DNA of 64,000 bases from Craspedostauros australis (taxonomy: Eukaryota; Bacillariophyta; Bacillariophyceae; Mastogloiales; Achnanthaceae): the NCBI GenBank assembly GCA_026770025.1, contig JAMXDE010000034.1, forward strand, positions 1-64,000, written 5' to 3'. This document shows, piece by piece, positions 1 to 64,000 of the stretch (the stretch's first letter is position 1; each line of letters begins with the position of its first letter). Both the position numbers and the translations under genes were made by a program. The notes under the pieces were generated by a model that saw only the letters and a list, made by a program, of their open reading frames with translations, did no database searches and was not told the DNA's origin.

Positions 1-11
1 CCCCCCCCACA

Positions 12-344
12 CTAACTAACCCTAACCCTAACCCTAACCCTAACCCTAACCCTAACCCTAACCCTAACCCTAACCCTAACCCTAACCCTAACCCTAACCC
101 TAACCCTAACCCTAACCCTAACCCTAACCCTAACCCTAACCCTAACCCTAACCCTAACCCTAACCCTAACCCTAACCCTAACCCTAACCCTAACCCTAAC
201 CCTAACCCTAACCCTAACCCTAACCCTAACCCTAACCCTAACCCTAACCCTAACCCTAACCCTAACCCTAACCCTAACCCTAACCCTAACCCTAACCCTA
301 ACCCTAACCCTAACCCTAACCCTAACCCTAACCCTAACCCTAAC
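12..344. repeat. Terminal telomere repeat array (CCCTAA)n
   Basis: About 55 nearly perfect tandem CCCTAA hexamers run to position 344. Read toward the left end, the other strand is TTAGGG, the orientation expected of the C-rich strand at a true left chromosome end. The first bases (a run of C followed by two ACTAA-like units) depart from the repeat and may be a degenerate tip or an assembly artefact. The open frame across the array, an alternating Val-Arg string, is not a gene. Confidence 0.97.
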
Positions 345-896
345 AAATTCATCAGCCATTCACCCTTGCCACAAGTTCAAAATGATGTAACCCTTTTCAT
401 CACTCACCATACAACGCACATTGGCTGATTTCTATTCCTATACCCCACCCCCAACCACCCAACTAAATGCTGCAAGTATTGCCCAAACTAACCCTTGATA
501 CAAATTCATCACACATTAACACCCTAGCCCTTGCTACAAATTCATCACACGTTAACACCCTAACACCCTAACACCCTAACCCTTGCTACAAGTTCATAAA
601 GCCCCAACCCTTTTCATCACTCACCATACAACGCACATTGGCTGATTTCTATTCCTATACCCCACCCCCAACCAACCAACTAACTTCGTCATGTATTGCC
701 CAAACTAACCCTTGATACAAATTCATCACCCACTACACCTTGATACAAGTTCATCACACATTAACACCCTAACCCTCGATACAAATTCATATCACCCTAA
801 CCCTTGCCACAACTCACACCCTGACACCCAAACATGCAGTGAACAGCTATTACCATCAGTCACCACACAAAAAACACTGTCCGATATCCATCACGC
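345..896. repeat. Telomere-associated repeats (TAR), first array
   Basis: This stretch is made of repeated phrases such as CCCTTGATACAAATTCATC, ACATTGGCTGATTTCTATTC and CTATACCCCACCCCCAACCA, separated by short AACACCCTAAC tracts that look like decayed telomere repeats. The same phrases recur at 6,241-7,225, 15,750-17,600 and 22,840-23,825. No gene is visible. From about position 389 it is identical to the sequence from 17,083, so the telomere appears to cap one end of the large duplication. Confidence 0.9.
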
Positions 897-1325
897 TCAC
901 ACACACACACTCACACACACACACTCACACACACACACTCACACACACACTCACACACACACACTCACACACACACTCACACACACACTCACACACACAC
1001 TCACACACACACTCACACACACACTCACACACACACTCACACACACACTCACACACACACTCACACACACACTCACACACACACTCACACACACACTCAC
1101 ACACACACTCACACACACACTCACACACACACTCACACACACACTCACACACACACTCACACACACACTCACACACACACTCACACACACACTCACACAC
1201 ACACTCACACACACACTCACACACACACTCACACACACACTCACACACACACTCACACACACACTCACACACACACTCACACACTCACACTCACACTAAC
1301 ACTAACACTAACACTAACACTCACA
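897..1325. repeat. CACACACT octamer array ending in CACTAA units
   Basis: A tandem array of mostly CACACACT octamers fills about 390 bp and passes into four CACTAA hexamers, one base away from the telomere unit CCCTAA. Copy B has the same array 96 bp shorter (17,594-17,923), exactly twelve octamers. The long frames read from it on both strands (Thr-His-Thr-Leu, Val-Cys-Val-Ser and similar) are translations of the repeat and not proteins. Confidence 0.93.
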
Positions 1326-1800
1326 CACGGTTGGAACACACTGTGGAGTGGCTGACACACTATCAGTACGATTCCGTTAGCCATGCACAACTCATATGCT
1401 CAAATGGAATGCACAGCAACGGCCATCAATCACCACACATCACACAAAAGCAAACACTGGCCAAATATCCACCCACAGCCCATGGACACACCCCACATTC
1501 CAAAAACACTGTCAGCACGGTTCACACACGCGGTTATGCAAGCCGCACACACACACACATCTCACACACCCTAAAATGCAATGCACAGCAATTGCCATCA
1601 CTCACCACACAACACACACTTGCAGTCACTTCCGTTCCCTCTCTCTCTCTCTGAACACCTCTGATCACTGTAGTCACACATGCAACAACTCCAGGAGACG
1701 TCCCACACCACGCATGACATGGCAGGAGCATGGCACATATGGCTGTCAACTCCGTGATGCTCGTTGCTACCGCCACACTCAAAGACCGATCATGATATGC
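1326..1800. repeat. Subtelomeric spacer with one satellite unit
   Basis: There is no gene here. The left part is CA-rich low-complexity sequence. Positions about 1,620-1,790 match the start and body of the roughly 200 bp satellite unit that is tandemly repeated at 7,330-9,200 (shared phrases TGCAGTCACTTCC, CATGACATGGCA and TGATGCTCGTTG). The reverse-transcriptase relic that follows therefore seems to interrupt an older satellite array. Confidence 0.6.
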
Positions 1801-4740
1801 CTTCCTTCCTGCCCATCCTGCTGTGGTGGATCCATACCGCAGTGGTGCTGCCAACAGTGGCATTGTCATCAACGATGATAGCTGCAGCAACAGTGCCAAC
1901 AATGCCAACAACACAGGCAATTGTGGTGCCACCAACCAGACCACTGATGCTGATACTGCTGCCCCACCCCAGCAGCTCACGCCCCCTCCTCCACCTGTCC
2001 CTGAGGCAGCTGCGGCGCCAATAGCCGCTCCTGTTCCCACTGACTATGTGGAGGTCCTTCCTGCACCTGAGGGATCCGATCCTGCTCGATCCAAGGCTGC
2101 CACCACTGCCAGAGCCTCTCCGTTGCTGTGATGGGCCTGTGCCCGCTCCTGACAACGTTGTGACTCCTGGCGAGGACACAGATCTCCCTGGCTATGTCGC
2201 ACCTCCTACAGATGTCAAGCTGGATCAGGTGTACAGCAACCACGCCCACAACAATGACAATTACGGCTCCCACCTCCATGGTGGTGTTGGCGGAGATGCT
2301 GTGTGGCAGCAGTGCTTGGCTTGCATCGTCATTGCATTCTCCCCACAACGACACTTGGTCCCACATTGTTGCATTGGCCACAGATTCCTTCACCTTCTCT
2401 CTCTTTCTCTCTGGAGCTCAGGGGGGTTCGCGACCAGCTGCGGAACTTGGAGCAACCGCTGTTGCCTGCGACAGTGGCCCTCCAGATCACCCCTGGTGTA
2501 CCTGGCCGCAGCAAAGTACGGAAGCGGCTGTCGTCTCGCATGGATTTGTGGGAGACCAGCAAGTTTGCTGCGCTGGTCGAGGCCACCGAGTCACAGCTGC
2601 GCCAGCATGCCATTCCATCTGGTGGCACCCGTGACGATGCACCACATGCCCGCGCCTTCAACACACAGGTTCTCTCTGGTCGTCTGTGTGCTGCAGTTTG
2701 CACCCTCACACATCTCATGAAGGTGGTGATCCCCTCTTGCCAGCAGAAATCGACACCAAGTCTGGTCTGCCCGTGGAGGAGACACTGAGACTCAGGCATC
2801 CTGTCATGTCATACGTGATCCTGACATCAGTGGTGACAGGGCAGGAGCATTCGAGCCATATGACAGCCCTGCTCCCACCCCTGTCCCTGTCAAGATCACC
2901 AAATGAGGTGGTTGGATCAGTTGCTTCCAAACTCGCTGGGGAGGCTGGCCCAGTCAGGGCGGTCTTGATGCTGTCCATCTGGAAAACTGGTTCCTGCGGT
3001 TTTGGCAGCGGGTCCAAGCATCTCCGCAAAGAGGTTGCTGCTTGGACCAACTGGCTCTCCAACTCCCATCCTCCATGGGCTGCCTACCACGCCATGATGG
3101 CATGCCGCCTCATTGCTCTGGACAGGCGAAAGGGACATGTCAAAGATGTTCAAGACTCCGAACCTGGACGGAGGGAATCTTTTGCGTCAATTTCTACTGG
3201 AGCATCGGTGGTTTTCCAGCATGCCAAAATATGTGGTGTGGCAGGTGCTATTGCTATACTTTGGACAATCACCTTGGCTTTCATCACTTCCATCTTCAAG
3301 ACGGCAACACAAAACGCAAGCGATCTGGACGAGAGAATGTTGATCAGCTGGGGTGCCAGAAGCGTTGATCGTGCAGCATACAGCCAAGCACGCGATGGTG
3401 ACCACCTACTGATTCCTTTCAAGTGCGATTATTGCATATTTGTCAAGCTGAAGCACAGACAACCCATCACACTCAATGCTGTTGACAAACAGGTTATGGG
3501 TGCCATCTGGAGAGTCAATCTGGATGCTTTCTGGAGTCGAGCCTCCACCACCGTCAAGGCAAACGCCAGCAGAGCCAAACAGATGATTAAGGCAGCACAA
3601 GAACTCGGTCTGGAGGGACCATTCAAAGCCAAAGGTCTGCTACCCGCATACAACCATTGCAGTTATCAAGTGGCCATTCTAATGGTACTCGCGTTGCTGA
3701 AACCGGGACGATACTCCAAAACTCACATCCAGTACGACACTATCCGCAAATTGCGTGCCACCTACTCCAACCAAGTTCGCGCGTCGGCTGCCTCCACACA
3801 ACAATCATTGAGCATGGGCAATCAGAATGATAAGTACCAACGGATCGCTCATGACCCATGCGGCTCCTTCTGGTTCTCCAGGTTCAACGAGGGCTGTTGA
3901 CACCGAATGGGACAGGACTGGAGACCCAACAAAGGCTTCTCCACAGCACTCGTATTGGCAATCTTGGACATGGCACAACAACGATTCCATGAATGTGAAC
4001 ACAACGACCCCAGAACAACATTGATGGGCTGCTTTTGTGACCTGTGCTATGTTATCCTACACCATATCTCTTTGGGGTTCTGAGGCACAGATGTTGGACC
4101 CCAGGGCCACCATCAAGGAACAATCATGCCAAAAGCCAGACGACCATATCACCATTGTACTACAAGGCAAATTCAAAGGCGAACATCAGTCATACAAACA
4201 TATCATCCCTCTATCCAAGCGAACCAAATCGGGTATCAACGTCCAAGGCATCATCAACACACCCCTGAGTGTGAAGCAGAAGTTGCAACAATATCACGGT
4301 CCCGCAATTTCATTGAAACAAGGTACCCTCTACACTCTGAAAGATCTTGATGATGCACTCCATGACGTCTTGGAGGGTATATGGGAGACCAACCAAGGTT
4401 TTTTTCCCTCCTGACATCACCAATGCATCCAAGCTACGCGAAAGCTATCACTGTTTCCGATCTTTCAGGCGAGCCTCGGACACATGCGCTCTGGAGCAAA
4501 AGGTGAGCAAAAAGTGACACCAAACTGGTCAATTGTTGGGAGAAACCAGGACCAGGAGGAGGACGGAGAAACAAAACCGACATGCAATTCCACTATGCCC
4601 AATTCGATCTGCTTGTCCGACCGTTTCTACGCTACACCACCTCCATGTGACAGGCGGTACTATTGGGGGAATCAAGAAGTGCCCAAAAACAGTTTGGAAT
4701 GGGTCATCGATATCCAGTGCAAACTGGTGGACTGATTTGA
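1800..4740 (+). mobile_element. Decayed reverse-transcriptase / recombinase-like retroelement, copy A
   Basis: Several frames on the plus strand, spread over about 2.9 kb, carry pieces of one retroelement. The central piece contains the words PPWAAYHAMMACRLIALDR and RVNLDAFWSRA. I recall these from a repeated family in Thalassiosira-type diatoms that joins a reverse transcriptase-like part to a downstream region resembling a tyrosine-recombinase core-binding domain. The last part (about 4,040-4,740) fits that downstream region. The relic is a fossil with several breaks and no terminal repeats that I could define. It might be a DIRS-like or a non-LTR element. An identical relic lies in copy B. 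Confidence 0.6.
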
Positions 4741-4979
4741 TGTTGGAAGGCAGAAGCCACACTTGTGATAGCATTCGCTACATGAGGGCCAACACCCATA
4801 CACCAAATCATAGTCTGTGCATGACATCAAATCAATACTTAACGAGCATGGATTGACATGGTTGTACATGCAAGCATGCTCAACAACCATCCCAATAGCA
4901 CTCATTTGACACTGTGATGAACACTACTACTCAAACCTGCATTCCTTGTTGTACCCTTCTCTTCTTACGAACAATGACA

Positions 4980-5737
4980 GACAGCGTTCAACTCAAAGGC
5001 CATGATTGCTGCACCTCCCAAGATTATTTGTCACATGTTGGGAGACTATTCATCACACCTTTGGACATTATTCATCACATGATTGTCCACTATCCACCAC
5101 ACATTCGAGTCCTACTCGTCACACTGGTGAACCAGGAAAAACAGCCCGTCCTCATGAATCAAGAACAACCATGATGACGCTCGACAGGATGTCCTGACGC
5201 TAACCCAAACAAGACGACGGCACAAACAAAGACGTCAGCAGGGCAGTGGACAAGAGCTTCATTCCATCTGGGGGGACAGCATGCGCCCCCCCCTACGGAC
5301 AAAAACAACTGCAGGTTTGGCACTTCAGAAAGGGTCAGAATGACCGCAGGTTTGGGACATCACTGAGGGTGACAGCAAGTGTAAACAAGTGGAAACGAGA
5401 TGTCACGAGGTCGAGAGCCGAAATATATGACAAGATAGCATGCAGGACTGTGGACCCCTACCACACATATGTAGAAGGGTACGAGTGTGCAGATGCGGAC
5501 AATGAAGCATCAGGATGAGGGCATGATAGAAGGTGCAGGAGGATGCATGAGCAAGACACATCAAATATGTTCAGGAATACAACAAAGCCTCGCTATGGCA
5601 CCACAGAGAACGCCAACAATGAAATTGAAATTGAAATCGAAAGAGAGAGTGAGAGTGAGGATGTGCTCACAGTTCTAAAACGGTATGATCTAAAAACAGC
5701 TTAGATTCATGCTGACTATAACCCTTGATTTCCAACA
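4980..5737 (+). mobile_element. Relic solo LTR of a copia family, copy A
   Basis: This stretch resembles, in order and wording, the 706 bp LTR at 53,848-54,553. Shared phrases include ATGATTGCTGCACCTCCCAA, TCATCACACCTTTG, CCCGTCCTC and GTGCTCACAGTTCT, and it ends in GATTTCCAACA like that LTR. The left end is too diverged to place exactly. It is an old solo LTR or LTR fragment, carried into copy B by the duplication. Confidence 0.6.
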
Positions 5738-6240
5738 ACTGTCAAGTAGGTAACCCATTGGTCGTACCAAGCTCACACACTACTCACACATGACTCACAC
5801 ATGACTCACACATGGCTCACAAATGGCTCACACACAGCTCACATACAGCTCACACATAATGGTTCACGCTGTGGATAATCCAAAATGCAAGGCACAGCCA
5901 TTTCCATCACCCACCACATAATTCACACTGAGATGTGTGCAGTCACAGCCCATGCACACACTCCAACCACCTTGCACACTGACAACATGGTTGACAATGG
6001 TCGACACACAGTTCTGCAAGCTATATACGACTCACTCTAACCCTATGCATTGTACAGGAATGGCCATCACTCAACCCACAACAACAACTGGCCAATCTCG
6101 ACCCCCAGCACATGCACACACTCCAAACACTGCACACACTGTCCAAATGGTTGACACATGGTTGGAACATAGCTCACTCATGATGTTGCAAGCCAAACAC
6201 AACTCATACACCCATAATGCAATAAACATCAATTGCCATC
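5738..6240. repeat. CA-rich subtelomeric spacer with CTCACACATGA-type minisatellite
   Basis: No gene is seen. Around 5,770-5,862 there are about nine units of roughly 10-11 bp of the form CTCACACATGA or CTCACACAGCT. The rest is CA-rich sequence with scattered words of the telomere-associated repeats. It is duplicated at 22,336-22,838. Confidence 0.6.
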
Positions 6241-7225
6241 ATTAACGGCACAACACACATTGGCCGATATCTATTCTTATACCCCACCCCCAACCACGCA
6301 ACTAACTCCTAAAAGTATTGCCCAACCAAACCCTTGATACCAATTCATCGCACATTAACCCTTGATACAAATTCATCAGCCATTCACCCTTGCCACAAGT
6401 TCAACATGCTGGAACCCTTACCATCACTCACGGCACAACACACATTGGCTGATATCCATTCCTATACCCCACCCCCAACCACGCAACTAACTGCTGCAAG
6501 TATTGCCCAAACTAACCCTTGATACCAATTCATCGCACATTAACCCTTGATACCAATTCATCGCACATTAACCCTTGATACAAATTCATCACCCATTAAC
6601 CCTTGCTACAAGTTCATAAAGCCCCAACCCTTTTCATCACTCACGGCACAACACACATTGGCTGATATCTATTCCTATACCCCACCCCCAACCACGCATA
6701 CCCTAGCTAACTCCTAAAAGTATTGCCCAACCTAACCCTAAACCGATACCAATTCATCACACATTAACACTCTAACAAATTCATCACATACTAACCCTTG
6801 ATACAAATTCATAACACCCTGACCCTTGCCATCACTCACAGCACAACACACATTGGCTGATATCCATTCCTATACCCCACCCCCAACCACGCAACTAACT
6901 CCTAAAAGTATTGCCCAAACTAACCCTTGATACCAATTCATCATCGATTAACACCCTAGCCCTTGATACAAATTCATCACACAGCAACACCCTAGCCCTT
7001 GATACAAATCCAACACACATTAACACCCTAGCCCTTGATACAAATTAGTCACACAGCAACACCCTAGCCCTTGATACAAATTCATAACACCCTGACCCTT
7101 ACCATCACTCACAGCACAACAAAAACTAGCTGATATCCATTCCTATACCCCACCCCCAACCATGCATACCCTAGCTAACTCCTAAAAGTATTGCCCAACC
7201 TAACCCTTGATACAAATTCATCACA
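6241..7225. repeat. Telomere-associated repeats, second array
   Basis: About five units of 150-220 bp repeat the phrases ACACATTGGCTGATATC, CTATACCCCACCCCCAACCA, AAAGTATTGCCCAA and CCCTTGATACAAATTCATC. Units vary in the number of the CCCTTGATAC module, which itself repeats every 30-40 bp. No gene is visible. It is duplicated at 22,839-23,823. Confidence 0.85.
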
Positions 7226-9200
7226 CATACACACACATACACGTGCTCACACACACACACTCACACTCACTCACACACCCAAAATGGAATGCACAGCAAC
7301 TGCCATCACTCACTGCACAGCACCCACTTGCAGTCACTTCCAGCTTCTCTCTCAACACCTCTGATTGCAGTAGTCACACATCCAACAACGCCAGGAGGCG
7401 CCCCACACCACATATGACATGGCAGAAGCATGGCGCATGTGGTTGGCAACTCCATGATGCTCGTTGCCACACTCAAAGATGGATCATGATGGATGATGGA
7501 TGATGGATGATGGATGATGGATCACAATATCTCACACATGCAGACACTTCCGGCCCCTCTCACAACACCATCAGCTGTGATACTTGCACATCTCACAACG
7601 CCCACACACGCCCCATGGAACGTACAATGCACAATACACCACATCCATATCACATCTGGTCAGAAACGACATGATGCTCGTTGTCACTGTAACAGTAACA
7701 CTCAAAGATGAACCAAGATGGCTCACAAAATCACATGCTTGCAGATACAATACTAACCCTAACCCTAACGGCTAACCCTAACTCTCACAACACGATCAAC
7801 TGCACTAATCGCACATCCAACATCACTCGCACATGTTTGATGGCACGCATGACATGGTACATCCGTATCACATGCGGTCGGCAACTCAAAGATACTTGTT
7901 GTTGCCTTCACACTCACATGTGGATCATGGTGGAGCACAATTTCACACACATGCTGTCATTTCCAGTCCCTCTGCAAACACCATCTAATGCAGTGCATCA
8001 CATATTCAACATTGTATGCACACGCTCCATAGCTATAGCACGTACAGCGTACAGCGTACAACGTACAATACACCACCTCCATGTCACACGTGGCTGGCAA
8101 CTCCACAATGTTCGGTGTCACAGTCACACTCAAAAGATGGACCATGATGGATCACACAATCTTGAATTATGCAGATGCTTCTGGCCACTCTCACAACACC
8201 ATCAACTGCGATACTCGCGCACCCCACAACGCTCACACACGCACCATGGCACATACAATACACCATACACAATACATCACATCCGTATCATATGTGGCTG
8301 GCAACTCCAGGATCTTCAGTTTTGCACACAAACCTGGACCATGATGCATGATGGATCAGAATAATATCTCACACTTGCACACATTTCCAGCTAACCCTAA
8401 CTCTCTCACCACCACCAATTGCGGTAATGGCACAACCAACAACGCTCACACATGCCCCAAAACACTCATGACACGATACAAGCGTAGCACATGCGGCCAG
8501 CAACTCCAAGATGCTCATTGTTACTGTCACAGTAACACTCAAAGATGGACCATGGTGGATCATGTTGGATCACAATAATATCTCACAATTGCAGTCACTT
8601 CCGGCCCATGTCTCAACACCATCAACAGCAATATTTCACACATCCAACAACGGCCGCACTCGCCCATACCATGCATGACATCGACCAAGTGTATCACATG
8701 CGGCCAGCCACCCCAACGTGCTCATTGTCACACTCAAAGATGGATCATGATGGATCGTGTTGGATCACAATAATATCTCACAATTGCAGTCACTTCTGGC
8801 CCATATCTCAACACCTCCAACTGCAGTAATCACACATCCAACAACGCTCATACACACTCCAAAGCTACCTTGACATGGACCAAGTGTATCACATGCGGTC
8901 AGATACTCCATGATGCTAGTTGTCACACTCCAAAGTGGACCGTGATGGAGCAAAATAATATCTCACACTTGCACACATTTCCAGATACTCTCTCACCACT
9001 GCCAATTGCGGTAATCACACATCCAACAACGTTCATACACGTCGCGTAGCATGCATGACATGATACACGCGTGGCACATGCAGCCGGCAACTTCATGATT
9101 TTCATTATCAGACTCAAAGATGGACCATAATGCATAATGGATCACAATGTTTCACACTTGCAGTCACTTGCAGCTCCTCACTCACTGGCCAACACGCACA
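7226..9200. repeat. Tandem satellite of about 180-215 bp units
   Basis: About ten diverged units follow one another. Each runs through a phrase like TTGCAGTCACTTCCGGCCC, an AACACCATCAACTGC word, ACACATCCAACAACGCTCAC, CACATGCGGCCAGCAACTCC, GATGCTCATTGTCAC and CTCAAAGATGGATCATGATGG. Small extras include five GGATGATGGAT steps near 7,490-7,520 and a CCCTAACCCTAAC insertion near 7,752-7,785. The frames across it are repeat translations. It is duplicated at 23,824-25,798. Confidence 0.8.
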
Positions 9201-9835
9201 CACAGACGGTGCACACAGTGCACACACACTGATCACGCAGTTCCCTACAAGCTTGAATGGCCAAATCACAACACGCTGCCCTACAGTGCCCATACACTGC
9301 CCATACACTGCTCACAACAAGGAAATGCACGAAAACCCAAGATACAGCATCACTAATAACCCCTAACCCTCCATACACGAGTAGCAAAGACACACAAGAC
9401 ACAAAAGACACACAAGGCACACAAGGCATGCACAGAGACAAGGCCATGGCACAACATGTCACCAACTGCTCACTACACACCCATGTATGATAACCCAAAG
9501 TACAATAAAACCAGGGCAATTTCCAGCACCCATCATACACTAAGACACTGCTCACTACAGGCCAAAGCACGATAATCCAGGACACAAAAGCATCACCCTA
9601 ACAATTGACAGCACCAATCATACATCAAGACGCAGCTCACTACACCACAATGCACAACAACCCAAAAAGAATGTTGCTCATAGCCCCCAACACACTGGCA
9701 GCAAAAACACGCACACACAAGCGCCCGAACAATGCCCACAAAGCCAAAACTTGATCACACAACATGCCAATGCACGATAACCCACAATACAAGGACGATA
9801 CTACACCCTAAGACACACATGAGCAGCAATGGCAC
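9201..9835. repeat. Degenerate repeat of about 95 bp, CA-rich
   Basis: Four or five loose units share CTGCTCACTACA, AATGCACGATAACCCA and CACCAATCATACA-like words. There is no gene. The stretch contains one of the two substitution clusters separating copies A and B (two changes within 9,573-9,578). Confidence 0.5.
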
Positions 9836-10083
9836 GCACTCACCCTTGCACTCACCCTCGCACTCGCACTCACCCTCACCCTTGCACTCACCCTCACCCT
9901 CACACTCACACTCACCCTCACCCTCACCCTCACCCTCGCACTCACACCCACACCCACACTCACACTCACACTCACACCCACACCCACACCCACACTCACA
10001 CTCACACTCACACCCACACCCACACCCACACTCACACTCACACTCACACTCACACCCACACTCACACTCACACTCACACTGAC
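9836..10083. repeat. Hexamer array of telomere-like variants (CACCCT, CACTCA, CACCCA)
   Basis: About forty hexamers in one register change gradually from CACCCT/CACTCG/CACCCTTG-type units on the left to CACTCA and CACCCA blocks on the right. CACCCT is a one-base variant of the telomere unit in rotated form. Copy B lacks five hexamers (30 bp). Long Pro-Ser-His and Cys-Glu frames here are artefacts of the repeat. Confidence 0.88.
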
Positions 10084-10524
10084 ACAGCAAACAACGCACA
10101 ACGACTGTACACACACTACACAACACAGACTACACACTCACATTCACAACGCACAACAAACGACGTACAGACCAATGACTGTACACACACTACACAACAC
10201 CCAAACGGACAAAGGGCAGACCAATTATCCACACTACAATACACTACGGACAACGCACGGACGCTAATGTACCACCCAATTCACCATTTCCCGCAACTCC
10301 CAAATGTACCACCCAATGCCCATTTCCCACACCTCCCAAAATACCCCTAATCAACCCAAAATAGTGACAAACTTCAACACCCCACAGCTCGCTCAATATC
10401 CACCCATTGACAAAAGCGAGCGTCACTACAGGTGCCCAAGAGCCCGCTCCAAACCACCAACCACCAAAAAGCCAAAAATAAAAACGAATTATTGTTCAGG
10501 TTCCGGCTTTTATAAACCCTAACC
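10084..10524. repeat. End of copy A: short tandem repeats and interstitial telomere tract
   Basis: Two direct repeats are visible: a unit with GACTGTACACACACTACACAA (10,100-10,200) and a unit of about 36 bp starting GTACCACCCAAT (10,268-10,340). The stretch ends with TATAAACCCTAACC, where copies A and B stop matching. No gene is seen. Confidence 0.7.
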
Positions 10525-10910
10525 TAAAAAATAACGCCCTTGACTTTCAGGGGTTCAGGTTTCTGTAAACCACAACCCTAACCCTAACTAACCCTAATGA
10601 TGAACTTGTCGATCGTTGTCATAGTGTTCACACGAGCAACCAATGAAGCCCTAATGTACGAGGAAATAACACGGTGACGTACGACGGCCAGACCGAAGTT
10701 TGGGTCGATTGACGGACGACGTGCAGACGTTTGTATGGGCACACAATCCACACGGTCGACGTACAGAAGTTAATGTCTGGGAAATGATCCGCAACTCCCA
10801 AACAACACGAGATACTACGAGCCACGCGATACACCGTGTTAAACATGTACACCACGCTATACCATGATGATCATGTTTACACGCACATCCACTTGTACAC
10901 ACACAAGGTG
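10525..10910. repeat. Second subtelomeric repeat family, truncated block
   Basis: After a CCCTAACCCTAACTAACCCTAA tract this block carries CACGGTGACGTACGACGGCC, TTTGGGTCGATTGACGG and ATGTACACCACGCTA. The same words occur at 27,150-27,560 and 28,890-29,150. It is cut short where copia-derived sequence begins near 10,911. No gene is visible. Confidence 0.75.
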
Positions 10911-13900
10911 CCCAGCTTTGATGGGTCCATGTCCGGTTTTGCCACCAGACTCCTTGGTTTCCAGCACGTCGAAGGCTTGGTGTTCCAGCGCACTGTGTAC
11001 TGTGTCCACTCTGGAGCTCAGTTGTATCTTCCTCGAAGAGCTGCGCGGGCACGGGTACTCATTGGAACACTATTGTACCATGCTGCGCACCATCACGTCT
11101 CCAAAGTCTCTCCCCTTCAACCTTCACGTGGAGCAGATGGCGCAGGAGATCCTGGATGTGCCGACCGCCGGCGTCCAGCCCACGGCTCATCGCGTGAACA
11201 CTCGTTCCGGACGAGGGTCCCGCGATGGCGGCTCCGATCGCGAGCGTCCATGTCGTCCCACCAACGCTTTCTACAAGCCAGACCCTGATGCGTTCTGCCC
11301 AGCTTGTTGCTCCATGGGACATGACCCTGCCACATGCAAGGCTTTTGGACGTGCTGCTCACATGCAGCACTACATCCAAGAGCACCCCAAGGAGGCTGAG
11401 ACCATCCGGAACAATTTCCGCACTCACTTCAGCCGCGACAAGCGCAAGGCCACCGCGCGTGCTCTCCAGCGTTTTGGCGACCGTGGTGACGAGCACTGGG
11501 TCGACTTGCTCCTTTCGCCCGACGTGGAGGAGTCTTTGGACCAGGATTTTTGGTCTGTTGGTCAGGGATAGGTGCAACCCCTGATGAGCAGCAGAATCCT
11601 CTCACGCGTGGTAGCGGGGTGCTTGCAGGTCGTCGTCACGATGAGGCATCCTTGCTTGCACTACCTGCATCGCCCGACACAATACCCTGCAAGATGGTGC
11701 GTGTCGAGCTACTGCCGGTGTGTCTGGTGCGTGCAGCTGCTGTCATTGATGGCAACGTGCACCTGTGGGACCCCAGCAATGGAATCGAACAGTGCGATCC
11801 CGGTGCCAACGTCAGCGCTACTCCCAACCGCTCCATCCTACAGGCATGCCGGTCCTACGATAATCCGGTGCCCCTGACAGCCGCCAATGCGAGCGCTGCG
11901 TGCATGATGTGCCCTGGCGTTGGCATCTTGGCAATCCCCATTTCTGATGGCAGTCATATTCGGGCTGTCACACTGAATTGCCCAGAGCTCACTGTGACAT
12001 TGATTTCTCCGCAGGCCATTGTGCGGCAAGGGGACAATCCGTTCCATCGGTACGTCCTGGACAATAACCCCAACGGCGCGATCCTCACCTTTCAGGGCCC
12101 GACAGGTTCCGTGAGCACATCCATGCGGCGGCACAACGGCCTCTACTACTTTGCAGCGGAGCATGGCGTGCAACCCGCGGCATTCGCTGTGCAGAGCGCT
12201 TCATCGGCACTGCAAGCGGAGCTTTGGCACATGAGGCTCGGGAATGCTGGCATGCATCAACTGCAACAGCTGCCGGCGCACTGCTCCGGTGTACCCAGTG
12301 GCCTTGCCAAGGGCACGCATCCGTTGCGACACTGTTCCGTGTGCGACCAAGCCTGGCGGATCAAGGCCACTCGAGGGCATACGAATTCCGATCCGATACC
12401 TGTTGCTGGTGCTCACTTCCATGCTGACTACGGATTCATGTGGTCGTCGGACCAGCACTATGGCAGAGACTCGTCCCGCAATTCCGCCAAGACACATCAA
12501 GTGGTGCAGTCCATTGAAGGCTTCACTTCGTACCTCCTTGTCACTGATGCCTACACCAGGTACACCTGGGTATTTCCTACCAAGACCAGGTCTCCGCCTG
12601 TGAACATCTTTGCCAACCTCCTTCGGGAATTTGGATGCAAAGACGGTTGCGAGGCGGTGAGAGTGGACTCTGGAGGCGAGCTCGCGCGGTCTGGTGCTTT
12701 CCAAACCGCCATCCAATCGGCCGGCCACACTCTTGAGCCCACCGGGGCCGGGTGCTCATGGATGAATGGCAAAGTCAAGCGGCTCAATTGGACGTTCGGT
12801 GTGATGACGAGGTCGCTGCTGTATGCTTCAGGGTTGCATCCCAAGTTCTGGGCACGTGCCCTTACTCATGTGGTGTACATCAAGAATCGGTTGTGGCATT
12901 CGAGCATCGACACCACTCCATACCAGCTCCAACATGGTGTCCAACCCAATCTTCGACACCTGCACGTGTTCGGCTCCAGAGTGATTGTACGCAAACCGGG
13001 GTATCCAGCCGCGAAACTGGACGTCCACACGTACAATGGCATTTTTGTCGGCCACACTGCGACGCCCACGATCCATGACTACTACGACTTGGATTCAGGG
13101 CGCATCAAATCGGCAGGCAATCTCATCTTTGATGAGGCGCACTTCTCTGCTCATGAACGTCCACTGGGGCCGCAACTCCTTTTTGATCTCGGGCTCCAGC
13201 TGGATCATGGAGGCACCGATGAACAGCTCCCAGATCCCATGAAAGCCAAGGCCAGTGACATGAGTCTTCCGGTCGAGTGCGCCCGCCCTGTCACGCATGA
13301 TGACAATGCTCTACATGCAGTGGCGGCAGCGTGCTCTACTGATGGAGTCGAGAGTCCCAATATCGTTCACATGACAGGAGATCCGTACGAGCGAGCGTTT
13401 CAACAGCGCCTCGTCCTTTCCGGCGACGATCCCACTGCAGGTCTGGAGTTCCAACATGATGAGCTATGCGGCAGATTGCAGCTCAAGGTGTGCAAGCCCG
13501 GCTCGGTTTCGGCGCGCATCCCGAGGTGGAGGTCCAGACTCAAGGGGTTGTATCTACTCGCCATTGACGCGCGTGAGATTTACTCTGTGCAGGATGTCGT
13601 GCAGGCCATACGTGATGCCCCGTCAGCAGGGTCGGGACGCATGCGATGCTGTGTTCGCCTTTGATGATATTCGCAATTCTCTCACGCAGCATGGCGTCCC
13701 GCAGCTGTATTTTGATCAACTTCGGCACGTGGGGTCCATTCTCAGCGATATTGCCAACGGCGCATCCTTTGGATGCACTGCCCAAGCTAACTCAGCGACA
13801 TCTTCTTCAACGCGACGATTGGGACGAGTGGCAACAGGCGGAGTACAAGCAGCTGGATCAATACCAACATCAAGGCATGTTTGGCGATCCTATTGAGCCA

Positions 13901-15745
13901 CTGCGGGATGTGGCAATCTTCGACTGGGTCTGGGTCTATGTCATCAAGGCACATGAGAACAACCGCAAGAAAGCTTGCGCCATGTGCGATGGATCAACCC
14001 GTGGTGGCAGTGTACGCGTCTTTGGTCACACCTACGCGGCGACCCCAGACCTCACCGAGTTTCGCATCCTTGTTGCCATTGCTGCGGTGCAAGGACTGCT
14101 GGTGTATGGAGCTGACATTGCCAATGCATTGCGGAGGCGCCTGCCAGTGCGCAGAGATACTACATGCGGGCGGATGATCAATTTTGCAACTGGTGGCAAC
14201 ACAAGTATGGCAAAGTTCTGGACCGACACGTGGTGGTACCCGTTCTCAAGAATCTCCAGGGCCATCCTGAAGCTCCCAGACAGTGGAGTCTACATGTCAA
14301 CCGCCTTCTCAAGGACATGGGCTTCACTGCCACTACGCAAGCGCCATGTTTGTACACTGGTGAGCTGTGCCAGAACAAAGTCTACGTACTTCGGCAGGTG
14401 GATGATTTTGCAGTGGCAACACGCGATGAGGCTTCGTACACAAGATTCTGTGACATGCTCAATGCTCGTCTGAATCAGCCCATCACTCGGCACGGTCTCT
14501 TCGCACATTACAATGGACTGGATCTCATCCAGGCGCGGCGGCACATGACGGTGCACTGCTCTACCTACATTGACAAGGTGCTGCAACGGCACGATTGGCA
14601 AGGGCTGAAGTCTTCGCAACGCCTCCCCATGCGAGCGGATAATAGGCACGTGCGCCAGTTGGATCAGGCTGTTCTGCCTGACTCAAATACCGAGCGGCAA
14701 CGTCTGCAGTCCGAGTTCTTCAACTACCAATAGGCCATTGGCGAGCTTACATGGGCCATGGTTTCGTGTCAGCCTGGCATATCGTTCCCAGTGGTCAAGC
14801 TGAGTCAGTTCTCCATGAACCCTGCACGTGCACACTAGGAAGCCGTCAAGTATCTTTTTCGGTACATTGCGGCCACCAGGGAGTTTGGTGTCACATATTG
14901 GCGACAGTCCCCTCTCATGCAGCTTGCGGATGTTCCCAACCCGCGACGGCTGTCCCCTGCTGACGACAAGCGTCACAACACGACGGATCAGGCTACTATC
15001 CAGACAACTTCGCTGTATGCCTACGTGGATGCTGATTGGGGTGCCGACACCAAGCATCATCGGTCTACCAGCAGCATTGCTTTCCTTCTAGGTGGCGCAG
15101 CTGTCGCATGGAAGACTCGAGTGCAGCCTACTGTCTCTCTCAGCACATCCGAGGCCAAGTTCCTTGCCGCCAGCGATGCTGGCAAGATGGCACTCTGGCT
15201 TCGGTCTATTCTTGATGAGATTGGCGTTGCGCAAAAGCATGCAACGCTCATCTACAAGGACAATCGAGGTGCGAGAATGATGGCTAACGCCAACCAGCCG
15301 ACACGGAACTCCAGGCACATTGACATACGCACATTTGCCATCAGCAATTGGGTGGACAGAGATCTTATCCTGATAACTGACGTGCCTTCGGACCTCAATG
15401 CTTCAGACGTGTGCACCAAACAGACGCCTGTGGTTCTGTTCTATCGGCATACGGATCTGCTCATGGGACGCATACTGCCTTTCTACGTTCACCAGTGAGT
15501 GCTCCCCATGGAGTGTGGCGATCCCTGTCTTCTCTACAACAGAGTCGATTCTTTCCGCTAGCTTACGCTAGTGTGTGTGTGAGGGGGGGGGGGGGGGATG
15601 TTGGCATCCGTACACCCGTACGATGACAGACGTCATCAGCAGCAGCAGCAGCAGCAGCAGCGAACACAACAAAAGTCATCACCACTCTGTGGCCATAAAT
15701 CCATCATTAGCACCAAATCACACACATCACTCTCTCACGATACTG
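10911..15745 (+). mobile_element. Broken Ty1/copia retrotransposon between the two duplicated segments
   Basis: Parts appear in copia order. A gag C-terminal piece with a CCHC-like cysteine cluster lies near 11,300, the pre-integrase and integrase region near 11,900-13,200, reverse transcriptase pieces near 13,650-14,720, and RNase H near 15,000-15,480 (words YVDADWGAD and SLSTSEAKFLAASDAG). A run of fifteen G at 15,583-15,597 looks like the polypurine tract. The TGTTGG beginning at 15,599 looks like the start of a 3' LTR that survives for only about 150 bp. No 5' LTR is visible. The element is a fossil with several breaks, probably truncated at both ends. Confidence 0.85.
15637..15660 (+). 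repeat. (CAG)8 microsatellite
   Basis: Eight perfect CAG triplets lie inside the remnant 3' LTR of the copia fossil. No coding context is visible. Confidence 0.9.
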
Positions 15746-17082
15746 ACACTAACTACTGCGAGTATTGCCCAAACTAACCCTTGATACAAATTCATCACAC
15801 ATTAACACCCTAACCCTTGCTACAAGTTCATAAAGCCCCAATCCTTTTCATCACTCACCATACAACACATGTTGGCTGATTTCTATTCCTATACCCCACC
15901 CCCAACCACCCAACTAAATGCTGCAAGTATTGCTCACCCAACCCTTGATACAAATTCATCACCCATTAACCCTTGATACAAATTCATCACACATTAACAC
16001 CCTAACACCCTAACCCTTGTCATCACTCACCAAACAAAACATGTTGGCTGATTTCTATTCCTATACCCCACACCCTAACCCCCAACCACACAACTAACTC
16101 CTAAAAGTATTGCCCAAACTAACCCTTGATACAAATTCATCACACATTAACACCCTAGCCCTTGATACATATTCATCACACCCTAACCCTAACCCACAAA
16201 TTCATAATGCCCAAACCCTTGCCATCACTCATGGCACAACACACATTGGCTGATTTCTATTCCTATACCCCACCCCCAACCACGCAACTAACTGCTGCAA
16301 GTATTGCCCCAACTAACCCTTGATACAAATTCATCACCCATTAACCCTTGCTACAAGTTCATAAAGCCCCAAACCCTTTTCATCACTCACCATACAACGC
16401 ACATTGGCTGATTTCTATTCCTATACCCCACCCCCAACCACCCAACTAAATGCTGCAAGTATTGCTCACCCAACCCTTGATACAAATTCATCACCCATTA
16501 ACCCTTGATACAAATTCATCACATGTTAACGCCCTAACACCCTAACACCCTAACCCTTGCTACAAGTTCATAAAGCCCCAATCCTTTTCATCACTCACCA
16601 TACAACACATGTTGGCTGATTTCTATTCCTATACCCCACCCCCAACCATGCAACTAAATGCTGCAAGTATTGCCCACCCAACCCTTGATACAAATTCATC
16701 ACACATTAACACCCTAACACCCTAACTCTTGTCATCACTCACCAAACAAAACATGTTGGCTGATATCTATTCCTATACCCCACCCCCAACCACGCATACC
16801 CTAGCTAACTCCTAAAAGTATTGCCCAAACTAACCCTTGATACAAATTCATCACACATTAACACCCTAGCCCTTGATACATATTCATCACACCCTAACCC
16901 TAACCCACAAATTCATAATGCCCAAACCCTTTTCATCACTCACCATACAACGCACATTGGCTGATTTCTATTCCTATACCCCACCCCCAACCACGCAACT
17001 AACTGCTGCAAGTATTGCCCCAACTAACCCTTGATACAAATTCATCACCCATTAACCCTTGTTACAAGTTCATAAAGCCCCA
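15746..17082. repeat. Telomere-associated repeats with higher-order structure
   Basis: TAR units like those at the telomere are arranged in a longer period of about 0.7 kb. A phrase at 15,821 (TACAAGTTCATAAAGCCCCA followed by ATCC) returns at 16,561, and AATTCATAATGCCCAAACCC at about 16,200 returns near 16,910. No gene is present. It leads without a break into copy B. Confidence 0.8.
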
Positions 17083-17593
17083 AACCCTTTTCATCACTCA
17101 CCATACAACGCACATTGGCTGATTTCTATTCCTATACCCCACCCCCAACCACCCAACTAAATGCTGCAAGTATTGCCCAAACTAACCCTTGATACAAATT
17201 CATCACACATTAACACCCTAGCCCTTGCTACAAATTCATCACACGTTAACACCCTAACACCCTAACACCCTAACCCTTGCTACAAGTTCATAAAGCCCCA
17301 ACCCTTTTCATCACTCACCATACAACGCACATTGGCTGATTTCTATTCCTATACCCCACCCCCAACCAACCAACTAACTTCGTCATGTATTGCCCAAACT
17401 AACCCTTGATACAAATTCATCACCCACTACACCTTGATACAAGTTCATCACACATTAACACCCTAACCCTCGATACAAATTCATATCACCCTAACCCTTG
17501 CCACAACTCACACCCTGACACCCAAACATGCAGTGAACAGCTATTACCATCAGTCACCACACAAAAAACACTGTCCGATATCCATCACGCTCA

Positions 17594-17923
17594 CACACAC
17601 ACACTCACACACACACTCACACACACACACTCACACACACACACTCACACACACACTCACACACACACACTCACACACACACTCACACACACACTCACAC
17701 ACACACTCACACACACACTCACACACACACTCACACACACACTCACACACACACTCACACACACACTCACACACACACTCACACACACACTCACACACAC
17801 ACTCACACACACACTCACACACACACTCACACACACACTCACACACACACTCACACACACACTCACACACACACTCACACACTCACACTCACACTAACAC
17901 TAACACTAACACTAACACTCACA
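17594..17923. repeat. CACACACT octamer array, copy B
   Basis: This is the same array as at 897-1,325 but 96 bp (twelve octamers) shorter, ending in the same CACTAA hexamers. Confidence 0.92.
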
Positions 17924-18397
17924 CACGGTTGGAACACACTGTGGAGTGGCTGACACACTATCAGTACGATTCCGTTAGCCATGCACAACTCATATGCTCA
18001 AATGGAATGCACAGCAACGGCCATCAATCACCACACATCACACAAAAGCAAACACTGGCCAAATATCCACCCACAGCCCATGGACACACCCCACATTCCA
18101 AAAACACTGTCAGCACGGTTCACACACGCGGTTATGCAAGCCGCACACACACACACATCTCACACACCCTAAAATGCAATGCACAGCAATTGCCATCACT
18201 CACCACACAACACACACTTGCAGTCACTTCCGTTCCCTCTCTCTCTCTCTGAACACCTCTGATCACTGTAGTCACACATGCAACAACTCCAGGAGACGTC
18301 CCACACCACGCATGACATGGCAGGAGCATGGCACATATGGCTGTCAACTCCGTGATGCTCGTTGCTACCGCCACACTCAAAGACCGATCATGATATG

Positions 18398-21338
18398 CCT
18401 TCCTTCCTGCCCATCCTGCTGTGGTGGATCCATACCGCAGTGGTGCTGCCAACAGTGGCATTGTCATCAACGATGATAGCTGCAGCAACAGTGCCAACAA
18501 TGCCAACAACACAGGCAATTGTGGTGCCACCAACCAGACCACTGATGCTGATACTGCTGCCCCACCCCAGCAGCTCACGCCCCCTCCTCCACCTGTCCCT
18601 GAGGCAGCTGCGGCGCCAATAGCCGCTCCTGTTCCCACTGACTATGTGGAGGTCCTTCCTGCACCTGAGGGATCCGATCCTGCTCGATCCAAGGCTGCCA
18701 CCACTGCCAGAGCCTCTCCGTTGCTGTGATGGGCCTGTGCCCGCTCCTGACAACGTTGTGACTCCTGGCGAGGACACAGATCTCCCTGGCTATGTCGCAC
18801 CTCCTACAGATGTCAAGCTGGATCAGGTGTACAGCAACCACGCCCACAACAATGACAATTACGGCTCCCACCTCCATGGTGGTGTTGGCGGAGATGCTGT
18901 GTGGCAGCAGTGCTTGGCTTGCATCGTCATTGCATTCTCCCCACAACGACACTTGGTCCCACATTGTTGCATTGGCCACAGATTCCTTCACCTTCTCTCT
19001 CTTTCTCTCTGGAGCTCAGGGGGGTTCGCGACCAGCTGCGGAACTTGGAGCAACCGCTGTTGCCTGCGACAGTGGCCCTCCAGATCACCCCTGGTGTACC
19101 TGGCCGCAGCAAAGTACGGAAGCGGCTGTCGTCTCGCATGGATTTGTGGGAGACCAGCAAGTTTGCTGCGCTGGTCGAGGCCACCGAGTCACAGCTGCGC
19201 CAGCATGCCATTCCATCTGGTGGCACCCGTGACGATGCACCACATGCCCGCGCCTTCAACACACAGGTTCTCTCTGGTCGTCTGTGTGCTGCAGTTTGCA
19301 CCCTCACACATCTCATGAAGGTGGTGATCCCCTCTTGCCAGCAGAAATCGACACCAAGTCTGGTCTGCCCGTGGAGGAGACACTGAGACTCAGGCATCCT
19401 GTCATGTCATACGTGATCCTGACATCAGTGGTGACAGGGCAGGAGCATTCGAGCCATATGACAGCCCTGCTCCCACCCCTGTCCCTGTCAAGATCACCAA
19501 ATGAGGTGGTTGGATCAGTTGCTTCCAAACTCGCTGGGGAGGCTGGCCCAGTCAGGGCGGTCTTGATGCTGTCCATCTGGAAAACTGGTTCCTGCGGTTT
19601 TGGCAGCGGGTCCAAGCATCTCCGCAAAGAGGTTGCTGCTTGGACCAACTGGCTCTCCAACTCCCATCCTCCATGGGCTGCCTACCACGCCATGATGGCA
19701 TGCCGCCTCATTGCTCTGGACAGGCGAAAGGGACATGTCAAAGATGTTCAAGACTCCGAACCTGGACGGAGGGAATCTTTTGCGTCAATTTCTACTGGAG
19801 CATCGGTGGTTTTCCAGCATGCCAAAATATGTGGTGTGGCAGGTGCTATTGCTATACTTTGGACAATCACCTTGGCTTTCATCACTTCCATCTTCAAGAC
19901 GGCAACACAAAACGCAAGCGATCTGGACGAGAGAATGTTGATCAGCTGGGGTGCCAGAAGCGTTGATCGTGCAGCATACAGCCAAGCACGCGATGGTGAC
20001 CACCTACTGATTCCTTTCAAGTGCGATTATTGCATATTTGTCAAGCTGAAGCACAGACAACCCATCACACTCAATGCTGTTGACAAACAGGTTATGGGTG
20101 CCATCTGGAGAGTCAATCTGGATGCTTTCTGGAGTCGAGCCTCCACCACCGTCAAGGCAAACGCCAGCAGAGCCAAACAGATGATTAAGGCAGCACAAGA
20201 ACTCGGTCTGGAGGGACCATTCAAAGCCAAAGGTCTGCTACCCGCATACAACCATTGCAGTTATCAAGTGGCCATTCTAATGGTACTCGCGTTGCTGAAA
20301 CCGGGACGATACTCCAAAACTCACATCCAGTACGACACTATCCGCAAATTGCGTGCCACCTACTCCAACCAAGTTCGCGCGTCGGCTGCCTCCACACAAC
20401 AATCATTGAGCATGGGCAATCAGAATGATAAGTACCAACGGATCGCTCATGACCCATGCGGCTCCTTCTGGTTCTCCAGGTTCAACGAGGGCTGTTGACA
20501 CCGAATGGGACAGGACTGGAGACCCAACAAAGGCTTCTCCACAGCACTCGTATTGGCAATCTTGGACATGGCACAACAACGATTCCATGAATGTGAACAC
20601 AACGACCCCAGAACAACATTGATGGGCTGCTTTTGTGACCTGTGCTATGTTATCCTACACCATATCTCTTTGGGGTTCTGAGGCACAGATGTTGGACCCC
20701 AGGGCCACCATCAAGGAACAATCATGCCAAAAGCCAGACGACCATATCACCATTGTACTACAAGGCAAATTCAAAGGCGAACATCAGTCATACAAACATA
20801 TCATCCCTCTATCCAAGCGAACCAAATCGGGTATCAACGTCCAAGGCATCATCAACACACCCCTGAGTGTGAAGCAGAAGTTGCAACAATATCACGGTCC
20901 CGCAATTTCATTGAAACAAGGTACCCTCTACACTCTGAAAGATCTTGATGATGCACTCCATGACGTCTTGGAGGGTATATGGGAGACCAACCAAGGTTTT
21001 TTTCCCTCCTGACATCACCAATGCATCCAAGCTACGCGAAAGCTATCACTGTTTCCGATCTTTCAGGCGAGCCTCGGACACATGCGCTCTGGAGCAAAAG
21101 GTGAGCAAAAAGTGACACCAAACTGGTCAATTGTTGGGAGAAACCAGGACCAGGAGGAGGACGGAGAAACAAAACCGACATGCAATTCCACTATGCCCAA
21201 TTCGATCTGCTTGTCCAACCGTTTCTATGCTACACCGCTGCCATATGGCAGGCGGTACTATTGGGGGAATCAAGAAGTGCCCAAAAACAGTTTGGAATGG
21301 GTCATCGATATCCAGTGCAAACTGGTGGACTGATTTGA
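18398..21338 (+). mobile_element. Decayed reverse-transcriptase / recombinase-like retroelement, copy B
   Basis: This is the duplicate of the relic at about 1,800-4,740. It has the same parts and the same state of decay, so it decayed before the duplication. One window of 32 bp near its 3' end (21,217-21,248) differs from copy A at seven positions while the rest of the relic matches. Confidence 0.6.
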
Positions 21339-21577
21339 TGTTGGAAGGCAGAAGCCACACTTGTGATAGCATTCGCTACATGAGGGCCAACACCCATACA
21401 CCAAATCATAGTCTGTGCATGACATCAAATCAATACTTAACGAGCATGGATTGACATGGTTGTACATGCAAGCATGCTCAACAACCATCCCAATAGCACT
21501 CATTTGACACTGTGATGAACACTACTACTCAAACCTGCATTCCTTGTTGTACCCTTCTCTTCTTACGAACAATGACA

Positions 21578-22335
21578 GACAGCGTTCAACTCAAAGGCCA
21601 TGATTGCTGCACCTCCCAAGATTATTTGTCACATGTTGGGAGACTATTCATCACACCTTTGGACATTATTCATCACATGATTGTCCACTATCCACCACAC
21701 ATTCGAGTCCTACTCGTCACACTGGTGAACCAGGAAAAACAGCCCGTCCTCATGAATCAAGAACAACCATGATGACGCTCGACAGGATGTCCTGACGCTA
21801 ACCCAAACAAGACGACGGCACAAACAAAGACGTCAGCAGGGCAGTGGACAAGAGCTTCATTCCATCTGGGGGGACAGCATGCGCCCCCCCCTACGGACAA
21901 AAACAACTGCAGGTTTGGCACTTCAGAAAGGGTCAGAATGACCGCAGGTTTGGGACATCACTGAGGGTGACAGCAAGTGTAAACAAGTGGAAACGAGATG
22001 TCACGAGGTCGAGAGCCGAAATATATGACAAGATAGCATGCAGGACTGTGGACCCCTACCACACATATGTAGAAGGGTACGAGTGTGCAGATGCGGACAA
22101 TGAAGCATCAGGATGAGGGCATGATAGAAGGTGCAGGAGGATGCATGAGCAAGACACATCAAATATGTTCAGGAATACAACAAAGCCTCGCTATGGCACC
22201 ACAGAGAACGCCAACAATGAAATTGAAATTGAAATCGAAAGAGAGAGTGAGAGTGAGGATGTGCTCACAGTTCTAAAACGGTATGATCTAAAAACAGCTT
22301 AGATTCATGCTGACTATAACCCTTGATTTCCAACA
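21578..22335 (+). mobile_element. Relic solo LTR of a copia family, copy B
   Basis: This is the duplicate of the LTR relic at 4,980-5,737 and ends in the same GATTTCCAACA. It belongs with the LTR family at 53,848 and 60,385. Confidence 0.6.
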
Positions 22336-22838
22336 ACTGTCAAGTAGGTAACCCATTGGTCGTACCAAGCTCACACACTACTCACACATGACTCACACAT
22401 GACTCACACATGGCTCACAAATGGCTCACACACAGCTCACATACAGCTCACACATAATGGTTCACGCTGTGGATAATCCAAAATGCAAGGCACAGCCATT
22501 TCCATCACCCACCACATAATTCACACTGAGATGTGTGCAGTCACAGCCCATGCACACACTCCAACCACCTTGCACACTGACAACATGGTTGACAATGGTC
22601 GACACACAGTTCTGCAAGCTATATACGACTCACTCTAACCCTATGCATTGTACAGGAATGGCCATCACTCAACCCACAACAACAACTGGCCAATCTCGAC
22701 CCCCAGCACATGCACACACTCCAAACACTGCACACACTGTCCAAATGGTTGACACATGGTTGGAACATAGCTCACTCATGATGTTGCAAGCCAAACACAA
22801 CTCATACACCCATAATGCAATAAACATCAATTGCCATC

Positions 22839-23823
22839 ATTAACGGCACAACACACATTGGCCGATATCTATTCTTATACCCCACCCCCAACCACGCAAC
22901 TAACTCCTAAAAGTATTGCCCAACCAAACCCTTGATACCAATTCATCGCACATTAACCCTTGATACAAATTCATCAGCCATTCACCCTTGCCACAAGTTC
23001 AACATGCTGGAACCCTTACCATCACTCACGGCACAACACACATTGGCTGATATCCATTCCTATACCCCACCCCCAACCACGCAACTAACTGCTGCAAGTA
23101 TTGCCCAAACTAACCCTTGATACCAATTCATCGCACATTAACCCTTGATACCAATTCATCGCACATTAACCCTTGATACAAATTCATCACCCATTAACCC
23201 TTGCTACAAGTTCATAAAGCCCCAACCCTTTTCATCACTCACGGCACAACACACATTGGCTGATATCTATTCCTATACCCCACCCCCAACCACGCATACC
23301 CTAGCTAACTCCTAAAAGTATTGCCCAACCTAACCCTAAACCGATACCAATTCATCACACATTAACACTCTAACAAATTCATCACATACTAACCCTTGAT
23401 ACAAATTCATAACACCCTGACCCTTGCCATCACTCACAGCACAACACACATTGGCTGATATCCATTCCTATACCCCACCCCCAACCACGCAACTAACTCC
23501 TAAAAGTATTGCCCAAACTAACCCTTGATACCAATTCATCATCGATTAACACCCTAGCCCTTGATACAAATTCATCACACAGCAACACCCTAGCCCTTGA
23601 TACAAATCCAACACACATTAACACCCTAGCCCTTGATACAAATTAGTCACACAGCAACACCCTAGCCCTTGATACAAATTCATAACACCCTGACCCTTAC
23701 CATCACTCACAGCACAACAAAAACTAGCTGATATCCATTCCTATACCCCACCCCCAACCATGCATACCCTAGCTAACTCCTAAAAGTATTGCCCAACCTA
23801 ACCCTTGATACAAATTCATCACA
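22839..23823. repeat. Telomere-associated repeats, copy B of second array
   Basis: Identical in order to 6,241-7,225. No gene is visible. Confidence 0.85.
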
Positions 23824-25798
23824 CATACACACACATACACGTGCTCACACACACACACTCACACTCACTCACACACCCAAAATGGAATGCACAGCAACTG
23901 CCATCACTCACTGCACAGCACCCACTTGCAGTCACTTCCAGCTTCTCTCTCAACACCTCTGATTGCAGTAGTCACACATCCAACAACGCCAGGAGGCGCC
24001 CCACACCACATATGACATGGCAGAAGCATGGCGCATGTGGTTGGCAACTCCATGATGCTCGTTGCCACACTCAAAGATGGATCATGATGGATGATGGATG
24101 ATGGATGATGGATGATGGATCACAATATCTCACACATGCAGACACTTCCGGCCCCTCTCACAACACCATCAGCTGTGATACTTGCACATCTCACAACGCC
24201 CACACACGCCCCATGGAACGTACAATGCACAATACACCACATCCATATCACATCTGGTCAGAAACGACATGATGCTCGTTGTCACTGTAACAGTAACACT
24301 CAAAGATGAACCAAGATGGCTCACAAAATCACATGCTTGCAGATACAATACTAACCCTAACCCTAACGGCTAACCCTAACTCTCACAACACGATCAACTG
24401 CACTAATCGCACATCCAACATCACTCGCACATGTTTGATGGCACGCATGACATGGTACATCCGTATCACATGCGGTCGGCAACTCAAAGATACTTGTTGT
24501 TGCCTTCACACTCACATGTGGATCATGGTGGAGCACAATTTCACACACATGCTGTCATTTCCAGTCCCTCTGCAAACACCATCTAATGCAGTGCATCACA
24601 TATTCAACATTGTATGCACACGCTCCATAGCTATAGCACGTACAGCGTACAGCGTACAACGTACAATACACCACCTCCATGTCACACGTGGCTGGCAACT
24701 CCACAATGTTCGGTGTCACAGTCACACTCAAAAGATGGACCATGATGGATCACACAATCTTGAATTATGCAGATGCTTCTGGCCACTCTCACAACACCAT
24801 CAACTGCGATACTCGCGCACCCCACAACGCTCACACACGCACCATGGCACATACAATACACCATACACAATACATCACATCCGTATCATATGTGGCTGGC
24901 AACTCCAGGATCTTCAGTTTTGCACACAAACCTGGACCATGATGCATGATGGATCAGAATAATATCTCACACTTGCACACATTTCCAGCTAACCCTAACT
25001 CTCTCACCACCACCAATTGCGGTAATGGCACAACCAACAACGCTCACACATGCCCCAAAACACTCATGACACGATACAAGCGTAGCACATGCGGCCAGCA
25101 ACTCCAAGATGCTCATTGTTACTGTCACAGTAACACTCAAAGATGGACCATGGTGGATCATGTTGGATCACAATAATATCTCACAATTGCAGTCACTTCC
25201 GGCCCATGTCTCAACACCATCAACAGCAATATTTCACACATCCAACAACGGCCGCACTCGCCCATACCATGCATGACATCGACCAAGTGTATCACATGCG
25301 GCCAGCCACCCCAACGTGCTCATTGTCACACTCAAAGATGGATCATGATGGATCGTGTTGGATCACAATAATATCTCACAATTGCAGTCACTTCTGGCCC
25401 ATATCTCAACACCTCCAACTGCAGTAATCACACATCCAACAACGCTCATACACACTCCAAAGCTACCTTGACATGGACCAAGTGTATCACATGCGGTCAG
25501 ATACTCCATGATGCTAGTTGTCACACTCCAAAGTGGACCGTGATGGAGCAAAATAATATCTCACACTTGCACACATTTCCAGATACTCTCTCACCACTGC
25601 CAATTGCGGTAATCACACATCCAACAACGTTCATACACGTCGCGTAGCATGCATGACATGATACACGCGTGGCACATGCAGCCGGCAACTTCATGATTTT
25701 CATTATCAGACTCAAAGATGGACCATAATGCATAATGGATCACAATGTTTCACACTTGCAGTCACTTGCAGCTCCTCACTCACTGGCCAACACGCACA
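23824..25798. repeat. Tandem satellite of about 180-215 bp units, copy B
   Basis: Identical in order to 7,226-9,200, including the internal CCCTAACCCTAAC insertion near 24,350. Confidence 0.8.
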
Positions 25799-26433
25799 CA
25801 CAGACGGTGCACACAGTGCACACACACTGATCACGCAGTTCCCTACAAGCTTGAATGGCCAAATCACAACACGCTGCCCTACAGTGCCCATACACTGCCC
25901 ATACACTGCTCACAACAAGGAAATGCACGAAAACCCAAGATACAGCATCACTAATAACCCCTAACCCTCCATACACGAGTAGCAAAGACACACAAGACAC
26001 AAAAGACACACAAGGCACACAAGGCATGCACAGAGACAAGGCCATGGCACAACATGTCACCAACTGCTCACTACACACCCATGTATGATAACCCAAAGTA
26101 CAATAAAACCAGGGCAATTTCCAGCACCCATCATACACTAAGACACTGCTCACTACAGGCCAAAGCACGACAATCTAGGACACAAAAGCATCACCCTAAC
26201 AATTGACAGCACCAATCATACATCAAGACGCAGCTCACTACACCACAATGCACAACAACCCAAAAAGAATGTTGCTCATAGCCCCCAACACACTGGCAGC
26301 AAAAACACGCACACACAAGCGCCCGAACAATGCCCACAAAGCCAAAACTTGATCACACAACATGCCAATGCACGATAACCCACAATACAAGGACGATACT
26401 ACACCCTAAGACACACATGAGCAGCAATGGCAC

Positions 26434-26651
26434 GCACTCACCCTTGCACTCACCCTCGCACTCGCACTCACCCTCACCCTTGCACTCACCCTCACCCTCA
26501 CACTCACACTCACCCTCACCCTCACCCTCACCCTCGCACTCACACCCACACCCACACTCACACTCACACTCACACCCACACCCACACCCACACTCACACT
26601 CACACTCACACTCACACCCACACTCACACTCACACTCACACTCACACTGAC
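26434..26651. repeat. Hexamer array of telomere-like variants, copy B
   Basis: The same gradient of CACCCT to CACTCA hexamers as at 9,836-10,083, five units shorter. Confidence 0.88.
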
Positions 26652-27080
26652 ACAGCAAACAACGCACAACGACTGTACACACACTACACAACACAGACTA
26701 CACACTCACATTCACAACGCACAACAAACGACGTACAGACCAATGACTGTACACACACTACACAACACCCAAACGGACAAAGGGCAGACCAATTATCCAC
26801 ACTACAATACACTACGGACAACGCACGGACGCTAATGTACCACCCAATTCACCATTTCCCGCAACTCCCAAATGTACCACCCAATGCCCATTTCCCACAC
26901 CTCCCAAAATACCCCTAATCAACCCAAAATAGTGACAAACTTCAACACCCCACAGCTCGCTCAATATCCACCCATTGACAAAAGCGAGCGTCACTACAGG
27001 TGCCCAAGAGCCCGCTCCAAACCACCAACCACCAAAAAGCCAAAAATAAAAACGAATTATTGTTCAGGTTCCGGCTTTTA

Positions 27081-27113
27081 TAAACCCTAACCCTAACCCT
27101 TAACCCTAACGGA
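27081..27113. repeat. Interstitial telomere tract at the end of copy B
   Basis: About four CCCTAA units with one extra T lie exactly where copy A and copy B diverge. They are in the same orientation as the chromosome-end array. Confidence 0.9.
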
Positions 27114-28410
27114 TATGAGTGTCCGCAGGTGCAACCAATCAAACCCTAATGTACGAGGATTTAACACGGTGACGTACGACGGCCAGACCGATGTTTGGGT
27201 CGATTGACGGTCGACGTACAGACGCTTGTATGGGCACGCAATACACACGGTCGAAGGACGGACGTTTTTGTATGGAAAATGTTCATGTTCCGCAACTCCA
27301 CGTACGATGGTCAGACCGATGTTTGGGTCGATTGACGGTCGACGTACAGACGTTTGTATGGGAACACATACACGTACGGTCGACGTACCGACGTAAATGT
27401 ATGGAAATTGTCGATGATCCGCGACTCTCCGAAAGTGCGGACGAATGTCCATCATCCGCAACTCCCAAACAACAGGAGATACTACGAGCCACGTGATACA
27501 CCGTGTGAAACATGTACAGCACTCTACACCATGATGAGCACATGTTCACGTACATCTATGTGTACCCACACACGCACCACGTCCATACACACACATCAAC
27601 ACTTCTACCATATCCAACGGACCACTACAGTGTGAGATATTGATGATCAAAGTACTCAACATCATCCAGTACTTGCAATACACAGTGTCATGTACATGTA
27701 AGCACACACACATGTTCACCGTGACCATACGCACGTGTGACAACAAGAACCACACTCTGAATCAACTTGGTGATGGAGATAGTGATGCATGAGTACAACA
27801 CAAACAACATGTGATAACACGTGCAACCCTGTTAATGTGAGATGAACATGGTCAATGGCAGATGAACATGGTCAATGGCGGATGAACATGGTCAATGGCG
27901 GATGAACATGGTCAATGGCAGATGAACTATCCGTCAACATCAAATGAACTATTGTTAACACATTCCAACTACAGGAGGATGGCACAAGTCCCATGAAATG
28001 GCAGACTTGTGGGGGAGGAGGGGGAAGTCAACACCATTCCAACTACTGGAGGATGGCACAAGTCCCATGAAATGGCTGACTTGTGGGGGAGGAGGGGGAA
28101 GTCAACACCATCAACTGTGATACTCACACATCCACGTGCTCACACACACACACAGTGCCACATGGTACAACCAGCCACAACACACACGATATCACAGTAT
28201 GCCACATGTGACTATGACACTGCACACCATGACACCTAATATCACACAAGAATATGAGATACAACACGCTCAACAGTCTCAACATGACAGTGCATGGATG
28301 CAGATGAGCTGCTGTGAACATTAGTCTTTGATTGCGTTGAAATGTCACTTTCTGAAATAACACGGTTGTTACCCTAAGGTTACAGGTTACTGTAAACCCT
28401 AACCCTAACA
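27114..28410. repeat. Second subtelomeric repeat family, block 1
   Basis: The left part repeats TACGACGGCCAGACCGATG, TTTGGGTCGATTGACGG and GTACAGACG(C/T)TTGTATGGG with a period of about 130 bp. The middle part carries CATGTACA, CACCATGATGAGCACATG and AACATCATCCAGTACTTGC. Four 20 bp units GATGAACATGGTCAATGGC(A/G) lie at 27,841-27,920, then two copies of the G-rich core (27,976 and 28,053). The block closes with a hairpin and a short CCCTAACCCTAAC tract. No gene is supported. Confidence 0.75.
28380..28408. repeat. Hairpin plus interstitial telomere repeat at a block border
   Basis: TTACAG-GTTA-CTGTAA forms a perfect 6 bp stem with a 4-base loop (28,380-28,395) and runs directly into AACCCTAACCCTAAC. 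The same arrangement occurs at 31,729-31,751. Confidence 0.75.
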
Positions 28411-28885
28411 TGTACACCACGCTACACCATGATGAGCACATGTTCACGGCCATCTATGTGTACACACACACGCAGCGTGTCCATACGTACACGTCAACAC
28501 TTGTACCATCTTCAACGGACCACTACAAGGTGAGATATGGATGATCAAAGTACTCAACATCAACCAGTACTTGCAATACACAGTGTCATGTACATGTAAG
28601 CATACACACATGTTCACCATGACCACGCGCACATGTGACAACAAGAACCACACTCTGAATCGACTTGGTGATGGAGATAGTGATGCATGAGTACCACCCA
28701 AACAACACGTGATAACACGTTCAACACACGAATGTTAGATGAAGATCCTTAATGGTAGATGAACCAACAACTACAAGACACACACAGGAGTGCAGCAATC
28801 ATGCTTCAACACGGTTTGCAGACAGATAAGTCTACGGTGGTGGAGTCTAGATATACCACTATAGGGGATAGCTTCCAGTTTTGTT
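28411..28885. repeat. Second subtelomeric repeat family, partial block 2
   Basis: This is a shortened copy of the middle part of block 1, starting at ATGTACACCACGCTACACC and passing through the AGTACTTGCAATACACAGTG phrase. It ends at GTTAAACCCTAAG. No gene is visible. Confidence 0.7.
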
Positions 28886-29504
28886 AAACCCTAAGATTTA
28901 ACACGGTGACGTACGACGGCCAGACCGAACTTTGGGTCGATTGACGGACGACGTACAGACGTTTGAATGGGCACGCAATAAACACGGTCGAAGGACGGAC
29001 GTTTTTGTATGGAAAATGTCGATGATCCGCAACTCCCCGAAAGTGCGGACGAATGTTCATCATCCGCAGCTCCCAAACAACACGAGATACTACGAGCCAC
29101 GCGATACACCGTGTTAAACATGTACAGCACGCTACACCATGATGTACACATGTTCACGTGCATCTATGTGTACAGACACACGCACCACGTCCATACACAC
29201 ACATCAACACTTCTACCACCTTCAACGGACATCTACAGCGTGAGATATCGATGATCAAAGTACTCAACATCAACCAGTACTTGCAATACACAGTGTCATG
29301 TACATGTAAGCACACACATGTTCACCGTGACCATACACACGTGTGACAACAAGAACCACACTCTGAATCGACTTGGTGATGGAGATAGTGATGCATGAGT
29401 ACAACACAAACAACATGTGATAACACGTGCAACCACGTTAATGTGAGATGAACATGGTCAATGGCAGATGAACATCGTCAATGGCAGATGAACATTGTCA
29501 ATGG
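28886..29504. repeat. Second subtelomeric repeat family, block 3
   Basis: The block repeats ACGGTGACGTACGACGGCCA, the ATGTACA...CACCATGATG part and the AGTACTTGC part. It ends in three or four units of GATGAACAT(G/C/T)GTCAATGGC at about 29,447-29,506. No gene is visible. Confidence 0.7.
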
Positions 29505-31500
29505 CAAATGAACTATTGTCAACATCAAATGAACTATTGTTAATATCATTCCAACTACTGGAGGATGGCACAAGTCCCATGAAATGGCTGACTTGTGGGG
29601 GAGGAGGGGGAACAACACCATTCCAACTACAGGAGGATGGCACAAGTCCCATGAAATGGCTGACTTGTGGGGGAGGAGGGGGAACAACACCATCAACTGT
29701 GATACTCACACATCCACGTGCTCACACACACACACACACACTGCCACTTGGTACAACCAGCCACAACACACAACAACACGTGAGACCGTGATGCAACAGT
29801 CAACACACAATGAACTATCTGTCAACATCAAATGAACTATTGTTAACACATTCCAACTACAGGAGGATGGCACAAGTCCCATGAAATGGCTGACTTGTGG
29901 GGGAGGAGGGGGAAGTCAACACCATCAACTGTGATACTCACACATCCACGTGCTCACACACACACACACACTGCCACACCGTACAACCAGCCACAACACA
30001 CAACAACACGTGAGACCGTGATGCAACAGTCAACATCAAATGAACTATCTGTCAACACCAAATGAACTATTGTTAATATCATTCCAACTACAGGAGGATG
30101 GCACAAGTCCCATGAAATGGCTGACTTGTGGGGGAGGAGGGGGAAGTCAACACCATTCCAACTACGGGAGGATGGCACAAGTCCCATGAAATGGCTGACT
30201 TGTGGGGGAGGAGGGGGAAGTCAACACCATTCCAACTACAGGAGGATGGCACAAGTCCCATGAAATGGCTGACTTGTGGGGGAGGAGGGGGAAGTCAACA
30301 CCATCAACTGTGATACTCACACATCCACGTGCTCACACACACACACACTGCCACACCGTACAACCAGCCACAACACACAACAACACGTGAGACTGTGATG
30401 CAACAGTCAACATCAAATGAACTATCTGTCAACACCATTCCAACTACTGGAGGATGGCACAAGTCCCATGAAATGGCTGACTTGTGGGGGAGGAGGGGGA
30501 AGTCAACACCATCAACTGTGATACTCACACATCCACGTGCTCACACACACACACACACACACACTGCCACACCGTACAACCAGCCACAACACACAACAAC
30601 ACGTGAGACCGTGATGCAACAGTCAACACACAATGAACTATCTGTCAACATCAAATGAACTATTGTTAACACATTCCAACTACAGGAGGATGGCACAAGT
30701 CCCATGAAATGGCTGACTTGTGGGGGAGGAGGGGGAACAACACCAACTGTGATACTCACACATCCACGTGCTCACACACACACACACACACACTGCCATA
30801 CCGTACAACCAGCCACAACACACAACAACACGTGAGACCGTGATGCAACAGTCAACACACAATGAACTATCTGTCAACACCAAATGAACTATCTGTCAAC
30901 ACCATTCCAACTACTGGAGGATGGCACAAGTCCCATGAAATGGCTGACTTGTGGGGGAGGAGGGGGAACAACACCATTCCAACTACTGGAGGATGGCACA
31001 AGTCCCATGAAATGGCTGACTTGTGGGGGAGGAGGGGGAAGTCAACACCATCAACTGTGATACTCACACATCCACATGCTCACACACACACACACACTGC
31101 CACACCGTACAACCAGCCACAACACACAACAACACGTGAAACCACAATGCAACAGGCAACATCAAATGAACTATCTGTCAACACCATTCCAACTACTGGA
31201 GGATGGCACAAGTCCCATGAAATGGCTGACTTGTGGGGGAGGAGGGGGAAGTCAACACCATCAACTGTGATACTCACACATCCACGTGCTCACACACACA
31301 CACACACTGCCACACCGTACAACCAGCCACAACACACAACAACACGTGCGACCGCGATGCAACAGTCAACATCAAATGAACTATTGTTAATATCATTCCA
31401 ACTACTGGAGGATGGCACAAGTCCCATGAAATGGCTGACTTGTGGGGGAGGAGGGGGAAGTCAACACCATCAACTGTGATACTCACACATCCATTTGCTC
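29505..31500. repeat. Composite G-rich / CA-rich satellite
   Basis: Twelve copies of a core of about 74 bp alternate irregularly with eight CA-rich spacers of 120-150 bp. The core runs from CATTCCAACTAC through GGATGGCACAAGTCCCATG to TTGTGGGGGAGGAGGGGGAA. The spacer runs through CACATCCACGTGCTC, a (CA)n run of variable length, and GTACAACCAGCCACAACACA. Cores occur singly or as tandem pairs or triplets (30,096-30,270). The frames in it are repeat translations. Confidence 0.85.
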
Positions 31501-32287
31501 ACACACACACACAAACTGCCACACCACAACACACATGATAACACAGTATGCCACATGTGACTATGACACTGCACACCATGACACATAATATCACACATTA
31601 ATGTGGGATACAACATGCTCAACAGTGTTGACATGACAGTGCATGGATACAGATCAGCAGCTGTGATCACCAGTTTTCGATTGAGTTGAAATGTCACTTT
31701 TTGAAATAACACGGGGGTCCAACTAAGGTTACAGGTTACTGTAAACCCTAACGCTCTCAGGCATGGCTCCTTTCATCTGCATTTGCATCTTGCGTTCATG
31801 GTGGTTCATCGCCTGCTTTAACTGCACGTTGGAGAGCGCCTACATTCGTCAAGTTCATACTCGTAGACCTGTAGGTACCTCTCCTTCGGTCTCCTGTCAT
31901 CTCGCTGGTCCCACTTTGGTCCGTGTCATTTCAGTTCCTTCCTTCGGTCATCTCGATGGTTGCCTTTGGATCTTTGGAACTTATTGTCGTTTGGATCGTG
32001 GTCTTGGGTGAATAGGGATCGCCTCTGTTTCGCTTTCTCACGTCAGGTTCTCAGGGACGTGTCGACTTGTTCAGATATATTGGTTGTCGTGCTCATTTGA
32101 TTCACTCATGGGCTGATGTGTTGTCGTTGTTATAGATCTCTGGGTTCCCAACCGTTATCAGGACATAGCCAAATAGGCCACTGGATGAAGGTGCTTGGGT
32201 GTCGCATAAGACAGGTAAGGCCATTGGGCTGTCCGAGTGCAACTGATCGATTGCTAGGTTGCGGTTTGTCTGGAAGATGATATTGGG
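31501..32287. other. End of the subtelomere and unassigned spacer
   Basis: Positions 31,501-31,728 repeat the tail of block 1 (CAGTATGCCACATGTGACTA, GAGTTGAAATGTCACTTT), and the hairpin with AAACCCTAACG closes the repeat domain at 31,729-31,751. From 31,752 to 32,287 the base composition changes to unique-looking T-rich sequence in which I recognise no gene or repeat. Confidence 0.6.
31729..31751. repeat. Hairpin plus telomere repeat closing the subtelomere
   Basis: TTACAG-GTTA-CTGTAA is followed by AACCCTAACG, as at 28,380-28,408. It marks the last telomere-like repeat seen in the window. Confidence 0.75.
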
Positions 32288-32425
32288 GGTTGCGGCAATC
32301 ATGGGTATCTTTGCACTTAATGCCATTTCGGTTCCAGTCAGTCCTCATGGGAGCTGCGGTAGAACAAGGTATCTTTGCAAAGTCGTACCCCCGATTCCTG
32401 ACACCCTTCCATTGTCGCACCATCA
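32288..32425 (-). mobile_element. Inverted LTR fragment with polypurine tract (family of the element at 53,848)
   Basis: Read on the minus strand, GCGACAATGGAAGGG is followed by TGTCAGGAATCGGGGG, matching the polypurine tract and LTR start at 60,370-60,400. The word GCGGCAATCATGGGTATC also belongs to that LTR. It is a truncated relic of an element in the opposite orientation, lying just left of the copia element at 32,448. Confidence 0.7.
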
Positions 32426-32447
32426 TACTCACCCACACACAAACCGT

Positions 32448-33236
32448 TGTCGAGATGTACATGTGAGTATACGTCAAGATGTACGTGTATATGTGCATCG
32501 TTCACCCGCTGTTCTCTCATACGCACTTGGACGGTATAACTATACTCGTGTCAATAGTATGCTGTGATTCGTCAGAATTACAGGGGAAATGGAACACACG
32601 AAAAGGGGCAAGATTTCTGGAGGAAATTTGCAAATAACGATTTCTGAGAGAATCAGAAGATCGTCCGTCCATGCGTCAATGGTACCAAGAGAATCTCGAG
32701 GTACTTCCCAACTAAACCTCAGATGACAATATCATCTGACAGACTACTGCATCACCAATGGAACGTGACATCTGGAGAGCAGAAGGACGCCTACTGACGT
32801 CGACAGGATGTCAACATGTCACCACGTCGACAGCTGTCTCCAAGTCAGAGCAGGAGGCAAAGATACGATGACCCATGAAGATCATGGACACTGAAGGTGA
32901 ACTTCAAATGGTAAGTACTCATGGAGTAGAAGCCAGTACTGAATGAACAGAGTGTCGAATGCGGAGTACGCATTGAACACGGAGTATCGTGTAACACGAG
33001 CACACGATGTTGAGAGAGAGAGAGAATACAGAGAAGAGCGAGAGAGGATCTCGCGTACCGACTCATAGTCGGAGACTGAATCTACGAAACAGATTGAAGC
33101 GCTGAGAGCATCGGGCAAGACAATTGGTGTACACCGAGAGGATCGGAGTAACCAACTAATGAAATAGCAAACGAACGACTATCAACCACCACCATCTTCC
33201 ACGATCGTAGGTTACCGTGAGCGGAACTTGCCAACA
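32448..33236 (+). repeat. 5' LTR of the copia element
   Basis: 789 bp, TG...CA termini. Compared with 39,511-40,305 it shows about 25 substitutions, mostly transitions, and a length change in a GA run. Confidence 0.92.
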
Positions 33237-36200
33237 CGTTTATAAACGATAGATTAGGGCGAGCCCGCGAATCGTATCGTGCGAGGAAGACGAACATCAT
33301 TCAAGAGCAGCAGGCTGAATGAGCGAGGAAGAGGAATTGAAAGACATCCCTCTGTCCAATCCGACTATCAAGAGAGAAGAAGGTGCGAGTGAGACTCCAC
33401 CACGACAAGAGAAGGAAGCAGCTGCGGCTACTGTCCTATCAGGCGCATACGCAAGCGCGATCGACAAGACCGAAGAAGAACGGTCTGCAAGACTACATCG
33501 TAAGGAGAAGAGGATTCTCAAGGCGATCAAGCAAGAGGAGACTGGTGTGACGGAGAGCATTCGCACAGCCAAACAGAGTGGGAAAAGTGAGACACCACCA
33601 GGAGGAGAATTTGTGAGCAAATCAGTCCTCGCGAAACAACAAGCGCAAAAACGAAGAATCGGGAACACAGAAACCGACGGAAATCAAGGGCGCGAGCGCA
33701 CTAACGACTAAACAACGAACCAACATGGCGACATCAGCCAACGTGAACAAGCGACGCATTAAGGCGCCAATGTTCAGCGGTGAACAAGAAGACTACAGCG
33801 CATGGGAGTCCCAAGCAAAGGCATACGCTCGTGCACAGAAGACGAGAGACGTGATGTTGGGCAAGACCAAGGTGCCAACAATGAGCGAGATCGCGGCAGC
33901 CGCCGATGAAGACAAGGAAGCGATAGAGGAGATCTACGAGCTGGGATGCGACTGCTTCAGCGATCTGATCCTCATGATGGATGCAGAGAAAGGAAAAGGC
34001 AAGCAGGCCATCCAGTACATCAACCAATGCATCTCCGATGACTACCCCGAAGGAGACGCACACGGAGCGTGGAACGTTCTCGCGGAGAAGTTCCGACCAT
34101 CCGACGCGGTAACGAAGATCAAACTCAAGCGTCAATTCAACAACGAAAAGATGAAAAGAGACACGGACCCCGACATCTACATCACACAACTCGAAAGTCT
34201 ACGATCGCGTCTCCACGATGTCAAGTATGAGATCACGGACGAAGAAATGATCATCCAGATTCTCAGCACGGTGAGCGTGGAATACAAAACCCACGTCGTG
34301 AACCTCCAACACCAACTCACGTTCAATCCGGAGCTGGTTACCATCAACACGATCAGAGGAGTACTCCGCACTGCATATGCCACGCACAGAGGAGGCAAGG
34401 CATACGTCGACGACTTCCAAGACAGCAACACGAAGAGCAACGACACCGGCTTCACAAGCACCGGTAACTTCAAGGGTACTTGCCACAACTGTGGTGTGTA
34501 TGGCCATAGATCCGCCGATTGCCCAGAACGCAAGAAATCGAACAATAAGAAAAACAACAACAACAACAACAACAAGATGAACGGAAAGCGCAACAAGGGA
34601 AGCGGCTTCAAGGGCAAGTGCAACTACTGCGGCATCTTCGGACACCGCGAGGCGGAGTGCCGAAAGAAGAAGTTCAACGAGAAGAAGGCCGACGAGCAGG
34701 CCAACACAGCAACGCAAGGACACGACAAGAGCGGACACGAGATGGTACTCTCGGCAAAGGACATGCCGCTCTGCATGTTGGTGTCCGACGACTACATCGA
34801 AGACTCCTTCTTCGATAACTTCGAATACGTCGGGAGTGACGACGAAGTGCAGGGTGATGAGATCATCCCGGAGTGGCTCAGCGAAGAGCCAATCATCCAC
34901 GAGGTGGATCCAAGACGCGAAGCGAGCTACGAATGCTGCTTCAACGCGCACGACCTGATCGGTTCATACGGCGACGAAGCTGAGATGGACAACGAGGCCA
35001 ACGATAGTGACATCGAAGAGGCCATGAGTGATGACGACGACGACGCCGACGAGGACGGCGCAGATGAAGACGACGAGGCGGACCGCGGCGCGGCGCCTCC
35101 TCCTCCAGCGGCGGGGAACAACAGATCGGGCATCTTCGACGAGGATGACAGCGACGAATCGGTGGACGGCAATCATCCAGACGACAGCTTCAATCCAAAC
35201 GAGCGTGTCGTATACCCAGGGAATATCGACTTCCCACCAATCGAAGATCCCAACAGGTCCAACTACCTCCACCGTCATGACACCGTCCCATATGCAACAG
35301 CAACAGCATTGGTAATCCAGAAGCAACTTATCTTCGATGCCGTAATGGAAGCAGGAACAAACCTCTTCCCAGGGCATGTACAAGGAGTGCTCAGACTGAT
35401 ATGGGTGAACATGATGGGATCGATCCTATCCGAGAACTTCAGATCGATCGAAGAGATTCTCGCCAATTCGGTTGTGATCAATCGCATACTGGAAGCAGCT
35501 GAGACAGAGACGATCCCAGAGACGGATCTTCATTACATCCTTGGAGGATGTATGCGCGTACTCTTACGCGAACGACCACGCGTCCACCCGTACGATCCAG
35601 CCACAGGATCACATCGAAACAGCACCATTCCATCGGACTATGCGCAACTACCCGACGACATGGATGACGGAGACCATCATCATCCATACAACGAAGATGG
35701 AGTCCACGAAGACGACGACGACGGCAGCTTCAACGACGAGATAGCTGCGGCAGCCGTGGAGCAGCTCCACGAGCTCAGTACCAGATACAAAGACAAGGTC
35801 AACAAGGACACCTGGCTCGCCGACAGTGGAGCTTCGTGTCACATCGTCAATTCAGACGCCGCTCTCTTCAACGTGCGGCACATCAAGTCATTCGTCCAAG
35901 TGGGAGACAGCACAAAGCTGGACTCTCCCAAGATGGGATCTATTCGCTTGAAGGTCAAGCAACGAGACAACACTGGCCACATCATCCGGCTCGATGACGT
36001 GAAGTACACACCGAAAATGGCGGTGAACCTTTTCTCCACGAACAAGACTCTGTACAACGGTTACCAACTTGGTAGCAACGGCATTCTGATGGACATCATC
36101 AACGGATCCGGAATGAAGATCGTGTTCGATCGAGTCTTCCCCACATCCAACGGATTCATCACGGGAGTGCAGATGCATCCCATCATGCCAACAGACGACG

Positions 36201-39200
36201 ACAAGGCTTGCACAGCCATCGTCAAGAATCCATCCAAGGAGATCAGCGCGGTGAACCTGCACCGAATGCTCGGCCACGCGCCACTCGAGACCATGAAGCG
36301 GACGGCCGCTCAATACGGATGGAAAATCATCGGCGAGATGCCAGTGTGTCGCGACTGCGCGGTCGCGAACGCAAGAGTGAAGAATATTCCGAAGGCAACC
36401 ATTCCAAGAGCCACTCGCCGCGGCGAACGGTTCTTCATTGACATTAGTTACACTAAACACATAAGCTTCGGAGATAAACGCTACTGGACCCTGATCATTG
36501 ACGACTGCACGGATCACTGCTGGAGTTTCTTTCTCAAGAACAAAAGTGATCAACCAGGATACATCAAACGATTCGTCCAGACGATCAAGTCACAGACTGG
36601 TGACCAACAGATCATCTTCCGAGGTGACAACAGCGGAGAGAACAAATCCACGGAGGATGTTCTCATCGATGCAGGACTCAACGTGAAATTCGAATACACG
36701 GCATCGAACACGCCGCAACAGAACGGCAGAGTGGAACGCAAGTTCGCGTACCTCTACACCAAGATCCGCTCCATGCTCAACGGAGCACAGCTCGACGAAG
36801 AGTATAGGCATGGCCTGTGGGCAGCAGCTGCTAGCACTGCCACCGCCATCGCCAACATCACTGTAGCGAAGAACCAGAAGGAGTCACCACATCGACAATT
36901 CTTCGGCAACGATCCACCATATGCGGATGCACTCCGCACGTTTGGAGAGGTGGGTGTTGTGAAGACTACCTACGGCGGGATTACTGCCAAGCTCAAGAAC
37001 AGAGGAGAAGAGATGGTGTTCATCGGATATGCACACCAACATGCATCAGGGGTCTACAACATGTATAGACCATCAACCAAGTCACTCATCTGTTCACGGG
37101 ACATCAAGTGGCTCAACCAATCATACGGACAGTTCCGTGGCTGGGCACCAGCACCGAACATATCCAACGAGACAGGAACAACGGACGCAGATGGCTTCAC
37201 AACCATCGGACGGAAGGGAGCAACGCCAAGGACGGCAACGCGTCAAGCATCGAAAGCAAGGAAAGTATCCTTTGCTGACAGTAACATGTACTATATCCTA
37301 TCAGACAGCGATGATGAGGATAATGAGGACGATGGAAGAGCAACTCCATCTGTCCGTAACGACGAGGAAGATCGGAGCGAATCGAATCACGAGAATGACG
37401 AGATCATACCATCCGGCGACGAAACCGACGATGACACAGGCGTTACTCCTCCGAACACACCAGCGAGGTCTACACATGGCACACCATCCAAACCTCCACC
37501 GAGCAAGCCAAACAAGCGTGACATAGCTAGAAAGGAGAGGATCCGACGTCACGAAGCACGAGGCAGGAAGGGAGAAGTTAATCCCAAGCCAACTACAGGG
37601 AAGAGTATTTCCAGAGCTCTGCGCGAGCTCGCAGACTTCAACGAATGAGGTCGAAAGGAAGAAGGCTATGAGAGCAATCCATCATCCAATGAGGCGAGTG
37701 ACGAACTCAGCGACGAGATGATAGACGATTCCAACAACGAAACTACAGATGACGAAGAAATCGAAAACAAAGATGAAGAGGTCGAGATCACTCACCATAG
37801 TACAACTGGATTATATGGAATGAATGCAATCATTACCGAATCACCAGCGATCGACATCGGACTGTCGATGCAGGACGAGAACAAGGAACCAGAGAAGCAC
37901 ATCGAACCTACAACGTTCGACGGAGCCTTCAATCACCCAGATCCTATCCACCGGAAGGGATATCGAGCAGCCATCAAGAAGGAGTTCGACTCCATGGATA
38001 CACGCAAGGTGTATAGCAAGATCAAACGAGACGCCATCCCACGCGGCCACAGATGCTGCAAGTGCAAATGGGTCTTCAAGCTGAAACGTGACGGCACACA
38101 TCGAGCGCGGCTCGTTGCATGTGGCTATTCACAAATCGCAGGAGTGGACTTCCAAGAGCATTACTCACCTGTTATCCATGACGTGACCTATCGGGTCATG
38201 ATGGTGATCATGCTGATCAAGAAGATGGACTGCGCACTCGTCAATGTCGTAACGGCATTCCTACATGGAGACCTTGACGAGGAGATCTACATGAACTGTC
38301 CCAACAGGATAGATCATCAACCAGACGAAGCCCTGACCCTACACAAGCCAATCTACGGACTTGTACAGAGCGCCAGGCAATGGTTCAAGATGTTGGTATC
38401 GACCCTCAAGAATATCAACTTCGAACAGAGCGCAGCAGACCCGTGCCTGTTCTACAGGAAGACGAACGAAGGAAGCATGATCGTGGCCATCTACGTGGAC
38501 GATTGCTTCTGCTGTGGAGACTCCAAGGCACTGGAGACATTCCTGAAGGACATCCAAGGCAGCAAATTCAAGGTGACAATCGAGTGCGGACTCGGAGACT
38601 ACCTCAGCTGTAACATCGAACTGAACCATGACAAGACTAGAGCGACATTGCGTCAGCCACATCTCATCCGACACCTCATCGAAGAGTTCGGAACCAAGGT
38701 TGAGAAGATGCAACGCTATGGGACACCGGGAACCCCGGGTCAAATCATCGTACGACCATCCGAAGATAACGGACTACAGAAGGTCGGACCGGAAGAACAT
38801 GCCGAATACCGCCGAGGCGTCGGTATGCTACTCTTCCTCATCAAGCACTCGCGACCAGATATCGCGAACCCTGTGAGGGAACTCTCCAAGGTATTGATTG
38901 GGCCCACCAAGGCCGCAATGAAGGAGATGTATCGGATCATCAAGTATGTGATCGATACAAAGGACTATGGATTGAAGATCCATCCAGCACGTCCAGACGA
39001 CGACGGCTGGGACATGGAGCTCTTCTGCGACAGCGAATATGCAGGAGACAAGAACACAAGAATCAGTGTAGGGGGATTCATCCTATATCTGTGCAAGGTA
39101 CCAATCCTTTGGCGATCCAAGGCACAGAAGGCCGTCACACTCAGCTCATCCGAAGCAGAATACGTTGCCCTTTCCGAAGCGGCAAAGGAAATCTTCTTCG

Positions 39201-39510
39201 TTGTACAGCTACTCGAAAGTGTGGGCGTCCCAGTGAAGACACCGATCAAGGTCCGTGTGGACAACATCGGAGCGATCTTCATTGCCAAGAACCCATCAAC
39301 ATCCCAACGATCGCGGCACATCGACGTGCGCCATCACTACGTGAGGAACATGGTAATCAACAAAACCATCGAAATCATTTTTGTAAAATCCGAACAGAAC
39401 ACAAGTGACGGATTCACCAAGAACATCAAGGCCGACTTACAACGCGAACACGAGAAGTCGTACCTTGACACATCGAGAACATTCGAATGACCGAATGCAC
39501 ACAGGAAGGG

Positions 39511-40305
39511 TGTCGAGATGTACATGTGAGTATACGTCAAGATGTACGTGTATATGTGCATCGTTCACCCGCTATTCTCTCATACGCACTTGGACGGTAT
39601 AACTACATTCGTGTCGATAGTATACTGTGATTCGTCAGAATTACAGGGGAAATGGAACACACGAAAAGGGGCAAGATTTCTGGAGGAAATTTGCAAATAA
39701 CGATTTCTGAGAGAATCAGAAGATCGTCCGTCCATGCATCAATGGTACCAAGAGAATCTTGAGGTACTTCCCAACTAAACCTCAGATGACGATATCATCT
39801 GACAGACTACTGCATCACCAATGGAACGTGACATCTGGAGAGCAGAAGGACGCCTACTGACGTCGACAGGATGTCAACATGTCACCACGTCGACAGCTGT
39901 CCCCAAGTCAGAGCAGGAGGCGAAGATACGATGACCCATGAAGATCATGGATACTGAAGGTGAACTTCAAATGGTAAGTACTCATGGAGTAGAAGCCAGT
40001 ACTGAATGAACGGAGTGTCGAATGCAGAGCACGCATCGAACACGGAGTATCGTGTAGCATGAGCACATGATGTTGAGAAAGAGAGAGAGAGAGAATACAG
40101 AGAGGAGCGAGAGAGGATCTCGCGTACCGACTCATAGTCGGAGACTGAATCTACGAAACAGATTGAAGCGCCGAGAGCATCGGGCAAGACAACTGGTGTA
40201 CACCGAGAGTATCGGAGTAGCCAACTAATGAAATAGCAAACAGACGACTATCAACCACCACCATCTTCCACGATCGTAGGTTACCGTGAGCGGAACTTGC
40301 CAACA
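39511..40305 (+). repeat. 3' LTR of the copia element
   Basis: 795 bp, TG...CA termini, preceded directly by ACAGGAAGGG. It is followed at once by TACATCTCGACA, an inverted copy of this LTR's own first 12 bases. Confidence 0.92.
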
Positions 40306-41022
40306 TACATCTCGACACTCGTGGTGGTGCTTTTCTTGCTGCCTCCGCCTTGGTGCTCTCCCCTGCTGCTCATGGTTGTTGTGGTGCGGCTTCCCTCGCT
40401 TCCTCCGCCTCGCTGCCTTCCTCCGATGCTTGCTGCTCAGCTTGTTGGTCTTTCAGTTGTGTTTGATTGCATGGTGACTGATGGATAATGGATAGTGGAT
40501 GGCAAGAGTGCCAACAAAATATGGACAGAAATGGAAGCCTTTCCGCCTTTGCCCTGTTGTGTGATGACATCGCCTCGATCAAACCACAAGTGTCATTTTT
40601 CATCCGGAGTGTCACGAGGCTTCACGAATGAATCGTGACTACTTCCAACGGTTCTATATTAGTTTAAAACACCTTGCTATTAGTTTCAATGTTTCTTCAT
40701 TAGTTTCAATGCTTTGTTACTAGTTTCAACGGTTCTTCATTAGCTTCAACATTTCGTCATTAGTTTCAATGGATCAGCGATAGTTTCAACATTTAATTGC
40801 AATCAGCCTGGTGTTCGGATTTAAAATAGTAATGGTTAGAGACGTTACATGATTTTCTGCTGGCTGTACATTTTAGTCGCTGTAGTTGAATCGTGATTGT
40901 GCCTATGGAGTGGTCGTCTTGGTCAAGTGCGATCGAATGGCAGTTTCAACGGAATTCACGTGGTTTGCTGTCCACACGCACCACAGTGGCTCCATTGATA
41001 CTATCGGAGTGGGGGTCAATTA
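40306..41022. other. Spacer between two copia elements, with a 20-21 bp minisatellite
   Basis: No gene is seen. At 40,659-40,800 about seven diverged units of 20-21 bp begin ATTAGTTTCAA and vary in the following ten bases. The right end supplies the target site CAATTA of the next element. Confidence 0.7.
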
Positions 41023-41542
41023 TGTTGAAATGTCCGGGTGCTGTAGACTTGTTGGTAAAAGTAGACTGTTTCTGTTGAGGGTTGGTAACCTTTTCTCTGT
41101 CAGTTTTATGAGCTATTCTATTTCCGATTCTGCTCTCTCTCTCTCTGCTGCTCTGTTCATCGTGATCTCGTGTTGTACATCAGCCACTCTGCTGATCTTA
41201 TCTTGTGTATCCATGTTGCTTCCGGTTATGGAGCAATCCCATTCGTACTCGGAACCATTGGCGCATTCATCTGTGATTCCATCTGGCTCACAGATTGCAA
41301 TGTTGATGTTCCGAATCTGAACACATAAGGACACACATGGGGAGTCCTCCAATGTCAAGGTGTTTGCAAGTGTCATGTTCAATCTTGCATTCTGCACACT
41401 GGGGTAAAGTATTGAGACCACTACATTCGGTCACAGTTTCGGTCGTGGTACAGACACACGATTCATCTGACCTCCGTGAGTTTTCAGTCTCGATCCGAGT
41501 CCCGCCTTCGTCTGGTCGGTGACGTCATGCCAAATCTCGACA
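41023..41542 (-). repeat. 3' LTR of the young copia element
   Basis: 520 bp, alike to the 5' LTR except for two bases in a CT run, and flanked outside by the target duplication CAATTA. Confidence 0.93.
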
Positions 41543-44500
41543 TCCTCCCTCTGTACCGCGTCGAACAAGTGGCGTGCGTTATCATACACTTCCTCCACAA
41601 TGTCCTCCCAATATACGTACCCGTACACCGTACCGTGTCTGATGTTGTTCCCGTGATATGTCTGCAGTTTCTCTGTGACATTCTTCGTGAGGATATCGCT
41701 TGCGTTGCTCTCTGACCGAACGAATCTCACTGTGATCTTTTGGTCTTGGTAGAGTTCTCGCACAAAGTGATAGCGAACGTCGATGTGTTTCGTCCTCTGG
41801 CTGACTTGCTGATTCTTCACAAGGTAAATCGCCCCCGTGTTATCCTCAAGTATGATGCCTGGTGTTGTGATGTGGAGTATCTCCTCCATGAGCATTTGGA
41901 TGAACTTGACTTCCTGTGCTCCAATGCTGAGAGAGACATACTCTGCTTCGGTGCTTGACAGAGTGGTTGCTTGTTGCGTTTTGGAGATCCAGCTGACGAT
42001 GCTGCCTCCAATGGTGTGGATTCCTCCGCTGACACTTCGGCGTGTATCCTTGTCTGTGGCGTAGTTGCTGTCCACCATGGATAACACCCGTAGTTCCTTT
42101 GGTTTCCGGTAGGTGAGCTTGATGTCATCACCGAGGTAAAGAAGATACCCAACGAAGCGCTCCAATTCCTTCCATTGTTGCTCTCCTGGGTTCGAGAAGT
42201 GTTTGGTGAGCTCTCGAGCTGCGTTTGCTCCTTCTGGTAGTAGCTTCGTCACAAGATACATGATCTGTCCCACAATCTTCCGGTACATGTGGTGATGGAT
42301 GGGTTCCCCTTCATGTTTCATCATGGTGACTCCTGGTGTACCTGGTGTGTTGTACTTCTTCGCTGGTCTACCGCTGTGTCTCTCGAATGTTGAGGTGATC
42401 TTCTGCACAAGGTGATTCATTCTTGCCTCGATGTACTCCTGTCCATTCTCGTCACGATGGAACTCGTACATGATTCCAAGATGCTTTTTGAGCTTCCCTT
42501 CGTCAGTGAATTGGAAATGCTTTCCGACTTCTGCCTTGAACCAGTTGACCTCGGATTGTTCACCGATCAGCATGGTGTCATCCACGAAGCACATGACGAT
42601 GAGTGTTGTCTCGCCATTGACCCGCTTGTAGAAAACGCATGGGTCCGCCTTGGATTGGGTGAGTCCGGCGTTGACCATCATGTCATGGTAGGTCTTGAAC
42701 CACTTGATGGCTGCGTCGACATTGCCATACATCGACTTGAGGAGCATGAAGACATTGTCTGTTCTGTCTTGCTTGGTGACAAAGCCCAGTTCATGTAGTC
42801 CCTCAGGTATCTCGATGAAGGTTGGTCGGTCCATGGTCCCTTCAAGGAATGCCGCCTTGACATCAATCATCTCGATTGTCCAGTCCTCCTGGAACAGGTA
42901 GATGTTGAGTCCAAGCCGTATGGATGCATCAGTTGCCACTGGTGCGAAGCTCTCCTCGAAGTCCACTCCTGGTACTTGGTCAAAGCCCTTGTTGCAACAC
43001 CTGCTCTTGTATTTGATGGAGCCGTCTGAGAGTTGCTTCTTCACAAAGACCCATTTGGTTCGCATGATCTTGTTGACGACCTTGTTTGCGACCTTGCGTG
43101 GAACCTTCTTCCACACCTTCCGAGACAAGAAGTTCATGACCTCTTCGGCCATGGATGGTGCCCATTGTTCTCGGTCTGGTCCAAATAGAGCCTGTCGCAC
43201 GGTGGTAGGAGTGTCGTCTTCCTGTGTAGAGAATACGAAGTGCACCTCCTCATCTTGGTCCTCCCCAGTTGGTGCTTGGTGGACCACGATCTGTCGATCC
43301 ATCGTTGCCCTTGGGTGATCAGGAGTTGGTGAGTTGAGTTGCTGCTCCACCGAATCCACTTTGTCCGTGCCACGCATTGCTTCGCGCTGCTGCACTGCCT
43401 GAAGCATCTTGCGAGCTGCTGGATGGTGTTGAGCCAAGGTAGCGGCCTTGCCTGGTTTGGTATTGGCAAATCGCTCGAACCGGGTTCGGTATGGGTTGCC
43501 TGACGGTGGAGTGCCAGACCCGCTTTGTGGGGTGTCATTCCTCCCCACTGCAACGTCGGCATCCGTCATTGCCGTTGCTTGACTTGGCCGTGTGACGGTC
43601 ACTGGGTCCTCCCTGCCCGGATTCCCATCTCCATCAACACTTGGAGTGCCTGTTGGACGTTGGATGTCGTCCGCTTCATCATCCTCCTCCTCCTCAAAGA
43701 CTTGCATGCCCTGTTTTGGATGGATTCGCTCCCAGTCCAGCCATTGCACATCGCGAGATAGCTTGATCATCTTCGTTGCCGGATTGAAGAAGCGGTAGGT
43801 ATCAGCCGTATGATGAGGTGCATACCCGACCATCACCATCTTCCTGGCTCTGTGGCGAAACTTGCCCTTGATCAGTTCCCGATCCGCGACCATGCCAATC
43901 CTGCCAAATTGGACGAGGTGAGGTACCAGCTTGGATGGTTTGCCAGTCCACTTCTGAAAGGATGAGACGTCGTCGGCGTTGGTGCTGGTGATGTTCGTGA
44001 GGATGTTGGCCACGGTGTAGGCCTCAGTCCAGAGTTTCGTCCGAGCCTCTGTGGTGAACTTTGCAGCTGTGACCAGCGTTCTGGCCTTCTCGGTCAACAG
44101 TGCAATGCGTCGCTCCACGACTCCATTCATCTGCGGTGTGGACGGGGCTGTCAGCTCAAGTGTGACTCCAGTGCGTTGACTCCACTTCTCCAATGGCGCC
44201 ACGTTCTCTCCGGCATTGTCAGCACGAATGTACTTCAGTTGGCCTCCTGCACGTTGGATGTCGAGTGAGACTTGCTCCACATGCAAAGACATCTCAGTCT
44301 TGTGTGAGCTGTAGTATACCCAGCTGTATCGGGTACAGTCATCGACCATCACGTATGCATACCGATTGCCTGCGATCCCAGGTGAAAAGGGTCCAGTGGT
44401 ATCGACGAAGATTCTCTCCCCTTTGACAACCGATCGAGTTGCTGTGGACTTAGGCACGTTCTTCTGCTTGCCTTTCATCAACCCACATGCGACGCATGCC

Positions 44501-46335
44501 TTCCACTCTCCTGTCAACTTGATGTTGAACTGCTGTGCAGTCTTCTCAAGGAGACGGCGGCCGATGTGTCCGAACTTGTCATGGGCTTCGTTGATGTCCA
44601 CGTGTTTGGATCGGACTGGGGTGACGTCGTTTGGTGTGTTCGGTGGGTCATTGGTAGGAACGTCAGCCGGTGGTACCGCGTTGGGGTTTCTCGATGGATC
44701 ATCGGTGGGAACACCTCTGGGTGGTACCATGTTGGGTGCATCGGTGGGAACATCATGTTCAGTGTTCATGGTGGTATCAACCTCCTTCGACATGGTAGTC
44801 GCTGGGTTGGTAGTGGTCATTCCTTCCTGGTGGTATCGAGCTCGTGCCGTAGTGATCAGCTGGGCACAATGTGCTTGGTCCAAGTCAGGGTTGAGGTAGT
44901 ACATGCCATCCTCGGCAGTGGTACACTTGAAGGCTGTCTTGTCTGATGCCTTGTGAGTGACAATTGCGACGTCGTCATCGAACTCCACCTTGTATCCCCC
45001 TTGCTTCAACTTCTTGATGCTGATGAGGTTCTTGGTGAACTGCGGTGCCTTGACCACACGGATGCGGATTGGGTTGCCAGTCTCGGCATCAACCATATCC
45101 ACGAATCCTTCGCTTTGGGCCACGACGCATTCTCCATTCCCAACTCTGATCTTGTGGGAGCTTGGCTTCTCATCGATGAGTGGGGTGTCGGATGCACAAA
45201 TGTTCAGCGTAGACCCGCTGTCCAAAAGCCACTTGCGATCGGTAGGATCAGGATCTGCCTGACAGACAAAATCCGTCGGATCCTTTCCATTGTTGCCATC
45301 ATCACGGATATCCTCCGCCATGAGGACGTATGCGGTAAGTCCTGTATCATTGTCCTTCTGTGGGCACTTGTTCGCGTAGTGTCCCATCTGACCGCATCGG
45401 AAGCACTTGACATGGCTCTTGTCTTTGCCACCTCCGTTGTTGTTGTTGGTATTGTTGTTGGTGTTGGTGTTGGTGTTGTCTCCGCGGTCCTCATGAACAG
45501 TCCCCTTCTTCTGGTCACTGGCATGGCTGCGGCACACTGCCTTGGTATGTCCCTGCTTTCCGCAGTAACGGGAGAACACCTTGGTCTTCTTGGTGTGGTT
45601 CGTGTAGAACGCCTTCTCCGTGTCTCCTTTCTTGCTGCCGTAGAGATCAGTCCAGCGGTCATGAAGCTCATCCATTAGATCGTCGAGTCCCATGGTAGAG
45701 TCACGGCGAGCGTTACGCTTGATAGCTTCGTACGCGTCTGGGATCATAGCGAGGATCATGGCCTTAAGTTCAGCCATTGGCTTCGCCTTCTTCATGGCAC
45801 GGAGTTTCTTGTTCACGATGAGGATGTTGTTGATGACGTCCTCCGGGTCTTCCTTCTTGGTCATGGTACACGCCTTGTTCATCTCCTCGAGCACACGAAC
45901 GTATGCATCGTCGGAATCCGGCTCGTACTTCTTGCACAAAGCCTTCCAGCCGAGGTGAGCGTTGTGGCGATGCATGTCAGGTTCGTAGTCAGCTGATCCG
46001 TTGAGGTCCAGGATGATGAATGCCTTGTTGGTACAGGCGACGGTGAGGTAGTTGCGTGCTGCGTTGTTCATCTTGACCTCCTTCAGTTGACCTTCTTCGA
46101 GCTTGGTAGTCTCGATGGCGCTGTGAGACATGTCCGTCTCTAAGGCTTCTGCCCATCCCCTGTTGTGGGCGACCGACATCACCTTGCTCTTCCACTCATA
46201 CCAGGCTTCGGTCTTCTCTCCTGAGAACTCGAAGTACTTGGTGGAATGCTCTTTGATGGTTGTTTCTTCACTCATGGTAGATGGTTGGCTTTGGGGTTGT
46301 TGTTTGGTAGGTGTTGGATAACGTGGTAGTTTCAT
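41431..46335 (-). CDS. Gag-pol polyprotein of the young copia element (1,634 aa)
   Basis: A single frame begins about 35 bp inside the 5' LTR boundary and stops inside the 3' LTR, overlapping it by about 110 bp. The N-terminal 260 residues look like a copia gag domain. A CCHC zinc knuckle (CFRCGQMGHYANKC) lies near residue 320, and the aspartic protease signature LLDSGS near 370. The pre-integrase and integrase core follow at about 590-830, reverse transcriptase at about 1,080-1,330 with a VDD core, and RNase H at about 1,430-1,570 (TLSSTEAEYVSLS). A single gag-pol frame is usual for copia. Such polyproteins are processed by the element protease inside virus-like particles. The family call is secure. 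Confidence 0.93.
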   Translation of the reverse strand: MKLPRYPTPTKQQPQSQPSTMSEETTIKEHSTKYFEFSGEKTEAWYEWKSKVMSVAHNRGWAEALETDMSHSAIETTKLEEGQLKEVKMNNAARNYLTVACTNKAFIILDLNGSADYEPDMHRHNAHLGWKALCKKYEPDSDDAYVRVLEEMNKACTMTKKEDPEDVINNILIVNKKLRAMKKAKPMAELKAMILAMIPDAYEAIKRNARRDSTMGLDDLMDELHDRWTDLYGSKKGDTEKAFYTNHTKKTKVFSRYCGKQGHTKAVCRSHASDQKKGTVHEDRGDNTNTNTNNNTNNNNGGGKDKSHVKCFRCGQMGHYANKCPQKDNDTGLTAYVLMAEDIRDDGNNGKDPTDFVCQADPDPTDRKWLLDSGSTLNICASDTPLIDEKPSSHKIRVGNGECVVAQSEGFVDMVDAETGNPIRIRVVKAPQFTKNLISIKKLKQGGYKVEFDDDVAIVTHKASDKTAFKCTTAEDGMYYLNPDLDQAHCAQLITTARARYHQEGMTTTNPATTMSKEVDTTMNTEHDVPTDAPNMVPPRGVPTDDPSRNPNAVPPADVPTNDPPNTPNDVTPVRSKHVDINEAHDKFGHIGRRLLEKTAQQFNIKLTGEWKACVACGLMKGKQKNVPKSTATRSVVKGERIFVDTTGPFSPGIAGNRYAYVMVDDCTRYSWVYYSSHKTEMSLHVEQVSLDIQRAGGQLKYIRADNAGENVAPLEKWSQRTGVTLELTAPSTPQMNGVVERRIALLTEKARTLVTAAKFTTEARTKLWTEAYTVANILTNITSTNADDVSSFQKWTGKPSKLVPHLVQFGRIGMVADRELIKGKFRHRARKMVMVGYAPHHTADTYRFFNPATKMIKLSRDVQWLDWERIHPKQGMQVFEEEEDDEADDIQRPTGTPSVDGDGNPGREDPVTVTRPSQATAMTDADVAVGRNDTPQSGSGTPPSGNPYRTRFERFANTKPGKAATLAQHHPAARKMLQAVQQREAMRGTDKVDSVEQQLNSPTPDHPRATMDRQIVVHQAPTGEDQDEEVHFVFSTQEDDTPTTVRQALFGPDREQWAPSMAEEVMNFLSRKVWKKVPRKVANKVVNKIMRTKWVFVKKQLSDGSIKYKSRCCNKGFDQVPGVDFEESFAPVATDASIRLGLNIYLFQEDWTIEMIDVKAAFLEGTMDRPTFIEIPEGLHELGFVTKQDRTDNVFMLLKSMYGNVDAAIKWFKTYHDMMVNAGLTQSKADPCVFYKRVNGETTLIVMCFVDDTMLIGEQSEVNWFKAEVGKHFQFTDEGKLKKHLGIMYEFHRDENGQEYIEARMNHLVQKITSTFERHSGRPAKKYNTPGTPGVTMMKHEGEPIHHHMYRKIVGQIMYLVTKLLPEGANAARELTKHFSNPGEQQWKELERFVGYLLYLGDDIKLTYRKPKELRVLSMVDSNYATDKDTRRSVSGGIHTIGGSIVSWISKTQQATTLSSTEAEYVSLSIGAQEVKFIQMLMEEILHITTPGIILEDNTGAIYLVKNQQVSQRTKHIDVRYHFVRELYQDQKITVRFVRSESNASDILTKNVTEKLQTYHGNNIRHGTVYGYVYWEDIVEEVYDNARHLFDAVQREDVEIWHDVTDQTKAGLGSRLKTHGGQMNRVSVPRPKL

Positions 46336-46369
46336 AGGACGATTTCAGACCAACACGTTTGATCAAACG

Positions 46370-46887
46370 TGTTGAAATGTCCGGGTGCTGTAGACTTGTT
46401 GGTAAAAGTAGACTGTTTCTGTTGAGGGTTGGTAACCTTTTCTCTGTCAGTTTTATGAGCTATTCTATTTCCGATTCTGCTCTCTCTCTCTGCTGCTCTG
46501 TTCATCGTGATCTCGTGTTGTACATCAGCCACTCTGCTGATCTTATCTTGTGTATCCATGTTGCTTCCGGTTATGGAGCAATCCCATTCGTACTCGGAAC
46601 CATTGGCGCATTCATCTGTGATTCCATCTGGCTCACAGATTGCAATGTTGATGTTCCGAATCTGAACACATAAGGACACACATGGGGAGTCCTCCAATGT
46701 CAAGGTGTTTGCAAGTGTCATGTTCAATCTTGCATTCTGCACACTGGGGTAAAGTATTGAGACCACTACATTCGGTCACAGTTTCGGTCGTGGTACAGAC
46801 ACACGATTCATCTGACCTCCGTGAGTTTTCAGTCTCGATCCGAGTCCCGCCTTCGTCTGGTCGGTGACGTCATGCCAAATCTCGACA
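46370..46887 (-). repeat. 5' LTR of the young copia element
   Basis: 518 bp with TG...CA termini on the minus strand. Its inner end abuts a perfect palindrome (46,351-46,374). Confidence 0.93.
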
Positions 46888-49226
46888 CAATTAACGACAA
46901 CATTTGGGTCGTATCAGTCTAATGTGCGCAAAATCCGTGAACAAATTCAGAATTTCTCCCTTTTTTGCATGACTGCATTTCCCCAGCTCCCTGTTTCGAA
47001 CGTTGATGTTTCCTTGCGAGCCGCAAGTCGGAATTGCTGCGCCTTGAAGGCGCTGGGATGTTGCCGCGCCCAATTCCCTTTTCCGTCGTCTCGTCAAGTC
47101 ACTTGTCGACGTTAGGCGCACAAGTTTTCCTTCGCTCTTGCGCGACTCGGAGCCAGGCTTTTCCATCTCTGTCGAGACCACACTTGACAGAAAACATCAA
47201 TGACGAACATGGCGATGAGCGCTTGGGGTTGGTCTTGGTTTTGGTCCTCATCGCGCACACGCTCATGATGCGCTGCCATTGGTGATGACGTCGTCAATGT
47301 CACTACTGTTGTTGCTAATCATGACTCTGGTACGAATGTCGCTGCTCTCGCGCTGCTTGTTGGGATGGCAGAGTTGCTCTGAGAGAGACAGAACATTTGT
47401 CTGGAATGATTGAGAGGACCGTTCGACTCCAGCATCTCCGAGTATACTGCATGGTGCACATTGGAGTGCAACATCACTCTTGACGATTCCATCCATTGCT
47501 TTGGCTCTCTCGTGTTGCATTCCTGTATGTTTCCGTCTTCCACCATTGCATCGGATCGCGGCAGTTTGGCCACACACGACGCGATGACACACGTTGTCGC
47601 TTTGGCGCACCTTCCTCGATCTGGTTGCTTTTATCTGGCGAATGTCCGGATCGGGAGAATGGAGCCGGTCGGAGAACTACTTTGTCAGAATTTGCGGCGA
47701 CGAAATCACGAACAAATCTGGGTACAAGCATACGCCCAGATAGATTTCGGGTCCTCATGCGACAAGTTGCCACTCGACGTTGGTGTGACACATTCGTATC
47801 GATGTGCCGCAGTTGTCACCTCCTGTTTGTTCGCATCGGTTAGTTGAGGTGGTCAAGGGAATGTGCTTCCGACTTCCACACGGCATTATCGCGGAAGGAT
47901 TTTTGTGTCCGTAAAACTGTTGGTTGATGCTGTTCTGGGGTTTGCGTTGGTCCTTCTTTTGGTTTCCGGCAACGGTGGGCCTCTCCGCGAGAAGTGGTTG
48001 TGACAAAAGACCAGTGAGACCACAATTCGAAATGACTGAAGGTGGCCATGGAGAAAATAGAAACACGGTGGTGAACGCGCAAGGACTCGGGCGTGCTCGT
48101 CTGAGCCTTTCGTGTCGCTAGTGGAAACTGGTGGGGCCGATCAATCCCAGCGTTGATGCACCAGAGCGCAACTTCTACCAACCATGCAAACAACGCGAGC
48201 GCAAACGAAACGGCGCAGAACTCCTCCAATTCGCACGAATACCATGCACACACGCCGACTGGGCTGGAACGAGTCTCTTTGTTTTGGAACCAGACGTTAT
48301 TGGTGTGGATCACCTTGGTGGACCTTGTTGAAGAGATCTTGAGGATTGGATGAACGAACAAGCAATGCCTCTCCACATACTTTTCTCCACAAGGTGTGTG
48401 TGAGTGTGCACGCACGAGCAGAGTAGTGGAGGGAGGAGTGTGCATCTGTCGTTGGTGTAACAACAAAATCACAGTGTCCATCGCACTATTCCTCTCTGCG
48501 TCTCTCACTGCATGTGCGTGTGGATTTGCGTCTGCGACAATCGCTTCCCTGCCTCCGACGGATTCACACAACATCTGTACAAAAAACAATCGACGAACAA
48601 ATTGTCCTTCGAAGCGCAGCATCACAACACAGCAATCGACAAGCATTGCCACGTGATCACAAGACTCTCTCCCGCCAAAGCCAGATGCAAACCAAAGGTA
48701 CGTTCCGCTCGTCGGTCGATTACAGACGCAGGTTTGCAAGATGAATGAACGTCTGCATGGCGAGGAGCCAATGACGGGAGGATTCGTTCGCAGCACTCGT
48801 CCTACCCGACACAGCGTGCTGCTTCAAAGAGATGCACACATCGAGAGCATCAGCATCGCCGGCAGCATCTAGGGAGGACGCTCCTACCGAATCAGCTGCC
48901 ATCGTCATGGGAGGCGTGGTGTGTAACGACTCCACGCGTCTCCACGCTTGTCATTCCGACCATATGCTTGCTTTGTATGTTGATGGCATACGGCGCCATC
49001 GCCTCCAACTCCGCTCGACTCTGGTCTGCCCAATACACTGCTGCCACGTTCCGCTGCTCTGCCCAACTCAACTCAATCCCACACCTCTCGTATCCCACCG
49101 GTACGAGCACATTTGCTCCCGCGCTTCACACTGCTCTGCTCTACGCTGCGCTGCTCTATCCGTGTCCAACACGAAAATGAATCGCAGCACACAATCCAAG
49201 CAACCGACAAGCAGCAAACAGCAACC
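46888..49226. other. Host spacer upstream of the secreted-protein gene, no gene supported
   Basis: Several frames of 60-150 codons exist on both strands, and one of 318 codons lies on the minus strand (47,840-48,796). None shows a domain, a signal, repeated structure or protein-like composition that I recognise. The last few hundred bases, rich in short pyrimidine stretches, are the likely 5' flank and leader of the gene at 49,227. A spliced gene cannot be ruled out. Confidence 0.4.
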
Positions 49227-52200
49227 ATGATCCGCATGATCAACATGAAGGCACCCATCGTGGCTGTTCTCTTCCTCTCCAACATGGTGTTGACTCACGC
49301 CGTGCTCCGTGGCAACCGGACCCCCATGGATCCAACTGAGGAACTCCACATGATGATGATGAAGACCCGCATCCTCAAGGTCGGCGCTGATGACAACGAG
49401 AAGGCGGCGAAACAAAACAAGGCCGACCGAGAGCCTCCCACAGACAACCCGGGTACTCCCGAGACCTCTGCGCCAACCGCGTTGCCGACTGGATCGCCGA
49501 CAGGGTTGATTTCGGAGATGCCGTCGATGGCACCTGTCGCCCAGCCAACTGCTTCGCCGACCTCTCAACCGACTCTCCTGCCAACGTCTAAACCATCAGC
49601 TGCCCCAGTGGTCTTTGATTCTACCATCGAAGTCGTTTGCCGGCCAGACGGCAACACCGCTCTCACCACCACTCTCACAACACAAGAGGCAAGCGCCAAG
49701 ACCATCATCTGCAATGCAAACAAGCCATCCTGCCGCGAAGCCATCAGTGCCGTCAAGGAATCCGAGCAGCTGCAGAACTTCTTCGGATGCGCAGGAGACC
49801 TCGGAGAAGGAGCTGCACGCAAGCTCTTCAACAAGTATGCGTCGCATGACATGCTTGCTGGCCAATTGGCGTTGGTCGCTGCCACCAACGTGATCCTCGT
49901 CACCGAACGTCCGGATGCCATGAAGGCAGCATGCGCGGCCATCGCTGCGATGCAATCGCCTGCCGTCGCGGACCCATGCTGCCAGGGATCCTCGGGGTGC
50001 ACTTCAGTCACCGGTTCCGCCTCCAACTCTCCTCCATTCATGACCATCGCCATCACGGCATGCACCGGTGACAGCGCCTGCAAGGATATGGGTCCCAATT
50101 CCCTCATACTCGATTCCTCCTGCACTGGAGACAGCGCATGCGAATTGATAAATGAGAATGAGATCAATCCCTTCACCACAGGAGTTACCTTCGTTGGTGA
50201 GATGGCATGCACCACCCCTCAATCTTGTGAGGGAGTGGGACGCCGCTCTCATGGTGATGTCACCATCCAGACCGGTGCATGTATTGGATCAGAGGCATGC
50301 AATGCAGCTGGCCGCCGTGTGGAGCAATCAGCACCATCCTTTCGCTTCCGCAGCCACATCGACATTGGCCCGAATGCGTGTGTTGGCAGCAATGCCTGCA
50401 AGGATGCCCATTCCACTGTCAACCATGGTACTGCTGGCAAGCCGGCAGGCAGTCTGACCATTGGTGCTGCTGGCTGTGCCGCCGATGGGTCATGCGAGAA
50501 GATGGGCTTCAGTGACAGGATGAGAACGGACATCATCGTCCCTCCTGGTGGATGTGGCAGTGTCGAAGGCTGCAGGGGGTGCATGACGAAGACGGAGTGC
50601 AGCCCCGATGAATTCTACTTCATCAGCGATGTCGATGGGGCCTGCCCAAAGGGAAGCAGCAGCTCTGGGGGCAATCCAACCGGTGACAAAGTGGAGAAGT
50701 ACTGTATTGGCAAGGACACATTGCCCACAGACTGTCCGACTTTTTCTCCCACTCCTTTCCCCACACCTCTCACGGCCAGTCCAACCAGTTCCCCATCTAA
50801 CTCGCCGTCTCGGACGCCCTCATATTTTCCGTCAGGCAGTCCATCGCAAGTCCCGTCTGAGATGCCGTCCGCACAGCCCTCCCAACTTCCGTCCGACGAG
50901 CCGTCAGATATCCCAAGCTCACTCCCGTCAAACACACCATCGCGAGTCCCGTCTGAGGAGCCGTCGCACGTCCCGTCTGCTCTTCCGTCCGAACAACCCT
51001 CTCACCTTCCGTCTGAGATGCCGTCAGATATCCCAAGCTCACTCCCATCCGAGGAGCCTTCGCACGTCCCATCTGCTCTTCCGTCCGAACAACCCTCTCA
51101 CGTTCCGTCTGAGATGCCATCAGATATCCCGAGCTCACTCCCGTCCGAGGAGCCATCGCAAGAGCCTACAAGAACAAACAGCCCAACTCTCACCCCGGCA
51201 TCCTTCATCGTTGGATGTCTCGCGACACCGGGTGACGACACATCAATGTTCATTTCTATCACTGGTGATGTATTCTGCGATGATGCAGCAGGCACTTGCG
51301 CTAAATTTGTCACTGCGGTCGATGCCCTCGGTGACAAGGGCAAGATGGTCAAGAGCATCTTTGGATGCGATGGTGCAAACCCTCCACAGCCCGTGACGTT
51401 GGCGGTGGCGCAGGAACGCTTTGACAAGATCAAGAACGACGAAAGTGTGACCACCGCATTGTTGGCGATCATAGACGAGAACAAGAAGCTTTTCACTGGT
51501 AGCGCGTCTGTGGTGACGACTGCATGCGATTCATGCTGCAGTGGTAGCGAGGCTTGCATCATTGACCCTGCTGATGGCAGTGTCATGACAGTGAGCTCAG
51601 GGTCATGTATCGGGGTTCGCGCATGCAAATCCACACGTCCCAACGCAATAATACTTGACAGTTGCAAGGGAGACAATTCCTGCCTTATTTTGGGTAATTT
51701 CCCCGGACTTCAGCCAGCTGCTGGTGTCCCAGTCGGATTCAGGGTGATCGGGCCAAGAGCTTGTGTTGCAGAGCAGAGTTGCAATGTTATTGGACGTAAC
51801 ATCTTTGGCAATATACGAGTGGAAGAAGGAGCATGTGATGCATTCAATGCATGCACTGCCATTGCAAGCCGCACCCACCAAGGGTCTGAACCCATGCCAC
51901 CGGTTGTGGCAAACGTCTTCATCGGAAAGGATGCGTGCAAAGGGACTTCCGCTTGCTTTGAATTTCATCGTAGCCAAACGACCAAATTGGCAGGAGACGT
52001 AATCATCGAAGCCGGTGCGTGCTCGGGCGAGAGGACGTGCCAAACTCTTGGCAACAGTGACATTGCAACCAATGACATCCTCATCAGAAGTGGAATCTGC
52101 ACGACCCTCTCCCCCTGTATCGGTTGCGCCAAGGGAAAACTGTGTATGTCAACAACAGAGACGTACGTAGTCGACGAATTCAACGTGGATTGCCCTGGAC

Positions 52201-52229
52201 CAGTCCAATCTGCCTGCGAAGTACTCTAA
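49227..52229 (+). CDS. Secreted Cys-rich protein with two related domains joined by a Pro-Ser repeat linker
   Basis: The frame encodes 1,000 residues. I chose the ATG at 49,227 (context AACCATG) over an in-frame one 38 codons upstream because it starts directly with a signal peptide: a hydrophobic stretch (APIVAVLFLSNMVLTHA) ending near residue 23. Residues about 70-128 are a Pro-Thr-Ser linker. About 129-505 is a Cys-rich domain with recurring CTGDSAC, CIGSEAC and CVGSNAC motifs every 25-35 residues. About 505-656 is a long run of PSxxPS units, and about 657-1,000 is a second, diverged copy of the Cys-rich domain. Regular C-x-G-x-x-A-C rungs suggest a parallel beta-helix. PS/PT linkers of this kind are widespread in diatom cell-surface and wall-associated proteins. 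A role at the cell surface is inferred; no catalytic residue is recognised. No intron is needed. Confidence 0.88.
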   Translation: MIRMINMKAPIVAVLFLSNMVLTHAVLRGNRTPMDPTEELHMMMMKTRILKVGADDNEKAAKQNKADREPPTDNPGTPETSAPTALPTGSPTGLISEMPSMAPVAQPTASPTSQPTLLPTSKPSAAPVVFDSTIEVVCRPDGNTALTTTLTTQEASAKTIICNANKPSCREAISAVKESEQLQNFFGCAGDLGEGAARKLFNKYASHDMLAGQLALVAATNVILVTERPDAMKAACAAIAAMQSPAVADPCCQGSSGCTSVTGSASNSPPFMTIAITACTGDSACKDMGPNSLILDSSCTGDSACELINENEINPFTTGVTFVGEMACTTPQSCEGVGRRSHGDVTIQTGACIGSEACNAAGRRVEQSAPSFRFRSHIDIGPNACVGSNACKDAHSTVNHGTAGKPAGSLTIGAAGCAADGSCEKMGFSDRMRTDIIVPPGGCGSVEGCRGCMTKTECSPDEFYFISDVDGACPKGSSSSGGNPTGDKVEKYCIGKDTLPTDCPTFSPTPFPTPLTASPTSSPSNSPSRTPSYFPSGSPSQVPSEMPSAQPSQLPSDEPSDIPSSLPSNTPSRVPSEEPSHVPSALPSEQPSHLPSEMPSDIPSSLPSEEPSHVPSALPSEQPSHVPSEMPSDIPSSLPSEEPSQEPTRTNSPTLTPASFIVGCLATPGDDTSMFISITGDVFCDDAAGTCAKFVTAVDALGDKGKMVKSIFGCDGANPPQPVTLAVAQERFDKIKNDESVTTALLAIIDENKKLFTGSASVVTTACDSCCSGSEACIIDPADGSVMTVSSGSCIGVRACKSTRPNAIILDSCKGDNSCLILGNFPGLQPAAGVPVGFRVIGPRACVAEQSCNVIGRNIFGNIRVEEGACDAFNACTAIASRTHQGSEPMPPVVANVFIGKDACKGTSACFEFHRSQTTKLAGDVIIEAGACSGERTCQTLGNSDIATNDILIRSGICTTLSPCIGCAKGKLCMSTTETYVVDEFNVDCPGPVQSACEVL

Positions 52230-53847
52230 TCATCACCTACTAGCATTCACTAGCTCGCTCTCTGTGACCATTTCCTATGTTGTGCTGGCAAAGCAGAGCA
52301 CTCCTTGGCGATGATGTGGACTCTAGCTTGGCTTGTGTCTTCTACACTATCTCAGTCACTATTCGGTTCAAGGATACTGTCTTGGTGCCAAATGTCTCTT
52401 TGTTGTTGCTGGTGTTGCTTTTCGCAGAATGACAAGCAACGGTCATCGCCATCATCAATCGTCACACTCCCATCACCTTCAAACAACACCCAAATTAGAG
52501 TCAAGTGCAGGAACACTGGCCTGGCAAGCACAGTAACATCAATAAAGATCACAACACTCATGACAATGGTGCCAGAAACAGTGGTATTGGTGGCATCAGA
52601 TACTCTATGGTGGCATACATGCTGACATGTCCAAAGAGCGTGAGAGACTGTGCTGTCGTTCATGATCCGCTCCTTCGATATACATCCTCATGATGGCAAG
52701 AAGAGAACACAGGCAAGATCCATTGTGATGTGGTTGCTGGCATTCATGAGAAGAATGGCATGCATTGTGATGGTGTTGATGGCCATGATGGTCCCTTGGA
52801 CAATGGAACATTCCCCATGGTTCTCTATGTTTCATACCATTGACGCCCAGGCGGACTCGATGTTGACCCATCCGTCTCATCCCAGATGATCACCATCCAA
52901 TACCAATACCAATATGCAGCCGTCCATGCAACATTTGCACAATCACTTTGCACAGCTGCCCCAATGAATCCAACTGTACTTGCAATGGCATATCGAGATA
53001 CGTTCCAAGTTCCCAGACAATGCCATCCACACCAATTCTGATGCACCGCCCTTGCTGATTTGTAACTTCCGCATTTTTTGTCATGGTTTGCATGACCGTC
53101 TGGGACAGCTGGAATGGGACATCTACCTTGCACATCGCACTGAGAGGGTGTGGATAGTGTAGTGGGAAGAACCATTCATCGAGCAGTACTTGCTGCTGGT
53201 AGCAAGTGCGATAAGTACCTGCAGATGAATCTGACACCCGCTGTTCCTCAATTGGATGGTGCCAGCATCGTTGTGCACCACAGAGATGTTGAGAAAAGAT
53301 CTATTGATGCTGCTGTTCCATTTGATGCTTAAGAAGGAGGCCATTGTGGAAACACCCAACTGGTCAAGCAGGATTGACCAGGCGATCGACCGCGCTGCAA
53401 CTACTTGCCGCGATCGTAAGATGCTGAAGCAAAAACCAATAGCAAATGAAATGAAGCACATCCTGGATGAACAGTTGATGTGGGATGGTCAGTCACCCCT
53501 GCAGTTTGTCACCTCCAGCAAACTGTTCCATCTGCTGTTTGTTGCATGTTGGAAATCCAGGGTAAGAGTACTGTAGTCTAATGCTTATTAAACTGTACCA
53601 TTTTAGAACTGTGAGAACAACATCTTCATTTCTCATTTCCTCAAGTTGTTTGCCCATGATGATGCCAGTAACACCCTGTAGTTGCTCCTGCATTCATCAT
53701 TGCAATCCTCCTTCATTGTTCACATCTCATCATGCATAACAGGTGTATTTCATCATGCTTGTCCACTGAGGTTCCCTCCTACATTCCTGCAGTATATGCA
53801 TGCTGATGTCAAGTTTCACTCTCTCCCAATCTGACATCCATCACCCA
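52230..53847. other. Spacer right of the secreted-protein gene, no recognised gene
   Basis: The first 200 bp are the likely 3' flank of the gene. Farther right, fragments such as a 106-codon frame at 53,256-53,576 have protein-like composition but match no family I know, and frames on either side are interrupted. They may be exons of a spliced gene or a decayed one. The right end provides the target site CACCCA of the next element. Confidence 0.4.
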
Positions 53848-54553
53848 TGTTAGGAATCGGGGGTACGACTTTGTCAAGATACCCATGATTGCCGCACCTC
53901 CCAAAATTATCAATCACGACTGAAATCAACTCCTGTTGATCACACCTTTGAGTCTTGTTGATCACACCCGTGACTCAAGAAAAACGTGATTGATCTCAGT
54001 CTTGACAAGAAAACAAGCCTGTCCTCCTCTAACAAGAAAAGCCACGACATCGAAAAACAGGATGTCCCAACATCAAGCATGACATCGCGACAATCCAAAC
54101 AACGACGTCACAGGAGAAACATCGATGACCAGCAGGTCTATGATCACCCCATCAGGAGAACCGAAACACGTGCCACTCGCGGACTAGAACAATTCAGAAA
54201 GGACATCAAGCTTGACACCAATCGTAAATCGGGTGTCAAGAGATCAAGGGCGAAACCTGTGACAAGTCAAGCGCATGACTGCGGAATCGTACCGCATGAA
54301 TGTAGATGATGATATGCATGATGAGATGCATGATGGAGATGCCTGATGAAAGGATCGATGAATACAAGCGAGAATGCATGATGAAGACAGCATGAAGGCA
54401 ACAGTATGACATGATGTTACTGTGGATTATACATGCTATGGCAAATGGAATTGGAAGAGCTGAAGATGTTATGCTCACAGTTCTGAGAATGCAACAACAG
54501 GAATAGGTAATCAGATATAACTAATAAGGCTGGGTTACCCCGGATTTCCAACA
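53848..54553 (+). repeat. 5' LTR of the decayed copia element
   Basis: 706 bp, TG...CA termini, and directly followed by the palindrome CGTTTCGAAACG. Confidence 0.93.
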
Positions 54554-55774
54554 CGTTTCGAAACGTTATGATTGAAATCCAACGTTTCCATCACCACCAA
54601 CACTAGCCAACGTCACCATCGTCGACATGACCATCAACCACACCGAAGACTATCGCAAGTAATGGTCCCCTGTGTCGAGAGAAAGGAGAGCAGGACGCTT
54701 TGGAGCACGGTGCTCCTTGCCAATGGACGCCAAGAACGGCACGGCAACCCCCACACGAGCGACGACGTCGAGATGATGATGATGATCGAATCGAGCGCCC
54801 CCGCGAGTCCACCAGCAGAGTGGAGACCGCAGCTGAGGTAAGCGCAAGCACTGCATGTACTACTGGAAGCAAGGAGGCGCTCGACACACGCATTAGAAGA
54901 ACTGTCCATGGTCATGGGACCATGAAGTCGAGGAAGGCACGAAGACCTTCACGGCTAGGTTGGAGCACGAGAGCAAGCTGCACGCAAGAAGAGATTCGAA
55001 CACAGCAGGCCACGCTCTCGGACGCATCGGAGTCAGCAGACTGCGCCATGAAGGCGAGAGAGCTGAAGGAGCTCAATGAGATGATGCGATGATAAAGAAC
55101 GAACAAGATATACGCAGGCATGGGCATGGCCCATGGTCGTGAGCACATCGCAAGTGACGCGAAGAGCAGCAATGGAAGCACCGAGATGATCACATGGCGC
55201 TGTTGGCCATCGTGTGATACAGGTTCGAGTGCTGGCTGCGAATACTGCTGCGATATGATCGCGGAGGTAAGGATGTAACCTACCAGCCATGAATTGGCGA
55301 CAACAATAAAAATAGCAACACAGGAAGTGTGTGCTTCGATGAGAAGGGACAGTGCTGCAACAAGGCGGACGAGAGGTCCGACCACGCTTCGATCCCACGC
55401 TCGAGACGAAAGCCGAGGAACAGGAGGTATCCTCGCATCGGGGAAGACAACGATTCGGAACATCCGCGCAGCTATGAGCCTCATCTACGATCGCCACCGT
55501 ATCCAAAACGGTTATAAGCGCGCACGAGGCAACAGTAGTGACAGCGAGATGATGCTGGCTACGGATCGATCGGTTGGGGAGTAACAGTCCTAACCGCGAT
55601 GCCCACGACAGTGAGATGACGCAAGAATAGCGGTGATGCCAAGAGGCAGAGCAACCGCGATAACAAACAAAGTCCGCGATGCAGGAGGCTGAGTCGACCA
55701 ACGTCGCTGTTGACGGGATGGATGACATCGCTCTCATCATTGACGAGCCGATGTGCGTGATCATCAACGAAGAC

Positions 55775-56020
55775 GTGGTCGACACCAAAAATGTGACCGA
55801 CACGAAATTTGTGGTCACCACCCAAATCACGAACAACAAAAACGCGGTCGACATCAAAAATGTGACCAGCACGTAATTTGTGGGCACCACCGACATCGCG
55901 AACAGCAAATCAAAAATGTGACCATCAGAAACCACGCGATGATGCGCGATGACCAACACGAAATTCGTGGTCATCTCCGAAATCGCGAACAACAAAACAA
56001 CAATGTGACCACGGGAAACT
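55775..56020 (+). repeat. Tandem repeat of about 70 bp inside the decayed copia element
   Basis: Three or four diverged units share AAAAATGTGACC, ACGAAATT(T/C)GTGGTCA and ATCGCGAACAACAAA. The repeat lies in the part of the interior that precedes the integrase and reverse-transcriptase pieces. Confidence 0.7.
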
Positions 56021-59000
56021 ACACGATGGATACTCGTGACAACTGACAATGATGATGTCTCCGACTTCAACAGCGGAACACCAGTCAACGACTACGAGTT
56101 GACCAGGGAGAAGACAGCCGAGTACACTTCGGGAGTGCATGGCTACTACGGATCTACGATCGACCACGAAGAGTTGATCAACCGAAAACTCTCTCCATCC
56201 AAGAATAAAGAGAAAGGCGGCCGCACTCACGACAACGAGGAGGATACCAATTACGACGAAGGCGTAACAACCGAAGCGGACACAGACGAGAACGAAATAG
56301 AAATAAATGGAGTGAACGTGGACGAGGAGATTGACCGCGCCATCCAAGTGCCGGTACATAATCTCACCCTAATTCGGAGCTTCCCCGACAGGAAGATCGA
56401 TGAGGCGTCGCACTGGGACATGAACAATGCACGATGTCCGTTGCGCCTTAAGCGCAGACCATTGAATGCATGGCGCATGGACTACCCAGAAATCCCATTC
56501 TCTATTCAGATTCCGGACGGTCGAAGAGGAGCGATCCCACAGACCGAAGCGGAAAGGGAGGAGTGCAGAGGACTGCTCATGGACGCAAATCCAATCTGCC
56601 TCTCTGTTCGATAACCATTGAGCAACATGATGTTTGCCAATGATGTGTACTTTGAATCTTCGACGATCTACTATGATGCGATCGATAACTTCGAAAGTTG
56701 ACCGTGCAGGTGCGTGTACACACGCGCGTTGCACTAGATGATGCATGAGATTGGGGTGCGAAGCACACTCGATGTGGCTCGCAACGCATACGCAATCAAC
56801 GACATGCTGGAAAACAATAACGCCACCCCGATCTAACAGATGCTGATTGGATACATGGGTCGCACGCAAGCGGTATGCACCGCATGATGAATCTGGCAAT
56901 GACCAGAATCCTAATCATGAGAGACATGACATGGATGGATCAGTCAAATGGGCGATTTGAGAGTATTAAGAACGCCAACAGGTCAGTACTGATAGACCTG
57001 GGAGATGACGACTCTACATCGGGGGACGGTTCCCCAGATAGAAGAGTGACTTGGGAGCGACGATCGGATACCATCCGAAGCATGGAGACCGACGACGCTG
57101 ATCAGAGCAGAAGAGCCGGAGAAGATACAGATACAGAAGACGCTGCTCGCGGGCAAGATGACTTGCTCCCTACCCAAGGGGACAATGAATCGTACGATGA
57201 CGACGATGAATCCGGAAGGGACGATGAGATGGGACGATACAATATGGTCGAAGGCTAACCAAACACGGTCCCAATCGCAGAACCTGTTGCGCGCATGCCA
57301 AGGATGCTAAGTGCTCTCGAGGGGTACAATAATACACCCATCCAAAGGAGGAGCGAGAACTTGGATCAAGTGGAGAATCAGAATCAGAAGGATGATGAGG
57401 GGTATGAGACCACTCAAGAGACGACTACCACACTACCGGCGACAGGAGGACCCAACCATAATATTGATGGGTCAACATTCAACAGAGATATCGCAGGCAT
57501 GATGATTGGCACCACTCATGAGAGGATGAGCTTGGGTGACTTCATCACTGTGAACCAAGCATTGAACTATCAACATAACAGAGAGGGATCCGAGCAAGCA
57601 AATGACGCAATGATGCTGGATCCAACCACAATTGACGAATGACGGAGTCATATGGATTCCAAGAAGAGAAATGAATGGCGGGACGCCATGATGGAACGGT
57701 TCAGTAATATGGCCACAGCATGAGCATGGCAGATGATCAAGAGGAACCGGACGCCGAATGATCGGCGAGATACCACAAGCACAGATATGAGATCGGTGTG
57801 CGATGAGAATGAAATCGACGAGAGAGACTCGGATCTGGAAAGGATACAGCTATGAGAGCGTGAGCCACGGAAGGCAGACTCCAGATACAGTGAGTCTAGA
57901 TACGTCGATATACGATCAATGAGAGAGACGCGGGCATGTTGGATGAAGAATCGAATGACAGAGCCGGAAGGGAGGAACCTCAGATGAATGAAGGATGAAT
58001 GGCAGGAGGCCACCAACAACTCCCATGACGAAGAAGCTGCAGCATGATGAATCGATGCTATCCAGAAGAGGATGAAGGCGATCGACAACGTGGTTGCAAG
58101 GCAACACGACGACAGAGCTGGCAGCTTATTACAATATGCCAACACCCAACGAGGGTGACGAACGAAGCATCAGAATCAGGAGATGACGATGACTACGCAA
58201 CTGCACAGGAGACGAAGACTGCTCCAGTGGCAACAGACGGACCCAACTTCGACCAAGACGGGTCAATCATCAACAAGGACGTCGCAGGCACGAGGATCGA
58301 TGCTATCCAATGACGGATGAGAGTGATCGACTTCATCGCTGCGAGTCAGGATGTTGAGAGCGAACGCGACGGCGAGAGAGATTCGTGCACATCAACACTG
58401 GAATGATGCCGAGTCTATATGCGCCTAAGGAATGATAGGATCATGTGGATCCTGACGAATGGAAGGGACGAACTATGAGTGACTTGGAGGCAAGCTGCTG
58501 AAGGCAAGGACCTCACATACTCTCCCATGAGACCAGTGGCAAAGATGCCACGGATGCTACGCGGCTTGGCACCACACCACAACGTGCCAGAACACCACTC
58601 CAACTCAGATTCAAACAGCGGAGGTGGTGAGTCAGCTGAGGAAACAGAGCAGACCTCAGCAACCGCAAGAGAGGGGTTAAGACGTCCGAAGCATGCATAC
58701 ACGGCTTTGATGCTGGACCCCACCACATTTGAAAAATACTGGGATCATGCGGATCCAGCGAAGCAAAAGAAATGGCGAGATGCCATCAATAAGGAGTTCT
58801 ATGACATGGTCAGACGAGGAGTCTGGCAGAAGATCAAGAAGAGTGAGATGCCGAGAGATCGGCGATGCGTGAAGACAAAGGGGGTATTCAAGGAGAAGAG
58901 GAACAGCGTATTCATCGCCAGACTCATTGCATGCGGATACTCGCAGATCGCAGGAGTCGACTCCTCAACGCAACACACCCATGATGCATGACGCAACCTA

Positions 59001-59126
59001 CCGCAGAATGCTCACAATGAAGATGCTACTGAACATTGGACAGCACCACTATCAACCTTGAGACAGAATTTCTACATGGAGATCTTGAAGAGGAGGTCTA
59101 CATGCTTTGCCGGAAGGGCATGGAGC

Positions 59127-59345
59127 ATGTTAGGAATCGAGGGTACGACTTTGTCGGAATACCCGTGATTGCCGCACCTCCCAACATTATTCGTCACAGC
59201 TTTGAATACTATTCGTCACATGTTCGGAGACTACTTGTCACACCTTTATATGCCATGTCATTATGACTATGACTAAGGGTACGGACGTGATTGACACCTG
59301 TACTACCGCGAGGAGGATAGCCTGTCCTCCAGTAACGCAAGGACG
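59127..59345 (+). mobile_element. Partial LTR inserted in the reverse-transcriptase part
   Basis: TGTTAGGAATCGAGGGTACG, GATTGCCGCACCTCCCAA and AGCCTGTCCTCC follow in the same order as in the flanking 706 bp LTRs, but more diverged. It is a fragment of a related LTR nested inside the pol region. Confidence 0.75.
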
Positions 59346-60384
59346 ACACCTATGGCGGATCAGGAGGTCCCGATACCGCGCCAACCATGGCAACCATCCA
59401 GAAGACGATCAACGGACTCGTGCAAAGGGCAAGACAATGGAAGAAGCTGGTCGACATCCTACTCAAATTGGGATTCGGACCAAGCCGAGTTGATCCATGC
59501 CTTCCGATTCAGAATCAAAGAAGGGAGACTGCTATTGATCAGAACCCATGTCGACGACTGCCTATGCATCAAGGATGAACAGGAGTTGAAGAAACTCATG
59601 GAAGATATCAAGCAGAGCGGTTCGGTATCAAGGTGGAGGATGATCTGGAAGACTACATCAGCTGCAAGATCGTATCCAACCACGACATGATGCAACTGCA
59701 ATGGTACGGTACACCAGGAACACCAGGGCAAAGCATCCAAGAGGGATAGCGATTCGCCCAAGGTGGACAGAGACCGATACAGCAGATACCGAAGTGGAGC
59801 AGGTATGCTGCTATATCAAATGAAGCACTTCCAACCCGACATCACCAATGCAACGCGAGATCTGACCAAGATGTTGGATGGAGCCAACTGCTGCAGCATA
59901 CAAGGAAATGCTGAGGATCATGAAGTGCATGTCGGACAGGAAAGAACATGGACTACGGATGAAGCCAAGTCCATTGGAGAACGATGCATGAAAGATTGTG
60001 ATCTACACCAAACAACGAATTCGGTGGTGACAAGGACAATCGCATCAGCATGAGAGGACATATCGTCCTACTACAAGGAGTGCCGATCATCTGGAGATCG
60101 AGGGCACAGCACAGTGTGACACTCAGCTCAATGGAGGCAGAACACGTCGCACTATCGGAGGCTGGAAATGAGATCCGCTTCCAGACTCAACTGATGAACA
60201 ACATCGGGTTGAAGACACAAGGGCCACATCATCTGATTGCGGATAGCAGTGGATTGATGACGATGGTGAGAGAGAGAGAAGTAAAGGTGAAGAAAGAGAG
60301 AGCGAGAGAGAGAGAAGTATTGGTGATGAGAGTCAAGGGAGCATGAAGTCAGAATGATATGTTGTCGATGCGACAATGGAAGGG

Positions 60385-61090
60385 TGTTAGGAATCGGGGG
60401 TACGACTTTGTCAAGATACCCATGATTGCCGCACCTCCCAAAATTATCAATCACGACTGAAATCAACTCCTGTTGATCACACCTTTGAGTCTTGTTGATC
60501 ACACCCGTGACTCAAGAAAAACGTGACTGATCTCAGTCTTGACAAGAAAACAAGCCTGTCCTCCTCTAACAAGAAAAGCCACGACATCGAAAAACAGGAT
60601 GTCCCAACATCAAGCATGACATCGCGACAATCCAAACAACGACGTCACAGGAGAAACATCGATGACCAGCAGGTCTATGATCACCCCATCAGGAGAACCG
60701 AAACACGTGCCACTCGCGGACTAGAACAATTCAGAAAGGACATCAAGCTTGACACCAATCGTAAATCGGGTGTCAAGAGATCAAGGGTGAAACCTGTGAC
60801 AAGTCAAGCGCATGACTGCGGAATCGTACCGCATGAATGTAGATGATGATATGCATGATGAGATGCATGATGGAGATGCCTGATGAAAGGATCGATGAAT
60901 ACAAGCGAGAATGCATGATGAAGACAGCATGAAGGCAACAGTATGACATGATGTTACTGTGGATTATACATGCTATGGCAAATGGAATTGGAAGAGCTGA
61001 AGATGTTATGCTCACAGTTCTGAGAATGCAACAACAGGAATAGGTAATCAGATATAACTAATAAGGCTGGGTTACCCCGGATTTCCAACA
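60385..61090 (+). repeat. 3' LTR of the decayed copia element
   Basis: 706 bp, with two differences from the 5' LTR, followed by the target duplication CACCCA. Confidence 0.93.
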
Positions 61091-61529
61091 CACCCATTCA
61101 GTGCACTCTTCCATGTTGTTCACTCACTTTTCTCACATGTTCACTGATGATCACACTTGGTTCAGAACATGGAGTTCTGGCACAATTGGCCCAGTCCTTC
61201 GATGATGTTCCAGTCCACGCTTTGTTCTCCTTTGGTGGTTCTCTGTCAGACACGTAATCATGTTCTGGGTTCTGAATGACACAACTGTGATAGTGTATTC
61301 GCATAGATGTTTCAGGTCGACTGGTCAACCCTCATGCTTGGAACACTTCGGTGTTCCAGTCTCCCTTTTGCATCCACTGTTCGCCATGTTAGTTCGCCAA
61401 TCATCTCAAAACATGTCACATCATTAGTCTGTCTGTCGTCCGTCATACTCTTGACACATAGAGGAGGATGGCTCACAATTGACTTGGGAGTGTGTACGAC
61501 TTTGGTAGATTAGCAAGTCTATTTTTGGT
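61091..61529. other. Host spacer right of the decayed copia element
   Basis: Unique-looking sequence. I see no gene, RNA or repeat in it. Confidence 0.5.
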
Positions 61530-61589
61530 ATTATGGGAGGTGCGGCAATCTAGGATAGTACGACATAGTCGCACCCTCGATTCCTGACA
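61530..61589 (-). mobile_element. Inverted LTR fragment
   Basis: Read on the minus strand, TGTCAGGAATCGAGGGTGCG starts the piece and GATTGCCGCACCTCCCA ends it, as in the first 60 bp of the 706 bp LTR family. It is a short relic only. Confidence 0.65.
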
Positions 61590-63136
61590 TCTCTCCAGAA
61601 CAGCGTGTGCGTCTGCAACGACTGTGTTGTTGAGGACACCAGAAAACGAATGGCGAAGCGTGCACCATGCCACGTTGCGGAGTACTCATTGCGGTCCCCA
61701 CAATACTCTACTGCTCCTGCTCCGTATTTTTCTTTCGAATGGTATCTATCCATGAGATCCTTACCTATGGATACTTATGCAGCACAACTCAAGGATTGCT
61801 TCCATCCGCACAAGGAATCCAGACTCATCTTGCAGCTACCAATGAGCTTCCTTTCGCAATCCCTGAGAGAGTCTGACAAGTCGAAAATGGGTGAAACAGA
61901 AGACCGGCTCAATGCAGGATCAATGGGGCTTGTCACCCTCCCGAATCCACAGTCGGCAATGATTCCGGAACGCGAGGATGAGATGAACGAGACTGCGGAT
62001 TGGTGACGTAAAGAGGGTTTTCCGAGAGGACAAAAATGGTCAACGTTCTGCAACCGCCGTGCATAGTCAACGAAGCGATGCAACTGCTCTGCATCTAGAT
62101 CATGTTGGGTGGGCAGAGATTGATAGACACAGAAGCACTGTCGGTTGCGGTCCCATCTGCATTCGTGGTGCTGTCTACCCAGCCTGTGAGCTGCGCCATC
62201 GCTACACCCGTGGCTGTTCAGAAAGAGGCAACAATATTGAGACGTACACAGTTCGCCAAGTCGATAGGTACACACCCCAGAGATTCAGCCATCAAGCACA
62301 CAGTCAGCCCGCACATCAATACAACGAGCGAACGCCGTAGCCCAACACGAGTACTCTTCAAAGACTGAGTTTCCACTATCCAGCATTCAGCATCCAGCAT
62401 TCAGCATCCAACAAGCCGATGATTCAAATCACGGTGCTGAAAGTGGCAGCTAGATCCGCGACTCCATCCATGGCTGCCGGCGCCCCCACTGTGGTGGAGA
62501 CAAGACACACTCTCGAATTGCACACGTTCTCCACCATCGCCGGCGAAATCCTCCCCGCCACGACGACAGCGAATACGGGCCCCATGCCAGGATCGAGCGT
62601 TTCGACTCTACCTCTGCTTTCCTCGCAGCGACTGTCACCCGCCTCCAAATTCATCTGTTTGGTGCCTGTCGCACCATGACTGGCCTCACCTTCCCATTTG
62701 TGTCAACTTCAACAGCTCAAAGCCAACAGCAACGATGGCAGTCAGGGCAGTCTGCAGCTGACTTTTTGGAAATGCTTCGCCTATGCACGAATAAAAAGCA
62801 TCGAGATAGCTAGAGGGCGTGACAAAGGCAAGCACAATCTTGCGGTGGACTTGTACATACAAGCATGCGGAGTGGAGCAATAGATCGTGAGGCGAGAAAC
62901 AAAGCAGGGGAGTCCGTTTTGTGGTGTGTACAATAGAGCAGAATATCACAGCGAAGAAGTGCAATTAGAACAATAAGCACATAGAGAGTAGAGCAGAGCC
63001 CGAGTTTGCGTTGGAACAAGTAGTCGTATGCACAAGTGCGGTATCATGATGAGATCAGACTGGTGCGCATAGAATGACGAGCGAGAGGGGAAGGCGCCCT
63101 TTGGGTGCTTGCGTGCATTTCTGGAGCAAAAAGAAA
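61590..63136. other. Host spacer with weak open frames, no gene supported
   Basis: Frames of 60-166 codons overlap on both strands. The longest are 133 codons on plus at 61,605-62,006 and 166 codons on minus at 61,775-62,275. A minus frame near 62,218-62,400 contains a hydrophobic run that could be a signal peptide. None has a recognisable domain. Short direct repeats of CAGCATTCAGCATC lie near 62,380-62,410. Confidence 0.35.
63126..63136 (-). terminator. Pol III T-tract after the permuted tRNA
   Basis: TTTCTTTTTGC follows the 5' half. Its TTTGC can pair with GCAAA in the leader (63,225-63,221), which could hold the two precursor ends together. Confidence 0.6.
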
Positions 63137-63214
63137 CTGCAATCGAACGCTCTACCACTGAGCTATATTGACTTGGGCAGTCAACAACGTGAGTCGAACA
63201 CGTGACCATTCGAA
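63137..63214 (-). tRNA. tRNA-Cys(GCA): Circularly permuted tRNA-Cys (GCA) gene
   Basis: On the minus strand the 3' half (63,214-63,179) comes first, then six bases GCCCAA, then the 5' half (63,172-63,137). Joined as a circle-derived tRNA, every stem pairs: acceptor GTCAATA/TGTTGAC (one G-U), D stem GCTC/GAGC, anticodon stem TTCGA/TCGAA and T stem ACGTG/CACGT. Conserved features are present: T8, A14, GG in the D loop, T33, a 5-base variable loop ending in C48, and a TTCGACT T loop. The anticodon is GCA and base 73 is T, the usual discriminator of tRNA-Cys. TTTCTTTTT directly after the 5' half fits a Pol III terminator. In known permuted genes the precursor is cut and ligated at the anticodon-loop ends and then opened by RNase P and RNase Z. 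Here the split falls near positions 37/38. Confidence 0.92.
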
Positions 63215-63823
63215 TGGTGCTTTGCGTGTGATACTACGGATAAAATTGACGTTTAAATACTCTCAACTCAACGGAAGAACGCACAAATTGTTTCGAATCA
63301 TCCCAGACCTTCATCCATCGGAAATACAGACTCTGTGGAACACGGTTAGATCAAACAGACTTGACCAGAGAATAGTAGGAATCCATAATATTCTATGATT
63401 TCACATTGTTCTCTGTAGAGAGCATGTGGCTGCTTAATTTTCTCGACTGCTTCCTCACCACGTATGGTATTATCGTCAAGTTCCAATGGCGTGGTCCGTG
63501 CCGGAGACATCTCTGCACGAGGATAGCCGGCACCCTGCAATGCTTCCGAAAGTTGCTTTGCAGACGCCGGCGCACGCCAAGCAAAGGCATCAAACAAACA
63601 ACCCCCCAGAAACTTGAGAGGAAGGTCCATCAATGGAGTGCAACCTTCTGTGGAGGCGAGGTGGTTGCGGATGTGAGACTAACCAGGGGGCGCACGATAC
63701 GCGTTTTGGTAACACTCACGAGAACAGCCAGTTCTGCGTGGCACAGAAGCAACGAGAAAGGCCTCGAGAGAAAACAAGGAAAAATAAATTATGAACTTAA
63801 GTTCTGATAATTCCGCAACAACA
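63215..63823. other. Spacer between the two tRNA genes
   Basis: A 95-codon minus frame at 63,346-63,633 has plausible composition but no recognised domain. Nothing else is seen. The AAAAATAAATTATG just before the tRNA-Lys could act as a TATA-like element. Confidence 0.4.
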
Positions 63824-63896
63824 GCCTAATTAGCTCAGTCGGCAGAGCGCACGACTCTTAATCGTGTGGTCGAGGGTTCGATCCCCTCATTGGGTG
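63824..63896 (+). tRNA. tRNA-Lys(CUU): tRNA-Lys (CTT anticodon)
   Basis: The 73 nt gene folds as a normal cloverleaf: acceptor GCCTAAT/ATTGGGT, D stem GCTC/GAGC, anticodon stem CACGA/TCGTG with loop CTCTTAA, and T stem GAGGG/CCCTC with loop TTCGATC. The discriminator is G and there is no intron. The internal A box (TAGCTCAGTCGG) and B box (GGTTCGATCCC) are both present in the usual order. TTTT at 63,905-63,908 can terminate Pol III. It decodes AAG. Confidence 0.97.
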
Positions 63897-63904
63897 CGTT
63901 GACG

Positions 63905-63908
63905 TTTT
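63905..63908 (+). terminator. Pol III terminator of tRNA-Lys
   Basis: A TTTT run nine bases after the discriminator base. Confidence 0.7.
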
Positions 63909-64000
63909 GCCTCTGGCGACCATCGGCGCTGCACCAGCCTCGCCAGTCCTCATTTGATTTTGCCATCGTGCCTCTTTGAATGCTGTCTTCTGTGCTGCTC

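Follow-up and report, generated by a model that had tools for sequence, protein, structure and literature searches.

Permuted tRNA genes, whose two halves are encoded in reversed order, have been described from a small number of hosts. In the part available to us, PMC3978253 tabulates 34 such genes from six algae and one archaeon, and a permuted tRNA-Cys(GCA) is present in three of its four prasinophytes. Further permuted tRNA genes are described in the available text on Auxenochlorella (PMC12636532) and, for tRNA-Ser, on the nucleomorph of Amorphochlora (PMC4494063), and the excerpted text of PMC4033280 gives the same host range. Our searches covered largely open-access literature and, among the matches listed, returned no report of a permuted tRNA gene from a diatom or other stramenopile. 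The first-pass annotation of the locus described here had likewise placed these genes in red and green algae, a nucleomorph and an archaeon, with none known from diatoms, which agrees with the literature searched as far as the accessible parts of these papers extend.

The DNA analysed here, hereafter the window, is a stretch of 64,000 nucleotides corresponding to C32:1-64000 of an assembly (G000) of 74.8 Mb in 90 contigs. On contig C90 of the same assembly, PsbV is closest to PDB entries 8iwh, 6jlu, 6j3y and 7vd5, which we take to be diatom photosystem II. Copia-type elements and a PT-repeat protein are also present in the window, and with the PsbV match they make a diatom host likely. Two retrotransposon coding regions of copia type lie face to face at 33725-39490 (+) and 41431-46335 (-). 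Pfam domains at 33725-37645 are of gag and pol type, and those at 41434-46335 are gag, integrase and reverse transcriptase; the frame at 37718-39490 was assigned to the copia-type region by eye. Elsewhere in the window, two 404-codon open frames (2686-3900 and 19284-20498) that are 16.6 kb apart and identical in DNA represent a recent duplication or repeat.

On the minus strand, positions 63214-63137 of the window read as a tRNA 3' half, six bases and a 5' half, matching the reversed halves and the six-base gap between discriminator and G1 that had been claimed from the first reading (Table 1). The range given at that time, 63137-63225, contains the gene itself, and also takes in 11 leader bases beyond 63214. 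When rejoined, the halves form a 72-nt tRNA-Cys(GCA) with discriminator U73 and 21 of 21 stem pairs (20 Watson-Crick and one G-U), made up of acceptor 7/7 (including the G-U pair), D 4/4, anticodon 5/5 and T 5/5. The D, anticodon and T loops are AGUGGUA, UUGCAGU (with U33, GCA, G37 and U38) and UUCGACU, and the conserved tRNA positions U8, G18G19, U33, UUCGA and U73 are present. The complete cloverleaf bears out the earlier description of four paired stems with conserved positions in place, and the anticodon GCA, discriminator U73 and 37/38 junction also noted at that stage are confirmed, the junction being that of a type II permutation. The stretch UAUAGCUCAGUGGUAGAGC is, we believe, the same as in human tRNA-Cys. 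U38 is uncommon in tRNA-Cys and counts against this reading.

Table 1. Features of the permuted tRNA-Cys(GCA) gene and its flanks, in window positions.
Feature	Position	Strand	Remark
TATA-like TATTTAAA, probable external promoter, preceding the 3' half by ~45 bases	63252..63259	-	A+T peak at -50 to -26 in ordinary nuclear tRNA genes
Leader end GCACCA; GCA able to pair with U33-G34-C35 beside the 3' cut site	63215..63220	-	Possible relaxed bulge-helix-bulge, 3/4 central pairs in this copy
tRNA-Cys 3' half, U38-U73, encoded first	63179..63214	-	36/36 positions identical across the three genomic copies
Linker GCCCAA, separating U73 (discriminator) from G1, without T run	63173..63178	-	0/6 positions invariant over the three copies
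tRNA-Cys 5' half, G1-G37, anticodon GCA, encoded second	63137..63172	-	35/36 positions invariant in the three copies
Probable RNA polymerase III terminator (trailer TTTCTTTTT) immediately following G37	63128..63136	-	TCTTTTT invariant in the three copies

Searching the assembly with a 141-base region as query revealed two further permuted copies (C2a and C2b) at C2:3367358-3367464 (-) and C2:3371625-3371731 (+), 4.2 kb apart. When the rejoined tRNA was used as the query, six half matches were returned, all at the three permuted loci, and no match in the assembly ran across the normal 37/38 junction. Alignment of the three copies showed that 71 of 72 tRNA positions are identical, compared to 0 of 6 linker positions (Fisher p 2.7e-8), the linkers being GCCCAA in the window and CCACGG and CTCTAG in the C2 copies. 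The sole difference within the tRNA is A5 to G in C2b, which keeps the pairing with U68 as a G-U pair. Between C32 and C2 the flanks lose similarity within ~30 bases. The two C2 copies have ~70-100 bases in common downstream, indicating that they arose partly by one duplication and are not fully independent. As a separate observation on genome organization, nuclear tRNA genes of like kind often occur in inverted pairs 0.6-10 kb apart, including the permuted pair on C2; examples are C2:3367358/3371625, C3:1870335/1871073, C4:2062488-2063857, C5:2158867/2160247 and C20:744649/755004.

The comparison of the copies bears directly on whether the locus is alive, as an ordinary tRNA-Cys could have been duplicated and broken to leave functionless reversed halves behind. 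The blindness of ordinary tRNA scanners (ARAGORN and Rfam) to the gene would fit a dead rearranged copy of this kind, whereas equal halves around unequal linkers cannot result from recent duplication and can result from selection, pointing to selection on the tRNA. A dead copy is also at odds with the 21 cloverleaf pairs that remain intact in each of the three copies, with the lack of detected outer-half remnants, and with the fact that no ordinary gene was found that could cover the essential function (see below). We consider it highly unlikely that the halves are such debris and favor a working permuted gene.

Programs for ordinary tRNA genes reported only a tRNA-Lys at 63824 in the window (ARAGORN, and the Rfam tRNA model at its gathering score) and missed the permuted gene. 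We constructed a permuted covariance model by rearranging 11 ordinary nuclear tRNAs of the same genome, none of them Cys, into permuted order. In a search of 110 kb, this model gave the window gene 67.5 bits (E 2.1e-18), while the best match in the same run apart from the three Cys genes had 44.8 bits and several broken pairs, and spanned the neighboring mitochondrial tRNA-Met and tRNA-Val. Across 76 sources, comprising the window and 75 loci of its own genome that are mostly nuclear tRNA loci, the three Cys genes scored 67.1-67.5 bits and the next best match 31.7 bits. A strict permuted scanner found the window gene once over both window strands and gave 0 matches in six shuffled windows. Run over the own-genome loci L001-L106 (557 kb, with both strands and overlapping loci counted), the scanner found the three Cys genes only.

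High scores from the permuted model were also obtained in viral contigs, where at least 120 loci matched in permuted order. The 80 listed loci that were used contained 96 matches to the model at E <=1e-8, with scores of up to 60 bits, and among the 55 of these matches that were checked, 46 spanned two ordinary tRNAs, 3 spanned one tRNA and 6 spanned none. Since the model scores high on adjacent ordinary tRNAs in the mitochondrion (44.8 bits) as well as in viral contigs, it is not proof taken alone, and the window locus could in principle consist of two adjacent ordinary tRNA genes with halves that pair by chance. What sets the Cys genes apart from such tRNA-pair matches is that they have no detectable outer halves. 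Within 400 bases on either side of the three loci no outer half was detectable, as 43 or more of 200 shuffles equalled the best alignments, and a T run lies where the outer 3' half would start. ARAGORN found no ordinary tRNA across the three loci. The lack of both outer halves and ARAGORN tRNAs shows that these loci are not tandem genes, so the sequence already refutes the chance pairing of neighbors, which we regard as having practically no probability, and leaves the single permuted gene as our reading.

No eukaryotic relative was found among the 80 viral loci listed, which contain tRNA arrays and Y RNA-like elements, and the viral contigs had 0 exact matches to the Cys 5'-half motif, a motif compatible with both gene orders. 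The six checked matches without an underlying ordinary tRNA (L121:3858-3940, L121:4674-4748, L120:2821-2908, L111:224-323, L167:4774-4861 and L166:10145-10217) have a layout of T arm, acceptor stem with a short closing loop (TTCG in one) and D arm, and on visual inspection the normal anticodon loop is replaced by an outer stem. The element in L167 scored 33 bits against Rfam YrlA, below the cut-off, and a similar element at L163:10283-10384 lies inside an apparent tRNA-Val call. These six viral elements look like Y RNA-type tRNA mimics and perhaps belong to a subgroup absent from Rfam.

YrlA, a bacterial Y RNA (Rfam RF02553), is also the best Rfam family for the three Cys copies, at low scores of 32.1, 33.7 and 30.2 bits, and shares with them the permuted order of T arm, acceptor stem and D arm. 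The copies could by this token encode a tRNA-mimicking regulatory RNA that is never processed to a working tRNA. A superposition of bacterial Y RNA on tRNA that involves a circular permutation is described in the available part of PMC11472068, which makes the likeness to YrlA real but general. The scores of 30.2-33.7 bits amount to less than half of the family's gathering score of 69, compared to 67 bits from the permuted tRNA model, and part of the lower stem is missing from the alignments of the window copy and C2b, while in C2a this stem is filled imperfectly. It is the lower stem region of YrlA that binds Ro. To our knowledge, YrlA is not converted into tRNA. The Cys genes have kept a complete anticodon arm with GCA and U33 as well as U73, and no other cytosolic tRNA-Cys was found, which together favor a real tRNA and make a regulatory mimic extremely unlikely.

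The search for an ordinary nuclear tRNA-Cys covered the assembly with several motifs and found none. This check had been proposed with the first-pass annotation, and in place of ordinary tRNA-Cys(GCA) genes in the nuclear contigs it turned up the two additional permuted copies. The motif TATAGCTCAGTGGTAGAGC-N7-TGCA with <=3 mismatches occurs at five places, three of them the permuted genes and the other two being copies of a mitochondrial tRNA-Asn. A looser D-arm motif that includes the anticodon (<=2 mismatches) gave ten places, with the three permuted genes at 0 mismatches and the remainder made up of two tRNA-Arg, two mitochondrial tRNA-Asn and matches at C45:448240, C10:1811757 and C42:292055. 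The C45 and C10 matches also have GCA after the D arm. All three were rejected as tRNA-Cys, as ARAGORN and Rfam found no tRNA there and the permuted model gave at most 17.5 bits (C42); the C42 match looks protein-coding. A longer-loop D-arm motif with <=3 mismatches matched 79 places compared to 99 for its reversed control, showing that most three-mismatch matches arise by chance, and ARAGORN called no Cys among all nuclear matches with 0-2 mismatches and three of those with 3 mismatches. A serine-type motif matched 33 places, and the 20 examined consisted of 12 tRNA-Ser and 8 places without a tRNA. A human tRNA-Cys DNA query had no match, but it also missed the three known 5' halves and is therefore uninformative. 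The Rfam tRNA search of the genome scored 63 of 1610 candidates. From ARAGORN calls we collected 63 ordinary nuclear tRNA genes with 20 anticodons; the isotypes without a member in this ARAGORN-ordinary set are Asp, Glu, Gln, His, Leu, Pro, Val and initiator Met.

The mitochondrion has an ordinary tRNA-Cys of its own at L063:5558-5629. Contigs C83 (79,752 bases) and C89 were recognized as mitochondrial by eye from their ORFs and have many tRNAs in common, and on C83 an apparent group II intron reverse transcriptase frame adjoins cox1.

For two diatoms, presumably Phaeodactylum and Thalassiosira, the accessible part of PMC4494062 gives three cysteinyl-tRNA synthetase loci, predicted to serve the cytosol, mitochondrion and plastid, and the inclusion of a cytosolic enzyme means that a cytosolic tRNA-Cys is needed. 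Judged from the sequence, the permuted genes are probably the only source of cytosolic tRNA-Cys in the present genome. With all three copies permuted and no ordinary nuclear copy found, an RNA that is circularized and cut again is probably needed to read cysteine codons.

In ordinary nuclear tRNA genes of this genome, A+T makes up 0.66-0.74 of the bases at -50 to -26, compared to 0.49-0.61 elsewhere. Of the set of 63 genes, 41 have CAA in the 15 bases before the gene and 59 have TTTT in the 25 bases that follow it. Two of the three permuted copies have an upstream A+T stretch like that of ordinary genes (8/8 at -45 in the window copy and at -39 in C2b), the exception being C2a, where the signal is weaker and densest, at 7/8, at -72. 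Among the permuted copies, only that of the window has CAA within its final 15 leader bases (1/3). In all three copies TCTTTTT starts within 3 bases after the 5' half, and the linkers are without a T run. This layout is consistent with a model in which RNA polymerase III would be recruited by the upstream TATA-like element and would stop at the T run behind the 5' half.

The resulting linear precursor is predicted to fold like a tRNA, with the six-base linker joining the acceptor strands and the anticodon loop open, and from their pairing potential its ends could form a relaxed bulge-helix-bulge at 37/38. This motif, which is described for green algal permuted tRNAs in the available part of PMC3978253, was tested as an anticodon stem, a 3-nt bulge and a 4-bp central helix. 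In all three copies, pairing with U33-G34-C35 is possible for the leader GCA that adjoins the 3' half, which leaves a three-base bulge, and the central helix has 4/4 pairs (one G-U) in both C2 copies and 3/4 pairs in the window copy. A tRNA splicing endonuclease would then trim both ends, and a ligase would join G37 to U38 to close a circle, from which RNase P and tRNase Z may excise the linker before CCA is added. The same route has been proposed for red and green algae, where intermediates were detected, according to the accessible text of PMC3978253.

The splicing pathway that permuted tRNAs require appears to be in use in this genome, as introns are found at the same anticodon-loop site (37/38) of tRNA-Tyr (3/3 genes seen, 19-20 bases; L067, L074, L077) and of elongator tRNA-Met (4/4 genes seen, 16 bases; L078, L081 and L082 among the loci). 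Two tRNA_int_endo loci were identified, one over the Pfam cut-off (44 bits) that has a weak PDB match to an archaeal splicing endonuclease (E 0.0012), and one under it (21-25 bits) that has no PDB match. The RtcB ligase was not found in the genome in a search with positive controls in 9 of 14 cases, and a search for the PF09511 ligase family had no match in either the genome or the controls. Diatoms are said to have Trl1-type ligases in the part of PMC4090602 available to us.

Taken together, the window very likely holds a functional nuclear type II permuted tRNA-Cys(GCA) gene, one of three and probably of the sole kind of cytosolic tRNA-Cys gene in this alga. Counting against this reading are the 3/4 central pairs of the window copy, the failure to find RtcB, and the departures of the permuted copies from the ordinary upstream pattern (the A+T stretch of C2a and the scarcity of CAA). 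The gene seems to be a known kind in a new lineage. Permuted tRNA genes are thereby extended to an alga with a diatom-resembling plastid, and the three copies carry internal evidence of selection. One practical consequence is that tRNA lists from ordinary scanners may make tRNA-Cys appear lost when it is not. Should an ordinary tRNA-Cys indeed be absent, circularization would be essential for translation, and the action of splicing endonuclease, ligase and RNase P on a circle would become directly testable.

The permuted genes of Cyanidioschyzon merolae resemble those described here in having the 3' half first, a TATA-like element upstream in most, a T run and a bulge-helix-bulge at the ends (Soma 2007, via the available part of PMC3978253). 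They differ in numbering 11 genes, with junctions of four types and introns in unusual positions, whereas here one permuted isotype was found and the introns seen are at the ordinary site. The tRNA-Ser of the Bigelowiella natans nucleomorph is also type II, and its 5-bp linkers come near the six bases found here, although the permuted tRNA-Ser genes of B. natans and Amorphochlora are of another isotype and reside in a nucleomorph rather than a nuclear genome (available parts of PMC3978253 and PMC4494063).

The type II tRNA-Cys(GCA) genes of the prasinophytes Ostreococcus lucimarinus, O. tauri and Micromonas pusilla have the amino acid, the anticodon, the 37/38 junction and the absence of an intron in common with the genes described here (Maruyama 2010, via PMC3978253). 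On the tabulated features compared, their linkers are 26, 38 and 12 bp, in contrast to 6 here, and their hosts are green algae, in contrast to a diatom-like alga with three copies. We think it fairly likely that all cytosolic cysteine codons in this stramenopile lineage depend on a tRNA that arises solely via a circular RNA, and that the lineage has lost the ordinary gene while the permuted one became fixed, was duplicated and has been maintained by selection, either in parallel to the prasinophyte permuted tRNA-Cys or by descent from it. The occurrence of permuted tRNA-Cys in this alga as well as in three of the four prasinophytes listed in the accessible part of PMC3978253 raises the question of common descent versus repeated choice of the same tRNA.
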